DNA of 64,000 bases from Ensifer adhaerens (GTDB lineage Bacteria > Pseudomonadota > Alphaproteobacteria > Rhizobiales > Rhizobiaceae): contig NZ_PNFP01000017.1 of NCBI RefSeq assembly GCF_002940685.1, positions 1 to 64,000 of the forward strand. The letters run 5' to 3'. Both the position numbers and the translations under genes were made by a program. Positions within the stretch are counted from its first letter, which is position 1, and each line of letters opens with the position of its first letter. Below are positions 1-64,000 of this stretch, one piece after another. Below the pieces are notes generated by a model. It was not told the origin of the DNA. It saw nothing but the letters and a program-made list of their open reading frames with translations, and did no database searches.

Positions 1-409
1 AGGTGATCACACGCTCCGACTTGTACAACCCGGCCGTCTTCAGGCCCTCGAGTTCTAAACGGAGATGGGTGAGGAAGGCTGAAGTCATGGCGCTCTCGCT
101 TCAAGAAAACATCGCGTGCCTGACGAGTATCATGACGGCTTTAGACTTGCAGCAAAATCCCTCGTTCTCCGGGACCGAGCGCAAAAACGACAGGGCATTT
201 CACGATGAGAGGGCGGGTCGGACATATTGTGTCGCGCTGGATGCGTTACGAGACATTTTTCGTCCGACCCCGAAAAGGATCGGCCACACTACTCCTCTCG
301 CGCCGCGTCTGCGGCGCGAGAGACCACTCAAAGCGTCAACAAGACGACGCCGCCTGGGGCAAGAAGCAACGAGCGAGCAGGCAGTCGATAACAACTTGTC
401 CGCCTGCCC
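1..409. other. Intergenic stretch with no supportable gene
   Basis: This stretch lies downstream of recQ, which is transcribed towards it. A frame is open across it on the + strand, but it has no convincing ribosome binding site, runs into the 3' end of recQ and has arginine/serine/threonine-rich composition typical of noncoding frames. Apart from one GC-rich inverted repeat (297-320) I see nothing in it. Confidence 0.5.
297..320. repeat. GC-rich inverted repeat downstream of recQ
   Basis: Two perfect 10-base arms, CTCGCGCCGC and GCGGCGCGAG, are separated by a 4-base loop. There is no T-run on either side, so a classical intrinsic terminator is not supported. It could be an RNA 3'-end structure for recQ, which ends about 90 bases away. 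Confidence 0.4.
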
Positions 410-2287
410 TCACCCGTCCACATATCCGTCGATAACGGCGAGAAACGCCTCGCCGTAGCGTTCGCGCTTGCTTTCGCCGATACCGGGAATGTCAAGCAGC
501 TCGTCGAAATCGCGCGGGCGCTCCTTGGCGAGTGCAATGAGGGTCGCGTCGGGGAAGACGACATAGGGCGGGACGTTGAGGTCCTTGGCGATCGAGAAGC
601 GCTCGGCGCGCAGCAGTTCGAAGAGTTCGAGGTCCGAACCCGCCAGATCGGCGCGCTCGCGCTGCGAGCCCGACTTGGCACCGCGCGCCGCCTTACCAGA
701 GGTCGGGCGGTCCTTGCGGAAGAATACCTGGCGCTCGCGCTTGAAGACGGCGCGGGCCTCCGGTTCGAGTTTCATCGCGCCGAAGGCGGCGTGGTCGACG
801 CTGATCAGGCCCGCCGCCAGCAATTGCCGGAAGACCGACTGCCAGGTGCGGGCCGGCAGGTCCTTGCCGGCGCCGAAGACCGGCATGTCGACATGGCCGA
901 AGCGCTCGGTCTTCTCGTTGACCGTGCCCATCAGAACGTCGACCACATGGCCGGTGCCGAAGCGTTCGCCAGTGCGGTAGACGGCCGCCAGCGCCTTGAT
1001 CGCCGCCTCCGTGCCGTCCCAGGTCTCGACCGGCTTCAGGCAGGTGTCGCAATGGCCACAACGACCGGGGTGGGCCTCGCCGAAATGCGCAAGGATCGCC
1101 TGGCGGCGACAGCCGGCCGTTTCGCAGATCGCGAGCAGCGCGTTGAGCTTGCCACGTTCGATCCGCTTGATGTCATCCGCCGCGCCGCCCTCGTCGATCA
1201 TCCGGCGGCGCTGCAGAACGTCGGCCATGCCATAGGCCATCCAGACCTCCGACGGCTGGCCGTCACGGCCGGCGCGACCGGTCTCCTGATAATAGGCCTC
1301 GACCGATCCCGGCAGATCGAGATGGGCGACGTAGCGCACGTCCGGCTTGTCGATGCCCATGCCGAAGGCGACGGTCGCGACAAGGCAGAGGCTTTCTTCC
1401 TTGAGAAAAGCGTCCTGATGTTTGTCCCTGAGCGTACGGTCCATGCCGGCATGATAGGGCAAAGCGCGGATGCCCTGCGCATTCAGCCATTCGGCCGTAT
1501 CATCGACCTTGGCGCGCGACAGGCAGTAGACGATGCCGGAGGCGCCTTTGAAACGCGAGAGAAAGCGCAGCAATTGCTGGCGCGGCTGGTCGCGCTCGAC
1601 GATTTCATAGGCGATGTTCGGCCGGTCGAAGCTGGTGGTGAAGATCTCGGCTTGGTCGAGTGCCAGCCGCTCGACAATGTCGTCGCGGGTATGCGGGTCG
1701 GCGGTTGCCGTGAGCGCGATGCGCGGCACGCCGGGATAACGCTCGGCAAGCAGCCCGAGCGCGCGGTATTCGGGGCGGAAGTCGTGGCCCCATTGCGAAA
1801 CGCAGTGCGCCTCGTCGATGGCAAAGAGCGCGATGCGGGCGTTGCCAAGGAGATCGGCGAAGCCATCGGTGACGGTCCGCTCCGGGGTCACGTAGAGAAG
1901 GTCGAGCGTGCCGTCGTGGATCTGCCGCCTGACGGCGATCGCTTCCTCGCGCGAAAGCGACGAGTTGAGGGCAGCCGCGTTGACGCCGAGCTGTTTCAAC
2001 GCCTCCACCTGGTCGCGCATCAGCGCGATCAGCGGCGAGACGACGACGCCCAATCCGGGCCGGCAGAGTGCGGGGATCTGGAAGCAGAGCGACTTGCCGG
2101 CCCCGGTCGGAAAGAGCACGACCGCGTCGCCGCCAGCGGTCACATGTTCGACCACCGCCTGCTGCTTGCCGCGAAAGGCGGAATAGCCGTAGACGCGCTT
2201 CAGCACGTCGAGCGGCGCCCGGCCGGCTTCGTCGAAGAGCTGGCTGGCAGCGCTTCTTGAGGGCGTCGCCCTTTCGACGAACTCCAT
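410..2287 (-). CDS. recQ: ATP-dependent DNA helicase RecQ
   Basis: This is a 3'-5' superfamily 2 DNA helicase of recombination and replication-fork repair. From the chosen start (625 residues) the Walker A motif TGAGKS is at about 61-66 and the DEAH box, followed by [10 protein letters not shown], is at about 158-170. The helicase C-terminal domain, with [10 protein letters not shown] and [10 protein letters not shown], follows. A four-cysteine zinc-binding region ([10 protein letters not shown]) precedes a winged-helix region and a C-terminal HRDC domain (about 540-620). The frame is open 51 codons further upstream, but GAAGGAG sits five bases before the ATG at 2287, which decides the start. 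The gene is divergent from the glycosyltransferase-like gene at 2483. Length and motifs are normal for the family, and nothing looks broken. Confidence 0.95.
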
Positions 2288-2427
2288 CACATCTCCTTCG
2301 GGAATCACCTTGGCCATCATCGCAAGAAGCGCAGGCAATGCCATAGCCCTTGCCGCAACTGAAGAGACAAGAGCGGTTTTCCCGAAAGTGCGCCGGCGCT
2401 TCCCGGGGGATTGCCCCCTTTGACAGC

Positions 2428-2456
2428 TTGACCTTGACAACGCATCGGTACTTTAG
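2428..2456 (+). promoter_or_regulatory. Possible sigma70-type promoter for the 2483 gene
   Basis: TTGACC (2428-2433) and CTTTAG (2451-2456) are separated by 17 bases, about 27 bases before the ATG at 2483. The -35 box is good and the -10 box is weak against the rhizobial CTATAT-like consensus. Confidence 0.3.
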
Positions 2457-2482
2457 TGACGCGCAGAAATCGGGACGTGACT

Positions 2483-3322
2483 ATGGCAAATATTCTGGCG
2501 GCGAGCGGCGGCGTCAAGCAGGTCATCTGCATCAATTGGGGTACGAAATACGGCGCACCGTTCATCAACCGGCTCTATGCCATGGTGGCGCGCAACATCA
2601 CCCCGCCCTTCACCTTCACCTGCTTCACCGACAATCGTGAAGGCTTGCGCCCGGAGATTCTCTGCGAGGACTTGCCCCCGCTCGACATCGGCGAAATGCC
2701 CAAGAATACGCCCGGCATCTGGCAGAAGTCTCGGCTCTGGGGGCCGAAGCTCGGCAATCTCAAGGGCCCCGTCGTGTTCCTGGACCTCGACCTGGTGATC
2801 GTCGGTTCGCTCGACGGCTTCTTCGAGGAGGGAGAGCCTGACGACGTCATCCTCGCCCGCAACCAGACGACGCCGTTCGAACGCCTCGGCCAGACCTCGC
2901 TGTTTCGCTTTCCGGTCGGCAAGCTGGTGCCGCTGCAGGAAAAGTTCCGCGCCAACCCGCAAGGGATCGCCGACGAATACCGTTTCGAGCAGCGCTTCGT
3001 CACGCGCAACGCGCCGGGCGGAGCCAAACTCTTCCCGCGCCGCTGGGTGCTGCATTTCCGGCAGGACTGCCGCCGGCCGTTCCCGCTCAACTACTTCCTG
3101 GCGCCGCGCCTGCCCAAGGACGCGCGCGTCGTGCTCTTCCCGCGCAATATCCTGCCGCAGCATGCGATCGAGGGACGCTTCGGCAAGAAGGACAAGGTAT
3201 CCACCCCGCTTGGCCACATTCTCGGGCTGTTTGCGCCCAACCGCTACGAGAAGAATCCTTTTACCTATCTCAGACACTACATTCGCCCGTCGCCGTGGGT
3301 GGCTGAGCATTGGCGCGAATAG
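2483..3322 (+). CDS. Putative glycosyltransferase
   Basis: The protein has about 279 residues. It begins with a beta-strand-like segment (VKQVICINWGTKYG) and carries a VVFLDLDLVIVGSLD segment at about 100-115. That segment resembles the DxD nucleotide-sugar and metal site of GT-A fold glycosyltransferases. The mid-region FPRRWVLHFRQDC and the basic C-terminal half fit enzymes that modify surface polysaccharide. No signal peptide or membrane segment is evident, so it probably acts in the cytoplasm. It stands alone between divergent recQ and convergent dnaG. The ATG at 2483 is preferred over one nine codons upstream because MANILAASGG is followed by the conserved core; the ribosome binding site is weak for both. 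Donor and acceptor cannot be told from sequence. Confidence 0.6.
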   Translation: MANILAASGGVKQVICINWGTKYGAPFINRLYAMVARNITPPFTFTCFTDNREGLRPEILCEDLPPLDIGEMPKNTPGIWQKSRLWGPKLGNLKGPVVFLDLDLVIVGSLDGFFEEGEPDDVILARNQTTPFERLGQTSLFRFPVGKLVPLQEKFRANPQGIADEYRFEQRFVTRNAPGGAKLFPRRWVLHFRQDCRRPFPLNYFLAPRLPKDARVVLFPRNILPQHAIEGRFGKKDKVSTPLGHILGLFAPNRYEKNPFTYLRHYIRPSPWVAEHWRE

Positions 3323-3380
3323 TCGAGACGCCATCAAGAACAGGCCGGCCTTCGCCGTCTCGGCCGGAAGAAACGAGCAA

Positions 3381-5390
3381 CTAGCGTGCCGCCGGCCCCT
3401 TCACGCGGCCGGAAAGCACGCCGAAGCCCTCGATGATCGCCTCCTGGTTTTCAAGCCGCGTCACCTCGTGCTGCACCTCCTGAAGCGTGCGCAAGAGCTG
3501 CGGCACCGCTTCGAGATCGCCTTCCTCGGTCGCATAGGCCAGTTCGCGTTCGAGTTCGCGCACCTGCCAGTGCAGCGCCTTCGAGCGCTGGTGCAGCGCC
3601 AGCGCCTGCAGATAGCCTTCGCGGGCATCCTCGGGCGCGGCGGCCGTCGTCGCAGTCCAGAGCCTGGCATAGCGGATCTGCTGGTCGATCGCGGCAATCA
3701 GCGCGCCGAAGCCCTCGGCCTGCAACTGTTCGAGCAGATCGTCCCGGTTCAGGCGCGGCCCCTGCGCGGCCGCGGCATTCAGCACCGCCGCCCAGCAGCG
3801 CTGCAACTCGCGATGATCGAACTCGATCGTCGAGATCTCGTCATACTCGTCGAACAGCAGTTGCGGGTGGTTGACGATGGTGAGCGCCAGCACGCTTTCG
3901 CGCAGAAGCGGGGCCACCTGCTGTCCGCTGACCAGCGTCGAGCGTGCCAGCCGATCGGAGATCGCGGTCGGGCCGCTTGCATTCGGCCCGCGTGGCTGAC
4001 CGGCGCCGCGCGACCCGCCACCGCCCTGCCGGCCGCCCCGTTCGAAAGGACGCCGCTCGCCCCGCCCTGACCCTGACGATTGCAGGAAGGCGTTCAGCCG
4101 GTCGCGCATGTCCTGGCCGTAGTGGCGGCGCACGCTCTCGTCGGCGATGACCGACGTCACCTGCTTCAGCCGCGCTTCAAGCTCGGCACGCTTTTCCGGC
4201 GTGTCGAAGGCACCGCCCTGAACCTCGCGCAGCCAGACCATCTCGGCGAGCGAACGGGCATTGGCGAGCACCTTGTCGAAGGGCGCGCGCCCTTCCTGGC
4301 GCACGAGATCGTCCGGATCCTTGCCGTCGGGAAGCATGGCGAAGCGCACCGAGCGGCCGGGTTTCAGATGCGGCAGCGCCAGATCGACGCCGCGGTTGGC
4401 GGCGCGAATGCCCGCTCCATCGCCGTCGAAGCACAGCACCGGCTGCGATGTCATCTTCCACAAAAGGTCGAGCTGGTTTTCGGTGAGCGCCGTGCCGAGC
4501 GGCGCAACGGCATTCTCGACGCCCGCCTGATGCAGCGCGATCACGTCCATGTAGCCTTCGACGGCGATGATCGTTCCGGCCGCATCGTCCCCGCCGGCGT
4601 CGCGGGCGCCCCCTTGCGAAGCACGGCGGGCGCGGGCGAAATTGTAGAGCACGTTGCCCTTGTGGAAGAGCTCGGTCTCGTTCGAGTTCAGATATTTGGC
4701 CGGCGCATCCGGCGACATGGCGCGGCCGCCAAACGCGATGACCTTCTCGCGCGACGACAGGATCGGGAACATGATGCGGTCGCGGAAGCGGTCGTAGGAA
4801 AGCGGCAGGTCCGCCCCGTGCACGACGAGGCCGCAGGCCTCGATCTGTTCCTTGGCGACACCCTTGCCGGCGAGATGTTCCTTGAGCGCGTTGCGGCTGT
4901 CGGGCGCGTAGCCCAGGCGAAAGGTCTCGATCGTGCGCCCCGTCAGCCCGCGCTCGCGCAGATAGGCGCGCGCCTTGGCGCCATTGGCCGTCTGCAGCTG
5001 GTCCTCGAAAAACGCCGTCGCCAGCTCCATCACGTCGAGCAGGCTGGTGCGTTCCTTCTCGCGGCGCTCGGCCTGCGGATCGGGCTGAGGCATGGCAACG
5101 CCCGCCATGTCGGCGATCTGCTGTACGGCTTCCGGGAAGCTCAGGCCCTCGAGATCGGTGAGAAAACGGAAGTGGTCGCCGGAAACGCCGCAGCCGAAGC
5201 AATGGTAGCGGCCCTTGCGGTCCTCGCAGTGAAAGCTCGGCGACTTCTCGCCGTGAAAGGGGCAGCAGGCCCAGTAGTCGCCGCGCGAGACGTTGGTCTT
5301 GCGCCGGTCCCAGGCAACGCGTTTGGCAATCACGTCCGAAATCGGAACGCGATCGCGTATCTCGTCAAGGAAGGACTGTGAAAAGCGCAT
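3381..5390 (-). CDS. dnaG: DNA primase DnaG
   Basis: DnaG makes the RNA primers for chromosome replication. The protein has 669 residues. An N-terminal CHC2 zinc finger shows CPFH at about 43-46 and CFGC at about 64-67. Next comes the primase catalytic core with a TOPRIM segment (IIAVEGYMDVIALHQAG, then CFDGDGAGIRAANRG). A glycine/arginine-rich linker (around 440-470) leads to a C-terminal DnaB-interaction region. AGAGGT precedes the ATG at 5390, which is preferred over an in-frame ATG 17 codons upstream. The next gene downstream is convergent, so the frequent dnaG-rpoD linkage is not seen within the 3.4 kb available on that side. Confidence 0.96.
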   Translation of the reverse strand: MRFSQSFLDEIRDRVPISDVIAKRVAWDRRKTNVSRGDYWACCPFHGEKSPSFHCEDRKGRYHCFGCGVSGDHFRFLTDLEGLSFPEAVQQIADMAGVAMPQPDPQAERREKERTSLLDVMELATAFFEDQLQTANGAKARAYLRERGLTGRTIETFRLGYAPDSRNALKEHLAGKGVAKEQIEACGLVVHGADLPLSYDRFRDRIMFPILSSREKVIAFGGRAMSPDAPAKYLNSNETELFHKGNVLYNFARARRASQGGARDAGGDDAAGTIIAVEGYMDVIALHQAGVENAVAPLGTALTENQLDLLWKMTSQPVLCFDGDGAGIRAANRGVDLALPHLKPGRSVRFAMLPDGKDPDDLVRQEGRAPFDKVLANARSLAEMVWLREVQGGAFDTPEKRAELEARLKQVTSVIADESVRRHYGQDMRDRLNAFLQSSGSGRGERRPFERGGRQGGGGSRGAGQPRGPNASGPTAISDRLARSTLVSGQQVAPLLRESVLALTIVNHPQLLFDEYDEISTIEFDHRELQRCWAAVLNAAAAQGPRLNRDDLLEQLQAEGFGALIAAIDQQIRYARLWTATTAAAPEDAREGYLQALALHQRSKALHWQVRELERELAYATEEGDLEAVPQLLRTLQEVQHEVTRLENQEAIIEGFGVLSGRVKGPAAR

Positions 5391-5549
5391 GGATACCTCT
5401 GGTCGATCCTCCATATAGGCGGCATGGCGGACAGACGCCACAGCCGTGATCCTGCGTGCACGCTATTCACAGGAGCGAAACGGGAAGCGCATCCTTAGCG
5501 TTCAATTTTCGGTTGAGTGTGAATATTTTCTAAAGACCAAAAGTAGCGC

Positions 5550-5578
5550 TTGACACCCCTTTGCCGAAAAGGATCAAT
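5550..5578 (+). promoter_or_regulatory. Possible sigma70-type promoter for the 5606 gene
   Basis: A consensus TTGACA (5550-5555) is followed after 17 bases by ATCAAT (5573-5578), about 28 bases before the ATG at 5606. It lies in the 215-base gap between divergent dnaG and this gene. Confidence 0.4.
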
Positions 5579-5605
5579 TCGCCCTCTCGAATTGGATCAC
5601 TTGCC

Positions 5606-6511
5606 ATGGCCATTTCCGTCAAAGTGCTCGCTTCCAGTCCGGCCTTCTTTACCGCCGTGTTGAGCTACGCGCGCGGCATGGTGGAGATGTATGCGGCCAA
5701 CCCGCGGCTCGCATCGATCTTCGCCTCGCAGCAGCGCTGGCTGATGGCCCAGTCCGGGCTTGCCCTCTATCACGACCGCGATCCGGACGACCCGTCGAGC
5801 GGTCTCTATAGCGGCCGTTTCATCAACTATGCCGTCATGCATGGGATAGCCAGCCGCAATACCGCAGCTTCCTTCGTGCAGGAAATGGTTGCCTACCGCT
5901 TTGCCAGCTACATCTCGGTGCAACCGGACAAGCGCAGCCGGCCGCTCGAACCCACGGAGGCAGCGCTCGACTATGTCTGGAAATGGATGCAATCCCATCT
6001 GGCCATACTCGACGCCTTCGATGGCCAGTCGCGGCTGGCGCGGCTGAGCGAGGAGCAAGACCAGTTCGGCCGGCTGCAGGCCGCCGTCGCCCACGCGCTT
6101 GTCGGCAACGATATGGTTCGTCGTCCGGGCCCGACCTTCGACCTCTTCACCTGGGTCAATTCCGGTGGCGTGGTGATGGACGATCTGTTCTCGCGCATCG
6201 GCGCCTTCGATCCCGAAGCGGAACGTTTCGCCATCGGGCCGGTTTCACCCGGAGACCTCAGCGAGCGCTTCATCATCTCCAAGACCCACCTCAAGCGGAT
6301 CTTCGACAAGGCGGCCCTCCTGGGCAGCATGGAATGGGAGCGAACGCCCGGGCGTGGGGAGGTCTGGCTGTCGAAAGCCTTCATCCGCGAATACTGGGAC
6401 TATCAGGCAGAGAAATTCGCGCTGATCGATCGCGCATTCCAAGCGACGTTCCAGGCGAAAAGCGAAGCGGCGACGCCCGTCCGATCCGAACGGGCGCCGG
6501 CGCTCACGTGA
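5606..6511 (+). CDS. Uncharacterised protein with winged-helix-like C-terminus
   Basis: The 301-residue protein is not assignable to a family I recognise with confidence. It is soluble, with no signal peptide or membrane span. A segment at about 215-265 (ISKTHLKRIFDKAALLG, then WERTPGRGEVWLS) resembles a winged helix-turn-helix, with a recognition helix followed by a beta-hairpin wing, so a DNA-binding role is possible. The N-terminal two thirds is mostly helical. It is divergent from dnaG and convergent with the YqeY-family gene, whose end lies six bases away. The ATG at 5606 is chosen over one 15 codons upstream because the upstream part overlaps the likely promoter. Confidence 0.6.
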   Translation: MAISVKVLASSPAFFTAVLSYARGMVEMYAANPRLASIFASQQRWLMAQSGLALYHDRDPDDPSSGLYSGRFINYAVMHGIASRNTAASFVQEMVAYRFASYISVQPDKRSRPLEPTEAALDYVWKWMQSHLAILDAFDGQSRLARLSEEQDQFGRLQAAVAHALVGNDMVRRPGPTFDLFTWVNSGGVVMDDLFSRIGAFDPEAERFAIGPVSPGDLSERFIISKTHLKRIFDKAALLGSMEWERTPGRGEVWLSKAFIREYWDYQAEKFALIDRAFQATFQAKSEAATPVRSERAPALT

Positions 6512-6517
6512 GCGGGG

Positions 6518-6967
6518 CTACTTGAGCAGTTCCTTCACCAGGCCCGAAGCCTTGGCGAAGTCCATCTGGCCGGGATAACGCTCCTTGAGCGCATTCATGC
6601 ACTTGCCCATGTCGCGCAGGCCATGAGCACCGGTCTCGGCGATCACCGAGGCGCAGAGTTCCTTGACCTTTTCCTCCGAAAGCTGAGCCGGGAGGAACCG
6701 GTTGATGATGACGATTTCCTCGCGCTCCTGCGCGGCAAGTTCCGGCCGGCCGGCGTCGTCGTAGATACGGGCCGACTCCTCGCGCTGCTTGATCATCTTG
6801 GCGAGGATCTGCAGGATGTCTTCATCGCTGACCGGGTCCTTGCCCTGGCCGCGGTTGGCGATATCCCGGTCCTTGATCGCCGCCTGGATCAGCCGCACGG
6901 TCGAGGTACGCCGTGCGTCCTTGGCTTTGACGGCTTCCTTCAGTGCGTCAGCGAACAGGTCGCGCAT
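6518..6967 (-). CDS. GatB/YqeY domain protein
   Basis: This small cytoplasmic protein (149 residues) belongs to the YqeY family, which is related to the tRNA-interacting C-terminal domain of the GatB amidotransferase subunit; its exact role is not established. Characteristic features are the N-terminal LFADALKEAVKAKD, the TVRLIQAAIKDRDI helix, and the C-terminal half with MGKCMNALKERYPGQMDFAKAS and VKELL. GGAG seven bases before the ATG at 6967 decides the start; an ATG two codons earlier would overlap that site. It is divergent from carA across about 330 bases, an arrangement common in alphaproteobacteria. Confidence 0.88.
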   Translation of the reverse strand: MRDLFADALKEAVKAKDARRTSTVRLIQAAIKDRDIANRGQGKDPVSDEDILQILAKMIKQREESARIYDDAGRPELAAQEREEIVIINRFLPAQLSEEKVKELCASVIAETGAHGLRDMGKCMNALKERYPGQMDFAKASGLVKELLK

Positions 6968-7295
6968 GTCCATACTCCATGTCGAAACCGGCCCGCGGTG
7001 CTCTGCCCGGAACCGGTTCGAAACCATTAATGTTGTCGTCGTCTTAAACCAGTGTGACAGGCGCAATCAAACGGAATACGCAAGCAATTGAATTATAAGG
7101 AATTTTATTTCCAGACAATTCATGGGTGGCCGGTTGACCCGGCTAAGCGCTTTGGGTATTTTCCCGCACCTGCACAACATCGGCATGAGAGCACTTTTCC
7201 GCGGGGTTTCCGCGCGTCCATGCCTGAGCAAAGAAATGGCGATCGACCGCCGGGCTTTCAAGCCCCGCGCTCCGCGCCGCAACGGGATAGGAACG
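6968..7295. other. Divergent control region of the YqeY-family gene and carA
   Basis: This 328-base gap must hold the promoters of both divergent genes. It contains an AT-rich patch near 7085-7110, which includes a short GGAA/TTCC inverted repeat. I see no convincing paired -35/-10 boxes and no open leader peptide rich in arginine or pyrimidine-linked codons. No riboswitch is recognised. Confidence 0.4.
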
Positions 7296-8501
7296 ATGAC
7301 CGCGACACCCGCATGGACCACTGAAAAACCAACCGCACTGCTCGTTCTGGCCGACGGCACCGTGATCGAGGGCAAGGGCATCGGCGCGACCGGCAAGGTG
7401 CAGGCGGAAGTCTGCTTCAACACCGCACTGACCGGCTACCAGGAAATCCTGACGGACCCCTCCTATCTCGGCCAGATCGTGACCTTCACCTTCCCGCATA
7501 TCGGCAACATCGGCGCCAACGACGAGGACATCGAAGACCTGACGCCGGCAGCCCGCCGCGGCGCGGTCGGCGTCATCTTCAAGGCCGACATCACCGAGCC
7601 GTCGAACTACCGCGCCGCCAAGCATCTCGACGCCTGGCTGAAGGCGCGCGGCATCATCGGCCTTTGCGGCATTGATACGCGTGCACTTACCGCCTGGATC
7701 CGCGAAAACGGCATGCCGAACGCCGTCATCGCCCACGACCCCTCCGGCGTCTTCGACATCGACACGCTGAAGGCCGAAGCCAGGGCCTGGAGCGGACTTG
7801 AAGGCCTCGACCTCGCCAAGGTCGCAACCTCCGGCCAGTCGTCGCGCTGGGACGAGAAGCCCTGGGTTTGGAACGAAGGCTCCTCGACGCTCGGCGAAAC
7901 CGATGCCGCCTACCACATCGTGGCGCTCGACTACGGCGTGAAGCGCAACATCCTGCGCCTCTTTGCCGGCCTCAACGCCCGCGTCACCGTCATGCCGGCC
8001 GCAACCAGCGCCGACGAAGTTCTGGCGCAGAAGCCGGACGGCATCTTCCTGTCGAACGGCCCGGGCGACCCGGCGGCAACCGGAAAATACGCCGTGCCTG
8101 TCATCCAGGATCTCTTGAAGACCGACATTCCGGTGTTCGGCATCTGCCTCGGCCACCAGATGCTGGCGCTGGCACTCGGCGGCAAGACCGAGAAGATGCA
8201 CCAGGGTCACCACGGCGCCAACCACCCGGTCAAGGACCACACCACGGGCAAGGTCGAGATCGTCTCGATGAACCACGGCTTCGCGGTCGATTCGAAGTCG
8301 CTGCCGGAAGGCGTTGAAGAGACTCACATTTCGCTCTTCGACGGCACCAATTGCGGCCTGCGCGTCGCCGGCAAGCCGGTCTTCTCGGTCCAGCATCACC
8401 CGGAAGCCTCCCCCGGCCCGCAGGACAGCCACTACCTCTTCCGCCGCTTCATGAACCTCGTGCGCGAGAAGAAGGGCGAACCGGCACTCGCCGAGCGCTG
8501 A
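7296..8501 (+). CDS. carA: Carbamoyl-phosphate synthase small subunit CarA
   Basis: CarA is the glutamine amidotransferase subunit that supplies ammonia to CarB for carbamoyl phosphate, feeding arginine and pyrimidine synthesis. It has 401 residues. The N-terminal CPSase small-chain domain carries FNTALTGYQEILTDPSY. The C-terminal class I amidotransferase domain has the nucleophile in FGICLGHQ (Cys about 284) and the His/Glu pair in VQHHPEASPGP. GGATAGGA before the ATG at 7296 fits better than any of the in-frame starts up to 58 codons upstream. An intrinsic terminator follows directly. carB is not adjacent in the window. Confidence 0.97.
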   Translation: MTATPAWTTEKPTALLVLADGTVIEGKGIGATGKVQAEVCFNTALTGYQEILTDPSYLGQIVTFTFPHIGNIGANDEDIEDLTPAARRGAVGVIFKADITEPSNYRAAKHLDAWLKARGIIGLCGIDTRALTAWIRENGMPNAVIAHDPSGVFDIDTLKAEARAWSGLEGLDLAKVATSGQSSRWDEKPWVWNEGSSTLGETDAAYHIVALDYGVKRNILRLFAGLNARVTVMPAATSADEVLAQKPDGIFLSNGPGDPAATGKYAVPVIQDLLKTDIPVFGICLGHQMLALALGGKTEKMHQGHHGANHPVKDHTTGKVEIVSMNHGFAVDSKSLPEGVEETHISLFDGTNCGLRVAGKPVFSVQHHPEASPGPQDSHYLFRRFMNLVREKKGEPALAER

Positions 8502-8524
8502 GAGCGCGACTGAAACACCTTCCG

Positions 8525-8553
8525 AAGGCCCGCCCCGAGCGGGCCTTTTCTTT
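8525..8553 (+). terminator. Intrinsic terminator of carA
   Basis: A perfect 9-base stem (AAGGCCCGC and GCGGGCCTT) around a 5-base loop is followed by TTCTTT, starting 24 bases after the carA stop. Confidence 0.85.
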
Positions 8554-8592
8554 GGGCGCATGGCACCGGCGGCACGTGCACTGGGATCGACG

Positions 8593-9495
8593 TCAGCGAT
8601 CCGCCCCTTGTTCGGCGAGCCGCTCCGCGATGAAATCGACCACCGCCCTTACCGACGGGAGCTGGCCGCGCCGATGGGGCATCAGCAAGGTCGTCGTCAC
8701 CACGCCCGCCTGCCAACCGGGAAGCACCCGCACCAGCGTCCCGTTCTCGATCTCGGCGCGACAGAGCTTGCGCGGAAAGGCCACGATCCCGAGGCCCGCA
8801 AGCGCCGCCTCGAGCAGCACCTGGGATTCGTCGGCTATAAAGCGCGGTGTGGGCCGCACGGAGACGATGGCACCTTCTTCGTTGCGCAGCGTCCAGCCTT
8901 CGCTCGTGAGCGACGCCAACAGGCCGTCGTGGCCCGCAAGATCTTCCGGACCGGAAGGCATGCCGTGCTCAGCAAGATAACCGGGTGCTGCGACCAATCC
9001 GATCGGCTCCGTCGCCACCCGTCGCTGCACCAGTGCGGAATCCGGCAAGGGCGCGAAATGATCCCGCACGGCAATGTCGAAGCCTTCCTGGATCAGATCG
9101 ACGAAGCGGTCCGTCGCGTGCAGCACCACCCGCATCTTGGGATAGGCGAGCGCCAGTCGCGGCAGCAGCCCCGCAAGGGTCATCTGCGCCGTCGGCACCG
9201 AGGCGGTGATCCTGACCGTGCCGCTCGGTTCGGCGAGCCTGCCCATGACCACCGCCTCGGCCGCTTCCGCCTCGATCAGCATCGCCGCCGCATGCCGGTA
9301 GAAATCCTCGCCGACCTCGGTCACCGTGAAGCGCCGGGAGGTGCGGTTGATCAGTCGGACGCCGAGCGTCTTCTCAAGCTCGGCCACGCGCTTGCTGAGC
9401 GTCGATTTCGGCACATTGAGCACCCGTGCCGCCGGCGCAAAGCCCTTGTGGTCGACCACATGGGCGAAGATGATGAAGTCGTTGAGATTGCGCAT
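8593..9495 (-). CDS. LysR-family transcriptional regulator
   Basis: The 300-residue protein has the LysR layout. The N-terminal winged helix-turn-helix spans about 1-60 (FAPAARVLNVPKSTLSKRVAELEKTLG). It is followed by a linker helix and a periplasmic-binding-like effector domain (about 90-295). It resembles the CrgA/AaeR-type subgroup that often controls neighbouring oxidoreductase or transport genes, but no such divergent partner is present here. Upstream on the opposite strand is a 101-residue helix-turn-helix protein. The ATG at 9495 is the one directly before the conserved MRNLNDFIIFAHVV start of the domain. The effector is unknown. Confidence 0.9.
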   Translation of the reverse strand: MRNLNDFIIFAHVVDHKGFAPAARVLNVPKSTLSKRVAELEKTLGVRLINRTSRRFTVTEVGEDFYRHAAAMLIEAEAAEAVVMGRLAEPSGTVRITASVPTAQMTLAGLLPRLALAYPKMRVVLHATDRFVDLIQEGFDIAVRDHFAPLPDSALVQRRVATEPIGLVAAPGYLAEHGMPSGPEDLAGHDGLLASLTSEGWTLRNEEGAIVSVRPTPRFIADESQVLLEAALAGLGIVAFPRKLCRAEIENGTLVRVLPGWQAGVVTTTLLMPHRRGQLPSVRAVVDFIAERLAEQGADR

Positions 9496-9675
9496 GGCGG
9501 GTTCCGGTGGCTGCATGCATGGACGATCTATCGATATTTCACGGTTTTCCGCAGAGTCGTCCACGATTTTCGCAATCCGCGTCGAATAGGAAGGATCGCG
9601 CCTGGCGCCGCGACGTTGCGCGTGGTTGACCCTCGGCCACCCTTCGCGCATCCTTTCCTGCAACTGGAGGTGACG

Positions 9676-9981
9676 ATGATTACAGGTCCACAGTGCCGCG
9701 CCGCCCGGGCGCTGATCGAAATTTCGCGCGAGATGCTTTCGAGCTTTTCAGGTGTCGACGAGGAGACGATCCTCAGGTTCGAACGCAAGTTGGAGACGCC
9801 CGGCGACGCCGTGATCCTGTCGCTGAAGCATGCGCTCGAAAATGCCGGAGCGGTGTTCCTGCCCGAAGGCGAGCGCGGCATCGGCGTGCGGCTGAAGTTC
9901 ACGCGCTCCGAGGCGCGCCGTCTCTCGATCCTGGAAAGCGAGGGTGGCGTCGTTGGCGACGACGAGGTCCCCGGCGCCTGA
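9676..9981 (+). CDS. Small XRE-like helix-turn-helix protein
   Basis: This 101-residue protein begins ITGPQCRAARALIEISREML, the opening helices of the Cro/C1 (XRE) helix-turn-helix fold common in small rhizobial regulators. The segment FSGVDEETILRFERKLETPG supplies the recognition helix. The rest (ALENAGAVFLPEGERGIGVRLKFTR) is the usual short tail that follows this domain in the family. A strong GGAGG lies seven bases before the ATG. It is divergent from the LysR gene and convergent with aspartate aminotransferase, with a shared terminator. The target is unknown. Confidence 0.75.
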   Translation: MITGPQCRAARALIEISREMLSSFSGVDEETILRFERKLETPGDAVILSLKHALENAGAVFLPEGERGIGVRLKFTRSEARRLSILESEGGVVGDDEVPGA

Positions 9982-10057
9982 GAATGGAATCTGATTTCAA
10001 GGCCTTAGCCGGCTGACTTGAATCAGGATGGCCAGCCGTTGAATCGCTTTGCGAACG

Positions 10058-10087
10058 AAAAAGCCCGCCGTTGCCGGCGGGCTTTTT
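10058..10087. terminator. Bidirectional intrinsic terminator
   Basis: AAAAAGCCCGCCG and CGGCGGGCTTTTT form a 13-base perfect stem with a 4-base loop. The A-run and T-run allow it to work for both the small regulator (+) and the aminotransferase (-). Confidence 0.85.
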
Positions 10088-10109
10088 CATTGAATGCCGT
10101 GCCTCAAGC

Positions 10110-11773
<1,664 letters not shown>

Positions 11774-14125
11774 ATGTTTCTCGACGACGAAATCGCTTCC
11801 ACGAAGACACGGCAGAACGAAGCGCGCTGGGGCATGTACCTGGCGCTCGCGGCCCTGGCCGCCTGCATCCTGATGTTCATCGGTCTGATGACCCAGGCGA
11901 GTGCGCAAACGCCGGACGCCAAGCCGCAGCAGATGGCAGGCTATGTTCGCCCCAACGATATGGGCACCGGCGCCCTGCTCTTCCCTTCAAAAGAACCCGG
12001 CTATTTCGTCGAGGCGCCGCGGCTTGCGACCGACGTTCAGATCGACGTCAACGGCCCGATCATGCGCACCCGCGTCACCCAGCGCTTCGAGAACCCGAGC
12101 AAGGGCTGGGTCGAGGGCACCTATGTCTTCCCCCTGCCCGAGGATTCGGCCGTCGATACGCTGAGGATGCAGATCGGCGACCGCTTCATCGAGGGCCAGA
12201 TCAAGCCGCGCCAGGCCGCCCGGGAAATCTACGAACAGGCGAAGGCCGAGGGCAAGAAGGCAGCGCTTCTCGAACAGCAGCGCCCGAACATCTTCACCAA
12301 CCAGGTCGCCAATATCGGCCCGGGTGAAACGGTGGTCGTGCAGATCGAGTACCAAAGTGCTGTCCGCCAGTCGAACGGCCTTTATTCTCTCCGTTTCCCG
12401 ATGGTCGTGGCGCCGCGCTACAATCCGCAGCCGATCGTCCAGACCGTCGACCTCGACAGCCGCACCGGCTATGCGGTCAGCGATCCGGTCCCGGATCGCG
12501 AGAAGATCGGAGCGCCGGTCCTCGATCCGAAGGCGAATGCGAAGATCAATCCGGTGACGCTCACCGTCAACCTCAAGGCCGGTTTCCCGCTCGGCGACGT
12601 GAAATCCGCCTATCACGCGGTCGATATCGCCAATCTCGACGATCTCAGCCGCCGTGTGACGCTGAAGGGCGATAGCGTGCCGGCCGACCGCGACTTCGAG
12701 CTCACCTGGAAGGCGATCGAGGGCAAGAGCCCCTATGCCGGCCTGTTCCGCGAAACGATCGGCGGCAAGACCTACCTGCTCTCCTTCGTCACGCCGCCGG
12801 CCGCCGCTGAAGCCAATGCAAAGCCAGTCAAACGCGAGGTCGTCTTCGTCATCGACAATTCCGGCTCCATGGCCGGCCCTTCGATGGAGCAGGCCAAGGA
12901 GAGCCTGGCGCTGGCGATCTCCAGGCTGAAGCTCGAGGACCGCTTCAACGTCATCCGCTTTGACGACACCATGTCGGTGCACTTCCCCGAGCTTGTCGAG
13001 GCGACGCCGGACAAGCGCGAGGACGCAATCGCCTATGTGCGCGGGCTGACGGCCGATGGCGGCACCGAGATGCTGCCGGCGCTGGAAGCAGCCCTTCGCA
13101 CGCAAGGGCCGGTTCAGGCCGGCGCGCTTCGCCAGGTGGTCTTCCTGACCGACGGTGCCATCGGCAACGAGACGCAGCTTTTCGAGGAGATCCAGAAGAA
13201 CCGCGGCGACGCCCGTGTCTTCACCGTCGGCATCGGCTCTACCCCGAACAGCCACTTCATGACCAAGGCGGCCGAATATGGCCGCGGCACCTTCACGCTG
13301 ATCGGCTCGGAGAGCGAGGTCGCCGCACGCATGGGCGAGCTCTTCACCAAGCTCGAAAGCCCCGCGATGACCGACATCGCCGCAAGCTTCGAGGGGGCTT
13401 CCGCTGGCGACATCACGCCAAACCCGATGCCCGACCTTTATCGCGGCGAGCCCGTGGTGCTGACGGCCGAGCTCGATGGCACGCAGCCTCAGGGCAAGCT
13501 GCAGATCCTCGGCAAGGCCGGCGACCAGCCCTGGCGGGTGGAGATGGACATCGCCAAGGCCTCGGCCGGCCAGGGCATCGCCAAGCTCTGGGCGCGCCGC
13601 AAGATTGACGACCTCGAAGCGAGCGCCTCGACGATCGCCGACCCGGCGACCCTCGACAAGCGGATCGAGACGGTGGCACTTGCCCACCATCTCGTCTCCC
13701 GCGTGACCAGCCTCGTCGCCGTCGACGCGACGCCATCACGCCCCGCCAGCGAGAACCTGAGCGAAACGAAGCTGCCGCTCAATCTCCCTGCCGGCTGGGA
13801 CTTCGGCAAGGTTTTTGGCGAGGAGCCGGCTGGCAATGCGCCGGGCAAGGTGGATGAGCGGGATGCCGCGCTCGAAAGCCGGACCAAGCTTGCGATGGTG
13901 ACGGCCGACCGCATGCTCGCCGCACCGACGGCGCGGGCGGCAGGTCTGCTCGCGGAAGCCAACAACCAGGTCGCCCTGCCGCAGACGGCGACGGAAGCGG
14001 ACAGGCAGATCCTGATCGGCCTGATGCTGCTCGCCTTCGCCCTGCTGGCCGGCACGACCTTCGTCTTCTGGCGCGCGCCGATCGCCGCCGTGGTCAATGC
14101 CGGAGTGCGCCGCCGTGGCCGCTGA
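11774..14125 (+). CDS. VIT/VWA surface protein with C-terminal sorting signal (sortase target)
   Basis: The 783-residue protein is the dedicated substrate type of proteobacterial class GN sortases. An N-terminal membrane/signal segment (about 19-44) is followed by a VIT domain (about 70-190, including RFENPSKGWVEGTYVFPLP). Next is a von Willebrand A domain whose MIDAS motif DNSGS starts near 362. A tripartite sorting signal ends it: LPQTAT at 735-740, a hydrophobic span of about 21 residues, and the basic tail RRRGR. This predicts export, cleavage in the LPQTA region by the adjacent sortase and attachment to an unknown envelope acceptor. The sortase start codon lies within its 3' end. The ATG at 11774 has a G-rich site upstream. 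Confidence 0.9.
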   Translation: MFLDDEIASTKTRQNEARWGMYLALAALAACILMFIGLMTQASAQTPDAKPQQMAGYVRPNDMGTGALLFPSKEPGYFVEAPRLATDVQIDVNGPIMRTRVTQRFENPSKGWVEGTYVFPLPEDSAVDTLRMQIGDRFIEGQIKPRQAAREIYEQAKAEGKKAALLEQQRPNIFTNQVANIGPGETVVVQIEYQSAVRQSNGLYSLRFPMVVAPRYNPQPIVQTVDLDSRTGYAVSDPVPDREKIGAPVLDPKANAKINPVTLTVNLKAGFPLGDVKSAYHAVDIANLDDLSRRVTLKGDSVPADRDFELTWKAIEGKSPYAGLFRETIGGKTYLLSFVTPPAAAEANAKPVKREVVFVIDNSGSMAGPSMEQAKESLALAISRLKLEDRFNVIRFDDTMSVHFPELVEATPDKREDAIAYVRGLTADGGTEMLPALEAALRTQGPVQAGALRQVVFLTDGAIGNETQLFEEIQKNRGDARVFTVGIGSTPNSHFMTKAAEYGRGTFTLIGSESEVAARMGELFTKLESPAMTDIAASFEGASAGDITPNPMPDLYRGEPVVLTAELDGTQPQGKLQILGKAGDQPWRVEMDIAKASAGQGIAKLWARRKIDDLEASASTIADPATLDKRIETVALAHHLVSRVTSLVAVDATPSRPASENLSETKLPLNLPAGWDFGKVFGEEPAGNAPGKVDERDAALESRTKLAMVTADRMLAAPTARAAGLLAEANNQVALPQTATEADRQILIGLMLLAFALLAGTTFVFWRAPIAAVVNAGVRRRGR

Positions 14126-14783
14126 CAACGAAACGCCCGAACCACATCAGGGCTTTCTCGCCCGCCTCTCGGCGGCCGAGACGATCGTGCTCGCGATCAT
14201 CGCCCTCATTGCCCTTGCCGGTCTGCTTTTGATCGGCAAGGGTTTCTACATGAAGGCGAAGGCCGAGGTCTCGCAGGTGCTGCTGAAACGCACCTTCGAG
14301 GCCCAACTGCACGGCAACCCGGATGGCAAGCCCTGGCCCTGGGCCGACTTCCAGACCGCCGCGGAGATCTCGGCGCCACGGATCAACCGCTCGGCGATCG
14401 TGCTCGAAGGTGCAAGCGGCGAAGCGCTCGCCTTCGGGCCCGCCTGGCTGACGACGACGCCGCTGCCCGGAAACGAGGGCACCTCCGTCATCGCCGCCCA
14501 CCGCGACACGCACTTCCGCTGGCTGAAGGACGTCAACCCGGGCGACCTCCTGGTGCTGACCCGCAAGGACGGCCGCCGCTTCCTGTTCCGGGCCGGCGAA
14601 AGCCGCGTTGCCCGCTGGGACGAAAGCGGCATCAATGCGTCTGCCAGCGGCCACCACCTGGCGCTCGCCACCTGCTGGCCCTTCGATGCGATCGAGCAGG
14701 GTCCGATGCGCTACATCGTCGATGCCGAGCTCATCGGCGAACAGCGCCCGGTGCCGCTGACCACGGGCTCGATCTCGAAATAA
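14115..14783 (+). CDS. Class GN sortase
   Basis: This membrane-anchored cysteine transpeptidase (222 residues) is paired with the VIT/VWA protein. One membrane segment lies at about 23-42 and the sortase domain follows. The catalytic set is visible: His about 129 in AAHRDTHF, Cys about 187 in LATCWPF and Arg about 199 in MRYIV. The GTG at 14115 is preferred because GGAG sits nine bases before it; an ATG at 14097 is also in frame but has no site. The gene overlaps the end of its target by 11 bases, so the two are translationally coupled. The response regulator and kinase often found with such systems are absent here. Confidence 0.9.
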   Translation: MAADNETPEPHQGFLARLSAAETIVLAIIALIALAGLLLIGKGFYMKAKAEVSQVLLKRTFEAQLHGNPDGKPWPWADFQTAAEISAPRINRSAIVLEGASGEALAFGPAWLTTTPLPGNEGTSVIAAHRDTHFRWLKDVNPGDLLVLTRKDGRRFLFRAGESRVARWDESGINASASGHHLALATCWPFDAIEQGPMRYIVDAELIGEQRPVPLTTGSISK

Positions 14784-14867
14784 ACCGCTTTTGATCGGAT
14801 GTGACTTGAACCGCTCCGTCGATCGCCCCAGCTTGGCTTCTGGACGAGTCGGCGTGGGAGAAACGGA

Positions 14868-16055
14868 ATGCGGCAAGCGGGCGCTGGAACATCGGCACGG
14901 GCGGCAAATCGGTCAGGCACGGTCGCCATCCTGGCGATCTCCGTCGCTCTGGCAGCGTTTGCCCCTTCGGGCGCCGGGGCACAGGAAGTGCGCGAGTTTC
15001 CGAGCGAGCACGGCACCCTGCGCGTCGAGACGCTCGCGACCGGCCTTGAACACCCCTGGTCCGTCGAGGCCCTTCCCGATGGTAGCCTGATCGTCAGCGA
15101 GCGCCCGGGACGGATCCGGATCGTGCACGACGGCAAGGTCTCGAAGCCGCTGACCGGCGTGCCCAAGGTCGCAGAACGCGGCCAGGGGGGCCTGCTCGAT
15201 ATTGCCCTTGACCCGGGCTTTGCGGAAAACCGGACGCTCTTCCTGACGCTGGCAGCAAATGGCAATGGTGGCTTCGGTACGGCGCTCATGCGCGCGAAAC
15301 TGACCGAAGACGGAACCGGTCTTGCCGACGTCAAGGAACTCTTCCGGATGAACAAGTTCACCGGCAAGGGTCAGCATTTCGGCTCGCGTATCGCGATCGC
15401 CCCCGACGGCAGCCTGTTCTTCGGCATCGGCGACCGCGGCGAAGGCGACCGGGCGCAGGACCCGCGCGATCATGCCGGCGCCATCCTGCACATCAATGCC
15501 GACGGCAGCATTCCCGGATCGAACCCCTATCACGGCGGCACCGGGGGTCTCGCGGAGGTGTGGTCGAAAGGCCACCGCAATCCGCAAGGGATCGCCTTCG
15601 ATCCGAAGGACGGCACGCTTCTGACGGTCGAGCACGGCGCGCGCGGCGGCGACGAGATCAACAATCCGAAGGCCGGCCACAATTACGGCTGGCCCGTCAT
15701 CACCTATGGCAAGGACTATTCCGGCGCCGAGATCGGCGAAGGGACGGCGAAAGAAGGCCTCGATCAGCCGCTCTTCTATTGGGATCCCTCGATCGCGCCC
15801 GGCGCGCTTGCCGTCTATCGCGGCAAGATGTTCCCCGAATGGGACGGCGACCTTCTGGTGGCGGCACTGAAGTACCAGTTGCTGGCCCGCCTCGAGCGTG
15901 ACGACAGCGGCGCCATCGGGTCGGAGGAACGGCTGTTCGACGGCGAGTTCGGCCGCATTCGCGACGTGGTCGTGGCGCCCGACGGAGCCTTGCTGATGGT
16001 GACGGACGAGGAAGACGGCGCCGTGCTCAGGGTCTCCCGGGCGGCAACGCAGTAG
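14868..16055 (+). CDS. PQQ-type aldose sugar dehydrogenase (GSDH family), secreted
   Basis: The 395-residue protein has an N-terminal basic stretch, a hydrophobic span and an AGAQ cleavage region (about 34-40), so it is probably periplasmic. The remainder is a six-bladed beta-propeller of the soluble glucose/sorbosone dehydrogenase family, like E. coli YliI. Typical segments are GLEHPWSVEALPDGSLIVSERPGR, RGQGGLLDIALDPGF, GKGQHFGSRIAIAPDG, SKGHRNPQGIAFDP and EHGARGGDEINN. It should oxidise aldoses using pyrroloquinoline quinone; the true substrate is unknown. It starts 84 bases after the sortase on the same strand and converges with the DUF3052 gene 18 bases beyond its stop. No sortase-type signal is present, so a link to the sortase is unproven. 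Confidence 0.88.
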   Translation: MRQAGAGTSARAANRSGTVAILAISVALAAFAPSGAGAQEVREFPSEHGTLRVETLATGLEHPWSVEALPDGSLIVSERPGRIRIVHDGKVSKPLTGVPKVAERGQGGLLDIALDPGFAENRTLFLTLAANGNGGFGTALMRAKLTEDGTGLADVKELFRMNKFTGKGQHFGSRIAIAPDGSLFFGIGDRGEGDRAQDPRDHAGAILHINADGSIPGSNPYHGGTGGLAEVWSKGHRNPQGIAFDPKDGTLLTVEHGARGGDEINNPKAGHNYGWPVITYGKDYSGAEIGEGTAKEGLDQPLFYWDPSIAPGALAVYRGKMFPEWDGDLLVAALKYQLLARLERDDSGAIGSEERLFDGEFGRIRDVVVAPDGALLMVTDEEDGAVLRVSRAATQ

Positions 16056-16073
16056 CCGGCGCCCGTCACCACC

Positions 16074-16505
16074 TCACGAAAGACGATCTCGAACCTCGCG
16101 CCGGAACATGAATTTCAGGCCGGACCAGACGGCATCGACGGCGCAAACCTTCACGTCGACGAGCCCGAGCGGCAGGAAAATGTCGCGCAACACGTCCTCC
16201 GTCAGCGTCGTCATCCGCTTCGACGCCTTTTTCGGCCAGGAGACCCACAGCATGCCGTCGGGCTTCAGCCTTGCAGCCAGCATCGGCGCGCGCTGTTCCA
16301 AGGCCGATCGCTGCGTTTCGAACACATGCGCATAGTCAATGTTGCGCGCGGCCATCGTGCCGATCGCCGTTTCGAAGGTCCGAAAGCCAGCAAAGCCGCT
16401 GATCGCGTCGAGCCCGGACGGCACCCCGAGAAGCAGGGCATGCTGCCCGTCCTTCAGCCCCAGCTTGCGCCCAAGCGGCGTGCCGGAATACCCGGCGTCG
16501 CTCAT
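16074..16505 (-). CDS. DUF3052 family protein
   Basis: The 143-residue protein has the typical DUF3052 opening MSDAGYSGTPLGRKLGLKDG, a glycine-rich VPSGLDAI segment and LKPDGMLWVSWPKKASK, ending in a short beta region. The fold resembles the nucleotide-binding half of methyltransferases, but no S-adenosylmethionine motif is convincing and no function is established. It is monocistronic, converging with the sugar dehydrogenase and divergent from the DMT permease. Confidence 0.85.
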   Translation of the reverse strand: MSDAGYSGTPLGRKLGLKDGQHALLLGVPSGLDAISGFAGFRTFETAIGTMAARNIDYAHVFETQRSALEQRAPMLAARLKPDGMLWVSWPKKASKRMTTLTEDVLRDIFLPLGLVDVKVCAVDAVWSGLKFMFRREVRDRLS

Positions 16506-16677
16506 GGCCGCCGCCCTTCAACCGGGCAAAGGAGCCAAGCCCCCTCGTGGGCGCCCTCTCCCGCTGCCGCATCGCCGACCGTTTCCATCGCGAACAACTC
16601 CGCCCGACCTTGGCGAGGATGAGCCTTGCCCGGCGAAAACGCAACTGCTAGACGCGCCTGTCCGAGGGGAGAACGAC

Positions 16678-17574
16678 ATGCCGCGCATTCAGGCCAATCT
16701 GCTGCTTTTGATTTCAGGCGCCATCTGGGGCGCCGGCTTCGTTGCGCAGTCGACGGCGATGGATGCGATCAGCCCGCTCTGGTTCATCGCGCTGCGTTTT
16801 GCGATCGCGACACTGGTCGCCATGCCCTTGGCCATCATCGAGACGAAACGTGCGGCCGAGCCGATCAAGCTGGCAACCGTCCGCAATTTCATCTTCATCG
16901 GCCTGGCGCTTTTTGCCGGCGCGGTCACGCAGCAATACGGCCTGCTCGACACCAGCGTCACCAATTCCGGCTTCCTGACCGGGCTCTATGTGGTCTTCGT
17001 TCCCGTGTTGACGGTGATCTTCCTGCGCCGCAGGCCGCACTGGGTGATCTGGCCGGGGGCGCTGATGGCGCTGTTCGGCATTTTCCTTTTGAGCGGCGGC
17101 ACGCTCTCGACGCTGACGGGTGGCGATTACCTGACGGTGGTCTGCGCCCTGTTCTGGGCGGTGCAATTGCTGCTCATCGGCCTGTTCGCGCCGAGCAGTG
17201 GTCGGCCGATGCTGTTGTCGATGACGCAATTTGCCGTCTGCGCCGTGCTCGGCTTTGCCCTCGCCGTAACGACAGAGCCGCTGAGCTTCGCGGCGATTGA
17301 AGGCGCGCTCTTCGAGATCCTTTATGCCGGTATCTTCTCGAGCGGCCTTGCCTTCATTCTTCAGGTCGTCGGGCAGCGCTACACCACCGCGCCGCAGGCC
17401 GCGATCTTCCTGTCGAGCGAAGCGCTCTTTGCCGCCCTCTTCGGCGTTCTCCTGCTTGGCGAAGTCATCACCCCGATCGGTTATGCCGGCTGCGCCATCA
17501 TCTTTGCCGCCATGCTGACCGTCGAGATCGTGCCGGAACTGACGAAGGGCCGTCGCGCCGCAGCCCCTGCCTGA
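16678..17574 (+). CDS. DMT-superfamily (EamA) inner-membrane transporter
   Basis: The 298-residue protein is almost entirely hydrophobic, with about ten membrane segments in two repeated EamA halves. The first begins LLLISGAIWGAGFVAQ. The second ends with YTTAPQAAIFLSSEALFAALFGVLLLGE, the EamA signature near the eighth and ninth helices. Members export amino acids, nucleosides or other metabolites; the substrate is not predictable. GAGGGGAG lies a few bases before the ATG at 16678, which rules out the much longer upstream extension that is open in frame. Confidence 0.9.
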   Translation: MPRIQANLLLLISGAIWGAGFVAQSTAMDAISPLWFIALRFAIATLVAMPLAIIETKRAAEPIKLATVRNFIFIGLALFAGAVTQQYGLLDTSVTNSGFLTGLYVVFVPVLTVIFLRRRPHWVIWPGALMALFGIFLLSGGTLSTLTGGDYLTVVCALFWAVQLLLIGLFAPSSGRPMLLSMTQFAVCAVLGFALAVTTEPLSFAAIEGALFEILYAGIFSSGLAFILQVVGQRYTTAPQAAIFLSSEALFAALFGVLLLGEVITPIGYAGCAIIFAAMLTVEIVPELTKGRRAAAPA

Positions 17575-18255
17575 GGGCTCCTCAAGAAACTATAGGCACC
17601 CCGCCGCCAAGACGCTGGACTGAGGCTTTACTTGCTGTTGTTCAGGCAACAGGCCCGTTGCTTCGCAACGAAGGCGTGGCTTTGCCCTGCGTTTTCGACC
17701 CGGCCCGATAGCTGTAGATTTTCTGCAAGAATTCCACGTAAGAAACCGCCGACGTGAGAAGCCTCAAACATATCAGGGAGTTGCCGAAAGCACGCGTCAT
17801 AAGCGATTGGCCTGCTTTACGCGCCGCACACAGGAAATCGGTGAAAACCACTCAATTTTGCAGCAATTGTTTTCAAAAAGCTGTGATTTCAACAGCTTGC
17901 GATATATTTTGCGCAGCGCCCCGCAAAGCCGCAAATGACCGATTTTTGAGCAATGACAAGACGCAATACCAATCCCGAAAAGTTTTGCTTGCCAATTCAA
18001 AATAAACCCATCAATCTTACTTCCGTTCGGGCAATCTGCGAACACGGGAAGATCTTGAAATAAAAGCGGGCCGGAGACGCAAAAACTCCGGGCGGCCAGA
18101 CCGATGGGAAGCATGGTGATGCGACCCTTCCTATGGCTGGCTGCGGTAACCAGGACCCTTTCCTCAAACGTCGAGAACTGCCTGCCAACGCCCAATCGGG
18201 CAAAACTGCAATGCTGCCCGTCCGTCAAACGGGTGGAGAGAAAAGGACCTGACGC
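17575..18255 (+). other. Long leader/intergenic region upstream of the cold-shock gene
   Basis: There is no credible gene in this 681-base stretch. From about 17830 to 18010 it is unusually AT-rich. Several short hairpins can be drawn: CGTTGC/GCAACG near 17660-17680, CCGGAG/CTCCGG at 18071-18091, GCCC/GGGC at 18190-18201 and CCCGT/ACGGG at 18217-18233. The last sits just before the ribosome binding site. Cold-shock genes commonly have long, structured 5' leaders, so part of this may be one. TTGCCA at 17989 with CAATCT 17 bases later is a weak promoter candidate. Confidence 0.4.
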
Positions 18256-18471
18256 ATGGCCGAAACTGGCACTGTAAAATTCTTCAACACCGACAAGGGC
18301 TTTGGTTTCATCAAGCCTGACAACGGTGGTGCAGATATCTTCGTACACATTTCCGCAGTCCAGGCTTCCGGCCTGACCGGTCTGACGGAAAACCAGAAGG
18401 TAAGCTTCGACACCGAACCGGATCGCCGCGGCAAGGGCCCGAAGGCGGTCAACCTGCAGATCGCCGGCTAA
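18256..18471 (+). CDS. Cold-shock protein, CspA family
   Basis: This single-domain nucleic-acid-binding protein (71 residues) carries both RNA-binding motifs, KGFGFI at about 15-20 and DIFVHIS at about 28-34. Such proteins melt RNA secondary structure and act as chaperones during cold shock or normal growth. The length is normal for the family. AAAGGACC precedes the ATG. The gene is monocistronic, with a long structured leader and an intrinsic terminator. Which rhizobial csp paralogue it is cannot be told. Confidence 0.95.
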   Translation: MAETGTVKFFNTDKGFGFIKPDNGGADIFVHISAVQASGLTGLTENQKVSFDTEPDRRGKGPKAVNLQIAG

Positions 18472-18504
18472 CGCCGCAATCTGCTGACAGATTCCAAGTT
18501 GAAG

Positions 18505-18529
18505 CCCGGCATACTTGCCGGGTTTTTTT
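18505..18529 (+). terminator. Intrinsic terminator of the cold-shock gene
   Basis: CCCGGCA and TGCCGGG form a 7-base stem around TACT, followed by seven T residues, 34 bases after the stop. Confidence 0.9.
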
Positions 18530-18650
18530 GTTTTCGATCCGGCGGAGTTTGCCGGTCGCCTTGTTCAGGCTCCGTTCAGTTTGGCGCCGTTAACCTTCCT
18601 CTCATCATGAAGCCCGGATGGATCCGGTCCATGCGATAGGATTGAAGCCC

Positions 18651-19097
18651 ATGAACAAGTTCATCAAAGCCGCCGTTCTCTCGATCGCCGCAGCCGCCAT
18701 CGTCGTTCCGACGTTCGGCGTTGCCGAGGCGGGCGGCCGCCACCATCACAACAACGACGATGCATGGGCAGCAGGCGCAGCGGGTCTCGTTGCCGGCGCC
18801 CTGATCGGCGGCGCGATCGCCTCGCAGCCGCGCTACAACGGCGGTTACAACGAGCGGGTCTATATCGATCCGGAACCGGAATACGACTACTACGAACCGC
18901 GCCCGGTCTATCGCCCTCGCCCGGTCTACCAGGCACGCTCGGTTGTCGTCGACAGCTACGGCGGCGGCTACCGCTCGCTCGAGCCGTGGACGCCGTCCTG
19001 GTACCGTTACTGCTCGCAGCGTTACCGCTCGTTCAACCCGGACAGCGGCACCTTCCGTGGCTATGACGGCCGCAGCTACTTCTGCACCGCCGGCTGA
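18651..19097 (+). CDS. BA14K family protein, exported
   Basis: The 148-residue protein has a signal peptide (about 1-25, KFIKAAVLSIAAAAIVV then GVAEAGG). A histidine-rich patch and a glycine/alanine hydrophobic segment (about 40-58, GAAGLVAGALIGGAIAS) come next, then a tyrosine/proline/arginine-rich middle. The C-terminal BA14K motif is WTPSWYRYCSQRYRSFNPDSGTF followed by YDGRSYFC. BA14K is the Brucella immunoreactive 14-kDa protein with lectin-like activity; rhizobia carry several relatives, presumed envelope proteins. AGGATTGAAG precedes the ATG at 18651. It is monocistronic, with a strong terminator. Confidence 0.88.
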   Translation: MNKFIKAAVLSIAAAAIVVPTFGVAEAGGRHHHNNDDAWAAGAAGLVAGALIGGAIASQPRYNGGYNERVYIDPEPEYDYYEPRPVYRPRPVYQARSVVVDSYGGGYRSLEPWTPSWYRYCSQRYRSFNPDSGTFRGYDGRSYFCTAG

Positions 19098-19118
19098 TCA
19101 GGTTCGGTGTAAGAATCG

Positions 19119-19157
19119 AAAAGCCCATGTCTTGATCGAGACATGGGCTTTTTTTTT
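19119..19157. terminator. Bidirectional intrinsic terminator
   Basis: AAGCCCATGTCT and AGACATGGGCTT form a perfect 12-base stem. It is flanked by an A-run on the left and nine T residues on the right, between the convergent BA14K gene and hydrolase gene. Confidence 0.9.
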
Positions 19158-19175
19158 ATGTGCGGCATGCGGGGC

Positions 19176-19817
19176 TCAAAGCCCGCGCAGGTAGGGATTG
19201 GTGCGGCGCTCCTCGCCGATCTGGCCGCCCGGGCCGTGGCCGCAGATGAAGCCGACGCTGTCACCGAGCGGCAGGATCTTGTCGCGGATCGAATCGAGCA
19301 ATTGCTGGTGATTGCCGCCCGGCAGGTCGGTGCGGCCGATCGAGCCGTGGAACAGCACGTCGCCGACATGGGCGAAATTCTGCGCCCGGTTGAAGTAGAC
19401 CACGTGGCCGGGTGCGTGACCCGGGCAATGCAGGACCTCGAAGACGTGGTCGCCGAAGGAGACCGTGTCGCCTTCTTCGAGCCAGCGATCCGGGATGACG
19501 TTCTGAACCTTCATCGCCAGCCCGAAGCGCTCGGCCTGGCTTTCGAGCCTCTCGAGCAGCGGCAGGTCGTCCTTGTGCGGGCCGATGATTTCGAGCCCGA
19601 GCGCATCCTTCAGTTCCTTGGCGCCGCCGGCATGGTCGATATGGCCGTGGGTGATCCAGATCGCCTTCAGCGTGATGCCGTTTTCGCGAACCGTCTGCAG
19701 GATGAGATCGACATCGCCACCGGGATCGACGATCACGCCTTCCTTGGTTTCGCTGTCGAACAGCACGGTGCAGTTCTGCTCGAAATGGGTAACCGGGATG
19801 ATGCCCGCCTGTAACAT
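19176..19817 (-). CDS. Metallo-beta-lactamase-fold hydrolase (glyoxalase II-like)
   Basis: This soluble protein of 213 residues carries the metal-binding THGHIDHAGG at about 56-65. Further ligand positions are HCPGHAPGHV, GDVLFHGSIGRTDLPGG and ICGHGPGG. The pattern is that of the YcbL/type II glyoxalase-like subfamily, thioester hydrolases with one or two zinc or iron ions. The natural substrate is unknown; it lacks the C-terminal extension of true glyoxalase II. The ATG at 19817 opens directly on the conserved MLQAGIIPVTHFEQNC. It converges with the BA14K gene. Confidence 0.9.
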   Translation of the reverse strand: MLQAGIIPVTHFEQNCTVLFDSETKEGVIVDPGGDVDLILQTVRENGITLKAIWITHGHIDHAGGAKELKDALGLEIIGPHKDDLPLLERLESQAERFGLAMKVQNVIPDRWLEEGDTVSFGDHVFEVLHCPGHAPGHVVYFNRAQNFAHVGDVLFHGSIGRTDLPGGNHQQLLDSIRDKILPLGDSVGFICGHGPGGQIGEERRTNPYLRGL

Positions 19818-19989
19818 GCGCGTCTGCCTCTCTAGAGCATGTCGCGCAAAGGTGTGTGAGCGGTATTGCGATAACGACATGCGACAAATCAGGAACCTAA
19901 AGTGTCGGAAGCGAATCTGGAAGATCGCAACGCGCTTTGGGATCTCATCATCTTCCTATAGCGGCAATTGGCGTCCGTGACAGCGCCAA

Positions 19990-20154
19990 TCAACGCAGCG
20001 AGGCGATCTGGGCGGTGGCGGGCTGAGGCGCCGGCCATTGCACGGTCGTCATCAGCAGCGCCGAAATGGCGACTTCCGCGGCAACGACGATCCTGACGAC
20101 CGGCTTGAGGCTCAGAGCGGTGAAATTGTTCTGCTCGGGCTGGCTGTTCTGCAT
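19990..20154 (-). CDS. Small single-span membrane protein, unknown
   Basis: A 54-residue open frame starts at an ATG with GAGAGGGGACGGAA just upstream, a good ribosome binding site. The middle (KPVVRIVVAAEVAISALLM) is a plausible membrane span, with a polar N-terminus and an alanine/proline C-terminus. It lies between two genes whose strands leave this stretch otherwise empty. I recognise no family. The frame extends upstream without a better start. It could be a genuine small membrane protein or a chance frame; the ribosome binding site favours the former. Confidence 0.45.
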   Translation of the reverse strand: MQNSQPEQNNFTALSLKPVVRIVVAAEVAISALLMTTVQWPAPQPATAQIASLR

Positions 20155-20305
20155 TTCCGTCCCCTCTCCCGTTGCCCTGTTCTCCTGGCGCGTCCCTGCG
20201 CGGCAACGGCTGGAGAATGTCACAGCGTCATATTTCGTGACGTTCCCGGGGGAACATCCACGCGCTTGCCGGCGTTTGGCCCTCGTCAATATAAGGAGAA
20301 ACACG

Positions 20306-20929
20306 ATGGTGAAGCTTACCCGCCCCCTGTTGCGAGCCGCTGCGGCCGCGGGTTTGGTGTTGGCGATCGGTACGCCGTCCGCCTTTGCAGCCATGACCGC
20401 GACCACGGTGACGGACCTCAACATCCGCACGGGTCCGGGCCCTCAATATCCAACGGTCGGCCTTGCGACCCGCGGTAGCACCGCGATCGTCGACGGCTGC
20501 ATCGAAGGCAGCAAATGGTGCCGCATCGACGTCGGCGGCGTGCGCGGCTGGGTCTATGCCCAGTATCTGACGACAGATCTTGGCGGCTCGGCCGTCGTGG
20601 TTCAGGAGCGTCGCGCCGATCTGGCCATTCCGGCCGTTACCTACGAGGTGCAGCCCAATGATCCCGTCGTCGTCAGCAGTGGCGATGAATTGATCGGCCC
20701 GGTCGAACAGATCGACCCGATCGTGCCGCCGGACAACGTGCGGACCTACGTCACATCGAACCCCGGCGAGACCGTCTATCTCGACGGCGAGGTCGTGGTC
20801 GGCGCCGAACTGCCCCAGACCGTGGCCGTCCAGCGTGTCCCCGACTATTCCTATGACTATGTCAGCATCAACGGCCAGCCGGTTCTGGTCGAACCGGCAA
20901 CGCGACGCATCGTTTACGTCTACCGTTGA
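20306..20929 (+). CDS. Exported SH3b/DUF1236 protein
   Basis: The 207-residue protein has a signal peptide (about 1-29, ending PSAFAA). A bacterial SH3-like domain follows (about 30-92), with TDLNIRTGPGPQYPTVG and RGWVYAQYL. The C-terminal half ends with a DUF1236-type module (YVTSNPGETVYLDGEVVVGAELPQ, then YSYDYVSINGQPVLVEPATRRIVYVYR). This is an alphaproteobacterial periplasmic combination whose SH3b part may bind peptidoglycan or peptides. AAGGAG lies eight bases before the ATG at 20306, which fixes the start despite a longer open frame upstream. A 13-base hairpin follows the gene. Confidence 0.88.
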   Translation: MVKLTRPLLRAAAAAGLVLAIGTPSAFAAMTATTVTDLNIRTGPGPQYPTVGLATRGSTAIVDGCIEGSKWCRIDVGGVRGWVYAQYLTTDLGGSAVVVQERRADLAIPAVTYEVQPNDPVVVSSGDELIGPVEQIDPIVPPDNVRTYVTSNPGETVYLDGEVVVGAELPQTVAVQRVPDYSYDYVSINGQPVLVEPATRRIVYVYR

Positions 20930-20938
20930 TCGCCAAGA

Positions 20939-20969
20939 ACTTCCGGCGGCCTGAGTGGCCGCCGGAAGT
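20939..20969 (+). terminator. Hairpin after the SH3b/DUF1236 gene
   Basis: ACTTCCGGCGGCC and GGCCGCCGGAAGT form a perfect 13-base stem with a 5-base loop, ten bases after the stop. There is no T-run, so it may be an RNA-stabilising or factor-assisted 3' structure rather than a classical terminator. Confidence 0.55.
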
Positions 20970-21245
20970 GCATTGGACAAGGCGCGCGCTCCCTTACCGC
21001 GTCCACGAATCATTCGCCCTACAGGCACCGAGCGTCGGCGATCCAGCCGCCGGCAATAGCCTCTCGCCTCGCGCGATTGACGCTGTTTCGCCTAAAAATC
21101 AGCCAAATCAATAGACTATGGCGCAGGCACCCAGGCCGGCATTTCGCTCAAATTGACAATAAACCAGAATAGGCTTCAACCTATCGATGCCGGATCATCG
21201 GCTTTTAGTGGCCCGTCCACGACGAGCCACGACACGGAGGGATCA
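20970..21245. other. Intergenic region before the 21246 gene
   Basis: Nothing coding is supportable here. TTGACA at 21153-21158 is a good -35 box, but the -10 (TCAACC, 17 bases later) is weak. It is the most likely promoter of the small glycine-rich gene that follows. Confidence 0.3.
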
Positions 21246-21512
21246 ATGGAAGCATTAATGCCTATCATTACCCAATTGATCGCGGGGGCGGCCGGCGGCA
21301 ACGCGGCCAGCGCAGTGTTGAAGCAGCAGGCATTCGGTGTCGTCGCACGCACCATCGTCGGCGCAATCGGAGGCCTCGGCGGCGGGTTCCTCATCCAGAT
21401 GCTCGGCGGCGAAGCAGCCGCGACCGGACTTGCCATGCAAGCCATCGGCGGCCTCGTCGGCGGCGGCGTGCTGAGCGGCATCGTCGGGCAGTTCTTGGGG
21501 AAGACCGCCTAA
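21246..21512 (+). CDS. Small glycine/alanine-rich hydrophobic protein
   Basis: This 88-residue protein has glycine-rich hydrophobic stretches (TIVGAIGGLGGGFLIQMLGG and IGGLVGGGVLSGIVGQFLG), resembling glycine-zipper membrane segments. No signal peptide cleavage site is evident. GGAGG sits about five bases before the ATG at 21246, so the gene is credible. It is a single gene with a strong terminator. Glycine-zipper proteins insert into or oligomerise at membranes, but the function here is unknown. Confidence 0.75.
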   Translation: MEALMPIITQLIAGAAGGNAASAVLKQQAFGVVARTIVGAIGGLGGGFLIQMLGGEAAATGLAMQAIGGLVGGGVLSGIVGQFLGKTA

Positions 21513-21538
21513 CTCTGCGATCATATCCGTAGCAAGAC

Positions 21539-21563
21539 AAAAGGCGGCCCCTGGCCGCCTTTT
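21539..21563. terminator. Bidirectional intrinsic terminator
   Basis: AAAAGGCGGCC and GGCCGCCTTTT form an 11-base stem with a 3-base loop, between the convergent glycine-rich gene and ilvE. Confidence 0.88.
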
Positions 21564-21590
21564 CTGCATTCGAGACAGTTCCAAATGCCG

Positions 21591-22481
21591 TTACTCGGCG
21601 GCCGCGGCGACCGGGTAGACTTCCTTCATGTAGTCGTTCATCAGCGTTTCTGAGATCGTCGCCGGCGTGAAGCGGTAAGGCCCGATTTCGGAGACCGGCG
21701 TCACTTCGGCGGCGGACCCGGTCAGGAAGCACTCGCTGAACCCGGACAGTTCCTCCGGCATGATCGTCCGCTCGACCACTTCATAGCCGCGGCGCTTGGC
21801 AAGCTCGATCACCGTGCGGCGGGTAATGCCGTCGAGGAAGCAATCCGGCACCGGGGTGTGGATGACGCCGTCCTTGACGAAGAAGATGTTGGCGCCGGTC
21901 GCTTCCGCCACCCGGCCGCGATAGTCGAGCATCATCGCATCGGCATAGCCCTTGGCCTCGGCCGCATGCTTGGAGATGGTGCAGATCATGTAGAGGCCGG
22001 CGGCCTTCGACTTCGACGGCGCCGTCTGCGGATCCGGGCGGCGATATTCGGCAATGTCGAGCCGGATGCCCTTGAGCTTTTCCGCCGGGTTGAAGTAGCT
22101 GCCCCACTGCCAGATGGCGATGGCGACATTGATGCGGTTGTTCTGCGCCGAAACGCCCATGCTCTCGCTGCCGCGCCAGGCGATCGGCCGGACATAGGCC
22201 TCGGAGAAGCCCTGCCGCTTCAGGAGCTCGACGCTGGCGGCATCCAGTTCCTCCACCGAATGGGGGATCTTGAAGCCGAGGATCTCGGCGGACTGATGCA
22301 GGCGCTGGTTGTGTTCGGTCAGCTTGAAGATGCGGCCGCCATAGGCGCGCTCGCCTTCAAAGACCGCGCTGGCATAGTGCAAACCGTGGGTCAGCACGTG
22401 AATCTTGGCATCCTTCCACGCGACGAACTCGCCGTTGAACCAGATCTGTCCGTCCAACTGATCAAAAGGAACCGCTGCCAT
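21591..22481 (-). CDS. ilvE: Branched-chain-amino-acid aminotransferase IlvE
   Basis: This PLP-dependent fold-IV transaminase performs the last step of leucine, isoleucine and valine synthesis and the first of their degradation. The 296-residue protein shows the N-terminal IWFNGEFVAWKDAKIHVLTHGLHYASAVFEG in overlapping segments and RPIAWRGSESMGV. The PLP lysine lies in the SKSKAAGLY region at about 155. AEATGANIFFVKDG and the C-terminal FLTGSAAEVTPV follow. GGAGGATGACACC precedes the ATG. Convergent with the glycine-rich gene and divergent from the MarR gene, it is monocistronic. Confidence 0.94.
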   Translation of the reverse strand: MAAVPFDQLDGQIWFNGEFVAWKDAKIHVLTHGLHYASAVFEGERAYGGRIFKLTEHNQRLHQSAEILGFKIPHSVEELDAASVELLKRQGFSEAYVRPIAWRGSESMGVSAQNNRINVAIAIWQWGSYFNPAEKLKGIRLDIAEYRRPDPQTAPSKSKAAGLYMICTISKHAAEAKGYADAMMLDYRGRVAEATGANIFFVKDGVIHTPVPDCFLDGITRRTVIELAKRRGYEVVERTIMPEELSGFSECFLTGSAAEVTPVSEIGPYRFTPATISETLMNDYMKEVYPVAAAAE

Positions 22482-22670
22482 GGTGTCATCCTCCGGCGCA
22501 TGCGCGCCATTCTTAGTTGATTATCGTCCTGCTTTCAGTCTATCGGCAAACTGATTGAGGGAAAATTCAATTTCGTGATTTTGGATTTGCGATCGGAACG
22601 GCACGGCATATCCTTTCCAGATGTTGCCAATGCCAAATGTCTCGCTTACCGAGCATGGACGCTATCGACA

Positions 22671-22708
22671 CGGTAAAAATATGTCAATAAAGCTGACGTA
22701 TTTTTCCG
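22671..22708. promoter_or_regulatory. AT-rich dyad, candidate operator upstream of the MarR gene
   Basis: AAAAATATGTCA (22675-22686) and TGACGTATTTTT (22694-22705) are inverted repeats matching at 11 of 12 positions around a 7-base spacer. Each arm is flanked by CGG/CCG. It lies 43 bases before the GTG of the MarR-family gene. Size and symmetry fit a dimeric MarR or OmpR-type site, which would imply autoregulation. Confidence 0.5.
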
Positions 22709-22750
22709 AATGTTTCGCAAGTTGCAATCAGGCTGAAAGGAAATGACCGC

Positions 22751-23224
22751 GTGGCCGGCCAATCCAAAGAGAACACCCGGTATCTGAGCGATGCCGCCAC
22801 CGATGACGATACGATCGATTTCGAGATCATCGAGCTGCTCTTCTTCGCCTATCGCGACTTTACCTCCGACCCCGATGCGATCCTTGAAAAGAGCGGCTTC
22901 GGACGGGCGCACCACCGCGTCGTGCACTTTGTCGACCGGGAGCCCGGCATGACCGTCGCCGACCTGCTGGACACGCTGAAGATCACCAAGCAGAGCCTTG
23001 CCCGCGTGCTGAAGCAGTTGATCGATTCCGGCTATATCCGCCAGGAGACCGGTCCCGAGGACCGGCGCCAGCGCATGCTCTATACGACGGAAGAAGGCCA
23101 GGCGCTGGCGCGTGCGCTTGCCGAGCCACAGTCCCGCCGCATAGCGGATGCATTGGCAAGAACCGGTCCGGGTGCGCGCGAAACGGTCAAGTGCTTTCTC
23201 GCCGGTATGAAGAACAACGACTGA
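22751..23224 (+). CDS. petP: MarR-family regulator (PetP-like)
   Basis: The 157-residue protein has a MarR winged-helix core. REPGMTVADLLDTLKITKQSLARVLKQLIDSGYI forms the recognition region (about 75-105), followed by the wing ETGPEDRRQRMLYTTEEG. It starts at GTG 22751, with AAAGGAAATGACC as ribosome binding site. It is followed after 51 bases by an OmpR-type response regulator. This MarR-response regulator order is that of petP-petR, first described in Rhodobacter capsulatus where petR is needed for growth; the names here are by similarity and gene order. An AT-rich dyad upstream could be its own operator. Confidence 0.8.
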   Translation: MAGQSKENTRYLSDAATDDDTIDFEIIELLFFAYRDFTSDPDAILEKSGFGRAHHRVVHFVDREPGMTVADLLDTLKITKQSLARVLKQLIDSGYIRQETGPEDRRQRMLYTTEEGQALARALAEPQSRRIADALARTGPGARETVKCFLAGMKNND

Positions 23225-23275
23225 GACTGAGACCCGCCCTAGCGCGGACTTGGCCTGGAACTTGGGAAGCGTGGA

Positions 23276-23977
23276 ATGACGACAAAAGCGACTGTCTCGG
23301 ACGATGCGGCTCACCTTCTGGTCGTCGACGACGACCGGCGCATCCGCGATCTGCTCAACCGGTATCTGGTCGAACAGGGCTTTCGCGTGACGACCGCGTC
23401 CGACGCCGACGAAGCTCGCCGCAAACTCGTCGGCCTCGACTTCGACCTTCTGATCGTCGATGTGATGATGCCGGGCGAAAGCGGCATTTCGCTCACCCAG
23501 AGCCTCCGGCAGATCAAGACCGTGCCGATCCTGATGCTGACGGCGCTGGCGGAATCGAACTCGCGCATCGAGGGTCTCGAGGCCGGCGCCGACGACTATC
23601 TGTCCAAACCCTTCGACCCGCGCGAACTGGTGCTGCGCATCAACAACATCCTGCGCCGCAACCAGCCGGCCCAGGCTCCCAAGGTCGACCAGGTCATCTT
23701 CGGCCCCTATACCTTCTCGGTGGTGCGCAAGGAGCTTAGGCGCGGCGCCGACCACATCCGCCTGACGGACCGCGAGCAGGAGATCATGACGCTCTTCTCG
23801 CAGCGCGCCGGTGAAACGATCCCGCGCCACGAGCTGATCGGCGACGACGCCGAAGTCGGCGAGCGTACGATCGACGTGCAGATCAACCGCCTGCGCCGCA
23901 AGATCGAGGATGACCCCTCCAACCCCGTCTGGCTGCAGACGGTGCGCGGCATCGGCTACCGGCTGAGCGTGGACTGA
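23276..23977 (+). CDS. petR: OmpR-family response regulator (PetR-like)
   Basis: The 233-residue protein has a receiver domain (about 10-130). Its acidic pair is in VVDDDRR, the phosphoacceptor Asp in LIVDVMMPGESG (about 61), the conserved Thr in MLTALAESN and the Lys in LSKPFDPREL. The C-terminal winged-helix DNA-binding domain (about 140-233) ends VQINRLRRKIEDDPSNPVWLQTVRGIGYRL in the typical way. It sits between the MarR-like gene and the sensor kinase at 24010, its likely partner. The name follows gene order with the MarR gene and similarity; targets in this organism are unknown. Confidence 0.85.
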   Translation: MTTKATVSDDAAHLLVVDDDRRIRDLLNRYLVEQGFRVTTASDADEARRKLVGLDFDLLIVDVMMPGESGISLTQSLRQIKTVPILMLTALAESNSRIEGLEAGADDYLSKPFDPRELVLRINNILRRNQPAQAPKVDQVIFGPYTFSVVRKELRRGADHIRLTDREQEIMTLFSQRAGETIPRHELIGDDAEVGERTIDVQINRLRRKIEDDPSNPVWLQTVRGIGYRLSVD

Positions 23978-24009
23978 AGTGGCAGCCCTTCCGATGAGCG
24001 CGGCAAACA

Positions 24010-25392
24010 ATGGCAAGCTTTGACGGCATAGAGCAAGGAACGACAGGGGCGAGCGACAATGCCTGGAGGCGTTTCACCCGCTGGCTGCGCCGTCGCCTGC
24101 CCATGGGGCTTTACGCCCGCTCGCTGCTGATCGTCATCATCCCCATGGTGCTTCTGCAGTCGGTGGTCGCCTTCATCTTCATGGAGCGCCATTGGCAGCT
24201 GGTGACGCAGCGCCTGTCGGCGGCCGTGACCGGCGACATCGCGGCGATCGTCGATCTCATCGACACCTTCCCCGAGGATCGCAACATTGCGGAGATCATC
24301 CGCATCGCCCGCGAGCAGCTCGATCTCAGCATTTCCGTGGACCCGCCCGGCGAATTGCCGCCGCCGCGCCCCAGCCCCTTCTTCGAAATCCTCGACCAGA
24401 TCCTCGGCGAGGAAATCTCCAACCAGCTCCGCCGCCCCTTCTGGATCGACACGGTCGGCAATTCCAAGCTCGTCGAGATCCGCATCAAGCTCGACGATGG
24501 CCGCATCCTGCGCGTCTACGCCCGCCGCAACCAGGCCTATGCATCGAACACCCACATCTTCCTCGTCTGGATGGTCGCCGCCTCGCTGGTGCTCCTGACC
24601 ATCGCGATCCTGTTCCTACGCGGCCAGATCCGGCCGATCCTGGCGCTGACGAAGGCGGCGGAGAGCTTCGGCAAGGGCCAGAAGATCGACGACTTCGCGC
24701 CGCGCGGCGCCGACGAGATCCGTCGCGCCGGCCTCGCCTTCATCCTGATGCGCGAGCGCATCGAGCGGCAGATCGAGCAGCGCACCGCGATGCTGACCGG
24801 CGTCAGCCACGACCTTAGAACCATCCTCACCCGCTTCAAGCTGCAGCTGGCGCTTGCCGGCAACAATCCCGACCTCGACGGCCTCAACCAGGATGTCGAG
24901 GACATGCAGAACATGCTGGAGGGCTATCTGGCCTTCGCCCGCAGCGAGGCGGAGGAAGATGTCGGCCAGCTCAAGCTCAGCGATCTGATGACCCGGCTTG
25001 CGGCGGAAGCCGAGCTGCTCGGCAAGACGCTCACCACCTCCGTCGAGGGCGAGGACGAGGTTCGCGTGCGCCCGAACGCCTTCACCCGTCTCGTCGCCAA
25101 CATCGCCTCCAACGCCTACCGCTACGCCAACACCGTCAAGATCGATGCACGCCACAGTGCCAAGTGGCTGACGATCACCGTCGACGATGATGGTCCAGGC
25201 ATTCCCGAACGTTCGCGCGAGGACGTGTTCAAACCGTTCTTCCGCCTCGACGAGGCCCGCAATCTCGACAGCTCCGGCACCGGCCTTGGGCTGGCGATCG
25301 CCCGCGACATTGCCCGCAGCCACGGCGGCAACGTCACGCTCGGCGACAGTCCGCTCGGGGGCCTGAGGGCAACCGTGCGCGTACCGGCTTGA
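24010..25392 (+). CDS. Membrane sensor histidine kinase
   Basis: The 460-residue EnvZ/OmpR-type sensor has a transmembrane segment at about 38-58 and a periplasmic region to about 175. A second span follows (about 178-200, IFLVWMVAASLVLLTIAILFL), then a HAMP linker. The H-box is LTGVSHDLRT, with the phosphorylated His at about 267. An HATPase domain follows with the N-box NIASNAYRYA, G1 DDDGPGIP and G2 GTGLGLAI. All catalytic boxes are intact. It starts 32 bases after the response regulator and completes the MarR-regulator-kinase unit. The signal is unknown. Confidence 0.92.
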   Translation: MASFDGIEQGTTGASDNAWRRFTRWLRRRLPMGLYARSLLIVIIPMVLLQSVVAFIFMERHWQLVTQRLSAAVTGDIAAIVDLIDTFPEDRNIAEIIRIAREQLDLSISVDPPGELPPPRPSPFFEILDQILGEEISNQLRRPFWIDTVGNSKLVEIRIKLDDGRILRVYARRNQAYASNTHIFLVWMVAASLVLLTIAILFLRGQIRPILALTKAAESFGKGQKIDDFAPRGADEIRRAGLAFILMRERIERQIEQRTAMLTGVSHDLRTILTRFKLQLALAGNNPDLDGLNQDVEDMQNMLEGYLAFARSEAEEDVGQLKLSDLMTRLAAEAELLGKTLTTSVEGEDEVRVRPNAFTRLVANIASNAYRYANTVKIDARHSAKWLTITVDDDGPGIPERSREDVFKPFFRLDEARNLDSSGTGLGLAIARDIARSHGGNVTLGDSPLGGLRATVRVPA

Positions 25393-25449
25393 CCTTCCCA
25401 CCCGGGCGGGACACTGCTGTCGGCGATCGAGGCTGAGGGGAAGCGGGCA

Positions 25450-25953
25450 ATGGCAGACGCCATCAATTGGGGCGATTGGGAACGACGGGTCGCCGAACTC
25501 TGGGCAGCCTTCGACACTGTCGACGTGGACGCTTTCCTAGCACGTATCGATGCCCTTGCCGCCGAACTGCCGGCGGGACACGCCATCGGACTGTTCGAAA
25601 GAGCCTCGGCGCAGGATTCGACGGGCAATGAAGCAAAAGCCGAACGGCTCTACCGGCAGGCGCTGGAAAACGGCCTTCAGGGAATTCGCCGGCGGCGCGC
25701 CACCATCCAGCTCGCGAGCACGCTGCGCAATCTTGGCCGCGCCGATGAAGGCGTCGCGCTTCTGAACGCCGAGCTGACCCAGCCGGCGGACGAACTCGAC
25801 GATGCGGTCGTCGCCTTCCTGGCGCTCTGCCTCGTCGATACCGGGCAGGCAAAACAGGCGGCGGCACTCGCGCTCGGCAGCCTGTCGCGGCACCTTCCCC
25901 GCTACAACCGCTCGCTCAAACGCTACGCCGAAGCAGTGCGCACCGACGCCTGA
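25450..25953 (+). CDS. Tetratricopeptide-repeat protein
   Basis: This 167-residue soluble helical protein has TPR-like repeats. Examples are AIGLFERASAQDSTGNEAKAERLYRQALENG, where the ALENG end is typical, and LASTLRNLGRADEGVALLNAEL. Related alphaproteobacterial proteins of this size are uncharacterised. An AGGGGAAG site precedes the ATG. It follows the kinase by 57 bases on the same strand and may be cotranscribed, and it converges with the phosphatase gene three bases beyond its stop. Confidence 0.75.
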   Translation: MADAINWGDWERRVAELWAAFDTVDVDAFLARIDALAAELPAGHAIGLFERASAQDSTGNEAKAERLYRQALENGLQGIRRRRATIQLASTLRNLGRADEGVALLNAELTQPADELDDAVVAFLALCLVDTGQAKQAAALALGSLSRHLPRYNRSLKRYAEAVRTDA

Positions 25954-25956
25954 TTT

Positions 25957-26520
25957 CTAGCGCTTGTAGATCGAGATCAGGCCGCGCCGTTCGTTGAAAC
26001 GGTGCCAGGCATCGATGCGGCGCGGATGGCGTGCGCGCATGACGTCGAGCGGCGCCAGCAGCCGCCCGTCGCGGCCAAGGGCTGCATCGAGGATCTCGAT
26101 GATGCGACGGTTCGGCCAGGGCTTGCGCGTGATCGTCAGCAGCGCCCGGAAGGCCTCGTCCTCCCGCCCTGCCCCAAGCTGATGGGCGATCAGCCCATAG
26201 GCAAAGGCAGTCGAGCGGCTGACGCCGGCATGGCAATGCACGAGAATGCGGCTCTCCACGTCCTCCGCCGAGGGGCGCATGGCCTCGAACACCTCGAGCA
26301 CCAGATCCGGGAAATGCTGCGTGGCGTTCGGATTTTCCTGGTCGCGCATGCGCACGACCCGGTGGCTCGCGTCGGCAATGACGGGCACATCGGCATCCGG
26401 CAGTTCCGGATCGAGCAGTGAGAGCACGTGGCTTGCGCGCCAGTCGCGCGCGGCATCGGCAGCGCGCCACAGGCAGGACACCTTGACGCGTTCGGGGATC
26501 GCTTCGATTGCAATGGTCAT
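25957..26520 (-). CDS. Tyrosine/dual-specificity phosphatase-like protein
   Basis: The 187-residue protein carries the cysteine phosphatase P-loop HCHAGVSRST (HCX5R) at about 95-104. An upstream aspartate-rich stretch (LLDPELPDADVPV) could supply the general acid. The rest is helical and ends in the basic ERRGLISIYKR. It should hydrolyse phosphotyrosine or a small phosphorylated molecule; the substrate is unknown. It starts four bases after the csaA stop on the same strand, indicating a two-gene operon. Confidence 0.85.
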   Translation of the reverse strand: MTIAIEAIPERVKVSCLWRAADAARDWRASHVLSLLDPELPDADVPVIADASHRVVRMRDQENPNATQHFPDLVLEVFEAMRPSAEDVESRILVHCHAGVSRSTAFAYGLIAHQLGAGREDEAFRALLTITRKPWPNRRIIEILDAALGRDGRLLAPLDVMRARHPRRIDAWHRFNERRGLISIYKR

Positions 26521-26524
26521 GGGA

Positions 26525-26866
26525 TCACATCAGCTTCTTGCCGTTGGGGACCGGCCGTTCGGTGGCAGCCAGCACGATCGCGCCGGCCTCGTCTGCAAAG
26601 CCCAGGGTCAGCACTTCCGAGCGCACAGGCCCGATCTGACGCGGCGGAAAATTGACCACGCCCAGCACCTGCCGCCCGACGAGATCCTCCGGACGATAAT
26701 GCACCGTGATTTGGGCTGATGACTTTTTTATGCCGATTTCCGGACCGAAATCGATTTTCAGCTTGAAGGCCGGCTTGCGGGCTTCGGGGAAAGGCTCGGC
26801 TTCGACGATGGTGCCGACGCGGATATCCACGCGCTCGAAATCAGCAAATTCAATCGTTTCCGCCAT
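26525..26866 (-). CDS. csaA: tRNA-binding, chaperone-like protein CsaA
   Basis: The 113-residue OB-fold protein is of the CsaA/EMAP-II type, with [27 protein letters not shown] (in overlapping parts), [28 protein letters not shown] and the C-terminal PVPNGKKL. This is a homodimeric tRNA-binding fold, proposed in Bacillus to assist protein export. AAGGGA lies before the ATG at 26866. The longer open frame upstream is rejected because it lacks family similarity. It is first of a probable operon with the phosphatase gene. Confidence 0.92.
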
Positions 26867-26904
26867 CACAAATCCCTTTGCATGAAAAATTCTCCGCCGC
26901 CGGA

Positions 26905-27864
26905 TTAAAGCATCGGAGGAGATTCCGGAAGCGCGCCGACTTCGGCAGGCTCCCCGCGAAATCTGGCCTCCTCCCATGAGCGGCGCGCGAACTGCTCGGC
27001 AAGAAAATCGACGAAGACCCGCACCCGCGGTGGCAGGAAGCGCCGGTGCGGGTAGACGACCGTGATCGGTTCCGCCTCGGCATAGTTGCAATTGGTCAGA
27101 AGCGGCACCAGCCAGCCCGCCCTGATGTCTTCTCCGACCAGAATCTCCGAGAGCCGCACGATCCCGATGCCCGCAAGCGCAAGCCGCCTGAGCGCTTCGG
27201 TGCTGTTGGCCTCGACGGAGCCCCGGACACGGATCGCGCGCCGGCCATCGCCATCCTGGAACTCCCAGACATTGAGGCGGCCGCGCGCGGTTATGGCGAG
27301 GCAGACGTGCCGCTGCAGGTCGTCGGGCGTCTTCGGAACGCCGTGCCGTTCAAGATATCCCGGCGCCGCACAGATGACGCGGCGGTTCGATGCCAGGCGC
27401 CTCGTCACCAGCGTGCTGTCGCTTGGCGCCGCGACCCGTATCGCAACGTCGGCGTCACCGCTCATGAGATCGACGACCGCGTCGCTGAAATCGAGCTCCA
27501 GATCGATCGTGGGGTAGCGCGCTATGAAGTCGGGCAGCATCGGCACGATCAGGCGATGACCGAAGGCGCTGGGCAGGCTCACCCGCAGCCGCCCGCGCGG
27601 CACCGCCCCCGGTTGGATGGCGATTTCCGCATCCTCGATGTCCCCGAGGATGCGGCGGGTCGATTCCGCATAGGCGCTGCCTTCGCTCGTCAGGCTGATG
27701 CTGCGCGTCGAGCGCTGCAGCAGCCGCACGCCGAGGCGCGCCTCCAGCCGGCCGACGATCTTGCTGACCGCCGACGGCGTCATGCGCAGCCGCCGCGCCG
27801 CCGCCGAGAAATCGCCCTCCTCGACGACGGCGAGAAACACCGCCATGGCTTCCTGTCGATCCAT
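26905..27864 (-). CDS. LysR-family transcriptional regulator
   Basis: This 319-residue LysR protein has the helix-turn-helix at about 17-40 ([27 protein letters not shown]) and a linker helix. The effector domain (about 90-300) has the CrgA-like pattern [21 protein letters not shown] in overlapping parts and a tail enriched in R/E/P. It begins right after the csaA gene's upstream side on the same strand, but no divergent target gene is obvious. The effector is unknown. Confidence 0.9.
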
Positions 27865-27977
27865 CTCATCTATTCCATGTCGTCACAGATGAACCGAAAT
27901 TATCATGGATTATCGCGGTCGGCGATGGGTTGTAGCCTGAGCCGGAACTCAGATGGCAAAGCTGAAGGGTGACGGAA

Positions 27978-28166
27978 ATGGACGATCAGCGGATCAATGT
28001 GCCGATGAGCTACCAGCTGCATTCCTGGGCGCGGCGTCAGCGCAGCGCCGCGATCGGCAAGACATGCCGCCGGACAGCAAGGGCGATCTGGAGGTTTCTG
28101 CTCGGCCGGCAAGCGCGCCGCCAACAGAGTACACGCGCTGCCGTCGCTTCCACGCGCACGCCATAG
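27978..28166 (+). CDS. Possible small basic protein
   Basis: A 62-residue open frame lies in the 339-base gap between the divergent LysR gene and proC. AAGGGTGAC lies before its ATG. The product is arginine-rich, with a short hydrophobic turn in the middle (TARAIWRFLL), and no family is recognised. Composition this rich in arginine also arises by chance in GC-rich noncoding DNA, so it is marginal. Confidence 0.3.
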   Translation: MDDQRINVPMSYQLHSWARRQRSAAIGKTCRRTARAIWRFLLGRQARRQQSTRAAVASTRTP

Positions 28167-28203
28167 CCGCCGGCACCATCACGGCACCGGTGGCCCTGCG
28201 GGC

Positions 28204-29022
28204 TCAGCCCGCCAGTTCTTCCGCCCGCTTGCGCGCCGCGGCGATCGCCTTGTCGAACAGCGGCTGCATGCCGTCGTCGGCCATGAGCACGGACAGGGCG
28301 GCAGCGGTGGTGCCGCCGGGCGAAGTCACGTTCTGGCGCAGGCGCGCCGCTTCGTCGGGGGACTGGTGCAACAGTTCGCCAGCTCCTGCGACGGTTTCGC
28401 GCGCGAGCCGCATGGCAAGGTCCGCCTCAAGGCCGGCCTTGCGGCCCGCCTCGGCCATGCACTCGACGAGGTAGAAGACATAGGCCGGCCCGCTGCCGGA
28501 AACGGCGGTGACGGCATCGATCTCGGCTTCGGTCCTGACCCATTCGACCGGACCGCTGACCTTCAGGAGATCGTGAACCTGGGCGCGCTGCTGATCACTG
28601 ACGCGGGCATTGGCAAAGGCGCCGGTGACGCCGCGGCCGATCATCGCCGGCGTGTTCGGCATGGCGCGCACGGTCGCCGCGGCACCCAGATGGGTTTCGA
28701 TAAAGGCAAGCGTCTTGCCGGCTGCGACCGAAACGATGACGGTGTCAGTACCGACGAGCGACTTCAGCGGCGGCAAGACCGCCTCCATCACCTGCGGCTT
28801 GACCGCGAGGAAGATCGCGCCCGCCTGGACACCCGCCGGCGCCGAGGTCGCATGCGTGACGCCGTTGTCGGCAATGAGCTGTGCCATGGCCGGCGGCGGA
28901 CCGGGATCGACGACGAGAACGTCGGCGCCCTTCACACCGCTCTTCAGCCAGCCGGAAAGCATGGCGCCGCCCATATTGCCGGCGCCGACGAGCACGATGG
29001 GCCCGGAAGCGGCATTGGTCAT
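28204..29022 (-). CDS. proC: Pyrroline-5-carboxylate reductase ProC
   Basis: ProC catalyses the last step of proline synthesis, NAD(P)H reduction of pyrroline-5-carboxylate. The 272-residue protein has the N-terminal Rossmann motif LVGAGNMGGAMLSGWL. It also has the conserved AMPNTPAMIGRG, the catalytic-domain signature AVSGSGPAYVFYLVECMAEAG, and VTSPGGTTAAALSVL near the end. GGAG precedes the ATG at 29022 by nine bases; the long upstream extension in frame is not used. The YbjN-family gene ends two bases before this start, so the two are cotranscribed. Confidence 0.95.
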   Translation of the reverse strand: MTNAASGPIVLVGAGNMGGAMLSGWLKSGVKGADVLVVDPGPPPAMAQLIADNGVTHATSAPAGVQAGAIFLAVKPQVMEAVLPPLKSLVGTDTVIVSVAAGKTLAFIETHLGAAATVRAMPNTPAMIGRGVTGAFANARVSDQQRAQVHDLLKVSGPVEWVRTEAEIDAVTAVSGSGPAYVFYLVECMAEAGRKAGLEADLAMRLARETVAGAGELLHQSPDEAARLRQNVTSPGGTTAAALSVLMADDGMQPLFDKAIAAARKRAEELAG

Positions 29023-29024
29023 GA

Positions 29025-29525
29025 TCAGGCTTCTCCAACCGTTTCGAACAGGACCGCATCGACGGCGCGCTGCGCGTCCATGCCGGACCAGACGACGAAT
29101 TGAAACGCCTGATAATAGGATTCGCAAGCGTCGAGTGCGCTTGAAAGCAGCACTTCGACCTGCTGATTCGTGGGCTCGGCGCCGCCGGCAAGCAGCAGCG
29201 ACTGGCGGAAGATCACCACTTCCTCCTGGCGCCACAGATCGAAGTGACCCATGAGCACCTGCCCGTTGATATGGGAGAGCAGGCGGATGACTTCGTTGAC
29301 CCGGCTTTCCGGCACCTTGATGTCGAAGGCACAGGCAAGGTGCAACGCCTCGAATTCCTCCATCCAGGAGAAGGAAACGTGGTAGTCCGCCCACTTGCCT
29401 TCGACCGTCATGGCGATTTCGTCTTCGCCGGATCGTTCGAACGACCAGTCGTTATTGGCAGCCACGAACTCGATCATATCGACCGGGTTGGATTGGCGCT
29501 CGACTTCCATTTCCAAAAGGCTCAT
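29025..29525 (-). CDS. YbjN-domain protein
   Basis: The 166-residue acidic protein has a YbjN domain (VDMIEFVAANNDWSFER, VSFSWMEEFEALHLACAFDI, HINGQVLMGHFDLW). YbjN proteins resemble type III secretion chaperones in fold and affect stress tolerance and motility in enterobacteria; the alphaproteobacterial members are uncharacterised. It is placed directly before proC with a 2-base gap. TATACA, 11 bases before its start on the minus strand, could be part of its promoter. Confidence 0.85.
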   Translation of the reverse strand: MSLLEMEVERQSNPVDMIEFVAANNDWSFERSGEDEIAMTVEGKWADYHVSFSWMEEFEALHLACAFDIKVPESRVNEVIRLLSHINGQVLMGHFDLWRQEEVVIFRQSLLLAGGAEPTNQQVEVLLSSALDACESYYQAFQFVVWSGMDAQRAVDAVLFETVGEA

Positions 29526-29903
29526 GCATCACCCTGTATAGGTGTGGCATGGGCAAGCGTCATCACGTTCACACGACGCAACGCTGCAAACCCAACACCG
29601 ATTACAAACACACTATGATTGCTGAACTCACATCCATCCTGGCTGACTTACCCTGCCCGGAGCTTACGTGGTTCGTTTCGAATCATCATTTAAAATCAGT
29701 GTATAATGGCGGAGTCAGGCTGCCAGCCCCTCGGCCCAAAAATAGCCGTGAACAATCGCGCCCACGTTGTCATGTGAATGAAGCGGTTGAGCTTAACTGA
29801 CTCTGCCATAAGGGTTTTTTGGCAGTGTCCACAGGTGGAAAACTTTTCAGCTTTTATTAACCACCCATCGCGCCGTTTCAGACGCATGCTGTCTGACGAC
29901 AGC
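29526..29903. other. AT-rich intergenic region without a gene
   Basis: No reading frame here has a credible start. The region is AT-rich for this genome and holds a perfect TATAAT at 29702-29707. The box TTCGAA lies 19 bases upstream of it. A small imperfect hairpin CTGCCA/TGGCAG with a T-rich loop lies near 29810-29828, and GCTGTC/GACAGC at 29888-29903. A small RNA is possible but not shown. Confidence 0.35.
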
Positions 29904-29932
29904 AAAACGCCCGCAGAAGAGGTCCGCGGGCG
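29904..29932 (-). terminator. Intrinsic terminator of ubiK
   Basis: Read on the minus strand, CGCCCGC and GCGGGCG form a 7-base stem with an 11-base loop, followed by TTTT. It lies about 40 bases past the end of the gene at 29974. A second hairpin (29888-29903) follows immediately. Confidence 0.75.
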
Positions 29933-29973
29933 AAGTAAAAACGCTGAAATGCCGTTATTTCAAGGGAATCGCG

Positions 29974-30234
29974 TTACTTGCCCTCGTCAACGAGACGCGC
30001 TTCAAGAGCCTCAATACGGGCGAGAAGCGCATCGTTTTCCTCGCGCGCCTTGATGGCCATTTCCTTGACCATTTCGAACTCTTCGCGCTTGACCACGTCG
30101 AGCGAATTCAGCGCCCGCTCCGCCTGCGCCCGGAAGGCCGTTTCAACCTCGCGGCGCACGCCTTGAGCGGCGCCTGCGGCATCGGTCATCAGCTTGGCAA
30201 AGTCATCCAGCATGCGGTTGGTGCCTGTGCTCAT
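29974..30234 (-). CDS. ubiK: Ubiquinone biosynthesis accessory factor UbiK (BMFP domain)
   Basis: This small, wholly helical protein (86 residues) belongs to the UbiK/YqiC family. The N-terminal half is [20 protein letters not shown]. The C-terminal coiled coil contains [34 protein letters not shown] in overlapping parts, the brick-like BMFP signature. In E. coli UbiK promotes assembly of the ubiquinone biosynthesis complex; in Brucella a relative shows membrane-fusogenic activity. GGAG nine bases before the ATG at 30234 supports this start over one 11 codons upstream. It is divergent from lgt, with its own terminator. Confidence 0.88.
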
Positions 30235-30451
30235 CGTCGCGATCTCCATTTCAGCCATCGCCTCCATAAAGAGCGATGCGGTCCATGGGTTTCAGGTAGG
30301 GTCACCGGCGGCCCGATGCAAGAAAAATCACGCGCGCCATCACGGCTCCCTTCACGACCCTGTGTGCTGGCCGCGCATCGCCGCCCTTGACCGGGGTGAA
30401 ATCGCTCGCCATGTTCCGCCGAAACAACCGGCCCGGCACGAGAAGAATAAA

Positions 30452-31288
30452 TTGGAAACCCTAGCGACCCGCCTCGCCATCCTCCCCTTCCCCGAAATCG
30501 ATCCCGTCATCGTCCAGATCGGGCCCCTTGCCATCCACTGGTATGGGCTCGCCTATGTCGCCGGTATTCTGCTGGGCTGGTTCTATGCGCGGCGTCTGGC
30601 CATGAATGCGCCGCTCTGGCGCGACGACAAGCCGGCGATCACGCTGCAGCAACTCGACGACTTCCTGCTGTGGGCGGCGGGCGGCATCGTGCTCGGCGGC
30701 CGCATCGGCTACATCCTTTTTTATGATCTCGGCTCCGTGCTTGCCAACCCGATCCGCGCGCTCGAGATCTGGAACGGCGGCATGTCGTTCCATGGTGGCT
30801 TCCTCGGCACCACGCTCGCGATGATCCTGTTTGCGCGAAAGAACAAGATCGCGCTCTGGAGCCTGTTCGATGTCGTCGCCGCCGTCGTGCCGATCGGCCT
30901 GTTCTTCGGTCGTATCGCCAACTTCATCAACGGCGAACTCTGGGGACGGCTGTCGTCGATGCCCTGGGCCATCGTCTTCCCGACCGGCGGTCCCTTTGCC
31001 CGCCACCCGAGCCAGCTTTATGAAGCTGCACTCGAAGGCCTCGTGCTCCTGGCCGTGCTGGCGTGGTTCATCTACCGTCACCACGCGCTCAAGTCGCCGG
31101 GCCTTGTCACCGGCATCTTCGTGCTTGGTTATGCCATGAGCCGCATTTTCGTCGAATTCTTCCGCGAACCGGACGCGCAGATCGGCTATCTTGCCGGTGG
31201 CTGGCTGACCATGGGCATGCTTCTGTCGCTGCCGATGGCGCTCGCCGGCCTCTGGGCGATTGCCCGGGCGCGGCGCGCAGCCGCCTGA
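30452..31288 (+). CDS. lgt: Prolipoprotein diacylglyceryl transferase Lgt
   Basis: Lgt is the inner-membrane enzyme that attaches diacylglycerol to the lipobox cysteine of prolipoproteins. The 278-residue protein has about seven membrane spans and the family motifs [36 protein letters not shown] and [10 protein letters not shown]. The start is most likely the TTG at 30452, giving [20 protein letters not shown]; no ATG lies between it and the conserved region. The in-frame extension upstream is not family-like. Three genes follow on the same strand (methyltransferase, pgeF, M24). A substrate candidate with a lipobox lies at 34638. Confidence 0.94.
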
Positions 31289-31348
31289 GAGCGGAAAAGG
31301 CAAGGGTGCGCGGCTTTGTGAGCCGCGCCTCGGCGAATGGACGAAGGC

Positions 31349-32452
31349 ATGACGACACCACTTGCGGACAAGATCAAGGCGCTGATCAAGGCCCACGGCC
31401 CGATCAGCGTCACCGATTATTTCTCGCTTTGCCTGGCGGATCCGGAGCACGGCTACTACCGGGTGCACGAACCCTTCGGCAAGGAGGGCGACTTCACCAC
31501 GGCGCCGGAAATCAGCCAACTCTTCGGCGAGATGATCGGCATCTTCCTTGTCCATGCCTGGCAGCAGCACGGCGAACCGGGAAGCGCCGTGATCGCCGAG
31601 ATCGGCCCCGGCCGCGGCACGATGATGGCCGACATGCTGCGCGTCGTGCGCCGGCTTGCGCCCGATCTCTATGCTTCCGCCAGCGTGCACCTTGTCGAAA
31701 CCAGCGAGCGCCTGCGCAAGGTCCAGTCCGAAACGCTCGCCGCCCACGGGCACAAGGTGGAATGGCACACAAGCTTCGAGACCTTGCCCGAAGGCTTCCT
31801 GCTGCTTGCTGCCAACGAGCTGTTCGACGCCATTCCGATCCGGCAATTCGTGCGCACCGCGCAAGGGTTCCGCGAGCGCATGGTCGGCCTTGATGCTGAC
31901 GACGAACTGACCTTTGCTGCCGGCGTTGCCGGCATCGATCCGGACCTTCTGCCGACGCCGACCCAGGGCATCGCCGAAGGCACGATCTTCGAGATTGCGC
32001 CGGCCCGCGACGCCGTCATGTCGGCCCTTTGCGAACGGCTGAAGATCAGCGGCGGCACCGCCGTCATCATCGACTACGGACATCTCGCCACCGGCTACGG
32101 CGACACGCTGCAGGCGATCCGCGACCACGAATACGATCCGCCGCTTTCCAGCCCCGGCCGGGCCGATCTCACCAGCCATGTCGACTTCGAGCAGCTTGCC
32201 CGCCGCGCCAAGACGGAGGACGTGCAGATCAACGGCCTTGCCCACCAGGGCGATTTCCTCGTCGGTCTCGGCCTTCTGGAACGGGCAGCCGCACTCGGCC
32301 GCGACAAGGATGCGCTGACGCAGGAAACGATCCGCCAGGACGTCGAAAGGCTCGCCGGTGCCGGGGCCGGAAAGATGGGCGAACTCTTCAAGGTTCTTGC
32401 CGTCAGCAGCCCGCCGGTGCCGCTCTCCCCCTTCCGCAAACCGAAGCCCTGA
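31349..32452 (+). CDS. SAM-dependent methyltransferase, NDUFAF7/DUF185 family
   Basis: The 367-residue protein has the DUF185 opening PISVTDYFSLCLADPEHGYYR with GDFTTAPEISQLFGEMI. The S-adenosylmethionine motif is IAEIGPGRGTMMADMLR at about 85-101, and ANELFDAIPIRQFV lies near 155. Mitochondrial NDUFAF7 methylates an arginine of a complex I subunit; the bacterial role is inferred to be protein methylation. It starts 60 bases after lgt and is in line with pgeF, a common alphaproteobacterial order. An ATG four codons upstream is also possible; neither has a strong ribosome binding site. Confidence 0.88.
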   Translation: MTTPLADKIKALIKAHGPISVTDYFSLCLADPEHGYYRVHEPFGKEGDFTTAPEISQLFGEMIGIFLVHAWQQHGEPGSAVIAEIGPGRGTMMADMLRVVRRLAPDLYASASVHLVETSERLRKVQSETLAAHGHKVEWHTSFETLPEGFLLLAANELFDAIPIRQFVRTAQGFRERMVGLDADDELTFAAGVAGIDPDLLPTPTQGIAEGTIFEIAPARDAVMSALCERLKISGGTAVIIDYGHLATGYGDTLQAIRDHEYDPPLSSPGRADLTSHVDFEQLARRAKTEDVQINGLAHQGDFLVGLGLLERAAALGRDKDALTQETIRQDVERLAGAGAGKMGELFKVLAVSSPPVPLSPFRKPKP

Positions 32453-32603
32453 TCCTGACCCGGACGGCACCCCTGCCGTTCGGCAATTGACAGCCCTGCC
32501 GTCGCGGGTCAACATCGCGCCGGCAAATCAAGAGCCAGTCGCCGGGCCGGAGCGCGCCCCCAAACCCATTGATTTTCCTGATAAAGCAAAGGCGAATACA
32601 CCA

Positions 32604-33398
32604 ATGCAGCATGACGCCGCGCTCTCTCCCGTGCAAAGCTCGCTTTTCAGCGAGAAGGCCGGGCCGGCAATCGCCCATGGTTATTTCACCCGAAAGGGCG
32701 GCGTCTCCGAAGGGCTCTATCGCGGCCTCAATGTCGGGCTTGGCTCCAAGGACGAGCGTGCCCATGTCAACGAGAACCGCGCCCGCGTTGCCCGCTGGTT
32801 CGGCGCGGCGCCAGAGCGGCTGGCGACGGTGCACCAGATCCATTCCCCCGATGCCGTCGTGGTCGACGAAAGCTATGACGGCAGCCGTCCCGAGGCCGAT
32901 GCGCTGGTGACGGCAACATCGGGCATCGTGCTCGGCGTGCTCTCGGCCGATTGCGGCCCCATCCTCTTTGCCGATGCCGAGGCCAACGTCATTGGCGCGG
33001 CGCATGCCGGCTGGAAGGGCGCGCTTGGCGGCGTGCTCGAAAGCACCATCGACAAGATGGTTTCGCTTGGCGCCCGGCGCGAGCGCATCGTTGCCTGCCT
33101 CGGCCCGTCGATCAGCCGTCGGAACTATGAGGTCGGCTCCGAGTTCGTAGAACGCTTCGTCGCGGCGAACGAAAGCTACGCCTCGTTCTTCCGGCCTTCG
33201 GAGCGCGACGGCCATGCCATGTTCGACCTGCCGGGGCTGACGATCAAACGGCTGGTCGAAGCGGGCGTTACCGCCGAGAATCTCGACATCTGCACCTATG
33301 CCGACGAGGAGCGCTTCTTCTCCTATCGGCGCACGACCCACAGGCAGGAACCGGACTACGGCCGACAGATTTCCGCCATTTGCATACGAGGGACCTGA
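32604..33398 (+). CDS. pgeF: Peptidoglycan editing factor PgeF (YfiH/laccase domain)
   Basis: This cytoplasmic enzyme of the YfiH family (264 residues) removes misincorporated L-serine from peptidoglycan precursors in E. coli; relatives have purine-nucleoside activity. The metal and active-site set is visible: a His in TVHQIHSPDAV, a Cys in LSADCGPILF and a His in GAAHAGWKGALGGV. YTYADEERFFSYRR-like text near the end is typical. AAAGGCG precedes the ATG at 32604. The M24 gene begins one base after its stop. Confidence 0.93.
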   Translation: MQHDAALSPVQSSLFSEKAGPAIAHGYFTRKGGVSEGLYRGLNVGLGSKDERAHVNENRARVARWFGAAPERLATVHQIHSPDAVVVDESYDGSRPEADALVTATSGIVLGVLSADCGPILFADAEANVIGAAHAGWKGALGGVLESTIDKMVSLGARRERIVACLGPSISRRNYEVGSEFVERFVAANESYASFFRPSERDGHAMFDLPGLTIKRLVEAGVTAENLDICTYADEERFFSYRRTTHRQEPDYGRQISAICIRGT

Positions 33399-33399
33399 C

Positions 33400-34551
33400 A
33401 TGGCGCTTCATTTTGCCCAGGAAGAATATGCAAGCCGTCTCGAGCGGCTGACGGAGAAGATGCGCGAAGAGAAACTGGACGCGGTGCTGCTCTTTGCCCA
33501 GGAGAGCATGTACTGGCTGACCGGTTACGACACCTTCGGCTACTGCTTCTTCCAGACGCTGGTCGTCAAGAAGGACGGTTCGATGGTCCTTCTGACGCGC
33601 TCGGCCGACCTGCGCCAGGCGCGCCACACATCCAACATCGAGCGCATCGAGATCTGGGTCGACCGGGCCAATGCCGACCCGACCATGGATCTGAAGAACC
33701 TCTTGAGCGAACTCGACCTGCTCGGCTGCCGCATCGGCATCGAGTACGACACCCACGGCATGACCGGCCGCGCCGCGCGGTTGATCGACCGGCAGCTACA
33801 GACCTTTGGCGAGCTGATCGACGCCTCGCACCTCGTCGGCCGCCTGCGCCTGATCAAGAGCGACGCCGAAATCGCCCATGTCGAAAAGGCCGCGAGCCTT
33901 GCCGACGATGCGCTCGATGCCGCGCTGCCGCTCATTCGTCCCGGCGGAAACGAGGCCGACGTTCTGGCGGCCATGCAGGGCACGATCCTTGCCGGCGGCG
34001 GCGATTATCCGGCCAATGAGTTCATCATCGGCTCCGGCGCCGACGCGCTGCTCTGCCGCTACAAGTCCGGCCGCCGCCTGCTCGACAGCCAGGACCAGCT
34101 CACGCTGGAATGGGCCGGCGTCAGCGCTCACTATCATGCGGCGATGATGCGCACCGTCGTCATCGGCGAGCCGACCAACCGCCATCGCGAACTCTACAGC
34201 GCCTGCCGCGAAACGATCCAGGCGATCGAGATGGTGCTTCGCCCCGGCAACACATTCGGCACCGTCTTTGATGTTCATGCCAGGATCATGGACGAGCGCG
34301 GCCTTGCCCGGCACCGTCTGAACGCCTGCGGCTACTCGCTCGGCGCCCGCTTCTCGCCCTCCTGGATGGAGCAGCAGATGTTCCACCTCGGCAATCCCCA
34401 GGAGATCGAGCCGAACATGTCGCTGTTCGTGCACATGATCATCATGGATTCCGACAGCGGGACCGCCATGACGCTCGGCCAGACCTACCTGACGACAACC
34501 GACACGCCGCGCGCGCTGTCGCGCTATGGGCTCGACTTCATTTCTGCTTAG
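33400..34551 (+). CDS. M24-family, creatinase-like protein
   Basis: The 383-residue protein has an N-terminal creatinase domain (about 10-140) and a C-terminal pita-bread domain. GAGGGACC precedes the ATG, and it is coupled to pgeF with a 1-base gap. The five metal ligands of prolidases (Asp, Asp, His, Glu, Glu) appear to be missing. The first Asp region reads TLEWAG, the second HAAMMRT, and the GHGIG region reads GYSLGARFSP. The TxEPG region reads LFVHMIIM. This is the pattern of metal-free relatives such as creatinase or ectoine hydrolase, so amidinohydrolase or amidohydrolase chemistry is more likely than Xaa-Pro peptidase activity. Confidence 0.8.
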   Translation: MALHFAQEEYASRLERLTEKMREEKLDAVLLFAQESMYWLTGYDTFGYCFFQTLVVKKDGSMVLLTRSADLRQARHTSNIERIEIWVDRANADPTMDLKNLLSELDLLGCRIGIEYDTHGMTGRAARLIDRQLQTFGELIDASHLVGRLRLIKSDAEIAHVEKAASLADDALDAALPLIRPGGNEADVLAAMQGTILAGGGDYPANEFIIGSGADALLCRYKSGRRLLDSQDQLTLEWAGVSAHYHAAMMRTVVIGEPTNRHRELYSACRETIQAIEMVLRPGNTFGTVFDVHARIMDERGLARHRLNACGYSLGARFSPSWMEQQMFHLGNPQEIEPNMSLFVHMIIMDSDSGTAMTLGQTYLTTTDTPRALSRYGLDFISA

Positions 34552-34637
34552 GGAAATCCGCCTAGACTTGTTTTCGTACGGGCAGACGACAGGAGACGTT
34601 TCAGGAAACTGCCGCGAAGAAAACGGACGGTTTGAAC

Positions 34638-35471
34638 ATGCGAAAGCTCACCACGCCCATCGTAGCCCTTGGCTTCGCCATTGCGCTCGCCGGCTGCAAC
34701 AGCACCGAGATGCTGACGCCACAGGTTGACGTCGGCGCGGGAACCTTCCGCTCGCCGCCGGTGACGCAATCCGACCTCGACGCCATGTCGGCGCAGACCG
34801 TTCCGGTGAGCCGCGAACCCGTCAACCAGGCCACGGCCTACTCTCCTGAACCCGCCGCTTCAAATACGCCGATGGCCTATGCCACCGGCGACGCGACCTA
34901 TACGGATCCGGCTGGCACCTTCGAGGGACAGGCAAGCCGGCTTGCCGCCGGTTCCGAGCCCGTCCAGAACACGATTGAGAACCGGCAAGCGCCGGTGGAA
35001 CAGGCGCCAGTACAGCACACGCCCGTTCAGCAGACAGCGGCCGCGGCCGAAGAAATCCAGAGCCAGCCAAACGTCGCCGCTTTGCCGAAGGCAAGTGCTG
35101 CCGCGAGCGGCACGATCCGCTTCCTGCCGATCATCGGCGCGCCGGTCCAGGCCGTCACCCCGCTCTCCAAGCAGCTCGGTGCGGATGCCCGCGCCCGCGG
35201 GCTTACGATCAAGGGCTCGGCCGACGCCAGCAGCGAACACATTCTCAAAGGCTACTTCTCGGCGCTGAAGGACGGCGACAAGACGACCGTCGTCTATGTC
35301 TGGGACGTGCTCGACGGCAGCGGCAACCGCCTGCACCGCATCCAGGGACAGGACCAGGTTCCAGGCGGCGGCACGGATTTGTGGAGTGGCGTGCCGGCCA
35401 CAACCATGCAGGGAATCGCGACCAAAACCATCGACGCCTATCTCGAATGGCGGCAATCTCAGGCCGGTTGA
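34638..35471 (+). CDS. Putative lipoprotein, unknown function
   Basis: The 277-residue protein has a lipoprotein signal peptide (about 1-19) with lipobox LAGC at about 16-19. A low-complexity proline/alanine/glutamine/threonine linker (about 25-155) includes the repeat-like VEQAPVQHTPVQQT. A compact C-terminal domain (about 160-277) has IRFLPIIGAPVQAVTPLSKQL and KTTVVYVWDVLDGSGNRLHRI. It is probably anchored in the membrane by Lgt, whose gene lies 3.3 kb upstream. The ATG at 34638 gives the best signal peptide; a TTG two codons earlier is also in frame. Confidence 0.75.
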   Translation: MRKLTTPIVALGFAIALAGCNSTEMLTPQVDVGAGTFRSPPVTQSDLDAMSAQTVPVSREPVNQATAYSPEPAASNTPMAYATGDATYTDPAGTFEGQASRLAAGSEPVQNTIENRQAPVEQAPVQHTPVQQTAAAAEEIQSQPNVAALPKASAAASGTIRFLPIIGAPVQAVTPLSKQLGADARARGLTIKGSADASSEHILKGYFSALKDGDKTTVVYVWDVLDGSGNRLHRIQGQDQVPGGGTDLWSGVPATTMQGIATKTIDAYLEWRQSQAG

Positions 35472-35678
35472 CACAAAGTTTTTAGGATATTGGCCTTCGC
35501 GGCGCAGCATTCCCCTTGCATTCAAGTTCAGTCTCGCTAAAAAGCGGCCGATCAGCTCTGAACGGCGGCCATCCGCAAAGAATGACCGCGATTGGAATGG
35601 CTCTCGGAATCTGCGCGGAACACACCGCTGCCGGAAAAGTACCGGACGGTGACCGCGCCAGCTCAAGGCGGTCCGTCA

Positions 35679-36611
<933 letters not shown>

Positions 36612-36639
36612 GGCTGTGCCGATCCCAGAAATTCACGGA

Positions 36640-36668
36640 AACGCCGGTGCCAAAGCGCCGGCGTTTTT
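36640..36668. terminator. Bidirectional terminator between prs and the aldo/keto reductase
   Basis: AACGCCGG and CCGGCGTT form an 8-base stem around a 10-base loop, followed by a T-run on the + strand and AAA-rich context on the other side. Confidence 0.75.
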
Positions 36669-36683
36669 CGTTGCGGGGAACGG

Positions 36684-37712
36684 CTATTTTCCGAGCGCCT
36701 GCGCCAGCGGTTGGTCGGCGAGATTGTCGATGAACCAGTTGGGATAGACAGGCGCCGGCACGGTCTCGGCATCGAGCGCCGAGATCTCCGCCGCCGTCAG
36801 AGCGAGATCGGCCGCGCCGAGATTGTCCTGGAGCTGGTGCGGCTTAGAAGCGCCGAGCAGCACGCTGGTCACGGCCTTTTTCGAAAGCAGCCAGGCGATC
36901 GCCACCTGTGCCACGCTCGCACCATGTGCGTCGGCGATCGCACGCATACGCTCCACCAGCTTGAAGCCGTGCTCCTTGTCGAAGGGCAGGATGTCGAAGC
37001 CGGAATAGCGGTTGTCCGGATCGCCGAGATTGTCGCGGGTGTACTTGCCCGAGAGGAACCCCGAGGCGAGCGGGCTCCAGACCGAAAGCCCAAGCCCGTA
37101 GCGCTGCATCATCGGAACGACATCGCGCTCCACGTCGCGGCCGAGCAGCGAATAGTGCATCTGGCCATGGGTAAAGGGCGCCAGTCCGTTGGCCTTCTGG
37201 ATTTCCAGCGCCGCCGCCACCTTCCAGGCCGACCAGTTGGAAAAGCCGATGTAGCGTACCTTGCCGGAACGTACGACCGCATCGAGCGCGACAAGCGTCT
37301 CCTCGAGCGGCGTATGCGGGTCTTCCTTATGCACGATGTAAGCGTCGATCCAATCGGTACCAAGGCGCTTCAGGCTCTCGTCGACCGACCAGAGAATGTG
37401 ACGGCGCGACAGACCGGCCTGGTTGAGCGACGTGCCGGTGCGGAAACCGACCTTGGTGGCGATCACCATCTCGTCGCGGCGGGACTTGAGCGCCGCACCC
37501 AGGATCCGCTCCGATTGGCCGGAGGCATAGGCGTCGGCCGTGTCGAAGAAATTGATACCGGCATCGAGCGCCTGCCCGACAAGGGCGTCGGCAGCCTTTG
37601 CATCGGTCTTGTAGATGGCGCCGAGGCTGCGGTCGCCGGCGGTAAACGTCATCGCCCCGAAGGCGAGGCGCGAGACCACCAGACCGGTATTTCCAAGCGT
37701 CGTATACTGCAT
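36684..37712 (-). CDS. Aldo/keto reductase
   Basis: This NADPH-dependent (beta/alpha)8 oxidoreductase has 342 residues. Catalytic residues can be placed: Asp and Tyr in FFDTADAYASGQSE (Asp about 52, Tyr about 57), Lys in MVIATKVGF and His in AYIVHKEDPHTPLEE. C-terminal cofactor binding lies around LLGASKPHQLQDNLGA. It belongs to the YajO/Gpr-like group acting on aldehydes and ketones; the substrate is unknown. GGAGAACGAC precedes the ATG at 37712. A LysR gene starts 117 bases away on the opposite strand, a classical regulator-target arrangement. Confidence 0.9.
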   Translation of the reverse strand: MQYTTLGNTGLVVSRLAFGAMTFTAGDRSLGAIYKTDAKAADALVGQALDAGINFFDTADAYASGQSERILGAALKSRRDEMVIATKVGFRTGTSLNQAGLSRRHILWSVDESLKRLGTDWIDAYIVHKEDPHTPLEETLVALDAVVRSGKVRYIGFSNWSAWKVAAALEIQKANGLAPFTHGQMHYSLLGRDVERDVVPMMQRYGLGLSVWSPLASGFLSGKYTRDNLGDPDNRYSGFDILPFDKEHGFKLVERMRAIADAHGASVAQVAIAWLLSKKAVTSVLLGASKPHQLQDNLGAADLALTAAEISALDAETVPAPVYPNWFIDNLADQPLAQALGK

Positions 37713-37829
37713 GTCGTTCTCCATCCTCTGAGAGACAGGTTGCGGTTGGAAAGACCATGCCAAGGTTGATTGCCATGAAAAACCATAGCTCTCTTGATAG
37801 GCTTGGAAGATTTGCTTCATAATCGCCCG

Positions 37830-38735
37830 ATGGCGAACGATCCTTTCGACGGACTGAGAGAATTTCTGGCAGTGGCCGAGGCAAAGAGCTTCACTGCCGC
37901 GGCAGCGACGCTCGGCGTCACCCCGAACGCCGTCAGCCAGACGATCAAGGCGTTGGAAGCCCGCCTCGGCCTTCAGCTCTTCGTGCGCACCACCCGGCGC
38001 GTCGCATTGACCGAGGCAGGCCTCGCCTTCCTGAAGCGCGTGCGTCCCGCCGCCTCGGAGATAGCCGATGCCTATGAGCTGCTTGGCGATTTTCGTGACC
38101 GGCCCCTGGGCCATCTCCGGCTGACCGTGCCGCGCATGGCGATCCCGCTGGTCCTGACACCGCTGCTGCCACGCTTCCGAGAGGCCTATCCCGACGTGAA
38201 GGTGGAAATCTCGATCGACGACGCGGCCGTCGACATTACCGAACGCGGCTTCGACGCCGGCATCCGCATCGGCGAAGCGGTCGAGCGCGACATGATCGCG
38301 GTCCGGCTGACGCCCGACATCACCTGGGCGGTGATCGGCTCGCCCTCCTATTTCGCCAGGAATGGGCGGCCGCAAACGCCCGAGGACCTGACGCGCCACG
38401 AGGCGATCCGCTATCGCTATCCGGCATCCGGCACGATTTACCGCTGGGAGTTCGAGCGGGAGGGACGCGACTTCTCGGTCGACGTGCCCGGCGGGCTGAC
38501 CGTCAACGACTTCCAGATGCTCATGGAGATGGCCGAGGCCGGCACCGGGCTCGCCTATGTGCCTGATCTCTCTGTGCGCGACGCAATATCGGCCGGTCGC
38601 CTCGAACGGGTGCTCGAGGTCTATCTGCCGAAGTCGCCGGGTCTGTTCATCTATTTTCCGGCGAAGGCCCAGACCCAGCCGAAGCTGCGGGCCTTTCTCG
38701 ACATGGCGGCAAGAGTCATGCGGGAGCGGAAATAG
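37830..38735 (+). CDS. LysR-family regulator divergent from the aldo/keto reductase
   Basis: The 301-residue protein has an N-terminal helix-turn-helix (FTAAAATLGVTPNAVSQTIKALEARLG, about 22-48). Its effector domain has LRLTVPRMAIPLVLTPLLPRF-like text and RYPASGTIYRWEFEREG. It belongs to the CrgA-like group whose genes usually face the oxidoreductase they control, as here. The ATG at 37830 is the start of the domain; an ATG 12 codons earlier overlaps the likely promoter region. No LysR box could be defined with confidence in the 117-base gap. Confidence 0.9.
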   Translation: MANDPFDGLREFLAVAEAKSFTAAAATLGVTPNAVSQTIKALEARLGLQLFVRTTRRVALTEAGLAFLKRVRPAASEIADAYELLGDFRDRPLGHLRLTVPRMAIPLVLTPLLPRFREAYPDVKVEISIDDAAVDITERGFDAGIRIGEAVERDMIAVRLTPDITWAVIGSPSYFARNGRPQTPEDLTRHEAIRYRYPASGTIYRWEFEREGRDFSVDVPGGLTVNDFQMLMEMAEAGTGLAYVPDLSVRDAISAGRLERVLEVYLPKSPGLFIYFPAKAQTQPKLRAFLDMAARVMRERK

Positions 38736-38744
38736 CTCCGCGGC

Positions 38745-39143
38745 TCACCGTCCGCGGAAAACCACCGCACAGGCCTCGCCGCCGCCAAAGAGCCGCGATC
38801 GCGTCAGGAACCGTTTCTCCCGTCCGTTGTCGAGCGAGAACATGCCGCCCCTGCCCGGCACCACGTCGATGATCAGTTGCGTGTGTTTCCACACTTCGAA
38901 CTGGCTGGCGCTGATATAGAAGGGCACGCCGCCGATCTCGCCGAGCTTCACGTCGTTGTCGCCGACGATGTAATCGTCGGCCGGATAGCACATGGGCGAC
39001 GAGCCGTCGCAACAGCCGCCGGACTGGTGAAACAGGATATCCGGATGGTCGCGCCGGATTTCGGCGATGAAGCCGAGCGCCGCATCGGTTGCAACCACAC
39101 GCGGCTCGTTGATCCCGGTCACTCCCGTCGTTTCGGCGGACAT
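38745..39143 (-). CDS. DUF779 family protein
   Basis: The 132-residue protein has DUF779 features: FHQSGGCCDGSSPMCYP, a cysteine cluster that could bind metal, and GGVPFYISASQFEVWKHTQLIIDVV in overlapping parts, ending with a GGGEACAVVFR motif. DUF779 genes regularly follow AldB/AcoD-type aldehyde dehydrogenase genes, exactly as here, but their biochemical role is not established. GGAGG lies before the ATG at 39143. It ends ten bases from the LysR gene's stop. Confidence 0.9.
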   Translation of the reverse strand: MSAETTGVTGINEPRVVATDAALGFIAEIRRDHPDILFHQSGGCCDGSSPMCYPADDYIVGDNDVKLGEIGGVPFYISASQFEVWKHTQLIIDVVPGRGGMFSLDNGREKRFLTRSRLFGGGEACAVVFRGR

Positions 39144-39303
39144 GGCAAACCTCCTTTCCCGATGGGCGTCGTCTGGCATTGGCCGGCTGAGGCGCGGGTG
39201 GAGAGCACGCCTCAGCCGTTGGTCGAGCGAGAGGAAAAGGAGGAGAATACCCGCCCTCCCGCTCCTGTTGCCTTCCCCGGGCGGCGGGGAAGGCAGATCC
39301 CGA

Positions 39304-40812
<1,509 letters not shown>

Positions 40813-40910
40813 GGTCATTCCTCCCTGAAAACCAGCAACGGGGCTGTGAGGAGGAGCGTGGAGCGGATCGGTTGTCTTCGATAGTGAGGCGCGATCGCCC
40901 GCGACGCGAT

Positions 40911-40930
40911 CTGTTTCAGAATTGAGACAG
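40911..40930. promoter_or_regulatory. Dyad upstream of the aldehyde dehydrogenase gene
   Basis: CTGTTTCA and TGAGACAG form an inverted repeat matching at 7 of 8 positions around GAAT. It lies 99 bases before the dehydrogenase start on the minus strand. Its size fits the site of a Fis-type helix-turn-helix dimer such as the regulator encoded at 41195-42151. Confidence 0.5.
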
Positions 40931-40983
40931 ACGGGCGTGGGGCGTCGTGCTGCAATGCAGCAAGCGGGGGAACGGAGACGGTT

Positions 40984-41183
40984 GGAAGCTGCCCCTCATC
41001 CCCTGCCGGGACCTTCTCAAGCGGCGCTCGCTGAGGTCAACGGCTACCTGGCGGCGGCGACTCTTGCTCACCACCGAAGCCATGTCTTCAAAAACCCAAG
41101 GCCCCGGCACCCTGTGTGGTCGCGGCCCGTCACGTCCCCTCTCCCCGCCTGCCGGGAGAGGGTTAGGGTGAGGGGCAACTTCC
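40984..41183. repeat. Palindromic intergenic repeat element (rhizobial mosaic type)
   Basis: GGAAGCTGCCCCTCAT-type sequence at the left end and its near-complement (ATGAGGGGC-like, ending CAACTTCC) at the right end bound about 200 bases. Inside the right half is a perfect 9-base stem, CCCTCTCCC at 41137-41145 and GGGAGAGGG at 41154-41162. Next to it is the text GGTTAGGGTGAGGGGC. This resembles the short palindromic intergenic repeats scattered through rhizobial chromosomes. It lies between the dehydrogenase gene and its regulator gene. Confidence 0.6.
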
Positions 41184-41194
41184 GCGTTGACGGG

Positions 41195-42151
41195 TCAATT
41201 CACCTGGAGCCGCTTCATCTTGCGGTAGAGCGTGGCGCGGCTGATGCCGAGCAGTTCGGCGGCCATCGAGACGTTGCCGTTGGCACGCGACAGCACGCGG
41301 CGAAGGGCGGCGCGTTCCGCATCGGGAAGCTCGGCGGCGTCACCCGAGGTATCCTCCCGCAGCAGATCGGAGGCCGGAACGCCGGCCGCAATGCGTTTGT
41401 CGTCGAGATCGAGCCATTGCCGGGCCGCTCGCGTGGCGCCGAGCACGAGGTCGTCGCGGTCGACCGCAAGCAGCGCCGGACCGGCGCGATCGACCGGAAC
41501 GAGCACGATGCGCGCGCCGGCAAAGGCGCGGCGGAAGAGGCCGGCCTCGATGCGTCCGGCCGCGTCGCGCACCGCCTGTGACAAGAGCGACATCGTCATC
41601 TCGGAGGCATCCGCGCGGCAGGTGGAGATGTCGATGGCCGCGGCCAACCGGCCGAGATGGTCGCGGATCGGCGCGGTGGTGCAGCTGAGGCCGATGTTGC
41701 TGCTGAGGAAGTGCTGGTCGCGCTGGATGACGACGGCGCGCTCGTCGGCGATCGCCGTGCCGATGCCGTTGGTGCCGACGCTCGCCTCGCTCCAGACCGT
41801 TGCCGACCAGAGCCCGACATCACGAAAATCGGCATCGTCGCCGACGGCGCCGCGGCGTTCCAGCGCCACGCCCTTGTCGTCGGTCAGAAGCAGGCAGCAG
41901 CCGGCCCGACCGACGGTGGCAAACAGCCGGTCGAGTTCACCACCCGCTTCCAGGATCAGCTCGGCCGATCTTTGCCGGGCAAGCTCGAATTCGGCACCGG
42001 AAAGCCTCAGCGGCCGGCGCCCCTCTTCGGGCGCAAGGCCATGCAGCGTCATGCACCGCCGCCACGAAGCGGCGATCGGCGAACTCGCGGCCGCCGAAGG
42101 CTGATGCGCGACCTTGTAGACATAGTCCGAATGTTCCCTGACGGCAGCCAT
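41195..42151 (-). CDS. GAF-Fis regulator, AcoR-like but lacking the AAA+ domain
   Basis: The 318-residue protein begins like AcoR-type activators (SPIAASWRRCMTLHGLAPEE). Its GAF domain (about 70-195) has DKGVALERRGA, VWSEASVGTNGIGTAIADERAVVI and HFLSSNIGLSCTTAPIRDHLG in overlapping parts. It ends with a Fis-type helix-turn-helix (LRRVLSRANGNVSMAAELLGISRATLYRKMKRL, about 283-316). The sigma54-contacting AAA+ module (GAFTGA, Walker boxes) is absent; only about 90 residues join GAF and Fis. GGAGG precedes the ATG at 42151. It should bind DNA and respond to a small molecule but act without sigma54 ATPase activity. Confidence 0.88.
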   Translation of the reverse strand: MAAVREHSDYVYKVAHQPSAAASSPIAASWRRCMTLHGLAPEEGRRPLRLSGAEFELARQRSAELILEAGGELDRLFATVGRAGCCLLLTDDKGVALERRGAVGDDADFRDVGLWSATVWSEASVGTNGIGTAIADERAVVIQRDQHFLSSNIGLSCTTAPIRDHLGRLAAAIDISTCRADASEMTMSLLSQAVRDAAGRIEAGLFRRAFAGARIVLVPVDRAGPALLAVDRDDLVLGATRAARQWLDLDDKRIAAGVPASDLLREDTSGDAAELPDAERAALRRVLSRANGNVSMAAELLGISRATLYRKMKRLQVN

Positions 42152-42401
42152 CGGCTTCCTCCCTGAAAGCGTCGTCCGGCGGAAAGTCGATGCGGCCGAT
42201 CTCCCAAGCAACCGCATACAAGTGGCGCCACTATAGCCGTCGTTTTCCGTCGAGGTCCAGCCAGACGAAGGTTCGAGGACCGGCATCCGTCAGCGCGTTT
42301 GATCGGTGCATCACGCCGCCGATATCGACAGCGGGCCCGAATGTGCTACGCGGAAAGGACCATATTGCCGCGACTCAACCCCACAACAGCCGGTTGCCGC
42401 C

Positions 42402-43583
42402 ATGCTTCGTGACTTTTCGCTCCAGAGCCTGTTCATGGGCCTCCTGATCGCCTTCGTCGGCTTTGCCAGCTCCTTCGCCGTCGTGCTTCACGGCCTGAGC
42501 GGCGTCGGCGCCAGCGAAGCACAGGCCGCCTCCGGGCTGATGGCGCTGTCGATCTCCATGGGCGTCTGCGCGATCGTCATCAGCGCTGTCACGCGGCTAC
42601 CGGTCAGTATCGCCTGGTCGACGCCCGGCGCCGCACTCCTCGCAAGCGCCGGTGTCGTAGAGGGCGGCTTCAACGCCGCGGTCGGCGCCTTTCTCGTCTG
42701 CGGCCTGCTCGTGGTGATCGCCGGCCTCTGGAAACCGCTCGGCCGCCTGGTCTCGTCCATACCGGCGCCGCTGGCCAATGCAATGCTTGCCGGCGTGCTG
42801 CTCAGCCTCTGCTTCGCGCCGGTGAAGGCGATCGCCTTCAACCCGCTGTTCGGCCTGCCGATCCTCATTGCCTGGGCGCTCGTCGGCAGCATCAACAAGC
42901 TCTACGCGGTACCGGCAGCGCTGATCGCCTTCGTGCTCGTCATCGCCTTCGGTGTCGAGATCCCGGCCGGCGCCTTCTCCGCCTTGTCCTCGGCGCTCGT
43001 GCCAACCGTGGAATTCGTGGCGCCGCAATTCAACGTCGCAGCCATGATCAGCATCGCCCTGCCGCTCTTCATCGTCACCATGGCCTCGCAGAACATTCCC
43101 GGCATCGCGGTGCTGAAGGTCAACGACTACCACCCGCAACCCGGACCGCTGTTTGCGACGACAGGCGTCTTTTCGATGCTGAGCGCGCCCTTCGGCGGCC
43201 ATGCGGTGAACCTTGCCGCGATCACCGCCGCCATGTGCGCCGGCAGCGATAGCCATCCCGACCGCAATCGCCGCTACTGGTCGGCGATCAATGCCGGCGC
43301 CTTCTACATTCTCTTCGGTCTGCTTGCCGGCGCCGTCACCACCTTCGTCAGCCTGGCGCCGTCGATCCTGATCGAGGCGGTGGCGGGCCTCGCTTTGGTC
43401 GGTGCCTTTGCAAGCTCCGCCATGGCCGCCTTTACCGAGGCAAAAACACGAGAGGCGGCCGCGATTACCTTTCTTGTGACGGCATCCGGTGTCAGCTTCG
43501 GCGGCGTTTCCGGTGCCTTCTGGGGGCTGATTGCCGGCGGTGCCATGCTGGCGCTTGCGCGCTTCACCGCCAAAAAGAGCTGA
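42402..43583 (+). CDS. BenE-family benzoate/H+ symporter-like transporter
   Basis: The 393-residue inner-membrane protein has about 12 membrane spans. It shows the BenE pattern: VSIAWSTPGAALLAS near 65, NAMLAGVLLSLCFAPVKA, ASQNIPGIAVLKVNDYHP and APFGGHAVNLAAITAAMCAG. BenE imports benzoate with protons in Acinetobacter; no benzoate catabolic genes are nearby, so the substrate may differ. The ATG at 42402 is the start of the hydrophobic core. The gene is divergent from the GAF-Fis regulator. The rplY promoter starts 15 bases after its stop. Confidence 0.88.
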   Translation: MLRDFSLQSLFMGLLIAFVGFASSFAVVLHGLSGVGASEAQAASGLMALSISMGVCAIVISAVTRLPVSIAWSTPGAALLASAGVVEGGFNAAVGAFLVCGLLVVIAGLWKPLGRLVSSIPAPLANAMLAGVLLSLCFAPVKAIAFNPLFGLPILIAWALVGSINKLYAVPAALIAFVLVIAFGVEIPAGAFSALSSALVPTVEFVAPQFNVAAMISIALPLFIVTMASQNIPGIAVLKVNDYHPQPGPLFATTGVFSMLSAPFGGHAVNLAAITAAMCAGSDSHPDRNRRYWSAINAGAFYILFGLLAGAVTTFVSLAPSILIEAVAGLALVGAFASSAMAAFTEAKTREAAAITFLVTASGVSFGGVSGAFWGLIAGGAMLALARFTAKKS

Positions 43584-43597
43584 AACCGCGGCAAAGC

Positions 43598-43626
43598 TTG
43601 CATTTGCAGGGGATCTCGTCTATGGA
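43598..43626 (+). promoter_or_regulatory. Promoter candidate of rplY
   Basis: TTGCAT (43598-43603) and TATGGA (43621-43626) with exact 17-base spacing lie between the BenE gene and rplY, about 110 bases before the rplY ATG. Confidence 0.5.
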
Positions 43627-43737
43627 GCGCCCGTCCGCGTAGACACCCTTGGAGGCAACGCGGATGAAGTCCTTGCGACTTCGGTTCTTCCGCACGGCGG
43701 ACGAACTCTCCAGCATTAGACATAGAAAGGTCTATCC

Positions 43738-44346
43738 ATGAGCCACGCATCCTACGAGCTCAAGGCCGAGACGCGCGAACGGGTTGGTAAGGGGTCCTCC
43801 CGTGAACTTCGTCGCAACGGTCTTATCCCGGCTGTCATCTACGGTGACAAGCAGGCCCCCCTTTCCATCGCACTCTCCACCAAGGAAGTGACGATGAAGA
43901 TCCACGCCGGCGGTTTCATGACCACCGTCGCCACGATCGACGTCAACGGCGAAAAGATCCGCGTCCTGCCGAAGGACTACCAGCTGGATCCGGTCCGTGA
44001 CTTCACCATGCATGTCGACTTCCTGCGCGTCTCCAAGGACAGCCAGGTTACCGTTGCCGTTCCGGTTCACTTCGAAAACGAAGAGAAGTCCCCGGGCCTC
44101 AAGGCTGGCGGCGTTCTCAACATCGTTCGTCACGATGTCGAACTCAACGTTTCGGCCAACGACATTCCGGAATTCCTGACCGTTGACCTCTCCGGTCTCA
44201 AGGTCGGCGACGCCGTTCACATTTCCAACATCAAGCTGCCGAAGGGCGCGACCCCGGTCATCACCGACCGCGACTTCACCGTTGCAACGATCGTTGCTCC
44301 GGCCGGTGGCGTGAAGGAAGAAGCCGAAGGCGAAGCAGAAGCCTGA
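43738..44346 (+). CDS. rplY: 50S ribosomal protein L25/Ctc
   Basis: This 5S rRNA-binding ribosomal protein is of the long Ctc type (202 residues). The N-terminal L25 domain (about 1-95) has [26 protein letters not shown] in overlapping parts. The C-terminal TL5-like beta domain (about 96-190) has [21 protein letters not shown]. An acidic glutamate/alanine tail follows ([10 protein letters not shown]). GAAAGG lies before the ATG. In many alphaproteobacteria pth follows directly; here an intrinsic terminator and about 3.5 kb separate them. Confidence 0.96.
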
Positions 44347-44395
44347 TTGGCCTCTGGGTGACCGGCGACAGCCGGTCCCGCTGCACTTCATCGAG

Positions 44396-44427
44396 AGCCC
44401 GTCCCATTCGTTTGGGGCGGGCTTTTT
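44396..44427 (+). terminator. Intrinsic terminator of rplY
   Basis: AGCCCGTCCCA pairs with TGGGGCGGGCT (one mismatch) around TTCGTT, followed by a T-run, 49 bases past the rplY stop. Confidence 0.85.
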
Positions 44428-44596
44428 GCATTGGCGGCAACCTGCCGTCGCCCGGCCGCAATTCGCCGCGCCTCACGAATTCTCATGAAGCGATTTCAGC
44501 AACATTTAAGATTTTGATGATGTCCTTCTGACGGGGAAACTGGGACTTGTCTGAAGAGAATCCTGATATGAGATGCGTGGCAGCAGCGTCTAAGGC

Positions 44597-46990
44597 GTGC
44601 ATACGATGATGCACTCCGTGGAGAACCGATTTATTGCGATTGTCTGTGGCGCGATGCTCGTCTTCGTTGCCCCGCTGCTTGCGCTCTTTCTCAGCATTTC
44701 CAGCGACCGGATCGCACGTGAACGCCTGCACAACATCGAACTCCTGATGGCGGCGAGCGCCGAGGCGCTCGGCAAGCCGATCTGGGACTTCGACAGCGAC
44801 GGCATCAAGCACATCGCCCGCTCGCTGATCAACGGCACCGACATCCTCTCCGTCACCATCCGCGACCAATCCGGATCGATCCTCGCACAGCTGCCGGTGG
44901 GCGGTGTGATGTCGAGCACCAAGGACCGGATCCTCATCCTGCCCATTTCCTACCAGTCGGTGGATGGACTGAAGGATATCGGCGGCATCGAGGTCCGGGT
45001 TCCGACACCGGGTCTGCTGTCGCAGTTCAGCAAGGACGAACTGGCGATCCTCGCCATCCTGCTCTTTGCGGTCGCGATCGTTTTCGCCGCGGCGCTCGTC
45101 GGCAACCGTTTCACGGTGATGCGCCCGCTGATGCGCCTGACCGCCGCGATCGAGGCCACGCGCCGGCTCGGATCGCGCCACCGCGTCGACTGGACCTCCG
45201 ACGACGAGATGGGCGCGCTCGCCGCCAACTTCAACAAGATGCAGGACCGCCTCGAGCGCGAAGAAACCGAACTGAAAAACGCCCACGCGCGCGTCACCGA
45301 CATCTATAACCTGACGCCGGCCATGCTGTTTTCGCTGGATGTCGACGGGCGCCTGCTCGCCGTCAGCGACTATTGGCTGCTTGCGACCGGCTACAGCCGC
45401 GACGACGTCGTCGGGCGCGACTTCATCGATTTCGTCGATCCGCACTGGCATGAAACCTATCGGAGCCACGCCAAGACGATCGCCGTTGCCGATCATGCGA
45501 TCCGCGAAGTGACCGTGCCCTTCCGCAAGGCCGACGGCGAAGCGATGACCGTGCTGATCCTGGAGACCAAGGCGACCGGCGAGAGCACGCCGTCGCTGTC
45601 GGTCATGACCGACGTCACCGCGCTGAAGCAGGCGGAAAGCCGCAACCACACCCAGGCGATCACCGATCACCTGACCGGCCTGCTCAATCGTCAGGGCTTC
45701 GAGGCAGCGCTCGACGAGGCGATCACCGAGGCCGATGACTGCGGTATGCAGCTCGGCTGTCTCTTCATCGACCTCGACCGCTTCAAGTGGATCAACGACA
45801 ATTTCGGCCATGCCGCCGGCGACGAAGTGCTGCGTCAAACGGTAGAGCTCATCCAGGCCGCCCTGCCGCCCGGCGACATCATGGCGCGGCTTGGCGGCGA
45901 CGAGTTCGCCATCCTGCTTTCCGATCCAAGCGCCGCAGCTCTGGCGAGCGAAATCGGCGAACGAATCGTCACCGCACTGCGCGAACCCATGGTGATCGCC
46001 GGCAACGAGCTTTTCGTCAGCGCCAGCGTCGGCATCGCCGTCTACCCGACCCATGCAGAAAACGCCTCCGATCTGCTGCTCAAGGCGGACATGGCGATGT
46101 ATGCGCGCAAGCACGACGGCAAGAATGGCCTGCAGGTGTTCGACGCCGGCATGCTCGACGCTTCGCGCGAGCGCCACGAGATCGAACAGTGCATCGAGGC
46201 CGGGCTGAAGGACGATCATTTCGAGGCCTGGCTGCAGCCGATCGTCAGCCTCGCCGATGGGCAGATCGCCGGCTTCGAGGCGCTGATGCGCCTCAACCAC
46301 CCGGAAAAGGGCCTGATGCCGCCCGGCAAGATCATCGGCATTGCCGAGGAGACCGGGACGATCGCCCGCATCGGCGACCACATCCTCGAAAAGGCGATCC
46401 GCCATCTGGCGGCGATCTCACAACTCGACGGCACACAGAACACCTATCTCGCCGTCAACTTCTCGCCGCTGCAGTTCGAGCTGACGCTGCCGCACAAGCT
46501 CGCCGCCCTGCTCCTCAAGCACCATATTTCGCCGAGCCGGATCGTCGTCGAAATCACCGAGGCGGTGCTGATGCTCGACAATCCGGAAGTGCATGCCGTG
46601 CTGAAGCAACTCAACGAATTCGGCTGCCGCATCGCGCTCGACGATTTCGGCACCGGCTATTCGTCGCTGAGCTACCTCAACCGCTTCCCGGTCGATATCG
46701 TCAAGGTCGACCAGTCCTTCACCCGGTCGCTCAGCTCCGGCACCGCCGACATCCGCCGCAAGAGCCGCATGCTGATCAAGGGCATCCGCACGATCTCGCA
46801 CCAGATGGGTTGCACGGTCGTCGCCGAAGGCATCGAGACGAAGGAACAGTGGCAGCTCCTGCGCAAGCTCGGCGTCGATTGCGGTCAGGGCTACCTCTTC
46901 AGCAAACCGATGCCGGTCGACCGGATGCTGACCATGCTCGAAAGCGACTCCGAGGCAAAGGCGTCCGCTGTGCCGAACATGCGGGCATGA
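44597..46990 (+). CDS. Membrane PAS-GGDEF-EAL protein (cyclic di-GMP metabolism)
   Basis: The 797-residue protein has an N-terminal span (about 11-33), a periplasmic region (about 34-150) and a second span (about 152-172). A HAMP segment (to about 225) and a PAS domain (about 235-345) follow. The GGDEF domain (about 358-520) has an intact LGGDEFAIL; the EAL domain (about 530-785) has FEALMRLNH and DDFGTGYSSL intact. Both diguanylate cyclase and phosphodiesterase activities are thus possible, with cyclic di-GMP as product or substrate. It is followed by a periplasmic binding protein gene on the same strand. It separates rplY from pth. The signal is unknown. Confidence 0.93.
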   Translation: MHTMMHSVENRFIAIVCGAMLVFVAPLLALFLSISSDRIARERLHNIELLMAASAEALGKPIWDFDSDGIKHIARSLINGTDILSVTIRDQSGSILAQLPVGGVMSSTKDRILILPISYQSVDGLKDIGGIEVRVPTPGLLSQFSKDELAILAILLFAVAIVFAAALVGNRFTVMRPLMRLTAAIEATRRLGSRHRVDWTSDDEMGALAANFNKMQDRLEREETELKNAHARVTDIYNLTPAMLFSLDVDGRLLAVSDYWLLATGYSRDDVVGRDFIDFVDPHWHETYRSHAKTIAVADHAIREVTVPFRKADGEAMTVLILETKATGESTPSLSVMTDVTALKQAESRNHTQAITDHLTGLLNRQGFEAALDEAITEADDCGMQLGCLFIDLDRFKWINDNFGHAAGDEVLRQTVELIQAALPPGDIMARLGGDEFAILLSDPSAAALASEIGERIVTALREPMVIAGNELFVSASVGIAVYPTHAENASDLLLKADMAMYARKHDGKNGLQVFDAGMLDASRERHEIEQCIEAGLKDDHFEAWLQPIVSLADGQIAGFEALMRLNHPEKGLMPPGKIIGIAEETGTIARIGDHILEKAIRHLAAISQLDGTQNTYLAVNFSPLQFELTLPHKLAALLLKHHISPSRIVVEITEAVLMLDNPEVHAVLKQLNEFGCRIALDDFGTGYSSLSYLNRFPVDIVKVDQSFTRSLSSGTADIRRKSRMLIKGIRTISHQMGCTVVAEGIETKEQWQLLRKLGVDCGQGYLFSKPMPVDRMLTMLESDSEAKASAVPNMRA

Positions 46991-47096
46991 GTCCCCTCGC
47001 CCGGTTCCCGGAGCGGACGCGCGTCCAGGCCGGGGATCGTGCATGGGCAACAGGAATGAGCCGTCGCAAGGCGGATGCGGAAGAGGAGGAAAAGGT

Positions 47097-47831
47097 GTGA
47101 AGGCGCTGATCGCAGCATTATTCCTCGGCCTTGCAACGACGGCCGAGGCTCAGACGATCAAGTTCGTCACCGAGGAGTATCCGCCTTACAACTTTTCCAC
47201 CGAGGCCGGTCCGAGCGGTGCGGCCGTCGATCAGGTCAAGCGCATCATGGAGCGCCTGAAGCTGCCCTACACGATCGAGGTCCTGCCTTGGGCGCGGGCC
47301 TTCATGCTGGCCGAGACCGACCCCGCCTATTGTGTTTTCACCACCGGCCACGACGCCGAGCGCGACGGAAACTTCCAATGGGTCGAGCCTTTGCTGATCG
47401 ACCATATGGTCATGGTCCGGCTGGCCGGTTCCGCGATTGCGCCGGCGTCGCTCGAAGACGCGCATCAGTATACCGTGGGCACGCAGCGCGAGGATTTTTC
47501 GGCCTCCTACCTCAAGGAGCATGGTTTCCCCAAGATCGACTACGCCGCCAGCCTCGACTCCAGCCTGAAGAAGCTGATGGCCGGCCGGGTCGATCTCCTG
47601 ATGACGTCCGAGAAGACCTTCGAGAGCATGCGCGCCGAAGGCAAGCCGGTGGAAGCGGCGCTGGTGCTGGAAGGCAAGCTCTACGGCATCGCCTGCCACC
47701 GCGATTTTCCGCGCGATATCGTGGCCGCCATGCAATACGAGCTCGACCGGCTGATCGGCAACGGCACGCAGGACGTGATCTTCCGGCAGTACGGGCTCAA
47801 GCCCAATGCCAGCCTGCAGGCGGAGAAATAG
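47097..47831 (+). CDS. Periplasmic solute-binding protein, family 3
   Basis: The 244-residue protein has a signal peptide (about 1-18, ending TTAEAQ). Its family 3 fold opens TIKFVTEEYPPYNFSTEAGPSG and contains VEPLLIDHMVMV and VDLLMTSEKTFE. The GTG at 47097 is preferred because GAGGAGGAAAAG lies directly upstream and it yields a proper signal peptide; an ATG 18 codons earlier would not. No ABC permease or ATPase gene is adjacent, so it may sense rather than transport. It follows the GGDEF/EAL gene and could feed it ligand information; this is inference. Confidence 0.85.
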   Translation: MKALIAALFLGLATTAEAQTIKFVTEEYPPYNFSTEAGPSGAAVDQVKRIMERLKLPYTIEVLPWARAFMLAETDPAYCVFTTGHDAERDGNFQWVEPLLIDHMVMVRLAGSAIAPASLEDAHQYTVGTQREDFSASYLKEHGFPKIDYAASLDSSLKKLMAGRVDLLMTSEKTFESMRAEGKPVEAALVLEGKLYGIACHRDFPRDIVAAMQYELDRLIGNGTQDVIFRQYGLKPNASLQAEK

Positions 47832-47898
47832 GCGTTGACTTCGAGGGTGCGCGATGTCTTTGGATTGCACCACCCCGAAATCATGAATGCATAGCACC

Positions 47899-48618
47899 AT
47901 GTTGATCATCGTAGGGCTTGGCAATCCAGGTTCGAAATACGCCGCCAACCGGCACAATATCGGCTTCATGGCCGTCGACGTCATTCATCGCCGCCACGGC
48001 TTCGCCTCCTGGTCGAAGAAGTTCAAGGCCGAGATCGCCGAGGGCGAGATCGCCGGCGAGCGTGTTCTGCTGATGAAACCGCAGACCTATATGAACCTGT
48101 CCGGCGAAGCCGTCGGCGAGGCCATGCGCTTCTACAAGCTGCAGCCGAAGGACATCACCGTCATCTATGACGAGCTCGACCTGCCGGCCGCCAAGGCGCG
48201 CATCAAGGTCGGCGGCGGCCATGGCGGCCACAACGGCATCAAGTCGATCGATGCCCACTGCGGCAAGGACTACCGCCGCATGCGCCTCGGCATCGGCCAT
48301 CCCGGCGTCAAGGATCTGGTGCACGCCCATGTGCTCGGCGATTTCGCCAAGGCCGACCAGGCGTGGCTGGTGCCGTTGCTCGACGCCATCGCCGACAATG
48401 CCGACATGCTGGTACGCGGCGAAGACAGCCAGCTTCTGAACAAGATCGCGCTCGCGACCGGCGGCAAGCCGGAGGCGGAAAAGCCAGAAAGCCCGAAGAA
48501 GCAGGGCGCGCAATCGCATATCCACCAGGCCCGCAACGCGGCCCAGCCGAAGAAACTGCCGGCGACAGGCCCGATGGCCGACATGCTGAAGAAGATGTTC
48601 GGCTCGAAGGGCGACTAG
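47899..48618 (+). CDS. pth: Peptidyl-tRNA hydrolase Pth
   Basis: Pth releases peptides from prematurely dropped peptidyl-tRNAs. From the ATG at 47899 the protein has 239 residues. The catalytic set is visible: Asn in [17 protein letters not shown], His in the same segment (about 20), [14 protein letters not shown], Asp in VIYDELDLP and [13 protein letters not shown]. The last 45 or so residues form the lysine/alanine-rich extension common in rhizobial Pth. An ATG four codons upstream is possible; the ribosome binding site is weak for both. Confidence 0.95.
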
Positions 48619-48700
48619 CTTCCCCTTTCAGGTGCGCGCCCTAGCTTGTGGTCGGGACGGGTCTGCGATCGGCCCGACGATACAAGCCTGGAGCACGCCC

Positions 48701-49678
48701 GTGAACGACCCGGTGATTGAGTGGCTTCTTGCTTCGGATCCTGCGATCCGCTGGCAGGTGCTGCGCGACCTGCTGGATGCCCCGGAGCCCATCTGGAAGG
48801 CTGAACGCGCCAAGGTGGAAACCGAGGGCTGGGGCGCTCGGCTTCTCTCGCATCAGGACGCAGACGGCCAATGGGCCGGCGGCGCCTTCATCCCCGCCGG
48901 TTTCGACCCGCACGAGTGGTCCGAACGCGGCCAGCCCTGGACGGCAACCTGCTTCTCGCTGTCGCAACTGAGGGAATTCGGCCTCGACCCGTCGTCCAGC
49001 CGCGCCCGGGAAACCGTCGAACTGATCGGCGGCAATTCCCGCTGGGACGAAGGCGGCCAGCCCTATTGGCAGGGCGAAGTCGAGGAATGCATCAACGGCC
49101 GCACCGTCGCCGACGGCGCCTATTTCGGCGTCGACGTTTCAGCCATCGTCGAAAGGCTCATCAGCGAAGTCCAGGCTGACGGCGGCTGGAACTGCGAGCG
49201 GGCGAACGGTTCACTGCGGTCCTCCTTCGCCTCCACCATCAACGTGCTCGAAGGATTGCTGGAGTTCGAACGGGCAACCGGCGGCACGCCGCAGTCCAGG
49301 GCAGCGCGCCGGGCCGGCGAGGACTACCTGCTCAAGCGCCACCTCTTCCGGCGCCTGAGCACGGGCGAACCTGCCGACAAACGCTTCCTGTGCCTTTGCC
49401 ACCCGAGCCGCTGGCACTACGACATCCTGCGCGCGCTCGATTACTTTCGTGCCGCGGGGCTCCTGAGCGGTGCGGCACCCGATCCCCGCCTCAGCGAAGC
49501 GATCGACCATCTGCGTTCAAAGCGCCTCGAAAACGGCACATGGCCGCTCGACTGGCGCCCCGCCGGACGCGTGTGGTTCGACCTCGACGACGGGGTCGAC
49601 GCCCCTTCGCGCTGGGTGACGCTGAAGGCGATGCGCGTCCTCAAATGGTGGAACAGCCCGGCAAACGCAGCGCCCTGA
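48701..49678 (+). CDS. Alpha-toroid (squalene cyclase/prenyltransferase-like) protein
   Basis: The 325-residue soluble protein has repeated helix-turn segments with tryptophan/glycine-rich turns (DADGQWAGGAFIP, WDEGGQPYWQGE, QADGGWNCERANGS, LENGTWPLDW). These are the QW-type repeats of the six-hairpin alpha-toroid. No DxDD cyclase motif is clear, so cyclase activity is unproven. The start is GTG 48701, with GGAG upstream, giving MNDPVIEWLLASDPAIRWQVLRDLL. It lies after pth on the same strand and converges with the TetR gene. The function is unknown. Confidence 0.7.
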   Translation: MNDPVIEWLLASDPAIRWQVLRDLLDAPEPIWKAERAKVETEGWGARLLSHQDADGQWAGGAFIPAGFDPHEWSERGQPWTATCFSLSQLREFGLDPSSSRARETVELIGGNSRWDEGGQPYWQGEVEECINGRTVADGAYFGVDVSAIVERLISEVQADGGWNCERANGSLRSSFASTINVLEGLLEFERATGGTPQSRAARRAGEDYLLKRHLFRRLSTGEPADKRFLCLCHPSRWHYDILRALDYFRAAGLLSGAAPDPRLSEAIDHLRSKRLENGTWPLDWRPAGRVWFDLDDGVDAPSRWVTLKAMRVLKWWNSPANAAP

Positions 49679-49716
49679 TTTGCTTCGCGCCCAATGGATG
49701 GGCTTGGGCCTGAAAC

Positions 49717-50346
49717 CTAGCCGGCTCTATGGGCTGCCAGAAAAATCCGCACCGCCTCGGCCGCATGCACCTTCAGCACCTTCGGCGTGGGAATGGCGCC
49801 GTCTCCGAGCAGCATGGCGTCATTGACCGGGCCGCCCATCACCAGCCAGTTGAAGAACCCGCCGGCGACCTCGGCGTCCGCCACCCGGATATCCCCCTTC
49901 TCGCCGTAGCGCTTGAAGGCGACCGCCAGCCGCCGGATCGAGCGCATCGGCCCGCGCTCGTGCAGCGCCTCGCCAAGCTGCGGAAAGCGCTCCACCTCGG
50001 CGATCACGAGACGCCGAACCTGCATCAGCCGCGGCGTCATGACGATCGAAAGCAGTTGCGTGGCATAGTCGAGCAGGAAGTCCTCGATCGGCTCGTCGCC
50101 CAGGGGGTCGGCGACCTGCTCCTGGAATTCGTCTCCTGCCCCACCCGTCATGCTGCGCACGACCTCCAGAAACAGCGCCTCCTTGTTCTGGAAATGGGAA
50201 TAGACCGTCTGCTTCGACACGTCTGCGGCCGCGGCGATCTCGTCCATGTTGGTGCCGAGAAAGCCGTGCTTGAGGAAAAGGTCGCTTGCCGCCGTCACGA
50301 TTGCCTTGCGGGTGCGCTCCATGCGCGTCTTGGCGCCGTTGCTCAA
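49717..50346 (-). CDS. TetR-family transcriptional regulator
   Basis: The 209-residue protein has a TetR N-terminal domain (RKAIVTAASDLFLKHGFLGTNMDEIAAAADVSKQTVYSHFQNKEALF in overlapping parts, about 12-58). The C-terminal ligand and dimerisation domain is of the AefR-like type (RRLVIAEVERFPQL). The TTG at 50346 is chosen since GGGGAAGG precedes it; an ATG eight codons later is also possible. It is divergent from the GFA gene, with a 16-base dyad (50417-50432) between them. It probably represses that gene and itself; the ligand is unknown. Confidence 0.88.
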   Translation of the reverse strand: MSNGAKTRMERTRKAIVTAASDLFLKHGFLGTNMDEIAAAADVSKQTVYSHFQNKEALFLEVVRSMTGGAGDEFQEQVADPLGDEPIEDFLLDYATQLLSIVMTPRLMQVRRLVIAEVERFPQLGEALHERGPMRSIRRLAVAFKRYGEKGDIRVADAEVAGGFFNWLVMGGPVNDAMLLGDGAIPTPKVLKVHAAEAVRIFLAAHRAG

Positions 50347-50416
50347 AGCTGCCTTCCCCTGCCTGAACCAAATCACTTGGCTTGCAGAATAGGCCAGTCG
50401 GATTGACAAATCAAAC

Positions 50417-50432
50417 TAGACGGTACAGTCTA
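50417..50432. promoter_or_regulatory. Candidate TetR operator
   Basis: TAGAC and GTCTA are perfect inverted arms around GGTACA, whose inner GTAC is also symmetrical. It lies 70 bases before the TetR start and 28 bases before the GFA start, where a dimeric repressor would block both. Confidence 0.55.
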
Positions 50433-50460
50433 TTTAGTGAGATCAGTTCCGGAGAGGATC

Positions 50461-51021
50461 ATGGCCAAACCACAAGCAAGAAATCGCATCGCCACCTGCC
50501 GCTGCGGGCTGGTGGCCTTTGAAGCCGCAGGCGAGCCGATCGTCGGCGCCGCCTGCTACTGCACCAGCTGCCGCACCGCCGGCGAGCGCTTCGAGGCCTT
50601 GCCGGAGGCGTCGCCGGTCATGGAAGCAGACGGCTCGACCCGGTTTGCGCTCTACCGCAAGGACCGGATCCGCTGCGTCAGGGGCAGTGACCTTCTGCGC
50701 GAGCATCGGCTGACGCCGGAGGCGCCGACGCGCCGGGTCATCGCCAGCTGCTGCAACGCCGCCATGTTCCTGGAATTCAAGGGCGGGCATTGGCTGAGCG
50801 TCTACAATCAGCGTTTTGCCCCGGACGAACAGCCGCCGCTCGAAATGCGCACGATGACGAAGGACCGCAAGGCCGGCGTCGAGTTTGCCGACACGCTGCC
50901 GAGCTACAGGACGCATTCGGGCCGCTTCATGTGGCGGCTTCTGACCGCCTGGGCGGCGATGGGATTCAAGGCGCCGAAGATCGACTATGTGAAAGGCGAG
51001 GCCAATGGCATCCCCGGCTGA
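50461..51021 (+). CDS. GFA/CENP-V family zinc protein
   Basis: The 186-residue protein carries the zinc-binding cysteines of the GFA fold: CRCG near 15-18, CYCTSC near 33-38 and SCCNAAMFLEF near 99. The founding member was named a glutathione-dependent formaldehyde-activating enzyme, but most relatives have no proven activity. GGAGAGGATC precedes the ATG at 50461. Its end overlaps the next gene by 17 bases. The divergent TetR gene and the dyad suggest repression. Confidence 0.82.
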   Translation: MAKPQARNRIATCRCGLVAFEAAGEPIVGAACYCTSCRTAGERFEALPEASPVMEADGSTRFALYRKDRIRCVRGSDLLREHRLTPEAPTRRVIASCCNAAMFLEFKGGHWLSVYNQRFAPDEQPPLEMRTMTKDRKAGVEFADTLPSYRTHSGRFMWRLLTAWAAMGFKAPKIDYVKGEANGIPG

Positions 51022-51307
51022 GAAGATCGAGATCGAAAACATCGTCTCGCCCGGCCACAAGTACCGCGTCGACCGGGTGAAATACGAGGCGATGCGTGAA
51101 GCCCTGCTCGCGGTGCTGCCGCCGTCGACGCCGGGCCTGACCGTGGCGGACGCGAAGGAGCAGCTGCTGCCGTCGCTGCCGCAGGACCTTTTCCCCGAGG
51201 GCGCGAAGGCAGGTTGGTGGCTAAAGGCGGTTCAGCTCGATCTCGAAGCCAAGGGCACGATCGAGCGCGAAGCGAGCAAGCCGCTTCGCCTGCACAGGAA
51301 GGTATGA
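51005..51307 (+). CDS. DUF6958-like small protein
   Basis: The 100-residue protein begins EKIEIENIVSPGHKYRVDRVKYEAM and contains LPQDLFPEGAKAGWWLKAVQLDLEAKG (in overlapping parts), followed by a basic KPLRLHRK end. This pattern occurs in a family of small alphaproteobacterial proteins with no known function, resembling a winged-helix. It overlaps the GFA gene by 17 bases and is probably translated with it. It converges with clpS. Confidence 0.75.
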   Translation: MASPAEKIEIENIVSPGHKYRVDRVKYEAMREALLAVLPPSTPGLTVADAKEQLLPSLPQDLFPEGAKAGWWLKAVQLDLEAKGTIEREASKPLRLHRKV

Positions 51308-51366
51308 CGCAGGCCGCTGGCCGCCGGGCATATTCCCCGGCCGCCACTCGCTATTCATGAGGCCTG

Positions 51367-51678
51367 CTAGTCCTCGGGCTCGGTGGTGAAAAGCAGCGGG
51401 AAACCCGCTTCCTTGGCAAGATCGGTTGCTTCCTTGGCCTTGGTTTCGGCGATGTCGCGGGCGCAGACGACCACCACGCAGCTCCCCATCTTGTGGGCCG
51501 TCATCATCACGCGGTAGCCCGCCTCCTCGCTCATATGGAACACGGCCTTGAGCACGCCGACGACGAACTCGCGCGGCGTGTAATCGTCATTGAGCAGCAT
51601 GACCTTGTAAAGCTTCGGCCGATCGAGCTTGGGCTTCACCTTGACTTTGACTTTTCTGGCAACCTCGTTGTCGCTCAT
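51367..51678 (-). CDS. clpS: ATP-dependent Clp protease adaptor ClpS
   Basis: ClpS delivers N-degron substrates to ClpAP. The 103-residue protein has a lysine-rich, flexible N-terminus followed by LYKVMLLNDDYTPREFVVGVLKAVFHM in overlapping parts. The NDD and HK-containing segment VMMTAHKMGSCVVVV forms the N-end residue pocket. The ATG at 51678 is the family start; upstream extension in frame is not used. clpA is not adjacent, so this resembles the second, separately encoded ClpS of rhizobia rather than the clpA-linked copy. Confidence 0.92.
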   Translation of the reverse strand: MSDNEVARKVKVKVKPKLDRPKLYKVMLLNDDYTPREFVVGVLKAVFHMSEEAGYRVMMTAHKMGSCVVVVCARDIAETKAKEATDLAKEAGFPLLFTTEPED

Positions 51679-51840
51679 CGGAACCACCCCGTTGATGACA
51701 GATTGGCCGGAACCGCCGCCGCACGCCTTCCGGGCAAAGCCGTCTCGGCGCACCGCCAGACGCACCGGCGCCGTAGGGGCACTATCCTACGGGCGCAGGT
51801 GCCGATCAAGCAAAAGCAGGCGCACTGGCGCAGGCGGCGA

Positions 51841-52407
51841 TCAGCGCTTCCCCCAATGGCCGACGAACATCGCCGCCGCCTCGTCATAGGAGCGGGCTTT
51901 TGCCAGCGCCGCCTTCGCCTCCTGCTTGCGCGCCAGCAGCGCATGGAAGAAGCAATGTACGAAGAGCGGTGCATCCGCCCCTTCCGGCGAACCGTCGGGA
52001 GCAACGTAAAGGGCGGCCCCTCCCTTCTCCACGAAGGCGTCGCCATAGCTCGTGCCGCCGGTTTCGCAGCAGGTGCTGAGCACGATCTTGCCGTCGAGCC
52101 TGGCGTGTTCGGCGATAACCGCGGGCGGCAGGCTGCCCCTCACCAGCATCGAGGTGTCGATCTCCTCGATATAGTCGCCGAAGACGAAACCGTTCTCGTC
52201 GCCGTGGCCTGAAATGATCAGATGCCGGTGCACGAGCTCGCCACCGGCAATGAGCGTCAGAAAATCCCCTGGTGTTCCCGGCAAATGCAGGGTGACGACG
52301 GCCCCCATGCTTTCGAGCGTGGCGCGGATCAACAGCGCCTCGAGCGTATCGCCGATATCGACGACCGCCACCGGCACGCGCGGAAACAGGAACTTCTGGT
52401 CGATCAA
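51841..52407 (-). CDS. Stand-alone CHAT/caspase-like protein
   Basis: The 188-residue protein shows the His-Cys pattern of clan CD peptidases. HRHLIISGHGDENG has the candidate His at 68. GKIVLSTCCETGGTSYGDAF has the candidate Cys at 113 or 114, close to the CHAT signature LSACETG. The following FVEKGGAALYVAPDG and LFVHCFFHALLA match the CHAT tail. It lacks repeats or other domains. Translation probably begins at TTG 52407, with AAGGAG about ten bases upstream. It is divergent from ychF and upstream of clpS on the same strand. Activity and targets are unknown. Confidence 0.65.
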   Translation of the reverse strand: MIDQKFLFPRVPVAVVDIGDTLEALLIRATLESMGAVVTLHLPGTPGDFLTLIAGGELVHRHLIISGHGDENGFVFGDYIEEIDTSMLVRGSLPPAVIAEHARLDGKIVLSTCCETGGTSYGDAFVEKGGAALYVAPDGSPEGADAPLFVHCFFHALLARKQEAKAALAKARSYDEAAAMFVGHWGKR

Positions 52408-52599
52408 AGCGGGGGCTCCTTAAAATTCCTTGGCCGCCGAACACGTTCGGCGGAAATCTGAGCGCATATGCGGCCCGCAGACCCCGCGTTCAACGGTCAA
52501 GGCCCCTTATTTACCGTGAACGGGGCATGCGCCCTTGACCGGGAAGCGCCCTTCCCGCATAGCCACGCCAACGGAATTTTAAGATACGGACGAGACCCC

Positions 52600-53703
52600 A
52601 TGGGCTTCAAATGCGGTATTGTCGGACTGCCGAACGTCGGCAAGTCCACGCTCTTCAACGCGCTCACCAAGACGGCAGCGGCGCAAGCGGCCAACTATCC
52701 CTTCTGCACCATCGAGCCGAACACCGGCGAAGTGGCGGTGCCGGACCCGCGCATGCGCAAGCTTGCCGACATCGCCAAGTCGAAGGAAATCATCCCGACG
52801 CGCATCTCCTTCGTCGATATCGCCGGCCTCGTGCGCGGCGCGTCGAAGGGCGAAGGCCTCGGCAACCAGTTCCTCGCCAACATCCGCGAAGTGGACGCCG
52901 TCGTCCACGTGCTGCGCTGCTTCGAGGATGACGACATCACCCACGTCGAAGGCCGCATCAACCCGGTTGCCGACGCCGAGACGATCGAGACCGAGCTGAT
53001 GCTCGCCGACCTCGAAAGCCTGGAGCGCCGCACCGAGCAGACCCGCAAGCGCGCCGTCGGCAAGGACAAGGATTCCATGGCTCAGCTTCCGATCATGGAA
53101 GCCTCGCTGAAGCTGCTCCAGGACGGCAAGCCGGTCCGCACGCTGCTATCGACGCTCGATGCCGAAGAACTGCGCATCCTGCAGGGCCTCAATCTCCTGA
53201 CGGCGCATCCGGTTCTCTACGTCTGCAACGTCGCCGAAAGTGATGCCGTCGACGGCAACGAGCACACCCGCGCGGTCGCCGAAATGGCCAAGGCGCAAGG
53301 GGCCGAGAGCGTCGTGATCTCCGCTGCTATCGAGTCGGAAGTGGCGCAGCTGCCGGAAGACGAATCCAAGGAGTTCCTGAGCGCGCTCGGCCTCGAAGAA
53401 GCCGGTCTCGACCGCCTGATCCGCGCCGGCTACAAGCTGCTCGACCTCATCACCTATTTCACAGTCGGCCCGAAGGAAACCCGCGCCTGGACGATCCAGC
53501 GCGGCACCAAGGCGCCGCAGGCGGCCGGCGTCATCCACACCGACTTCGAACGCGGCTTCATCCGCGCCAACACCATCGCCTATGAAGATTACATCGCGCT
53601 TGGTGGCGAAGTGGGCGCCAAGGAAGCCGGCAAGGCCCGCGACGAAGGCAAGGAATACGTCGTCCAGGACGGCGACGTCATCCACTTCCGCTTCAACACG
53701 TAA
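52600..53703 (+). CDS. ychF: Redox-regulated ATPase/GTPase YchF
   Basis: This Obg-family P-loop protein (367 residues) hydrolyses ATP more than GTP and binds ribosomes. It has the G1 motif GLPNVGKS (about 9-16), G3 DIAGLVRGASKGEGLG and a coiled-coil insertion. The C-terminal TGS-like domain is TYFTVGPKETRAWTIQRGTKAPQAAGVIH in overlapping parts, ending GDVIHFRFN. The ATG at 52600 is the family start; a frame 44 codons upstream is open but unrelated. In many relatives it follows pth directly; here it is 4 kb away. Confidence 0.96.
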   Translation: MGFKCGIVGLPNVGKSTLFNALTKTAAAQAANYPFCTIEPNTGEVAVPDPRMRKLADIAKSKEIIPTRISFVDIAGLVRGASKGEGLGNQFLANIREVDAVVHVLRCFEDDDITHVEGRINPVADAETIETELMLADLESLERRTEQTRKRAVGKDKDSMAQLPIMEASLKLLQDGKPVRTLLSTLDAEELRILQGLNLLTAHPVLYVCNVAESDAVDGNEHTRAVAEMAKAQGAESVVISAAIESEVAQLPEDESKEFLSALGLEEAGLDRLIRAGYKLLDLITYFTVGPKETRAWTIQRGTKAPQAAGVIHTDFERGFIRANTIAYEDYIALGGEVGAKEAGKARDEGKEYVVQDGDVIHFRFNT

Positions 53704-53714
53704 GGCCTTTCGCG

Positions 53715-53743
53715 CCGATCCCGCGTTTAAGATGCGGGATCGG
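53715..53743 (+). terminator. Hairpin after ychF
   Basis: CCGATCCCGC and GCGGGATCGG form a perfect 10-base stem around a 9-base loop, 12 bases after the stop. No T-run follows, so it may be factor-assisted. Confidence 0.55.
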
Positions 53744-53761
53744 AACGCATCAGAGCTTGAG

Positions 53762-53792
53762 ATTACGGCGCGGCATGCAACCGCGCCGTAAT
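53762..53792 (-). terminator. Hairpin overlapping the stop of the DUF2157 gene
   Basis: ATTACGGCGCGG and CCGCGCCGTAAT form a perfect 12-base stem around a 7-base loop. It includes the last eight codons and the TAA of the minus-strand membrane protein. There is no T-run after it. Confidence 0.6.
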
Positions 53793-54899
53793 TGTTTGCG
53801 GCAACAGGCCCATGACGATGCGGCGCAGCTTCTGCCAGAAAATACCGATGACGAGTACGGTCGCGCCGACGGCGGCGAAGGCGACGAAGACGTAGCTGTC
53901 GAGCGAGGCGCCGGTCTGGCTCAGCATCGTCCAGATCGCCCCGCCAAGCGACAGCAGCCCGGACGTCACGAAAGCGCGGCGGTCAATGATGAGGCCGACC
54001 AGCATGAACAGCGCGACGATCACGATGGCGGAAGCGGCCTGGCTGAAGCTCGCCTGTCCGTCCCACCATGTCGCGCCGCCATTCGTCAGAAACACCAGCC
54101 CCATCAGCGAATAGAGCAAGGCCGGAGCCGCGGCCAGATGGAGCCAGAAGGCGGTGTCCGAGCGCGTGGTGAGCCGCAGCGGGTCCGAGACGTCGTAGCG
54201 CATGGCAATGGCGAATACCGCCAGGGCGCCGACGAGCAAGGTGAGCGGAAGGACCATGAAACGATCGCCGCTGGCAAGGTCGATGCCGAGGCCCTTGTCG
54301 AGACCCAACAGCACCGCGACCACGCCGACCAGCGCGATCGACACAACAAAACCGGCAAGCGCCAGCGGGACGCGATAGCGCAGATAGAACAGTCCGAGCG
54401 GGATTGGAAAAGCGGAAACATAGCCGAGCATGAAGCCGAGGGGACGCAAGGTCTCCGCATGATCGTCCACGAACCACATCGACGTCATCGCGACCCAATG
54501 GACGAGCGCGAGCGTCAGCGCCACCGATGGCAGCGCCAGGCGCTGGCGCCGCACGAGAATTTCCGCAAGCACGAGAATGACCGGCAGCGTCACGACGGGA
54601 CCACCGAGCCCCCAAAGACCGACGAGCACGACGACGACGCCGATCGTGATCAGGATATCGTGAAAGCCCCTCAGGAAGCGTGGCTGCTCGCTGTCTTCGG
54701 TCGCCTGCGCGTCAACGGCTGCGTCGGCCCTGTCCACGGCGGCATCCGGCGCCACCGGGCCAAAGCGGAAGCCACGTTCGGCAAGATAGACTTCGAGATC
54801 CCGCACCTGATGGGCGGAGATGATCCCTTTTTCGGCAGCGCCTGCGAGCGCCCTGTTCAGTTCGGTCACGAATGGTCCTCGATCAAGCGTTGGCGGCAT
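53763..54899 (-). CDS. DUF2157-type polytopic membrane protein
   Basis: The 378-residue protein has an N-terminal cytoplasmic segment (about 1-75, with AAEKGIISAHQVRDLEVYL resembling DUF2157). About nine to ten membrane spans then cover the rest (for example DILITIGVVVVLVGLWGLG, LTLALVHWVAMTSMWF and SIALVGVVAVLLGL). No transport motif is recognised. It converges with ychF and is divergent from the MaoC pair. The stop codon lies in a 12-base hairpin. The function is unknown. Confidence 0.8.
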   Translation of the reverse strand: MPPTLDRGPFVTELNRALAGAAEKGIISAHQVRDLEVYLAERGFRFGPVAPDAAVDRADAAVDAQATEDSEQPRFLRGFHDILITIGVVVVLVGLWGLGGPVVTLPVILVLAEILVRRQRLALPSVALTLALVHWVAMTSMWFVDDHAETLRPLGFMLGYVSAFPIPLGLFYLRYRVPLALAGFVVSIALVGVVAVLLGLDKGLGIDLASGDRFMVLPLTLLVGALAVFAIAMRYDVSDPLRLTTRSDTAFWLHLAAAPALLYSLMGLVFLTNGGATWWDGQASFSQAASAIVIVALFMLVGLIIDRRAFVTSGLLSLGGAIWTMLSQTGASLDSYVFVAFAAVGATVLVIGIFWQKLRRIVMGLLPQTITARLHAAP

Positions 54900-55053
54900 G
54901 GCGCAGCTCGGCAGGAGGTTGCATGAACGGCCGGCATGCGCAACCTGGAAAGCGAACTCTCCCGCTCTTTGCAGGACGTCCGCTCAAATCGATTCCGCTT
55001 CGCGACATTATGCAGTAGGTAACCGGCAGCAAATCAGACGGGACAGGACAAGC

Positions 55054-55506
55054 ATGCTGTATTTCGAGGATTTTTCGCCAGGACGGCGCTTCGACTATGC
55101 GCCTGTCGAGATGAAGCCGGCAGACATGATCGCCTTTGCCAGCGAATTCGACCAGCAGCCCATGCATCTCGACGAGGAAGCGGGAAAACGCAGCATTCTC
55201 GGCGGCCTTGCAGCCTCCGGCTGGCACACGAGCGCCATCGGTATGCGCATGATGCTCGATGCCTTCATGGGCAATTCGACGTCTCAAGGGTCGCCCGGCA
55301 TCGACTTTATGGACTGGCGGAAGCCCGTCATATCAGGCGATGTGCTCTCCGGCTTCAGCCTCGTGGTCGAGGCGCGCCGCTCGAACTCGAAACCTGATCT
55401 GGGCATCGTCAAATTTCGCAACGAAATCAACAACCAGGCCGGCGAACCCGTGGCGGTTTCCGAATGCTCGGTTCTCTTTCGCTGCCGCGACAAGGGCAAA
55501 GCCTAA
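55054..55506 (+). CDS. MaoC-like hotdog-fold dehydratase, first of a pair
   Basis: The 150-residue protein has the MaoC hydratase pattern FASEFDQQPMHLDEEAGKRSILGGLAASGWHTS in overlapping parts; the Asp and His of D-x4-H are the expected catalytic dyad (about 28-33). MaoC proteins hydrate enoyl-CoA or related thioesters. AGGACAAGC precedes the ATG at 55054; the longer open frame has no site. The last base of its stop is the first base of the next gene's ATG, so the two are coupled and may form a heterodimer. Confidence 0.88.
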   Translation: MLYFEDFSPGRRFDYAPVEMKPADMIAFASEFDQQPMHLDEEAGKRSILGGLAASGWHTSAIGMRMMLDAFMGNSTSQGSPGIDFMDWRKPVISGDVLSGFSLVVEARRSNSKPDLGIVKFRNEINNQAGEPVAVSECSVLFRCRDKGKA

Positions 55507-55976
55507 TGATGACGATGGAAGAATTCTACGCGGCCAAGAGCCGGACCGTGATCGGCAGCCTGACCTTTACGGCCGAGGACATCATCCGCTTTGCCACCGA
55601 CTTCGACCCGCAACCCTTTCATCTCGACGCGGAAGCGGCGCGGCACTCGCTGTTTGGCGGCCTTTGCGCCTCGGGCTGGCACACCTGCGCCGGGTGGATG
55701 CAGTGCTTCGTCAAGTTCTGGAGGAACGAGCAGCGGCGGCTTGCGGCCGAAGGCCTGAAGGCACCGAACCTCGGCCCCTCGCCCGGCTTTCGCGACCTCA
55801 AATGGCTGAAGCCCGTCTATGCCGACGACACGGTCACCTATTTCGTCACGTTTCTTGAAAGCCGCACGCTCGCCTCCAAGTCCGGCTGGCGGGTCAACAC
55901 GATCCTGTGCGAGGGCGAGAACCAGCACGGCGAAGCGGTCATCCGTTTCGAGAGCAAGGTCATCGAGTTCGTCTGA
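55506..55976 (+). CDS. MaoC-like hotdog-fold dehydratase, second of a pair
   Basis: The 156-residue protein is related to its neighbour. FATDFDPQPFHLDAEAARHSLFGGLCASGWHTCAGWM in overlapping parts carries the same D-x4-H dyad, and SGWRVNTILCEGENQHGEAVIRFESKV completes the hotdog fold. The start overlaps the upstream stop by one base; ATGs one and three codons later are also in frame. The tandem arrangement suggests gene duplication and joint function on the same CoA-thioester pathway, but no other genes of such a pathway are nearby. Confidence 0.88.
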   Translation: MMTMEEFYAAKSRTVIGSLTFTAEDIIRFATDFDPQPFHLDAEAARHSLFGGLCASGWHTCAGWMQCFVKFWRNEQRRLAAEGLKAPNLGPSPGFRDLKWLKPVYADDTVTYFVTFLESRTLASKSGWRVNTILCEGENQHGEAVIRFESKVIEFV

Positions 55977-56117
55977 CAGGACAAAACCGGCCAGGACCAC
56001 CATAATTTCTTAAAATCGCCTTCCGCCGGATGTAAAATATGGGGCGGTAGGTTGCGCGCTCCCGGCCGCGCCGAAGCGGCTTCCAGGCTCGCGACCATTG
56101 GTAGCGGAGGAGCGGCT

Positions 56118-56330
56118 ATGGAAAAAACCCACGCCCGCGAACTGGCGGACGAATATCTGCGTCTTGGCGGTCACCGTCGCGTCGTCATCGACGATAACGA
56201 AACATCGGTCAGAAGCTGGGAGGAAGAGCCGCCGGAAGCCGAGAGCTTTTGGCGCAACGAAGTGGAGACATTGTCGCCGGCAGCCCAGCGCGAAGTGCAG
56301 CTGATGTTGCGGACGATCAACCGCATGTAG
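56118..56330 (+). CDS. Small acidic protein, unknown
   Basis: The 70-residue protein has a strong ribosome binding site (GGAGGAGCGGCT) before the ATG. It is polar and acidic, with an N-terminal amphipathic helix (ARELADEYLRLGG), a middle VVIDDNETSVRSWEEEPPEAESFW and a helical C-terminus (SPAAQREVQLMLRTINRM). No family is recognised with confidence. It converges with apt. Confidence 0.65.
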   Translation: MEKTHARELADEYLRLGGHRRVVIDDNETSVRSWEEEPPEAESFWRNEVETLSPAAQREVQLMLRTINRM

Positions 56331-56376
56331 GCCGAAGGAAGGGCGCGGTCGCCCGCACCCATCCCGTCGCGATCGC

Positions 56377-56919
56377 TCAGTGGCCTTCGAACTCGATCAG
56401 CGTGCGGACATTGACGCCAAGCGCTTCTAGCTTCTTGCGCCCGCCGAGTTCGGGAAGGTCGATGACGAAGCAGGCGGCAACGATCTCCGCGCCCATCTGC
56501 TTCAGAAGCTTGGTGGCCGCTTCCGCCGTGCCGCCGGTCGCGATCAGATCGTCGACCAGGATCACCTTTTCGCCCGGCTGGATCGCATCCTTGTGCATTT
56601 CCATCTCGTCGACGCCGTATTCCAGGCTGTAGGCGATGCGCACGGTGTCGTGCGGCAGCTTGCCCTTCTTGCGGATCGGCACGAAGCCTGAGGACAGCTG
56701 GTGCGCGATTGCGCCACCGAGGATGAAGCCACGCGCCTCGATGCCGGCGATCTTGTCGATCTTGGTGCCGGCATAGGGATGCACGAGTTCGTCGATCGCG
56801 CGGCGGAATGCACGCGGATTGCCGAGCAGCGTGGTGATATCGCGAAACATCACGCCCGGCTTCGGATAATCAGGAATGTTCCGGATGGCGGAGATCAGTT
56901 CCGATTGAACGGTGGTCAT
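56377..56919 (-). CDS. apt: Adenine phosphoribosyltransferase Apt
   Basis: Apt salvages adenine to AMP using PRPP. The 180-residue protein has [37 protein letters not shown] and [15 protein letters not shown]. The PRPP-binding loop [21 protein letters not shown] is intact. The ATG at 56919 is used; a TTG two codons earlier is in frame. It is monocistronic. Its PRPP is supplied by Prs (35679). Confidence 0.96.
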
Positions 56920-57114
56920 GGGCAAAAGGGCCTTTGCGTCTCTTGTTACCGCAAACCCATATCACCATCGGCGCGCTTGTCGATAACGCTTTCTTCTCGC
57001 TGCGGGCGCTGGAACAAATTCGCCGCACGCAGGGTTCATGCTATTCTAACCGTGCGGTCGCCCGACCAGCGCGCCGCGCGCTCGCATCAAACTTACACAG
57101 GGAAGGAAGCAACC

Positions 57115-57300
57115 ATGCGCCTGTTTGAATGCGGTTCCCTCGTCCCGGGTTGCGAATGGCACACCCGCGCCGACAACGATGCCGAAATCGTCCGCCGGGT
57201 CGTCGAACACATGCGCGAAACGCACGGCGAAACCGTCATCCGCGAAAACATGATCGACAACATCAAGGCCCGGATCGTGGACGAATCCAAGGCGGCTTGA
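57115..57300 (+). CDS. DUF1059 family protein
   Basis: The 61-residue protein has the DUF1059 layout: CGSLVPGCEWHTRADNDAEIVRRVVEHMRETHGE (in overlapping parts), with two cysteines and two histidines spaced like a small metal site. GGAAGGAAGC precedes the ATG. The family has no known function. It converges with the CCA transferase gene. Confidence 0.85.
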   Translation: MRLFECGSLVPGCEWHTRADNDAEIVRRVVEHMRETHGETVIRENMIDNIKARIVDESKAA

Positions 57301-57328
57301 CCGTCCTCGAGACGGCACAGCCGTCCGA

Positions 57329-58588
57329 TCAATCCGGCTGCACCATCGCTTCGAGCCGGGCGACGAGGTTTGCCCGGTCGAGGGTGAAGTTGCGCTCGAC
57401 CCAGAGGTTTTCCAGTTCGCCGAGGATCTCGCCCACCCGCGGGCCGGCCGGCACGCCCGCCTTCAGCACGTCACCGCCATTCAAGGGGAAGCTCGGCCGC
57501 TTGAAGGCCTCGGCCCGCGCCAGCAGGCGGCGCAGCGAGGCGGTCTCGGACAAAAGCGCCGGGTCGCCTTCCGATTTTCGGCGCGCCGTCGCCAGCGCCA
57601 GCCGCAAGCCGACGACAATGCCTTCCACGCCATGACGATAGAGCAGACGGTCGAACGCGGTATCGACGGTCGTCGCTGCGACCGCCGGCGCCTTGACCCA
57701 GCGGCTGAAATAGGCGGCTTCGGCCTTCGACAGACGCAGGCGCTCCGCCATCGCCTCGAGCCGCTCCCCGTCCGGCGGCACGATCGCAGAGAGCCGCAGA
57801 AGCGGATCGGGTTTCCAGCCAAAGGCCCGCTCTGCCGCGACGATATCCGGGATCGCGTCGATGCCCCATTTTTCCGTTTCCGGCAGGATTTCGGTGAGCA
57901 CGCCGGCCTGGCGCATCCAGAGCAGCGCGCGGCCCGGATCCTCCGCCGAAAGCAGCTTCTTTGTTTCCGCCCAGACCCGCTCGGCCGAAAGGGTTGCAAG
58001 CTTCGAGCGCGCACGGGCGCAGGCGCGCAGGCCATCTGCATCCGGCCGACCGCGGCCGTAATGGGCGAAGAAGCGGAAGAAGCGCAGGATGCGCAGATAG
58101 TCCTCGGCGACCCGTTCGGAGGCATCGCCGATGAAGCGCAGCGTGCGGGTCTCGATATCGGCGAGACCGCCGACATCGTCGAAGACCTCGCCGCGATCGT
58201 TGGCATAGAGCGCGTTGATGGTGAAATCCCGTCGCTCAGCGTCGGCCTTCCAGTCGCTGCCGAAGGCGACCTCCGCGCGGCGGCCGTCGGTTGCAACGTC
58301 GCGGCGTAGTGTCGTCACCTCATAGGGCGTGCCGTCGATGACGAGCGTCACCGTGCCGTGGTCGATGCCCGTCGGCACCACCTTGATGCCGGCGGCCCTT
58401 GCTCGCTCGGAAACGTCCTCCGGGCGCCAGGTCGTCGCCATGTCGATATCGCCGGCCGGCAGCCCCATTAGGCTGTTGCGCACCGCACCGCCGACGACCC
58501 GGACTTCGCCGCCATCGACATTGAGCACATCGAAGACGCGACGCAGGGAGGGCGTCGAGAACCAGCCTTCGCCAGCAACCGAGGTCAT
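57329..58588 (-). CDS. cca: CCA tRNA nucleotidyltransferase/poly(A) polymerase family
   Basis: This 419-residue class II nucleotidyltransferase adds or repairs the 3' CCA of tRNAs. It has VRVVGGAVRNSLMGLPAGDIDMATT (split), the GG-D-D catalytic region at about 32-50, RRDFTINALYANDRGEVFDDVGG and the RNA-binding helices DYLRILRFFRFFAHYGRG. The start overlaps the Nudix gene's stop by four bases (ATGA), so the DUF1285, Nudix and CCA genes form one operon. Confidence 0.93.
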   Translation of the reverse strand: MTSVAGEGWFSTPSLRRVFDVLNVDGGEVRVVGGAVRNSLMGLPAGDIDMATTWRPEDVSERARAAGIKVVPTGIDHGTVTLVIDGTPYEVTTLRRDVATDGRRAEVAFGSDWKADAERRDFTINALYANDRGEVFDDVGGLADIETRTLRFIGDASERVAEDYLRILRFFRFFAHYGRGRPDADGLRACARARSKLATLSAERVWAETKKLLSAEDPGRALLWMRQAGVLTEILPETEKWGIDAIPDIVAAERAFGWKPDPLLRLSAIVPPDGERLEAMAERLRLSKAEAAYFSRWVKAPAVAATTVDTAFDRLLYRHGVEGIVVGLRLALATARRKSEGDPALLSETASLRRLLARAEAFKRPSFPLNGGDVLKAGVPAGPRVGEILGELENLWVERNFTLDRANLVARLEAMVQPD

Positions 58589-59217
58589 GCATAAAGCCTT
58601 TCATAGAGCATGCGCAGAATTCCGGCGGTGATACCCCAGATGTTGCGGCCACCATAGGGCATCCGGTAGAAATGCCGTTCCTCCCCCTGCCAGTGGCCGC
58701 TGCCGCGATCGTGATTGCCGGGGTTCATCAGGAAGGACAGCGGCACCTCGAAGACGCTTTCGACCTCTTCCGGGTTGGGCACGAGTTCGAAACCGGGCTT
58801 GACCACCGCCAGCACCGGGGTAATGCGAAAACCGGACATGGCCATGTAGTGCGGAAGCCGGCCGATGGTTTCGACAAAGCGCGGATCGAGCCCGATCTCC
58901 TCCTGCGCCTCGCGCAGCGCCGCCACCTCGACCGACCGATCCTCGGGATCGACCGCGCCGCCCGGGAAGGCGACCTGGCCGGAATGCTTGCGCAGGCTGG
59001 TCGTGCGTTGCGTCAGGATAACGGTCGCGTCGTCGCCGTCATCGACCACAGGGACGAGAACCGCCGCGTCCTTGAGCTTCAGCGTCTCCAGATAGGGCAC
59101 GATGCCCGGATTGAGCAGGAAGTCGCCGTGCTCTCGCCAGGAGGTCTCGATCGGCCCGCCCATCTGGGTCAGCGCCCGGCGGCGAAACTCATCGGCGGAA
59201 AAGGGATGCGAATTCAT
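58585..59217 (-). CDS. Nudix hydrolase, CoA pyrophosphatase-like
   Basis: The 210-residue protein has a complete Nudix box, GGAVDPEDRSVEVAALREAQEEIGL (in overlapping parts, about 86-110), with the metal-binding REAQEE. It is preceded by QRTTSLRKHSGQVAFPGG, the UPF0035 motif of coenzyme A pyrophosphatases. It overlaps both neighbours by four bases (ATGA at each end), middle gene of the DUF1285-Nudix-CCA operon. The substrate is inferred from the UPF0035 signature. Confidence 0.92.
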   Translation of the reverse strand: MNSHPFSADEFRRRALTQMGGPIETSWREHGDFLLNPGIVPYLETLKLKDAAVLVPVVDDGDDATVILTQRTTSLRKHSGQVAFPGGAVDPEDRSVEVAALREAQEEIGLDPRFVETIGRLPHYMAMSGFRITPVLAVVKPGFELVPNPEEVESVFEVPLSFLMNPGNHDRGSGHWQGEERHFYRMPYGGRNIWGITAGILRMLYERLYA

Positions 59218-59837
59218 AGGGAAAGCGCTTCCAGTTCGGCGGCCGGCATGATCGGGAAGACGGCGCCGCCCGAGCGCACGCAGAACATCTCCGTACCGTC
59301 GATCGCGACCGTCTCGCCGAGTTCGACGATGTCGTACATCACCGGCCGCGACACCAGGGCCTCCAGCCGTCCGCGCACATGCAGATACGGCTTCAGCTCG
59401 CGGTTCTCGCCGTGGATGACGAAGCGCAGAGCATGGTCCGGCCCGGCTTCGACCACGTCGCCGACATTGGTGCGGAAGGTCAGGACCTGGCCCTCCTCCC
59501 CCTCGGTCACGCTCATCTCGACGGCGACGAAAGGTGCGTCGACGATGCGGATGCCGACCTTTTCCACAGGCGTGACGAGATAGGTATGCCCGTCCTCATC
59601 CTTGCGCAGGACGGTGGAAAACAGCCGCACCAAAGGCTGCCGGCCGATCGGCGTGCCCAGGTAGAACCAGGTGCCGTCGGCGCGGATCTCCATGTCGATG
59701 TCGCCGCAGAACGGCGGATTCCAGCGGTCCACCGGCGGCAGGCCGCGCGCTTTTTCGCCGGTCTGCCCGGCGGCGCGTGCAATCAGGGCCGCCAGTCCGG
59801 CCGCATCGCCGGTTCGCTGAATTTCGGCTTCTGCCAT
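59214..59837 (-). CDS. DUF1285 family protein
   Basis: The 207-residue protein has PPVDRWNPPFCGDIDMEIRADGTWFYLGTPIGR (in overlapping parts), the family's N-terminal half, and a beta-rich C-terminal half with FVIHGENRELKPYLHVRGRLEALVSRPVMYDIVE. Crystal structures of the family show a two-domain fold but no known function. GGGACGG precedes the ATG at 59837. It is the first gene of a tightly overlapping operon with the Nudix and CCA transferase genes. Confidence 0.9.
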   Translation of the reverse strand: MAEAEIQRTGDAAGLAALIARAAGQTGEKARGLPPVDRWNPPFCGDIDMEIRADGTWFYLGTPIGRQPLVRLFSTVLRKDEDGHTYLVTPVEKVGIRIVDAPFVAVEMSVTEGEEGQVLTFRTNVGDVVEAGPDHALRFVIHGENRELKPYLHVRGRLEALVSRPVMYDIVELGETVAIDGTEMFCVRSGGAVFPIMPAAELEALSL

Positions 59838-60112
59838 TGTTCCGTCCCGTTTGACCTCGATTTTGCATCGAGACCTTTGATATCTCACGAGATAGTGCGT
59901 CGGCGCCGACTTGTCAGCCGTCCGGCAGGGTCTAAATTGGATTTTGGCGACTGAAATCCCGGCCACCGCATGATTCCTTAAATCGGGATCGATCTGAGGA
60001 CAGAAATCAGGCGGCGGTTCAAAATGTTACAGCGAGCCTGGCGCGCCCTATAAGGACGCGCGGCGCTGTAGGGGCGATTCGGTTTAACAACGGGCGACCG
60101 GGGAGTATGACC

Positions 60113-61126
<1,014 letters not shown>

Positions 61127-61129
61127 CGC

Positions 61130-62050
61130 ATGGCCACCGTCGGGCACATAGTCTCGCGTACTCCCGCCAGTGAAGTGCTTTCACGCGCGCAGCAGCGCGC
61201 CATGCTCGTTCCCGATTGCCTGGTCGAGGCGCGACGGATCGCCAACACGGTGATCTCCGGCTGGCACGGCCGGCGCAAGCGCGGCATCGGCGAGAATTTC
61301 TGGCAGTTCCGGCCCTATTCGGACGGCGAGAGCATGTCGCGCATCGACTGGCGACGTTCTGCCCGCGACGACCATACCTATGTCCGCGACCGCGAATGGG
61401 AGGCCGCGCACACCATCTGGCTCTGGGCCGATCTTTCGCCGTCGATGATGTACAAATCGACGCTCGGCACGGTCTCCAAGGAGAGCCGCGCGCTCGTGCT
61501 GATGCTGGCGCTCGCCGAAATTCTTGCGCGCTCCGGCGAGCGCATCGGTTGCCCCGGCATCATGGAACCGATCTCGGCCCGCAACGCCGCCGAACGGCTG
61601 GCGACCGCGATCATGCTGAGCCCGCTCGCCGAGGGCCTTCCCGAGACCGGAATGATCCGCAGCGCCAGCGATCTGGTGCTGATCGGCGATTTCCTCGATC
61701 CGGCGGAAAAAATCATGGAGCGCCTCGGCCCGCTGGCGCGCCGCGGCTTGCGCGGCCATGTGGTCGAGATCGCCGACCCCGCCGAGGAAGTATTTCCCTA
61801 TTCCGGCCGGACCGAATTCACCGACCCGGAGACCGGCGAGAAGCTGACCGCCGGCCGCGCCGAAACGCTGCGTGAAGACTACCAGCGCGCCTATGTCGGC
61901 CGCCGCGACACGCTCGGCGTGACGCTCCGTCATCTCGGCTGGACTTTCACCCCGCACAGGACCGACCGGCCCGCCTCCGAGGCGCTCGTCGCCGTGCATA
62001 CCTATCTTTCGGGCATGCCGGGACGGGCAACCCACGGGGGCCAGCTATGA
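61130..62050 (+). CDS. DUF58 domain protein
   Basis: The 306-residue soluble protein has the DUF58 core, GRRKRGIGENFWQFRPYSDGESMSRIDWRRSARDDHTYVRDREWE in overlapping parts, and a VWA-like C-terminal half (IWLWADLSPSMMY, where D-x-S-x-S resembles a MIDAS). It is part of the MoxR-DUF58-membrane protein system and overlaps the next gene by four bases (ATGA). The function is not established; in relatives it is linked to envelope stress or protein maturation. Confidence 0.9.
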   Translation: MATVGHIVSRTPASEVLSRAQQRAMLVPDCLVEARRIANTVISGWHGRRKRGIGENFWQFRPYSDGESMSRIDWRRSARDDHTYVRDREWEAAHTIWLWADLSPSMMYKSTLGTVSKESRALVLMLALAEILARSGERIGCPGIMEPISARNAAERLATAIMLSPLAEGLPETGMIRSASDLVLIGDFLDPAEKIMERLGPLARRGLRGHVVEIADPAEEVFPYSGRTEFTDPETGEKLTAGRAETLREDYQRAYVGRRDTLGVTLRHLGWTFTPHRTDRPASEALVAVHTYLSGMPGRATHGGQL

Positions 62051-64000
62051 GCGGCCTTGCCTTCCTCTTCACCAATCCGGCCATCCTGGCCGCCCTGGTC
62101 GTCCTTCCGGTCATCTGGTGGCTGTTGCGCATGACGCCGCCGAGGCCGGCGGCCGAAGTCTTCCCGCCGCTGCGCATCCTTGCGTCGGTGATGAAACGCG
62201 AGGAGACCCCGGCGCAAAGCCCGTGGTGGCTGACGCTCTTGCGCATGCTGATGGCCGCCGCGCTGATCCTCGCCATCGCCGATCCCGTGATCAACCCACG
62301 GCAGAATACGCTGTCATCAGCCGGTCCACTCGCGCTCGTCATCGACAACAGCTGGGCGACCGTCAGCGACTGGAACCAGCGGGTCGAAGCCGCCAATGCC
62401 CTGATCGACGATGCGGAAGCCAAGGAGCTTCCGGTCTCGATCGTCTTTACCACCGACCGACAGCACGACGCGACGCCCGCTTCCGCCGCCACGGCGCGCG
62501 ACCGTCTGGCCGCCGCCCAGCCGCAACCGCTGCCGGCGGAACGCGGGCTGGCGCTCGCGGCCATGAAGGCCGCCCTCGCCGGTTCTCCGCCCGGCACCCT
62601 TGCCTTCTTGAGCGACGGCATCGAAGCTTCGGATGGCGGGACCATGCAGAAGATCGCGGAACTTGGTGCTGCGAATGTCCGCCGCGTCGAAGGCAATGCG
62701 GAAAGCGCCATCGCGCTGACCGCCGCGACCAACGAAAACGACGGAATGCGGGTCACCGCCTCGCGCCTGCCGCTCGGCGAGCCGCGCGCCTATTACGTGC
62801 TCGCCCGTGACATTCGCGGCACGGCGATCGCCGAGGGCGAGCTTCGCTTCGCGACGGGTGCGACCAGCGCCGATGCACTGCTGAAGGCGCCGTTCGAGCT
62901 GCGCAACGACTTCGCGCGCCTGACGATCGAAGGGCAGGCGACGGCCGGCGGCGTTCACCTGCTGGACGACGGCAACCGCCGACGCCGGGTGGCCCTGCTC
63001 AGCGGTGAGGTTCACCAGTCGCAGCCGCTGCTTTCGCCGCTCTACTACATCAAGCGTGCGCTGGAACCGCATGCCGACCTGATCGAGCCCCGCGAAGAGG
63101 CGATCGGCAAGGCAATCGCCGAGCTTCTGGCGCAAAACCCGTCGATCCTCGTCATGGCCGACGTCGGCCGTCTGCCGGACGAAAGCTACCCGCTGGTCAC
63201 GCGCTGGCTGGAAAATGGCGGCATGCTGGTGCGCTTCGCCGGCCCGAGGCTCGCCGGCGCGCCCGCCGACGATCCGCTCGTACCGGTCGTGCTCCGGCAG
63301 GGCGAACGCACGCTCGATGGCGCGCTCTCCTGGTCGGAACCGCAGCCACTTGCCGACTACCCGTCCTTGAGCCCCTTTGCCGGCCTGGAACGCCCGCGCG
63401 ACGTGCTGGTGAAGCGCCAGGTTCTGGCGCAGCCGACGCCCGATCTCACGGAGCGGACCTGGGCCAACCTCGCCGACGGCACACCGCTGGTCACGACCGC
63501 CGAGCGCGGACGCGGACGCATCGTGCTCTTCCATGTGAGCGCCGATCCGAACTGGTCCAACCTGCCGATCTCGGGCTCTTTCGTCGACATGCTGCGCCGC
63601 TCAATACAGCTTTCGCGTGCCGGCGGCGTTGCCGGCGATCAGCCGAGCAAGGCGCAGACGCTGCCCCCCTATCGCCTGGTGAGTGCCCGCGGCGAACTGA
63701 CCGGTGATACCGGCAGCGCCCGGCCGCTCGAAATAGCGCCCGGGGTAGCCCCGAAGGTTTCCGCCGACACGCCGCCCGGCCTCTATGGTTCGGAAGAAGG
63801 TTTCGTCGCCAACAATCTTCTGCCCGACGGCGGTACACTCACCCCGATAGCAGGCAATCTCGTTGGGGCGCGGGCCGAAGGACTGGAGGGCGCCCGGCCC
63901 TTCTCGATCCGGCCCTATCTCTTCGGGCTGGCACTGGCGCTCTTCGTGCTCGACACGCTGATCGTGCTCTACATGGCCGGTGGTCTTGCCGGGTTGCGTC
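62047..64000 (+). CDS. BatA-type membrane protein (partial, runs off the window)
   Basis: The reading frame stays open to the end of the window (651 codons seen). It begins LAFLFTNPAILAALVVLPVIWWLLRMTPP, the typical BatA N-terminal span, followed by a second span (about 55-78). A VWA-like region comes next (LALVIDNSWATVSDWNQR, TLAFLSDGIEASDGG). A large domain then has EAIGKAIAELLAQNPSILVMADVGRLPDE, typical of the DUF4159-linked family. A third span lies near the end (about 628-648). Its ATG overlaps the DUF58 stop. The C-terminus, and so the usual DUF4159 domain, lies outside the window. Confidence 0.88.
   Translation, partial: MSGLAFLFTNPAILAALVVLPVIWWLLRMTPPRPAAEVFPPLRILASVMKREETPAQSPWWLTLLRMLMAAALILAIADPVINPRQNTLSSAGPLALVIDNSWATVSDWNQRVEAANALIDDAEAKELPVSIVFTTDRQHDATPASAATARDRLAAAQPQPLPAERGLALAAMKAALAGSPPGTLAFLSDGIEASDGGTMQKIAELGAANVRRVEGNAESAIALTAATNENDGMRVTASRLPLGEPRAYYVLARDIRGTAIAEGELRFATGATSADALLKAPFELRNDFARLTIEGQATAGGVHLLDDGNRRRRVALLSGEVHQSQPLLSPLYYIKRALEPHADLIEPREEAIGKAIAELLAQNPSILVMADVGRLPDESYPLVTRWLENGGMLVRFAGPRLAGAPADDPLVPVVLRQGERTLDGALSWSEPQPLADYPSLSPFAGLERPRDVLVKRQVLAQPTPDLTERTWANLADGTPLVTTAERGRGRIVLFHVSADPNWSNLPISGSFVDMLRRSIQLSRAGGVAGDQPSKAQTLPPYRLVSARGELTGDTGSARPLEIAPGVAPKVSADTPPGLYGSEEGFVANNLLPDGGTLTPIAGNLVGARAEGLEGARPFSIRPYLFGLALALFVLDTLIVLYMAGGLAGLR

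What the first reader, a model, noticed from the sequence alone, without database searches (positions are those of the whole stretch)
11774..14783. Compact two-gene sortase system in a Gram-negative rhizobium
A VIT/VWA protein ending in LPQTAT, a membrane span and RRRGR overlaps a sortase with intact His, Cys and Arg. Seen directly: both catalytic and substrate motifs, and overlapping genes. Known: class GN sortases pair with one dedicated target, often with a two-component system nearby. Here no such regulator flanks the pair; aatA and a PQQ-type sugar dehydrogenase do. What the sortase attaches the VWA protein to in this organism is unknown.
Basis: partly seen in the sequence, partly recalled or inferred. 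Interest (0 to 1): 0.75.

Follow-up and report, generated by a model that had tools for sequence, protein, structure and literature searches.

The report
Dedicated sortase and target in Ensifer
Two overlapping genes in a soil rhizobium encode an enzyme predicted to tie one dedicated protein to the cell envelope; this pair is an already described Gram-negative system, although what the protein is tied to has still not been shown.

Summary
Gene 1 (11774-14125) is the "marine proteobacterial sortase target protein" (TIGR03788, 864 bits, cut-off 552). Gene 2 is a class GN sortase (TIGR03784, 195 bits, cut-off 158), probably starting at GTG 14115 rather than ATG 14097.

It is the only sortase found in the genome, and one of nine LPQTA sites has the sorting architecture. 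A 2011 paper (PMC3237569, passages) already describes such VWA targets beside a dedicated TIGR03784 sortase.

The missing regulator is ordinary: the dedicated kinase passes its cut-off in 0 of 18 sortase-bearing family genomes and reaches E 1e-100 in 0 of 22 class genomes. aatA and the sugar dehydrogenase are conserved neighbours.

A small addition: in four loci the VIT-VWA ectodomain has been deleted in frame, and in three of them the sortase is also broken, which supports a functional pair.

Most likely the sortase cuts LPQT|AT and links the protein to diaminopimelate of peptidoglycan; cleavage and acceptor are inferred, not shown.

The parts
11659..11720 (.). conserved intergenic block upstream of the target gene (candidate promoter or regulator site, function unknown)
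   Evidence: alignment of 12 upstream regions, Ensifer to Rhizobium; its core occurs once in the window
11774..14125 (+). sortase target: signal peptide, VIT domain, VWA domain, C-terminal sorting signal (783 aa)
   Evidence: TIGR03788 864.4 bits vs cut-off 551.65; Pfam VIT 86-193, VWA_3 355-507; low-confidence model resembles inter-alpha-inhibitor heavy chain 1
11774..11905 (+). N-terminal export signal with a hydrophobic stretch, likely cleaved after Ala44 (ASA|Q)
   Evidence: hydropathy maximum 2.44; Ala44 invariant in 18 aligned targets; cleavage itself is inferred
13976..14122 (+). sorting signal: LPQTAT, membrane span, RRRGR tail
   Evidence: LPQTAT in 76 of 77 relatives with a long target ORF, LPGAAT in one
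14115..14783 (+). class GN sortase (222 aa from GTG 14115), one N-terminal membrane span; catalytic His135, Cys193, Arg205 in the numbering from ATG 14097
   Evidence: TIGR03784 195.3 bits vs cut-off 158.25; conservation; start codon; sortase fold
10110..11312 (-). aatA-type aminotransferase, conserved divergent neighbour, probably not part of the system
   Evidence: match in 80 of 80 loci
14868..16055 (+). PQQ-type sugar dehydrogenase, conserved downstream neighbour, probably not part of the system
   Evidence: match in 77 of 80 loci; also found near aatA in L211, where the pair is only a remnant

Best explanation
A dedicated class GN sortase system. The target is exported by Sec, its signal peptide is removed, and it is held in the inner membrane by its C-terminal span with the VIT-VWA ectodomain in the periplasm. 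The membrane-anchored sortase, made by an overlapping gene, cuts LPQT|AT through a Cys193 thioester. It passes the protein to an amine, most likely the side chain of meso-diaminopimelate in lipid II or peptidoglycan, so the VWA protein ends up covalently wall-tethered. There it probably binds a ligand through its VWA domain, in envelope upkeep or root-surface life. Shown here: families, catalytic residues, sorting signal, pairing and joint decay. Inferred: topology, cleavage site, acceptor and role of the target.
For: Both proteins pass equivalog cut-offs. One sortase match in the genome. Of 9 LPQTA sites in the genome only this one is followed by a span and basic tail, and a tail profile finds no second good match (3.4e-28, next 0.88). 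Pairing: target over cut-off in 18 of 18 sortase-bearing family genomes, own included, and in 0 of 12 sortase-less ones tested (12 of the 133 sortase-less genomes). His in 79, Cys in 79, Arg in 80 of 80 relatives. Sortase broken in 3 of 4 loci with a gutted target. Nearest other sortase models are class D, one of them LPxTATN-specific; best solved structure B. anthracis SrtD. A review's passages state that B. anthracis SrtC cuts LPNTA between Thr and Ala and uses m-diaminopimelate of crossbridges as nucleophile (PMC3297441).
Against: No acceptor, cleavage or localisation data for any class GN sortase appeared in the passages I saw. [quoted passage not shown] The same VIT/VWA family elsewhere carries GlyGly-CTERM or PEP-CTERM signals (PMC3237569), which do not point to peptidoglycan. 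The L164 locus keeps a sortase with all catalytic residues beside a target without VIT-VWA.
Confidence: 0.6

Rival explanations
1. The sortase transfers the target to a lipid or outer-membrane amine (for example an ethanolamine headgroup) for surface display, as proposed for rhombosortase and VesB.
For: VIT/VWA relatives carry GlyGly-CTERM or PEP-CTERM in other bacteria, so one protein family is sorted by three enzyme types (PMC3237569, passages). [quoted passage not shown]
Against: Enzyme fold and nearest models are those of class D and E sortases, and a class D-like enzyme is reported to use m-diaminopimelate. The named neighbours look metabolic, but I made no search for export genes.
Confidence: 0.18
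2. The sortase acts mainly as a processing protease: it hydrolyses LPQT|AT and releases a soluble periplasmic VIT-VWA protein.
For: A single dedicated substrate needs no general anchoring machinery. Sortases can hydrolyse when no amine is present (recalled, from no call).
Against: A plain signal peptide would suffice to make a soluble periplasmic protein, yet a motif-span-basic tail is kept in 77 of 77 loci with a long target ORF (76 LPQTAT, 1 LPGAAT).
Confidence: 0.15
3. The target is polymerised into a pilus-like fibre, as by class C sortases.
For: VWA domains occur in pilus adhesins (weak structural matches to SpaC and PilB).
Against: The class C model matches weakly (23.1 bits against cut-off 160); no second protein with this sorting signal was found.
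Confidence: 0.03

Closest known systems
Class GN sortase TIGR03784 with target TIGR03788 (described in PMC3237569)
   Same: Same sortase family beside an LPXTG-type VIT/VWA target, one such target per genome
   Different: No kinase over the TIGR03785 cut-off in this genome; the other family and class members tested lack it too
Class D sortases (B. anthracis SrtC/SrtD, LPNTA)
   Same: Nearest non-GN models and best solved structure; Ala after the scissile Thr; diaminopimelate reported as acceptor for SrtC
   Different: Gram-positive; below the class D cut-offs here (79.6 vs 140 and 75.9 vs 165 bits)
Rhombosortase/GlyGly-CTERM and exosortase/PEP-CTERM
   Same: Tripartite C-terminal signal, and sometimes the same VIT/VWA target family
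   Different: Enzymes not homologous to sortase (exosortase: passage; rhombosortase is a rhomboid-type protease)
Inter-alpha-trypsin inhibitor heavy chains
   Same: VIT plus VWA architecture; best fold match of the low-confidence target model; in animals also linked covalently at the C-terminus to a polymer (recalled, from no call)
   Different: Animal proteins, chondroitin ester linkage, no sortase (recalled)

Membership tests
Class GN sortase (TIGR03784) | model score over curated cut-off | tested here: met
   195.3 vs 158.25 bits
Class GN sortase (TIGR03784) | catalytic His, Cys, Arg in conserved positions | tested here: met
   H135, C193, R205; kept in 79, 79 and 80 of 80 relatives
Class GN sortase (TIGR03784) | adjacent dedicated target of TIGR03788 | tested here: met
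   864.4 vs 551.65 bits, overlapping genes
Class GN sortase (TIGR03784) | only LPXT-type target in the genome | tested here: inconclusive
   No second target found by an LPQTA scan with CTN leucine codons (9 sites; reversed control pattern 15) or a tail profile (150 of 176 candidates scored); other LPxT variants were not scanned genome-wide
Class GN sortase (TIGR03784) | dedicated histidine kinase TIGR03785 (common partner, not required) | tested here: not met
   best match in this genome 150.5 vs cut-off 612.2 bits, only model positions 348-695
Class GN sortase (TIGR03784) | transpeptidation shown biochemically | not testable with these tools
   no assay possible
Class D sortase | model score over cut-off | tested here: not met
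   NF058671 79.6 vs 140; NF033746 75.9 vs 165 bits

The most novel reading that the evidence does not exclude
In rhizobia the class GN sortase links a root-contact-induced VIT-VWA protein to a non-peptidoglycan acceptor, making it a bacterial counterpart of inter-alpha-trypsin heavy chains. The repeated in-frame stripping of the VIT-VWA domain, leaving a signal peptide, LPQTAT and membrane span (L164), yields a second functional, minimal substrate.
Probability: 0.08. Interest if true: 0.65.

Novelty: already known. Interest (0 to 1): 0.3.

Why it matters
Sortases are rare and poorly understood in Gram-negatives. A one-enzyme, one-substrate pair found across Ensifer and Rhizobium, and present in Rhizobium johnstonii 3841 (L141), makes the acceptor question directly testable by two clean deletions and one mass-spectrometry experiment. 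A published Ensifer adhaerens OV14 table lists a protein annotated as this target as up-regulated in contact with roots (PMC6637203, section 13), which suggests a condition to test.

Tried and rejected
Missing two-component system as a special feature: rejected, it is the norm in this class. The kinase search in family genomes gave many generic kinase hits, none over cut-off. One search carried the tool's own warning that nothing rang in its controls, so it does not stand alone; the same family at the same threshold rang in 26 of 398 genomes of the phylum sample.

aatA or the sugar dehydrogenase as functional partners: considered unlikely. They lie near the pair in nearly all loci, but this fits vertical inheritance, and both remain near the remnant pair in L211.

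Additional targets: the LPQTA scan returned 9 sites, 8 without the architecture; it misses leucine codons TTA and TTG. A scan of the window alone for LPxT[AGS] plus span plus basic tail found only this gene among 557 open frames. A whole-genome scan for all LPxT variants was not done.

Selection on sortases beside stripped targets: pairwise Ka/Ks for 3 loci against the rest of the 80 was only suggestive. L172 lies somewhat above the baseline median, L178 is mixed, L164 is below the median in one Ks band and slightly above it in another, with high Ks. The baseline changes with Ks in a way that mixes lineages, so I draw no strong conclusion.

Target structure: the model has mean pLDDT 52. Its match to inter-alpha-inhibitor heavy chain agrees with Pfam and with sequence hits to PDB chains, but adds little.

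Promoter scan: no sigma-70-type match; four terminator-like matches, near the shuffle mean of 2.8.

Papers: full-text searches for Rhizobium plus sortase plus LPXTG, class GN sortase, TIGR03784, the sortase target name, vault protein inter-alpha-trypsin plus rhizobi and five wider ones listed no biochemical study of this pair that I recognised. The library lacks most subscription journals. I saw passages only, except section 13 of PMC6637203.

Full report
What is there. The window holds a 783-aa target gene (11774-14125) overlapped by a sortase gene. NCBIfam names them TIGR03788, marine proteobacterial sortase target (864.4 bits, cut-off 551.65), and TIGR03784, class GN sortase (195.3, cut-off 158.25). 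Pfam finds VIT and VWA in the target and Sortase in the enzyme. The target starts with a hydrophobic export signal and ends LPQTAT, a strong membrane span, then RRRGR. The sortase has one N-terminal span and a sortase-fold domain. Foldseek's best PDB match is B. anthracis SrtD, followed by class E and class A enzymes (model mean pLDDT 76).

Start codon. Across 15 Ensifer and Sinorhizobium loci (of the 80 fetched) the codon matching window GTG 14115 is ATG in 12 and GTG in 3, and none has ATG at the place of 14097. I place the start at 14115, with an 11-base overlap.

One sortase, one target. The genome has one sortase match. Of 9 LPQTA coding patterns in it (the reversed control pattern gave 15), one lies in a C-terminal span-basic context. 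A profile of 17 tails finds this gene at 3.4e-28 and then only two matches at E 0.88 and 0.99 (150 of 176 candidates scored).

Distribution. TIGR03784 is over cut-off in 18 of 151 genomes of the family and 20 of 240 of the class sample, own genome included in both. The 18 family genomes with sortase all have TIGR03788 over cut-off. 12 of the 133 without were tested: 0 pass the cut-off, though 8 give weak matches. A scan of named genomes gave 115 relatives, of which 80 were kept, in records titled Ensifer, Sinorhizobium, Rhizobium, Pararhizobium, Agrobacterium or Rhizobiales bacterium. In these, aatA is matched in 80, the sugar dehydrogenase in 77 and the EamA-type gene in 72 of 80. aatA begins 2.5-3.1 kb from the sortase in 66 of 80, closer in 3 (the stripped loci below) and further, up to 4.8 kb, in 11. 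The neighbourhood is conserved context.

Regulator. The dedicated kinase TIGR03785 passes its cut-off in 0 of 18 sortase-bearing family genomes. It reaches E 1e-100 in 0 of 22 class genomes with a TIGR03784 match (22 of the 24 non-own genomes, leaving out two with fragment matches; three of the 22 are below the sortase cut-off). In a phylum sample of 398 genomes, 26 reach E 1e-100 and 17 pass the cut-off, and all 26 are labelled outside this class. 18 of those 26 have a class GN sortase match, 15 over cut-off. By the coordinates printed, I count 10 of these 18 with kinase and sortase within 6 kb. So the kinase is a partner in other classes, and its absence here is ordinary.

Conservation and decay. 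Of the 80 named loci, 76 carry the target in one open frame, 1 (L115) has it split over two frames, and 3 (L164, L172, L178) keep only its ends. The motif is LPQTAT in 76 and LPGAAT in 1 of the 77 loci with a long ORF. The sortase lacks Cys in L172 (Gly) and His in L178 (Asp), and has all three residues in the other 78. Catalytic loss is thus found in 2 of 3 loci without the ectodomain and in 0 of 77 with it (Fisher P 0.00095; relatedness of loci is not corrected for). In all three the ends of the target are fused in frame into short open frames of 174, 152 and 123 aa, with different break points; L178 also has LPHMAT in place of LPQTAT. The genomes of these three loci hold no full target elsewhere (0 of 3 over cut-off). 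A fourth case came from an unnamed family genome (L211): a 144-aa open frame keeps signal and span but not LPQTA (an LPDTG stands further upstream), and the sortase stops right after its membrane span. So 3 of 4 stripped targets sit beside a broken sortase. L164 is the exception, with LPQTAT and an intact sortase. Four of four deletions being in frame would have a chance of 1 in 81 if frame did not matter; since open frames draw attention, this is weak.

Mechanism. The pairing and joint decay support enzyme and substrate. Cleavage between T and A and transfer to an amine follow from the sortase family. Meso-diaminopimelate is my preferred acceptor because the nearest characterised enzymes are class D-like and B. 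anthracis SrtC is reported to cut LPNTA between Thr and Ala and to use m-diaminopimelate (PMC3297441, passages). This is inference. A lipid acceptor is a serious rival, because VIT/VWA relatives carry GlyGly-CTERM or PEP-CTERM elsewhere (PMC3237569, passages) and rhombosortase-processed VesB carries glycerophosphoethanolamine (PMC6219818, passages).

Biology. In a published table, an E. adhaerens OV14 protein annotated as marine proteobacterial sortase target (OV14_RS17535) is up-regulated on days 5-7 in contact with roots, and its 80%-identical S. meliloti match SMc01580 is listed as down-regulated (PMC6637203, section 13). I did not compare those sequences with the window. That SMc01580 might be a shortened form like L211 is a guess.

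Novelty. [quoted passage not shown] The finding is therefore already known. My searches listed no biochemical study of the pair that I recognised in the held library.

Noticed in passing
L164:9355-9879, L172:9411-9869, L178:9507-9878, L211:623-1057: Four rhizobial loci carry in-frame shortened targets (174, 152, 123, 144 aa) that lack VIT-VWA but keep signal and span, with different break points; the sortase is broken in three of them.
   Followed up: partly
window 11659-11720: A block upstream of the target gene is strongly conserved in 12 aligned regions from Ensifer to Rhizobium and its core occurs once in the window; it may be a promoter or regulator site.
   Followed up: partly
L098 (G065:C300:946-2889): A divergent second TIGR03788-like protein (456.8 bits, below cut-off) on a short contig where, of ten window genes tried, only the target matched; its tail was not examined.
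   Followed up: no
L016 and L029 (G053): One family genome has two class GN sortases, each beside target sequence, one of them at a contig end.
   Followed up: no
L176: A Rhizobium metagenome-assembled locus has LPGAAT in place of LPQTAT with all three catalytic residues kept in its sortase.
   Followed up: no
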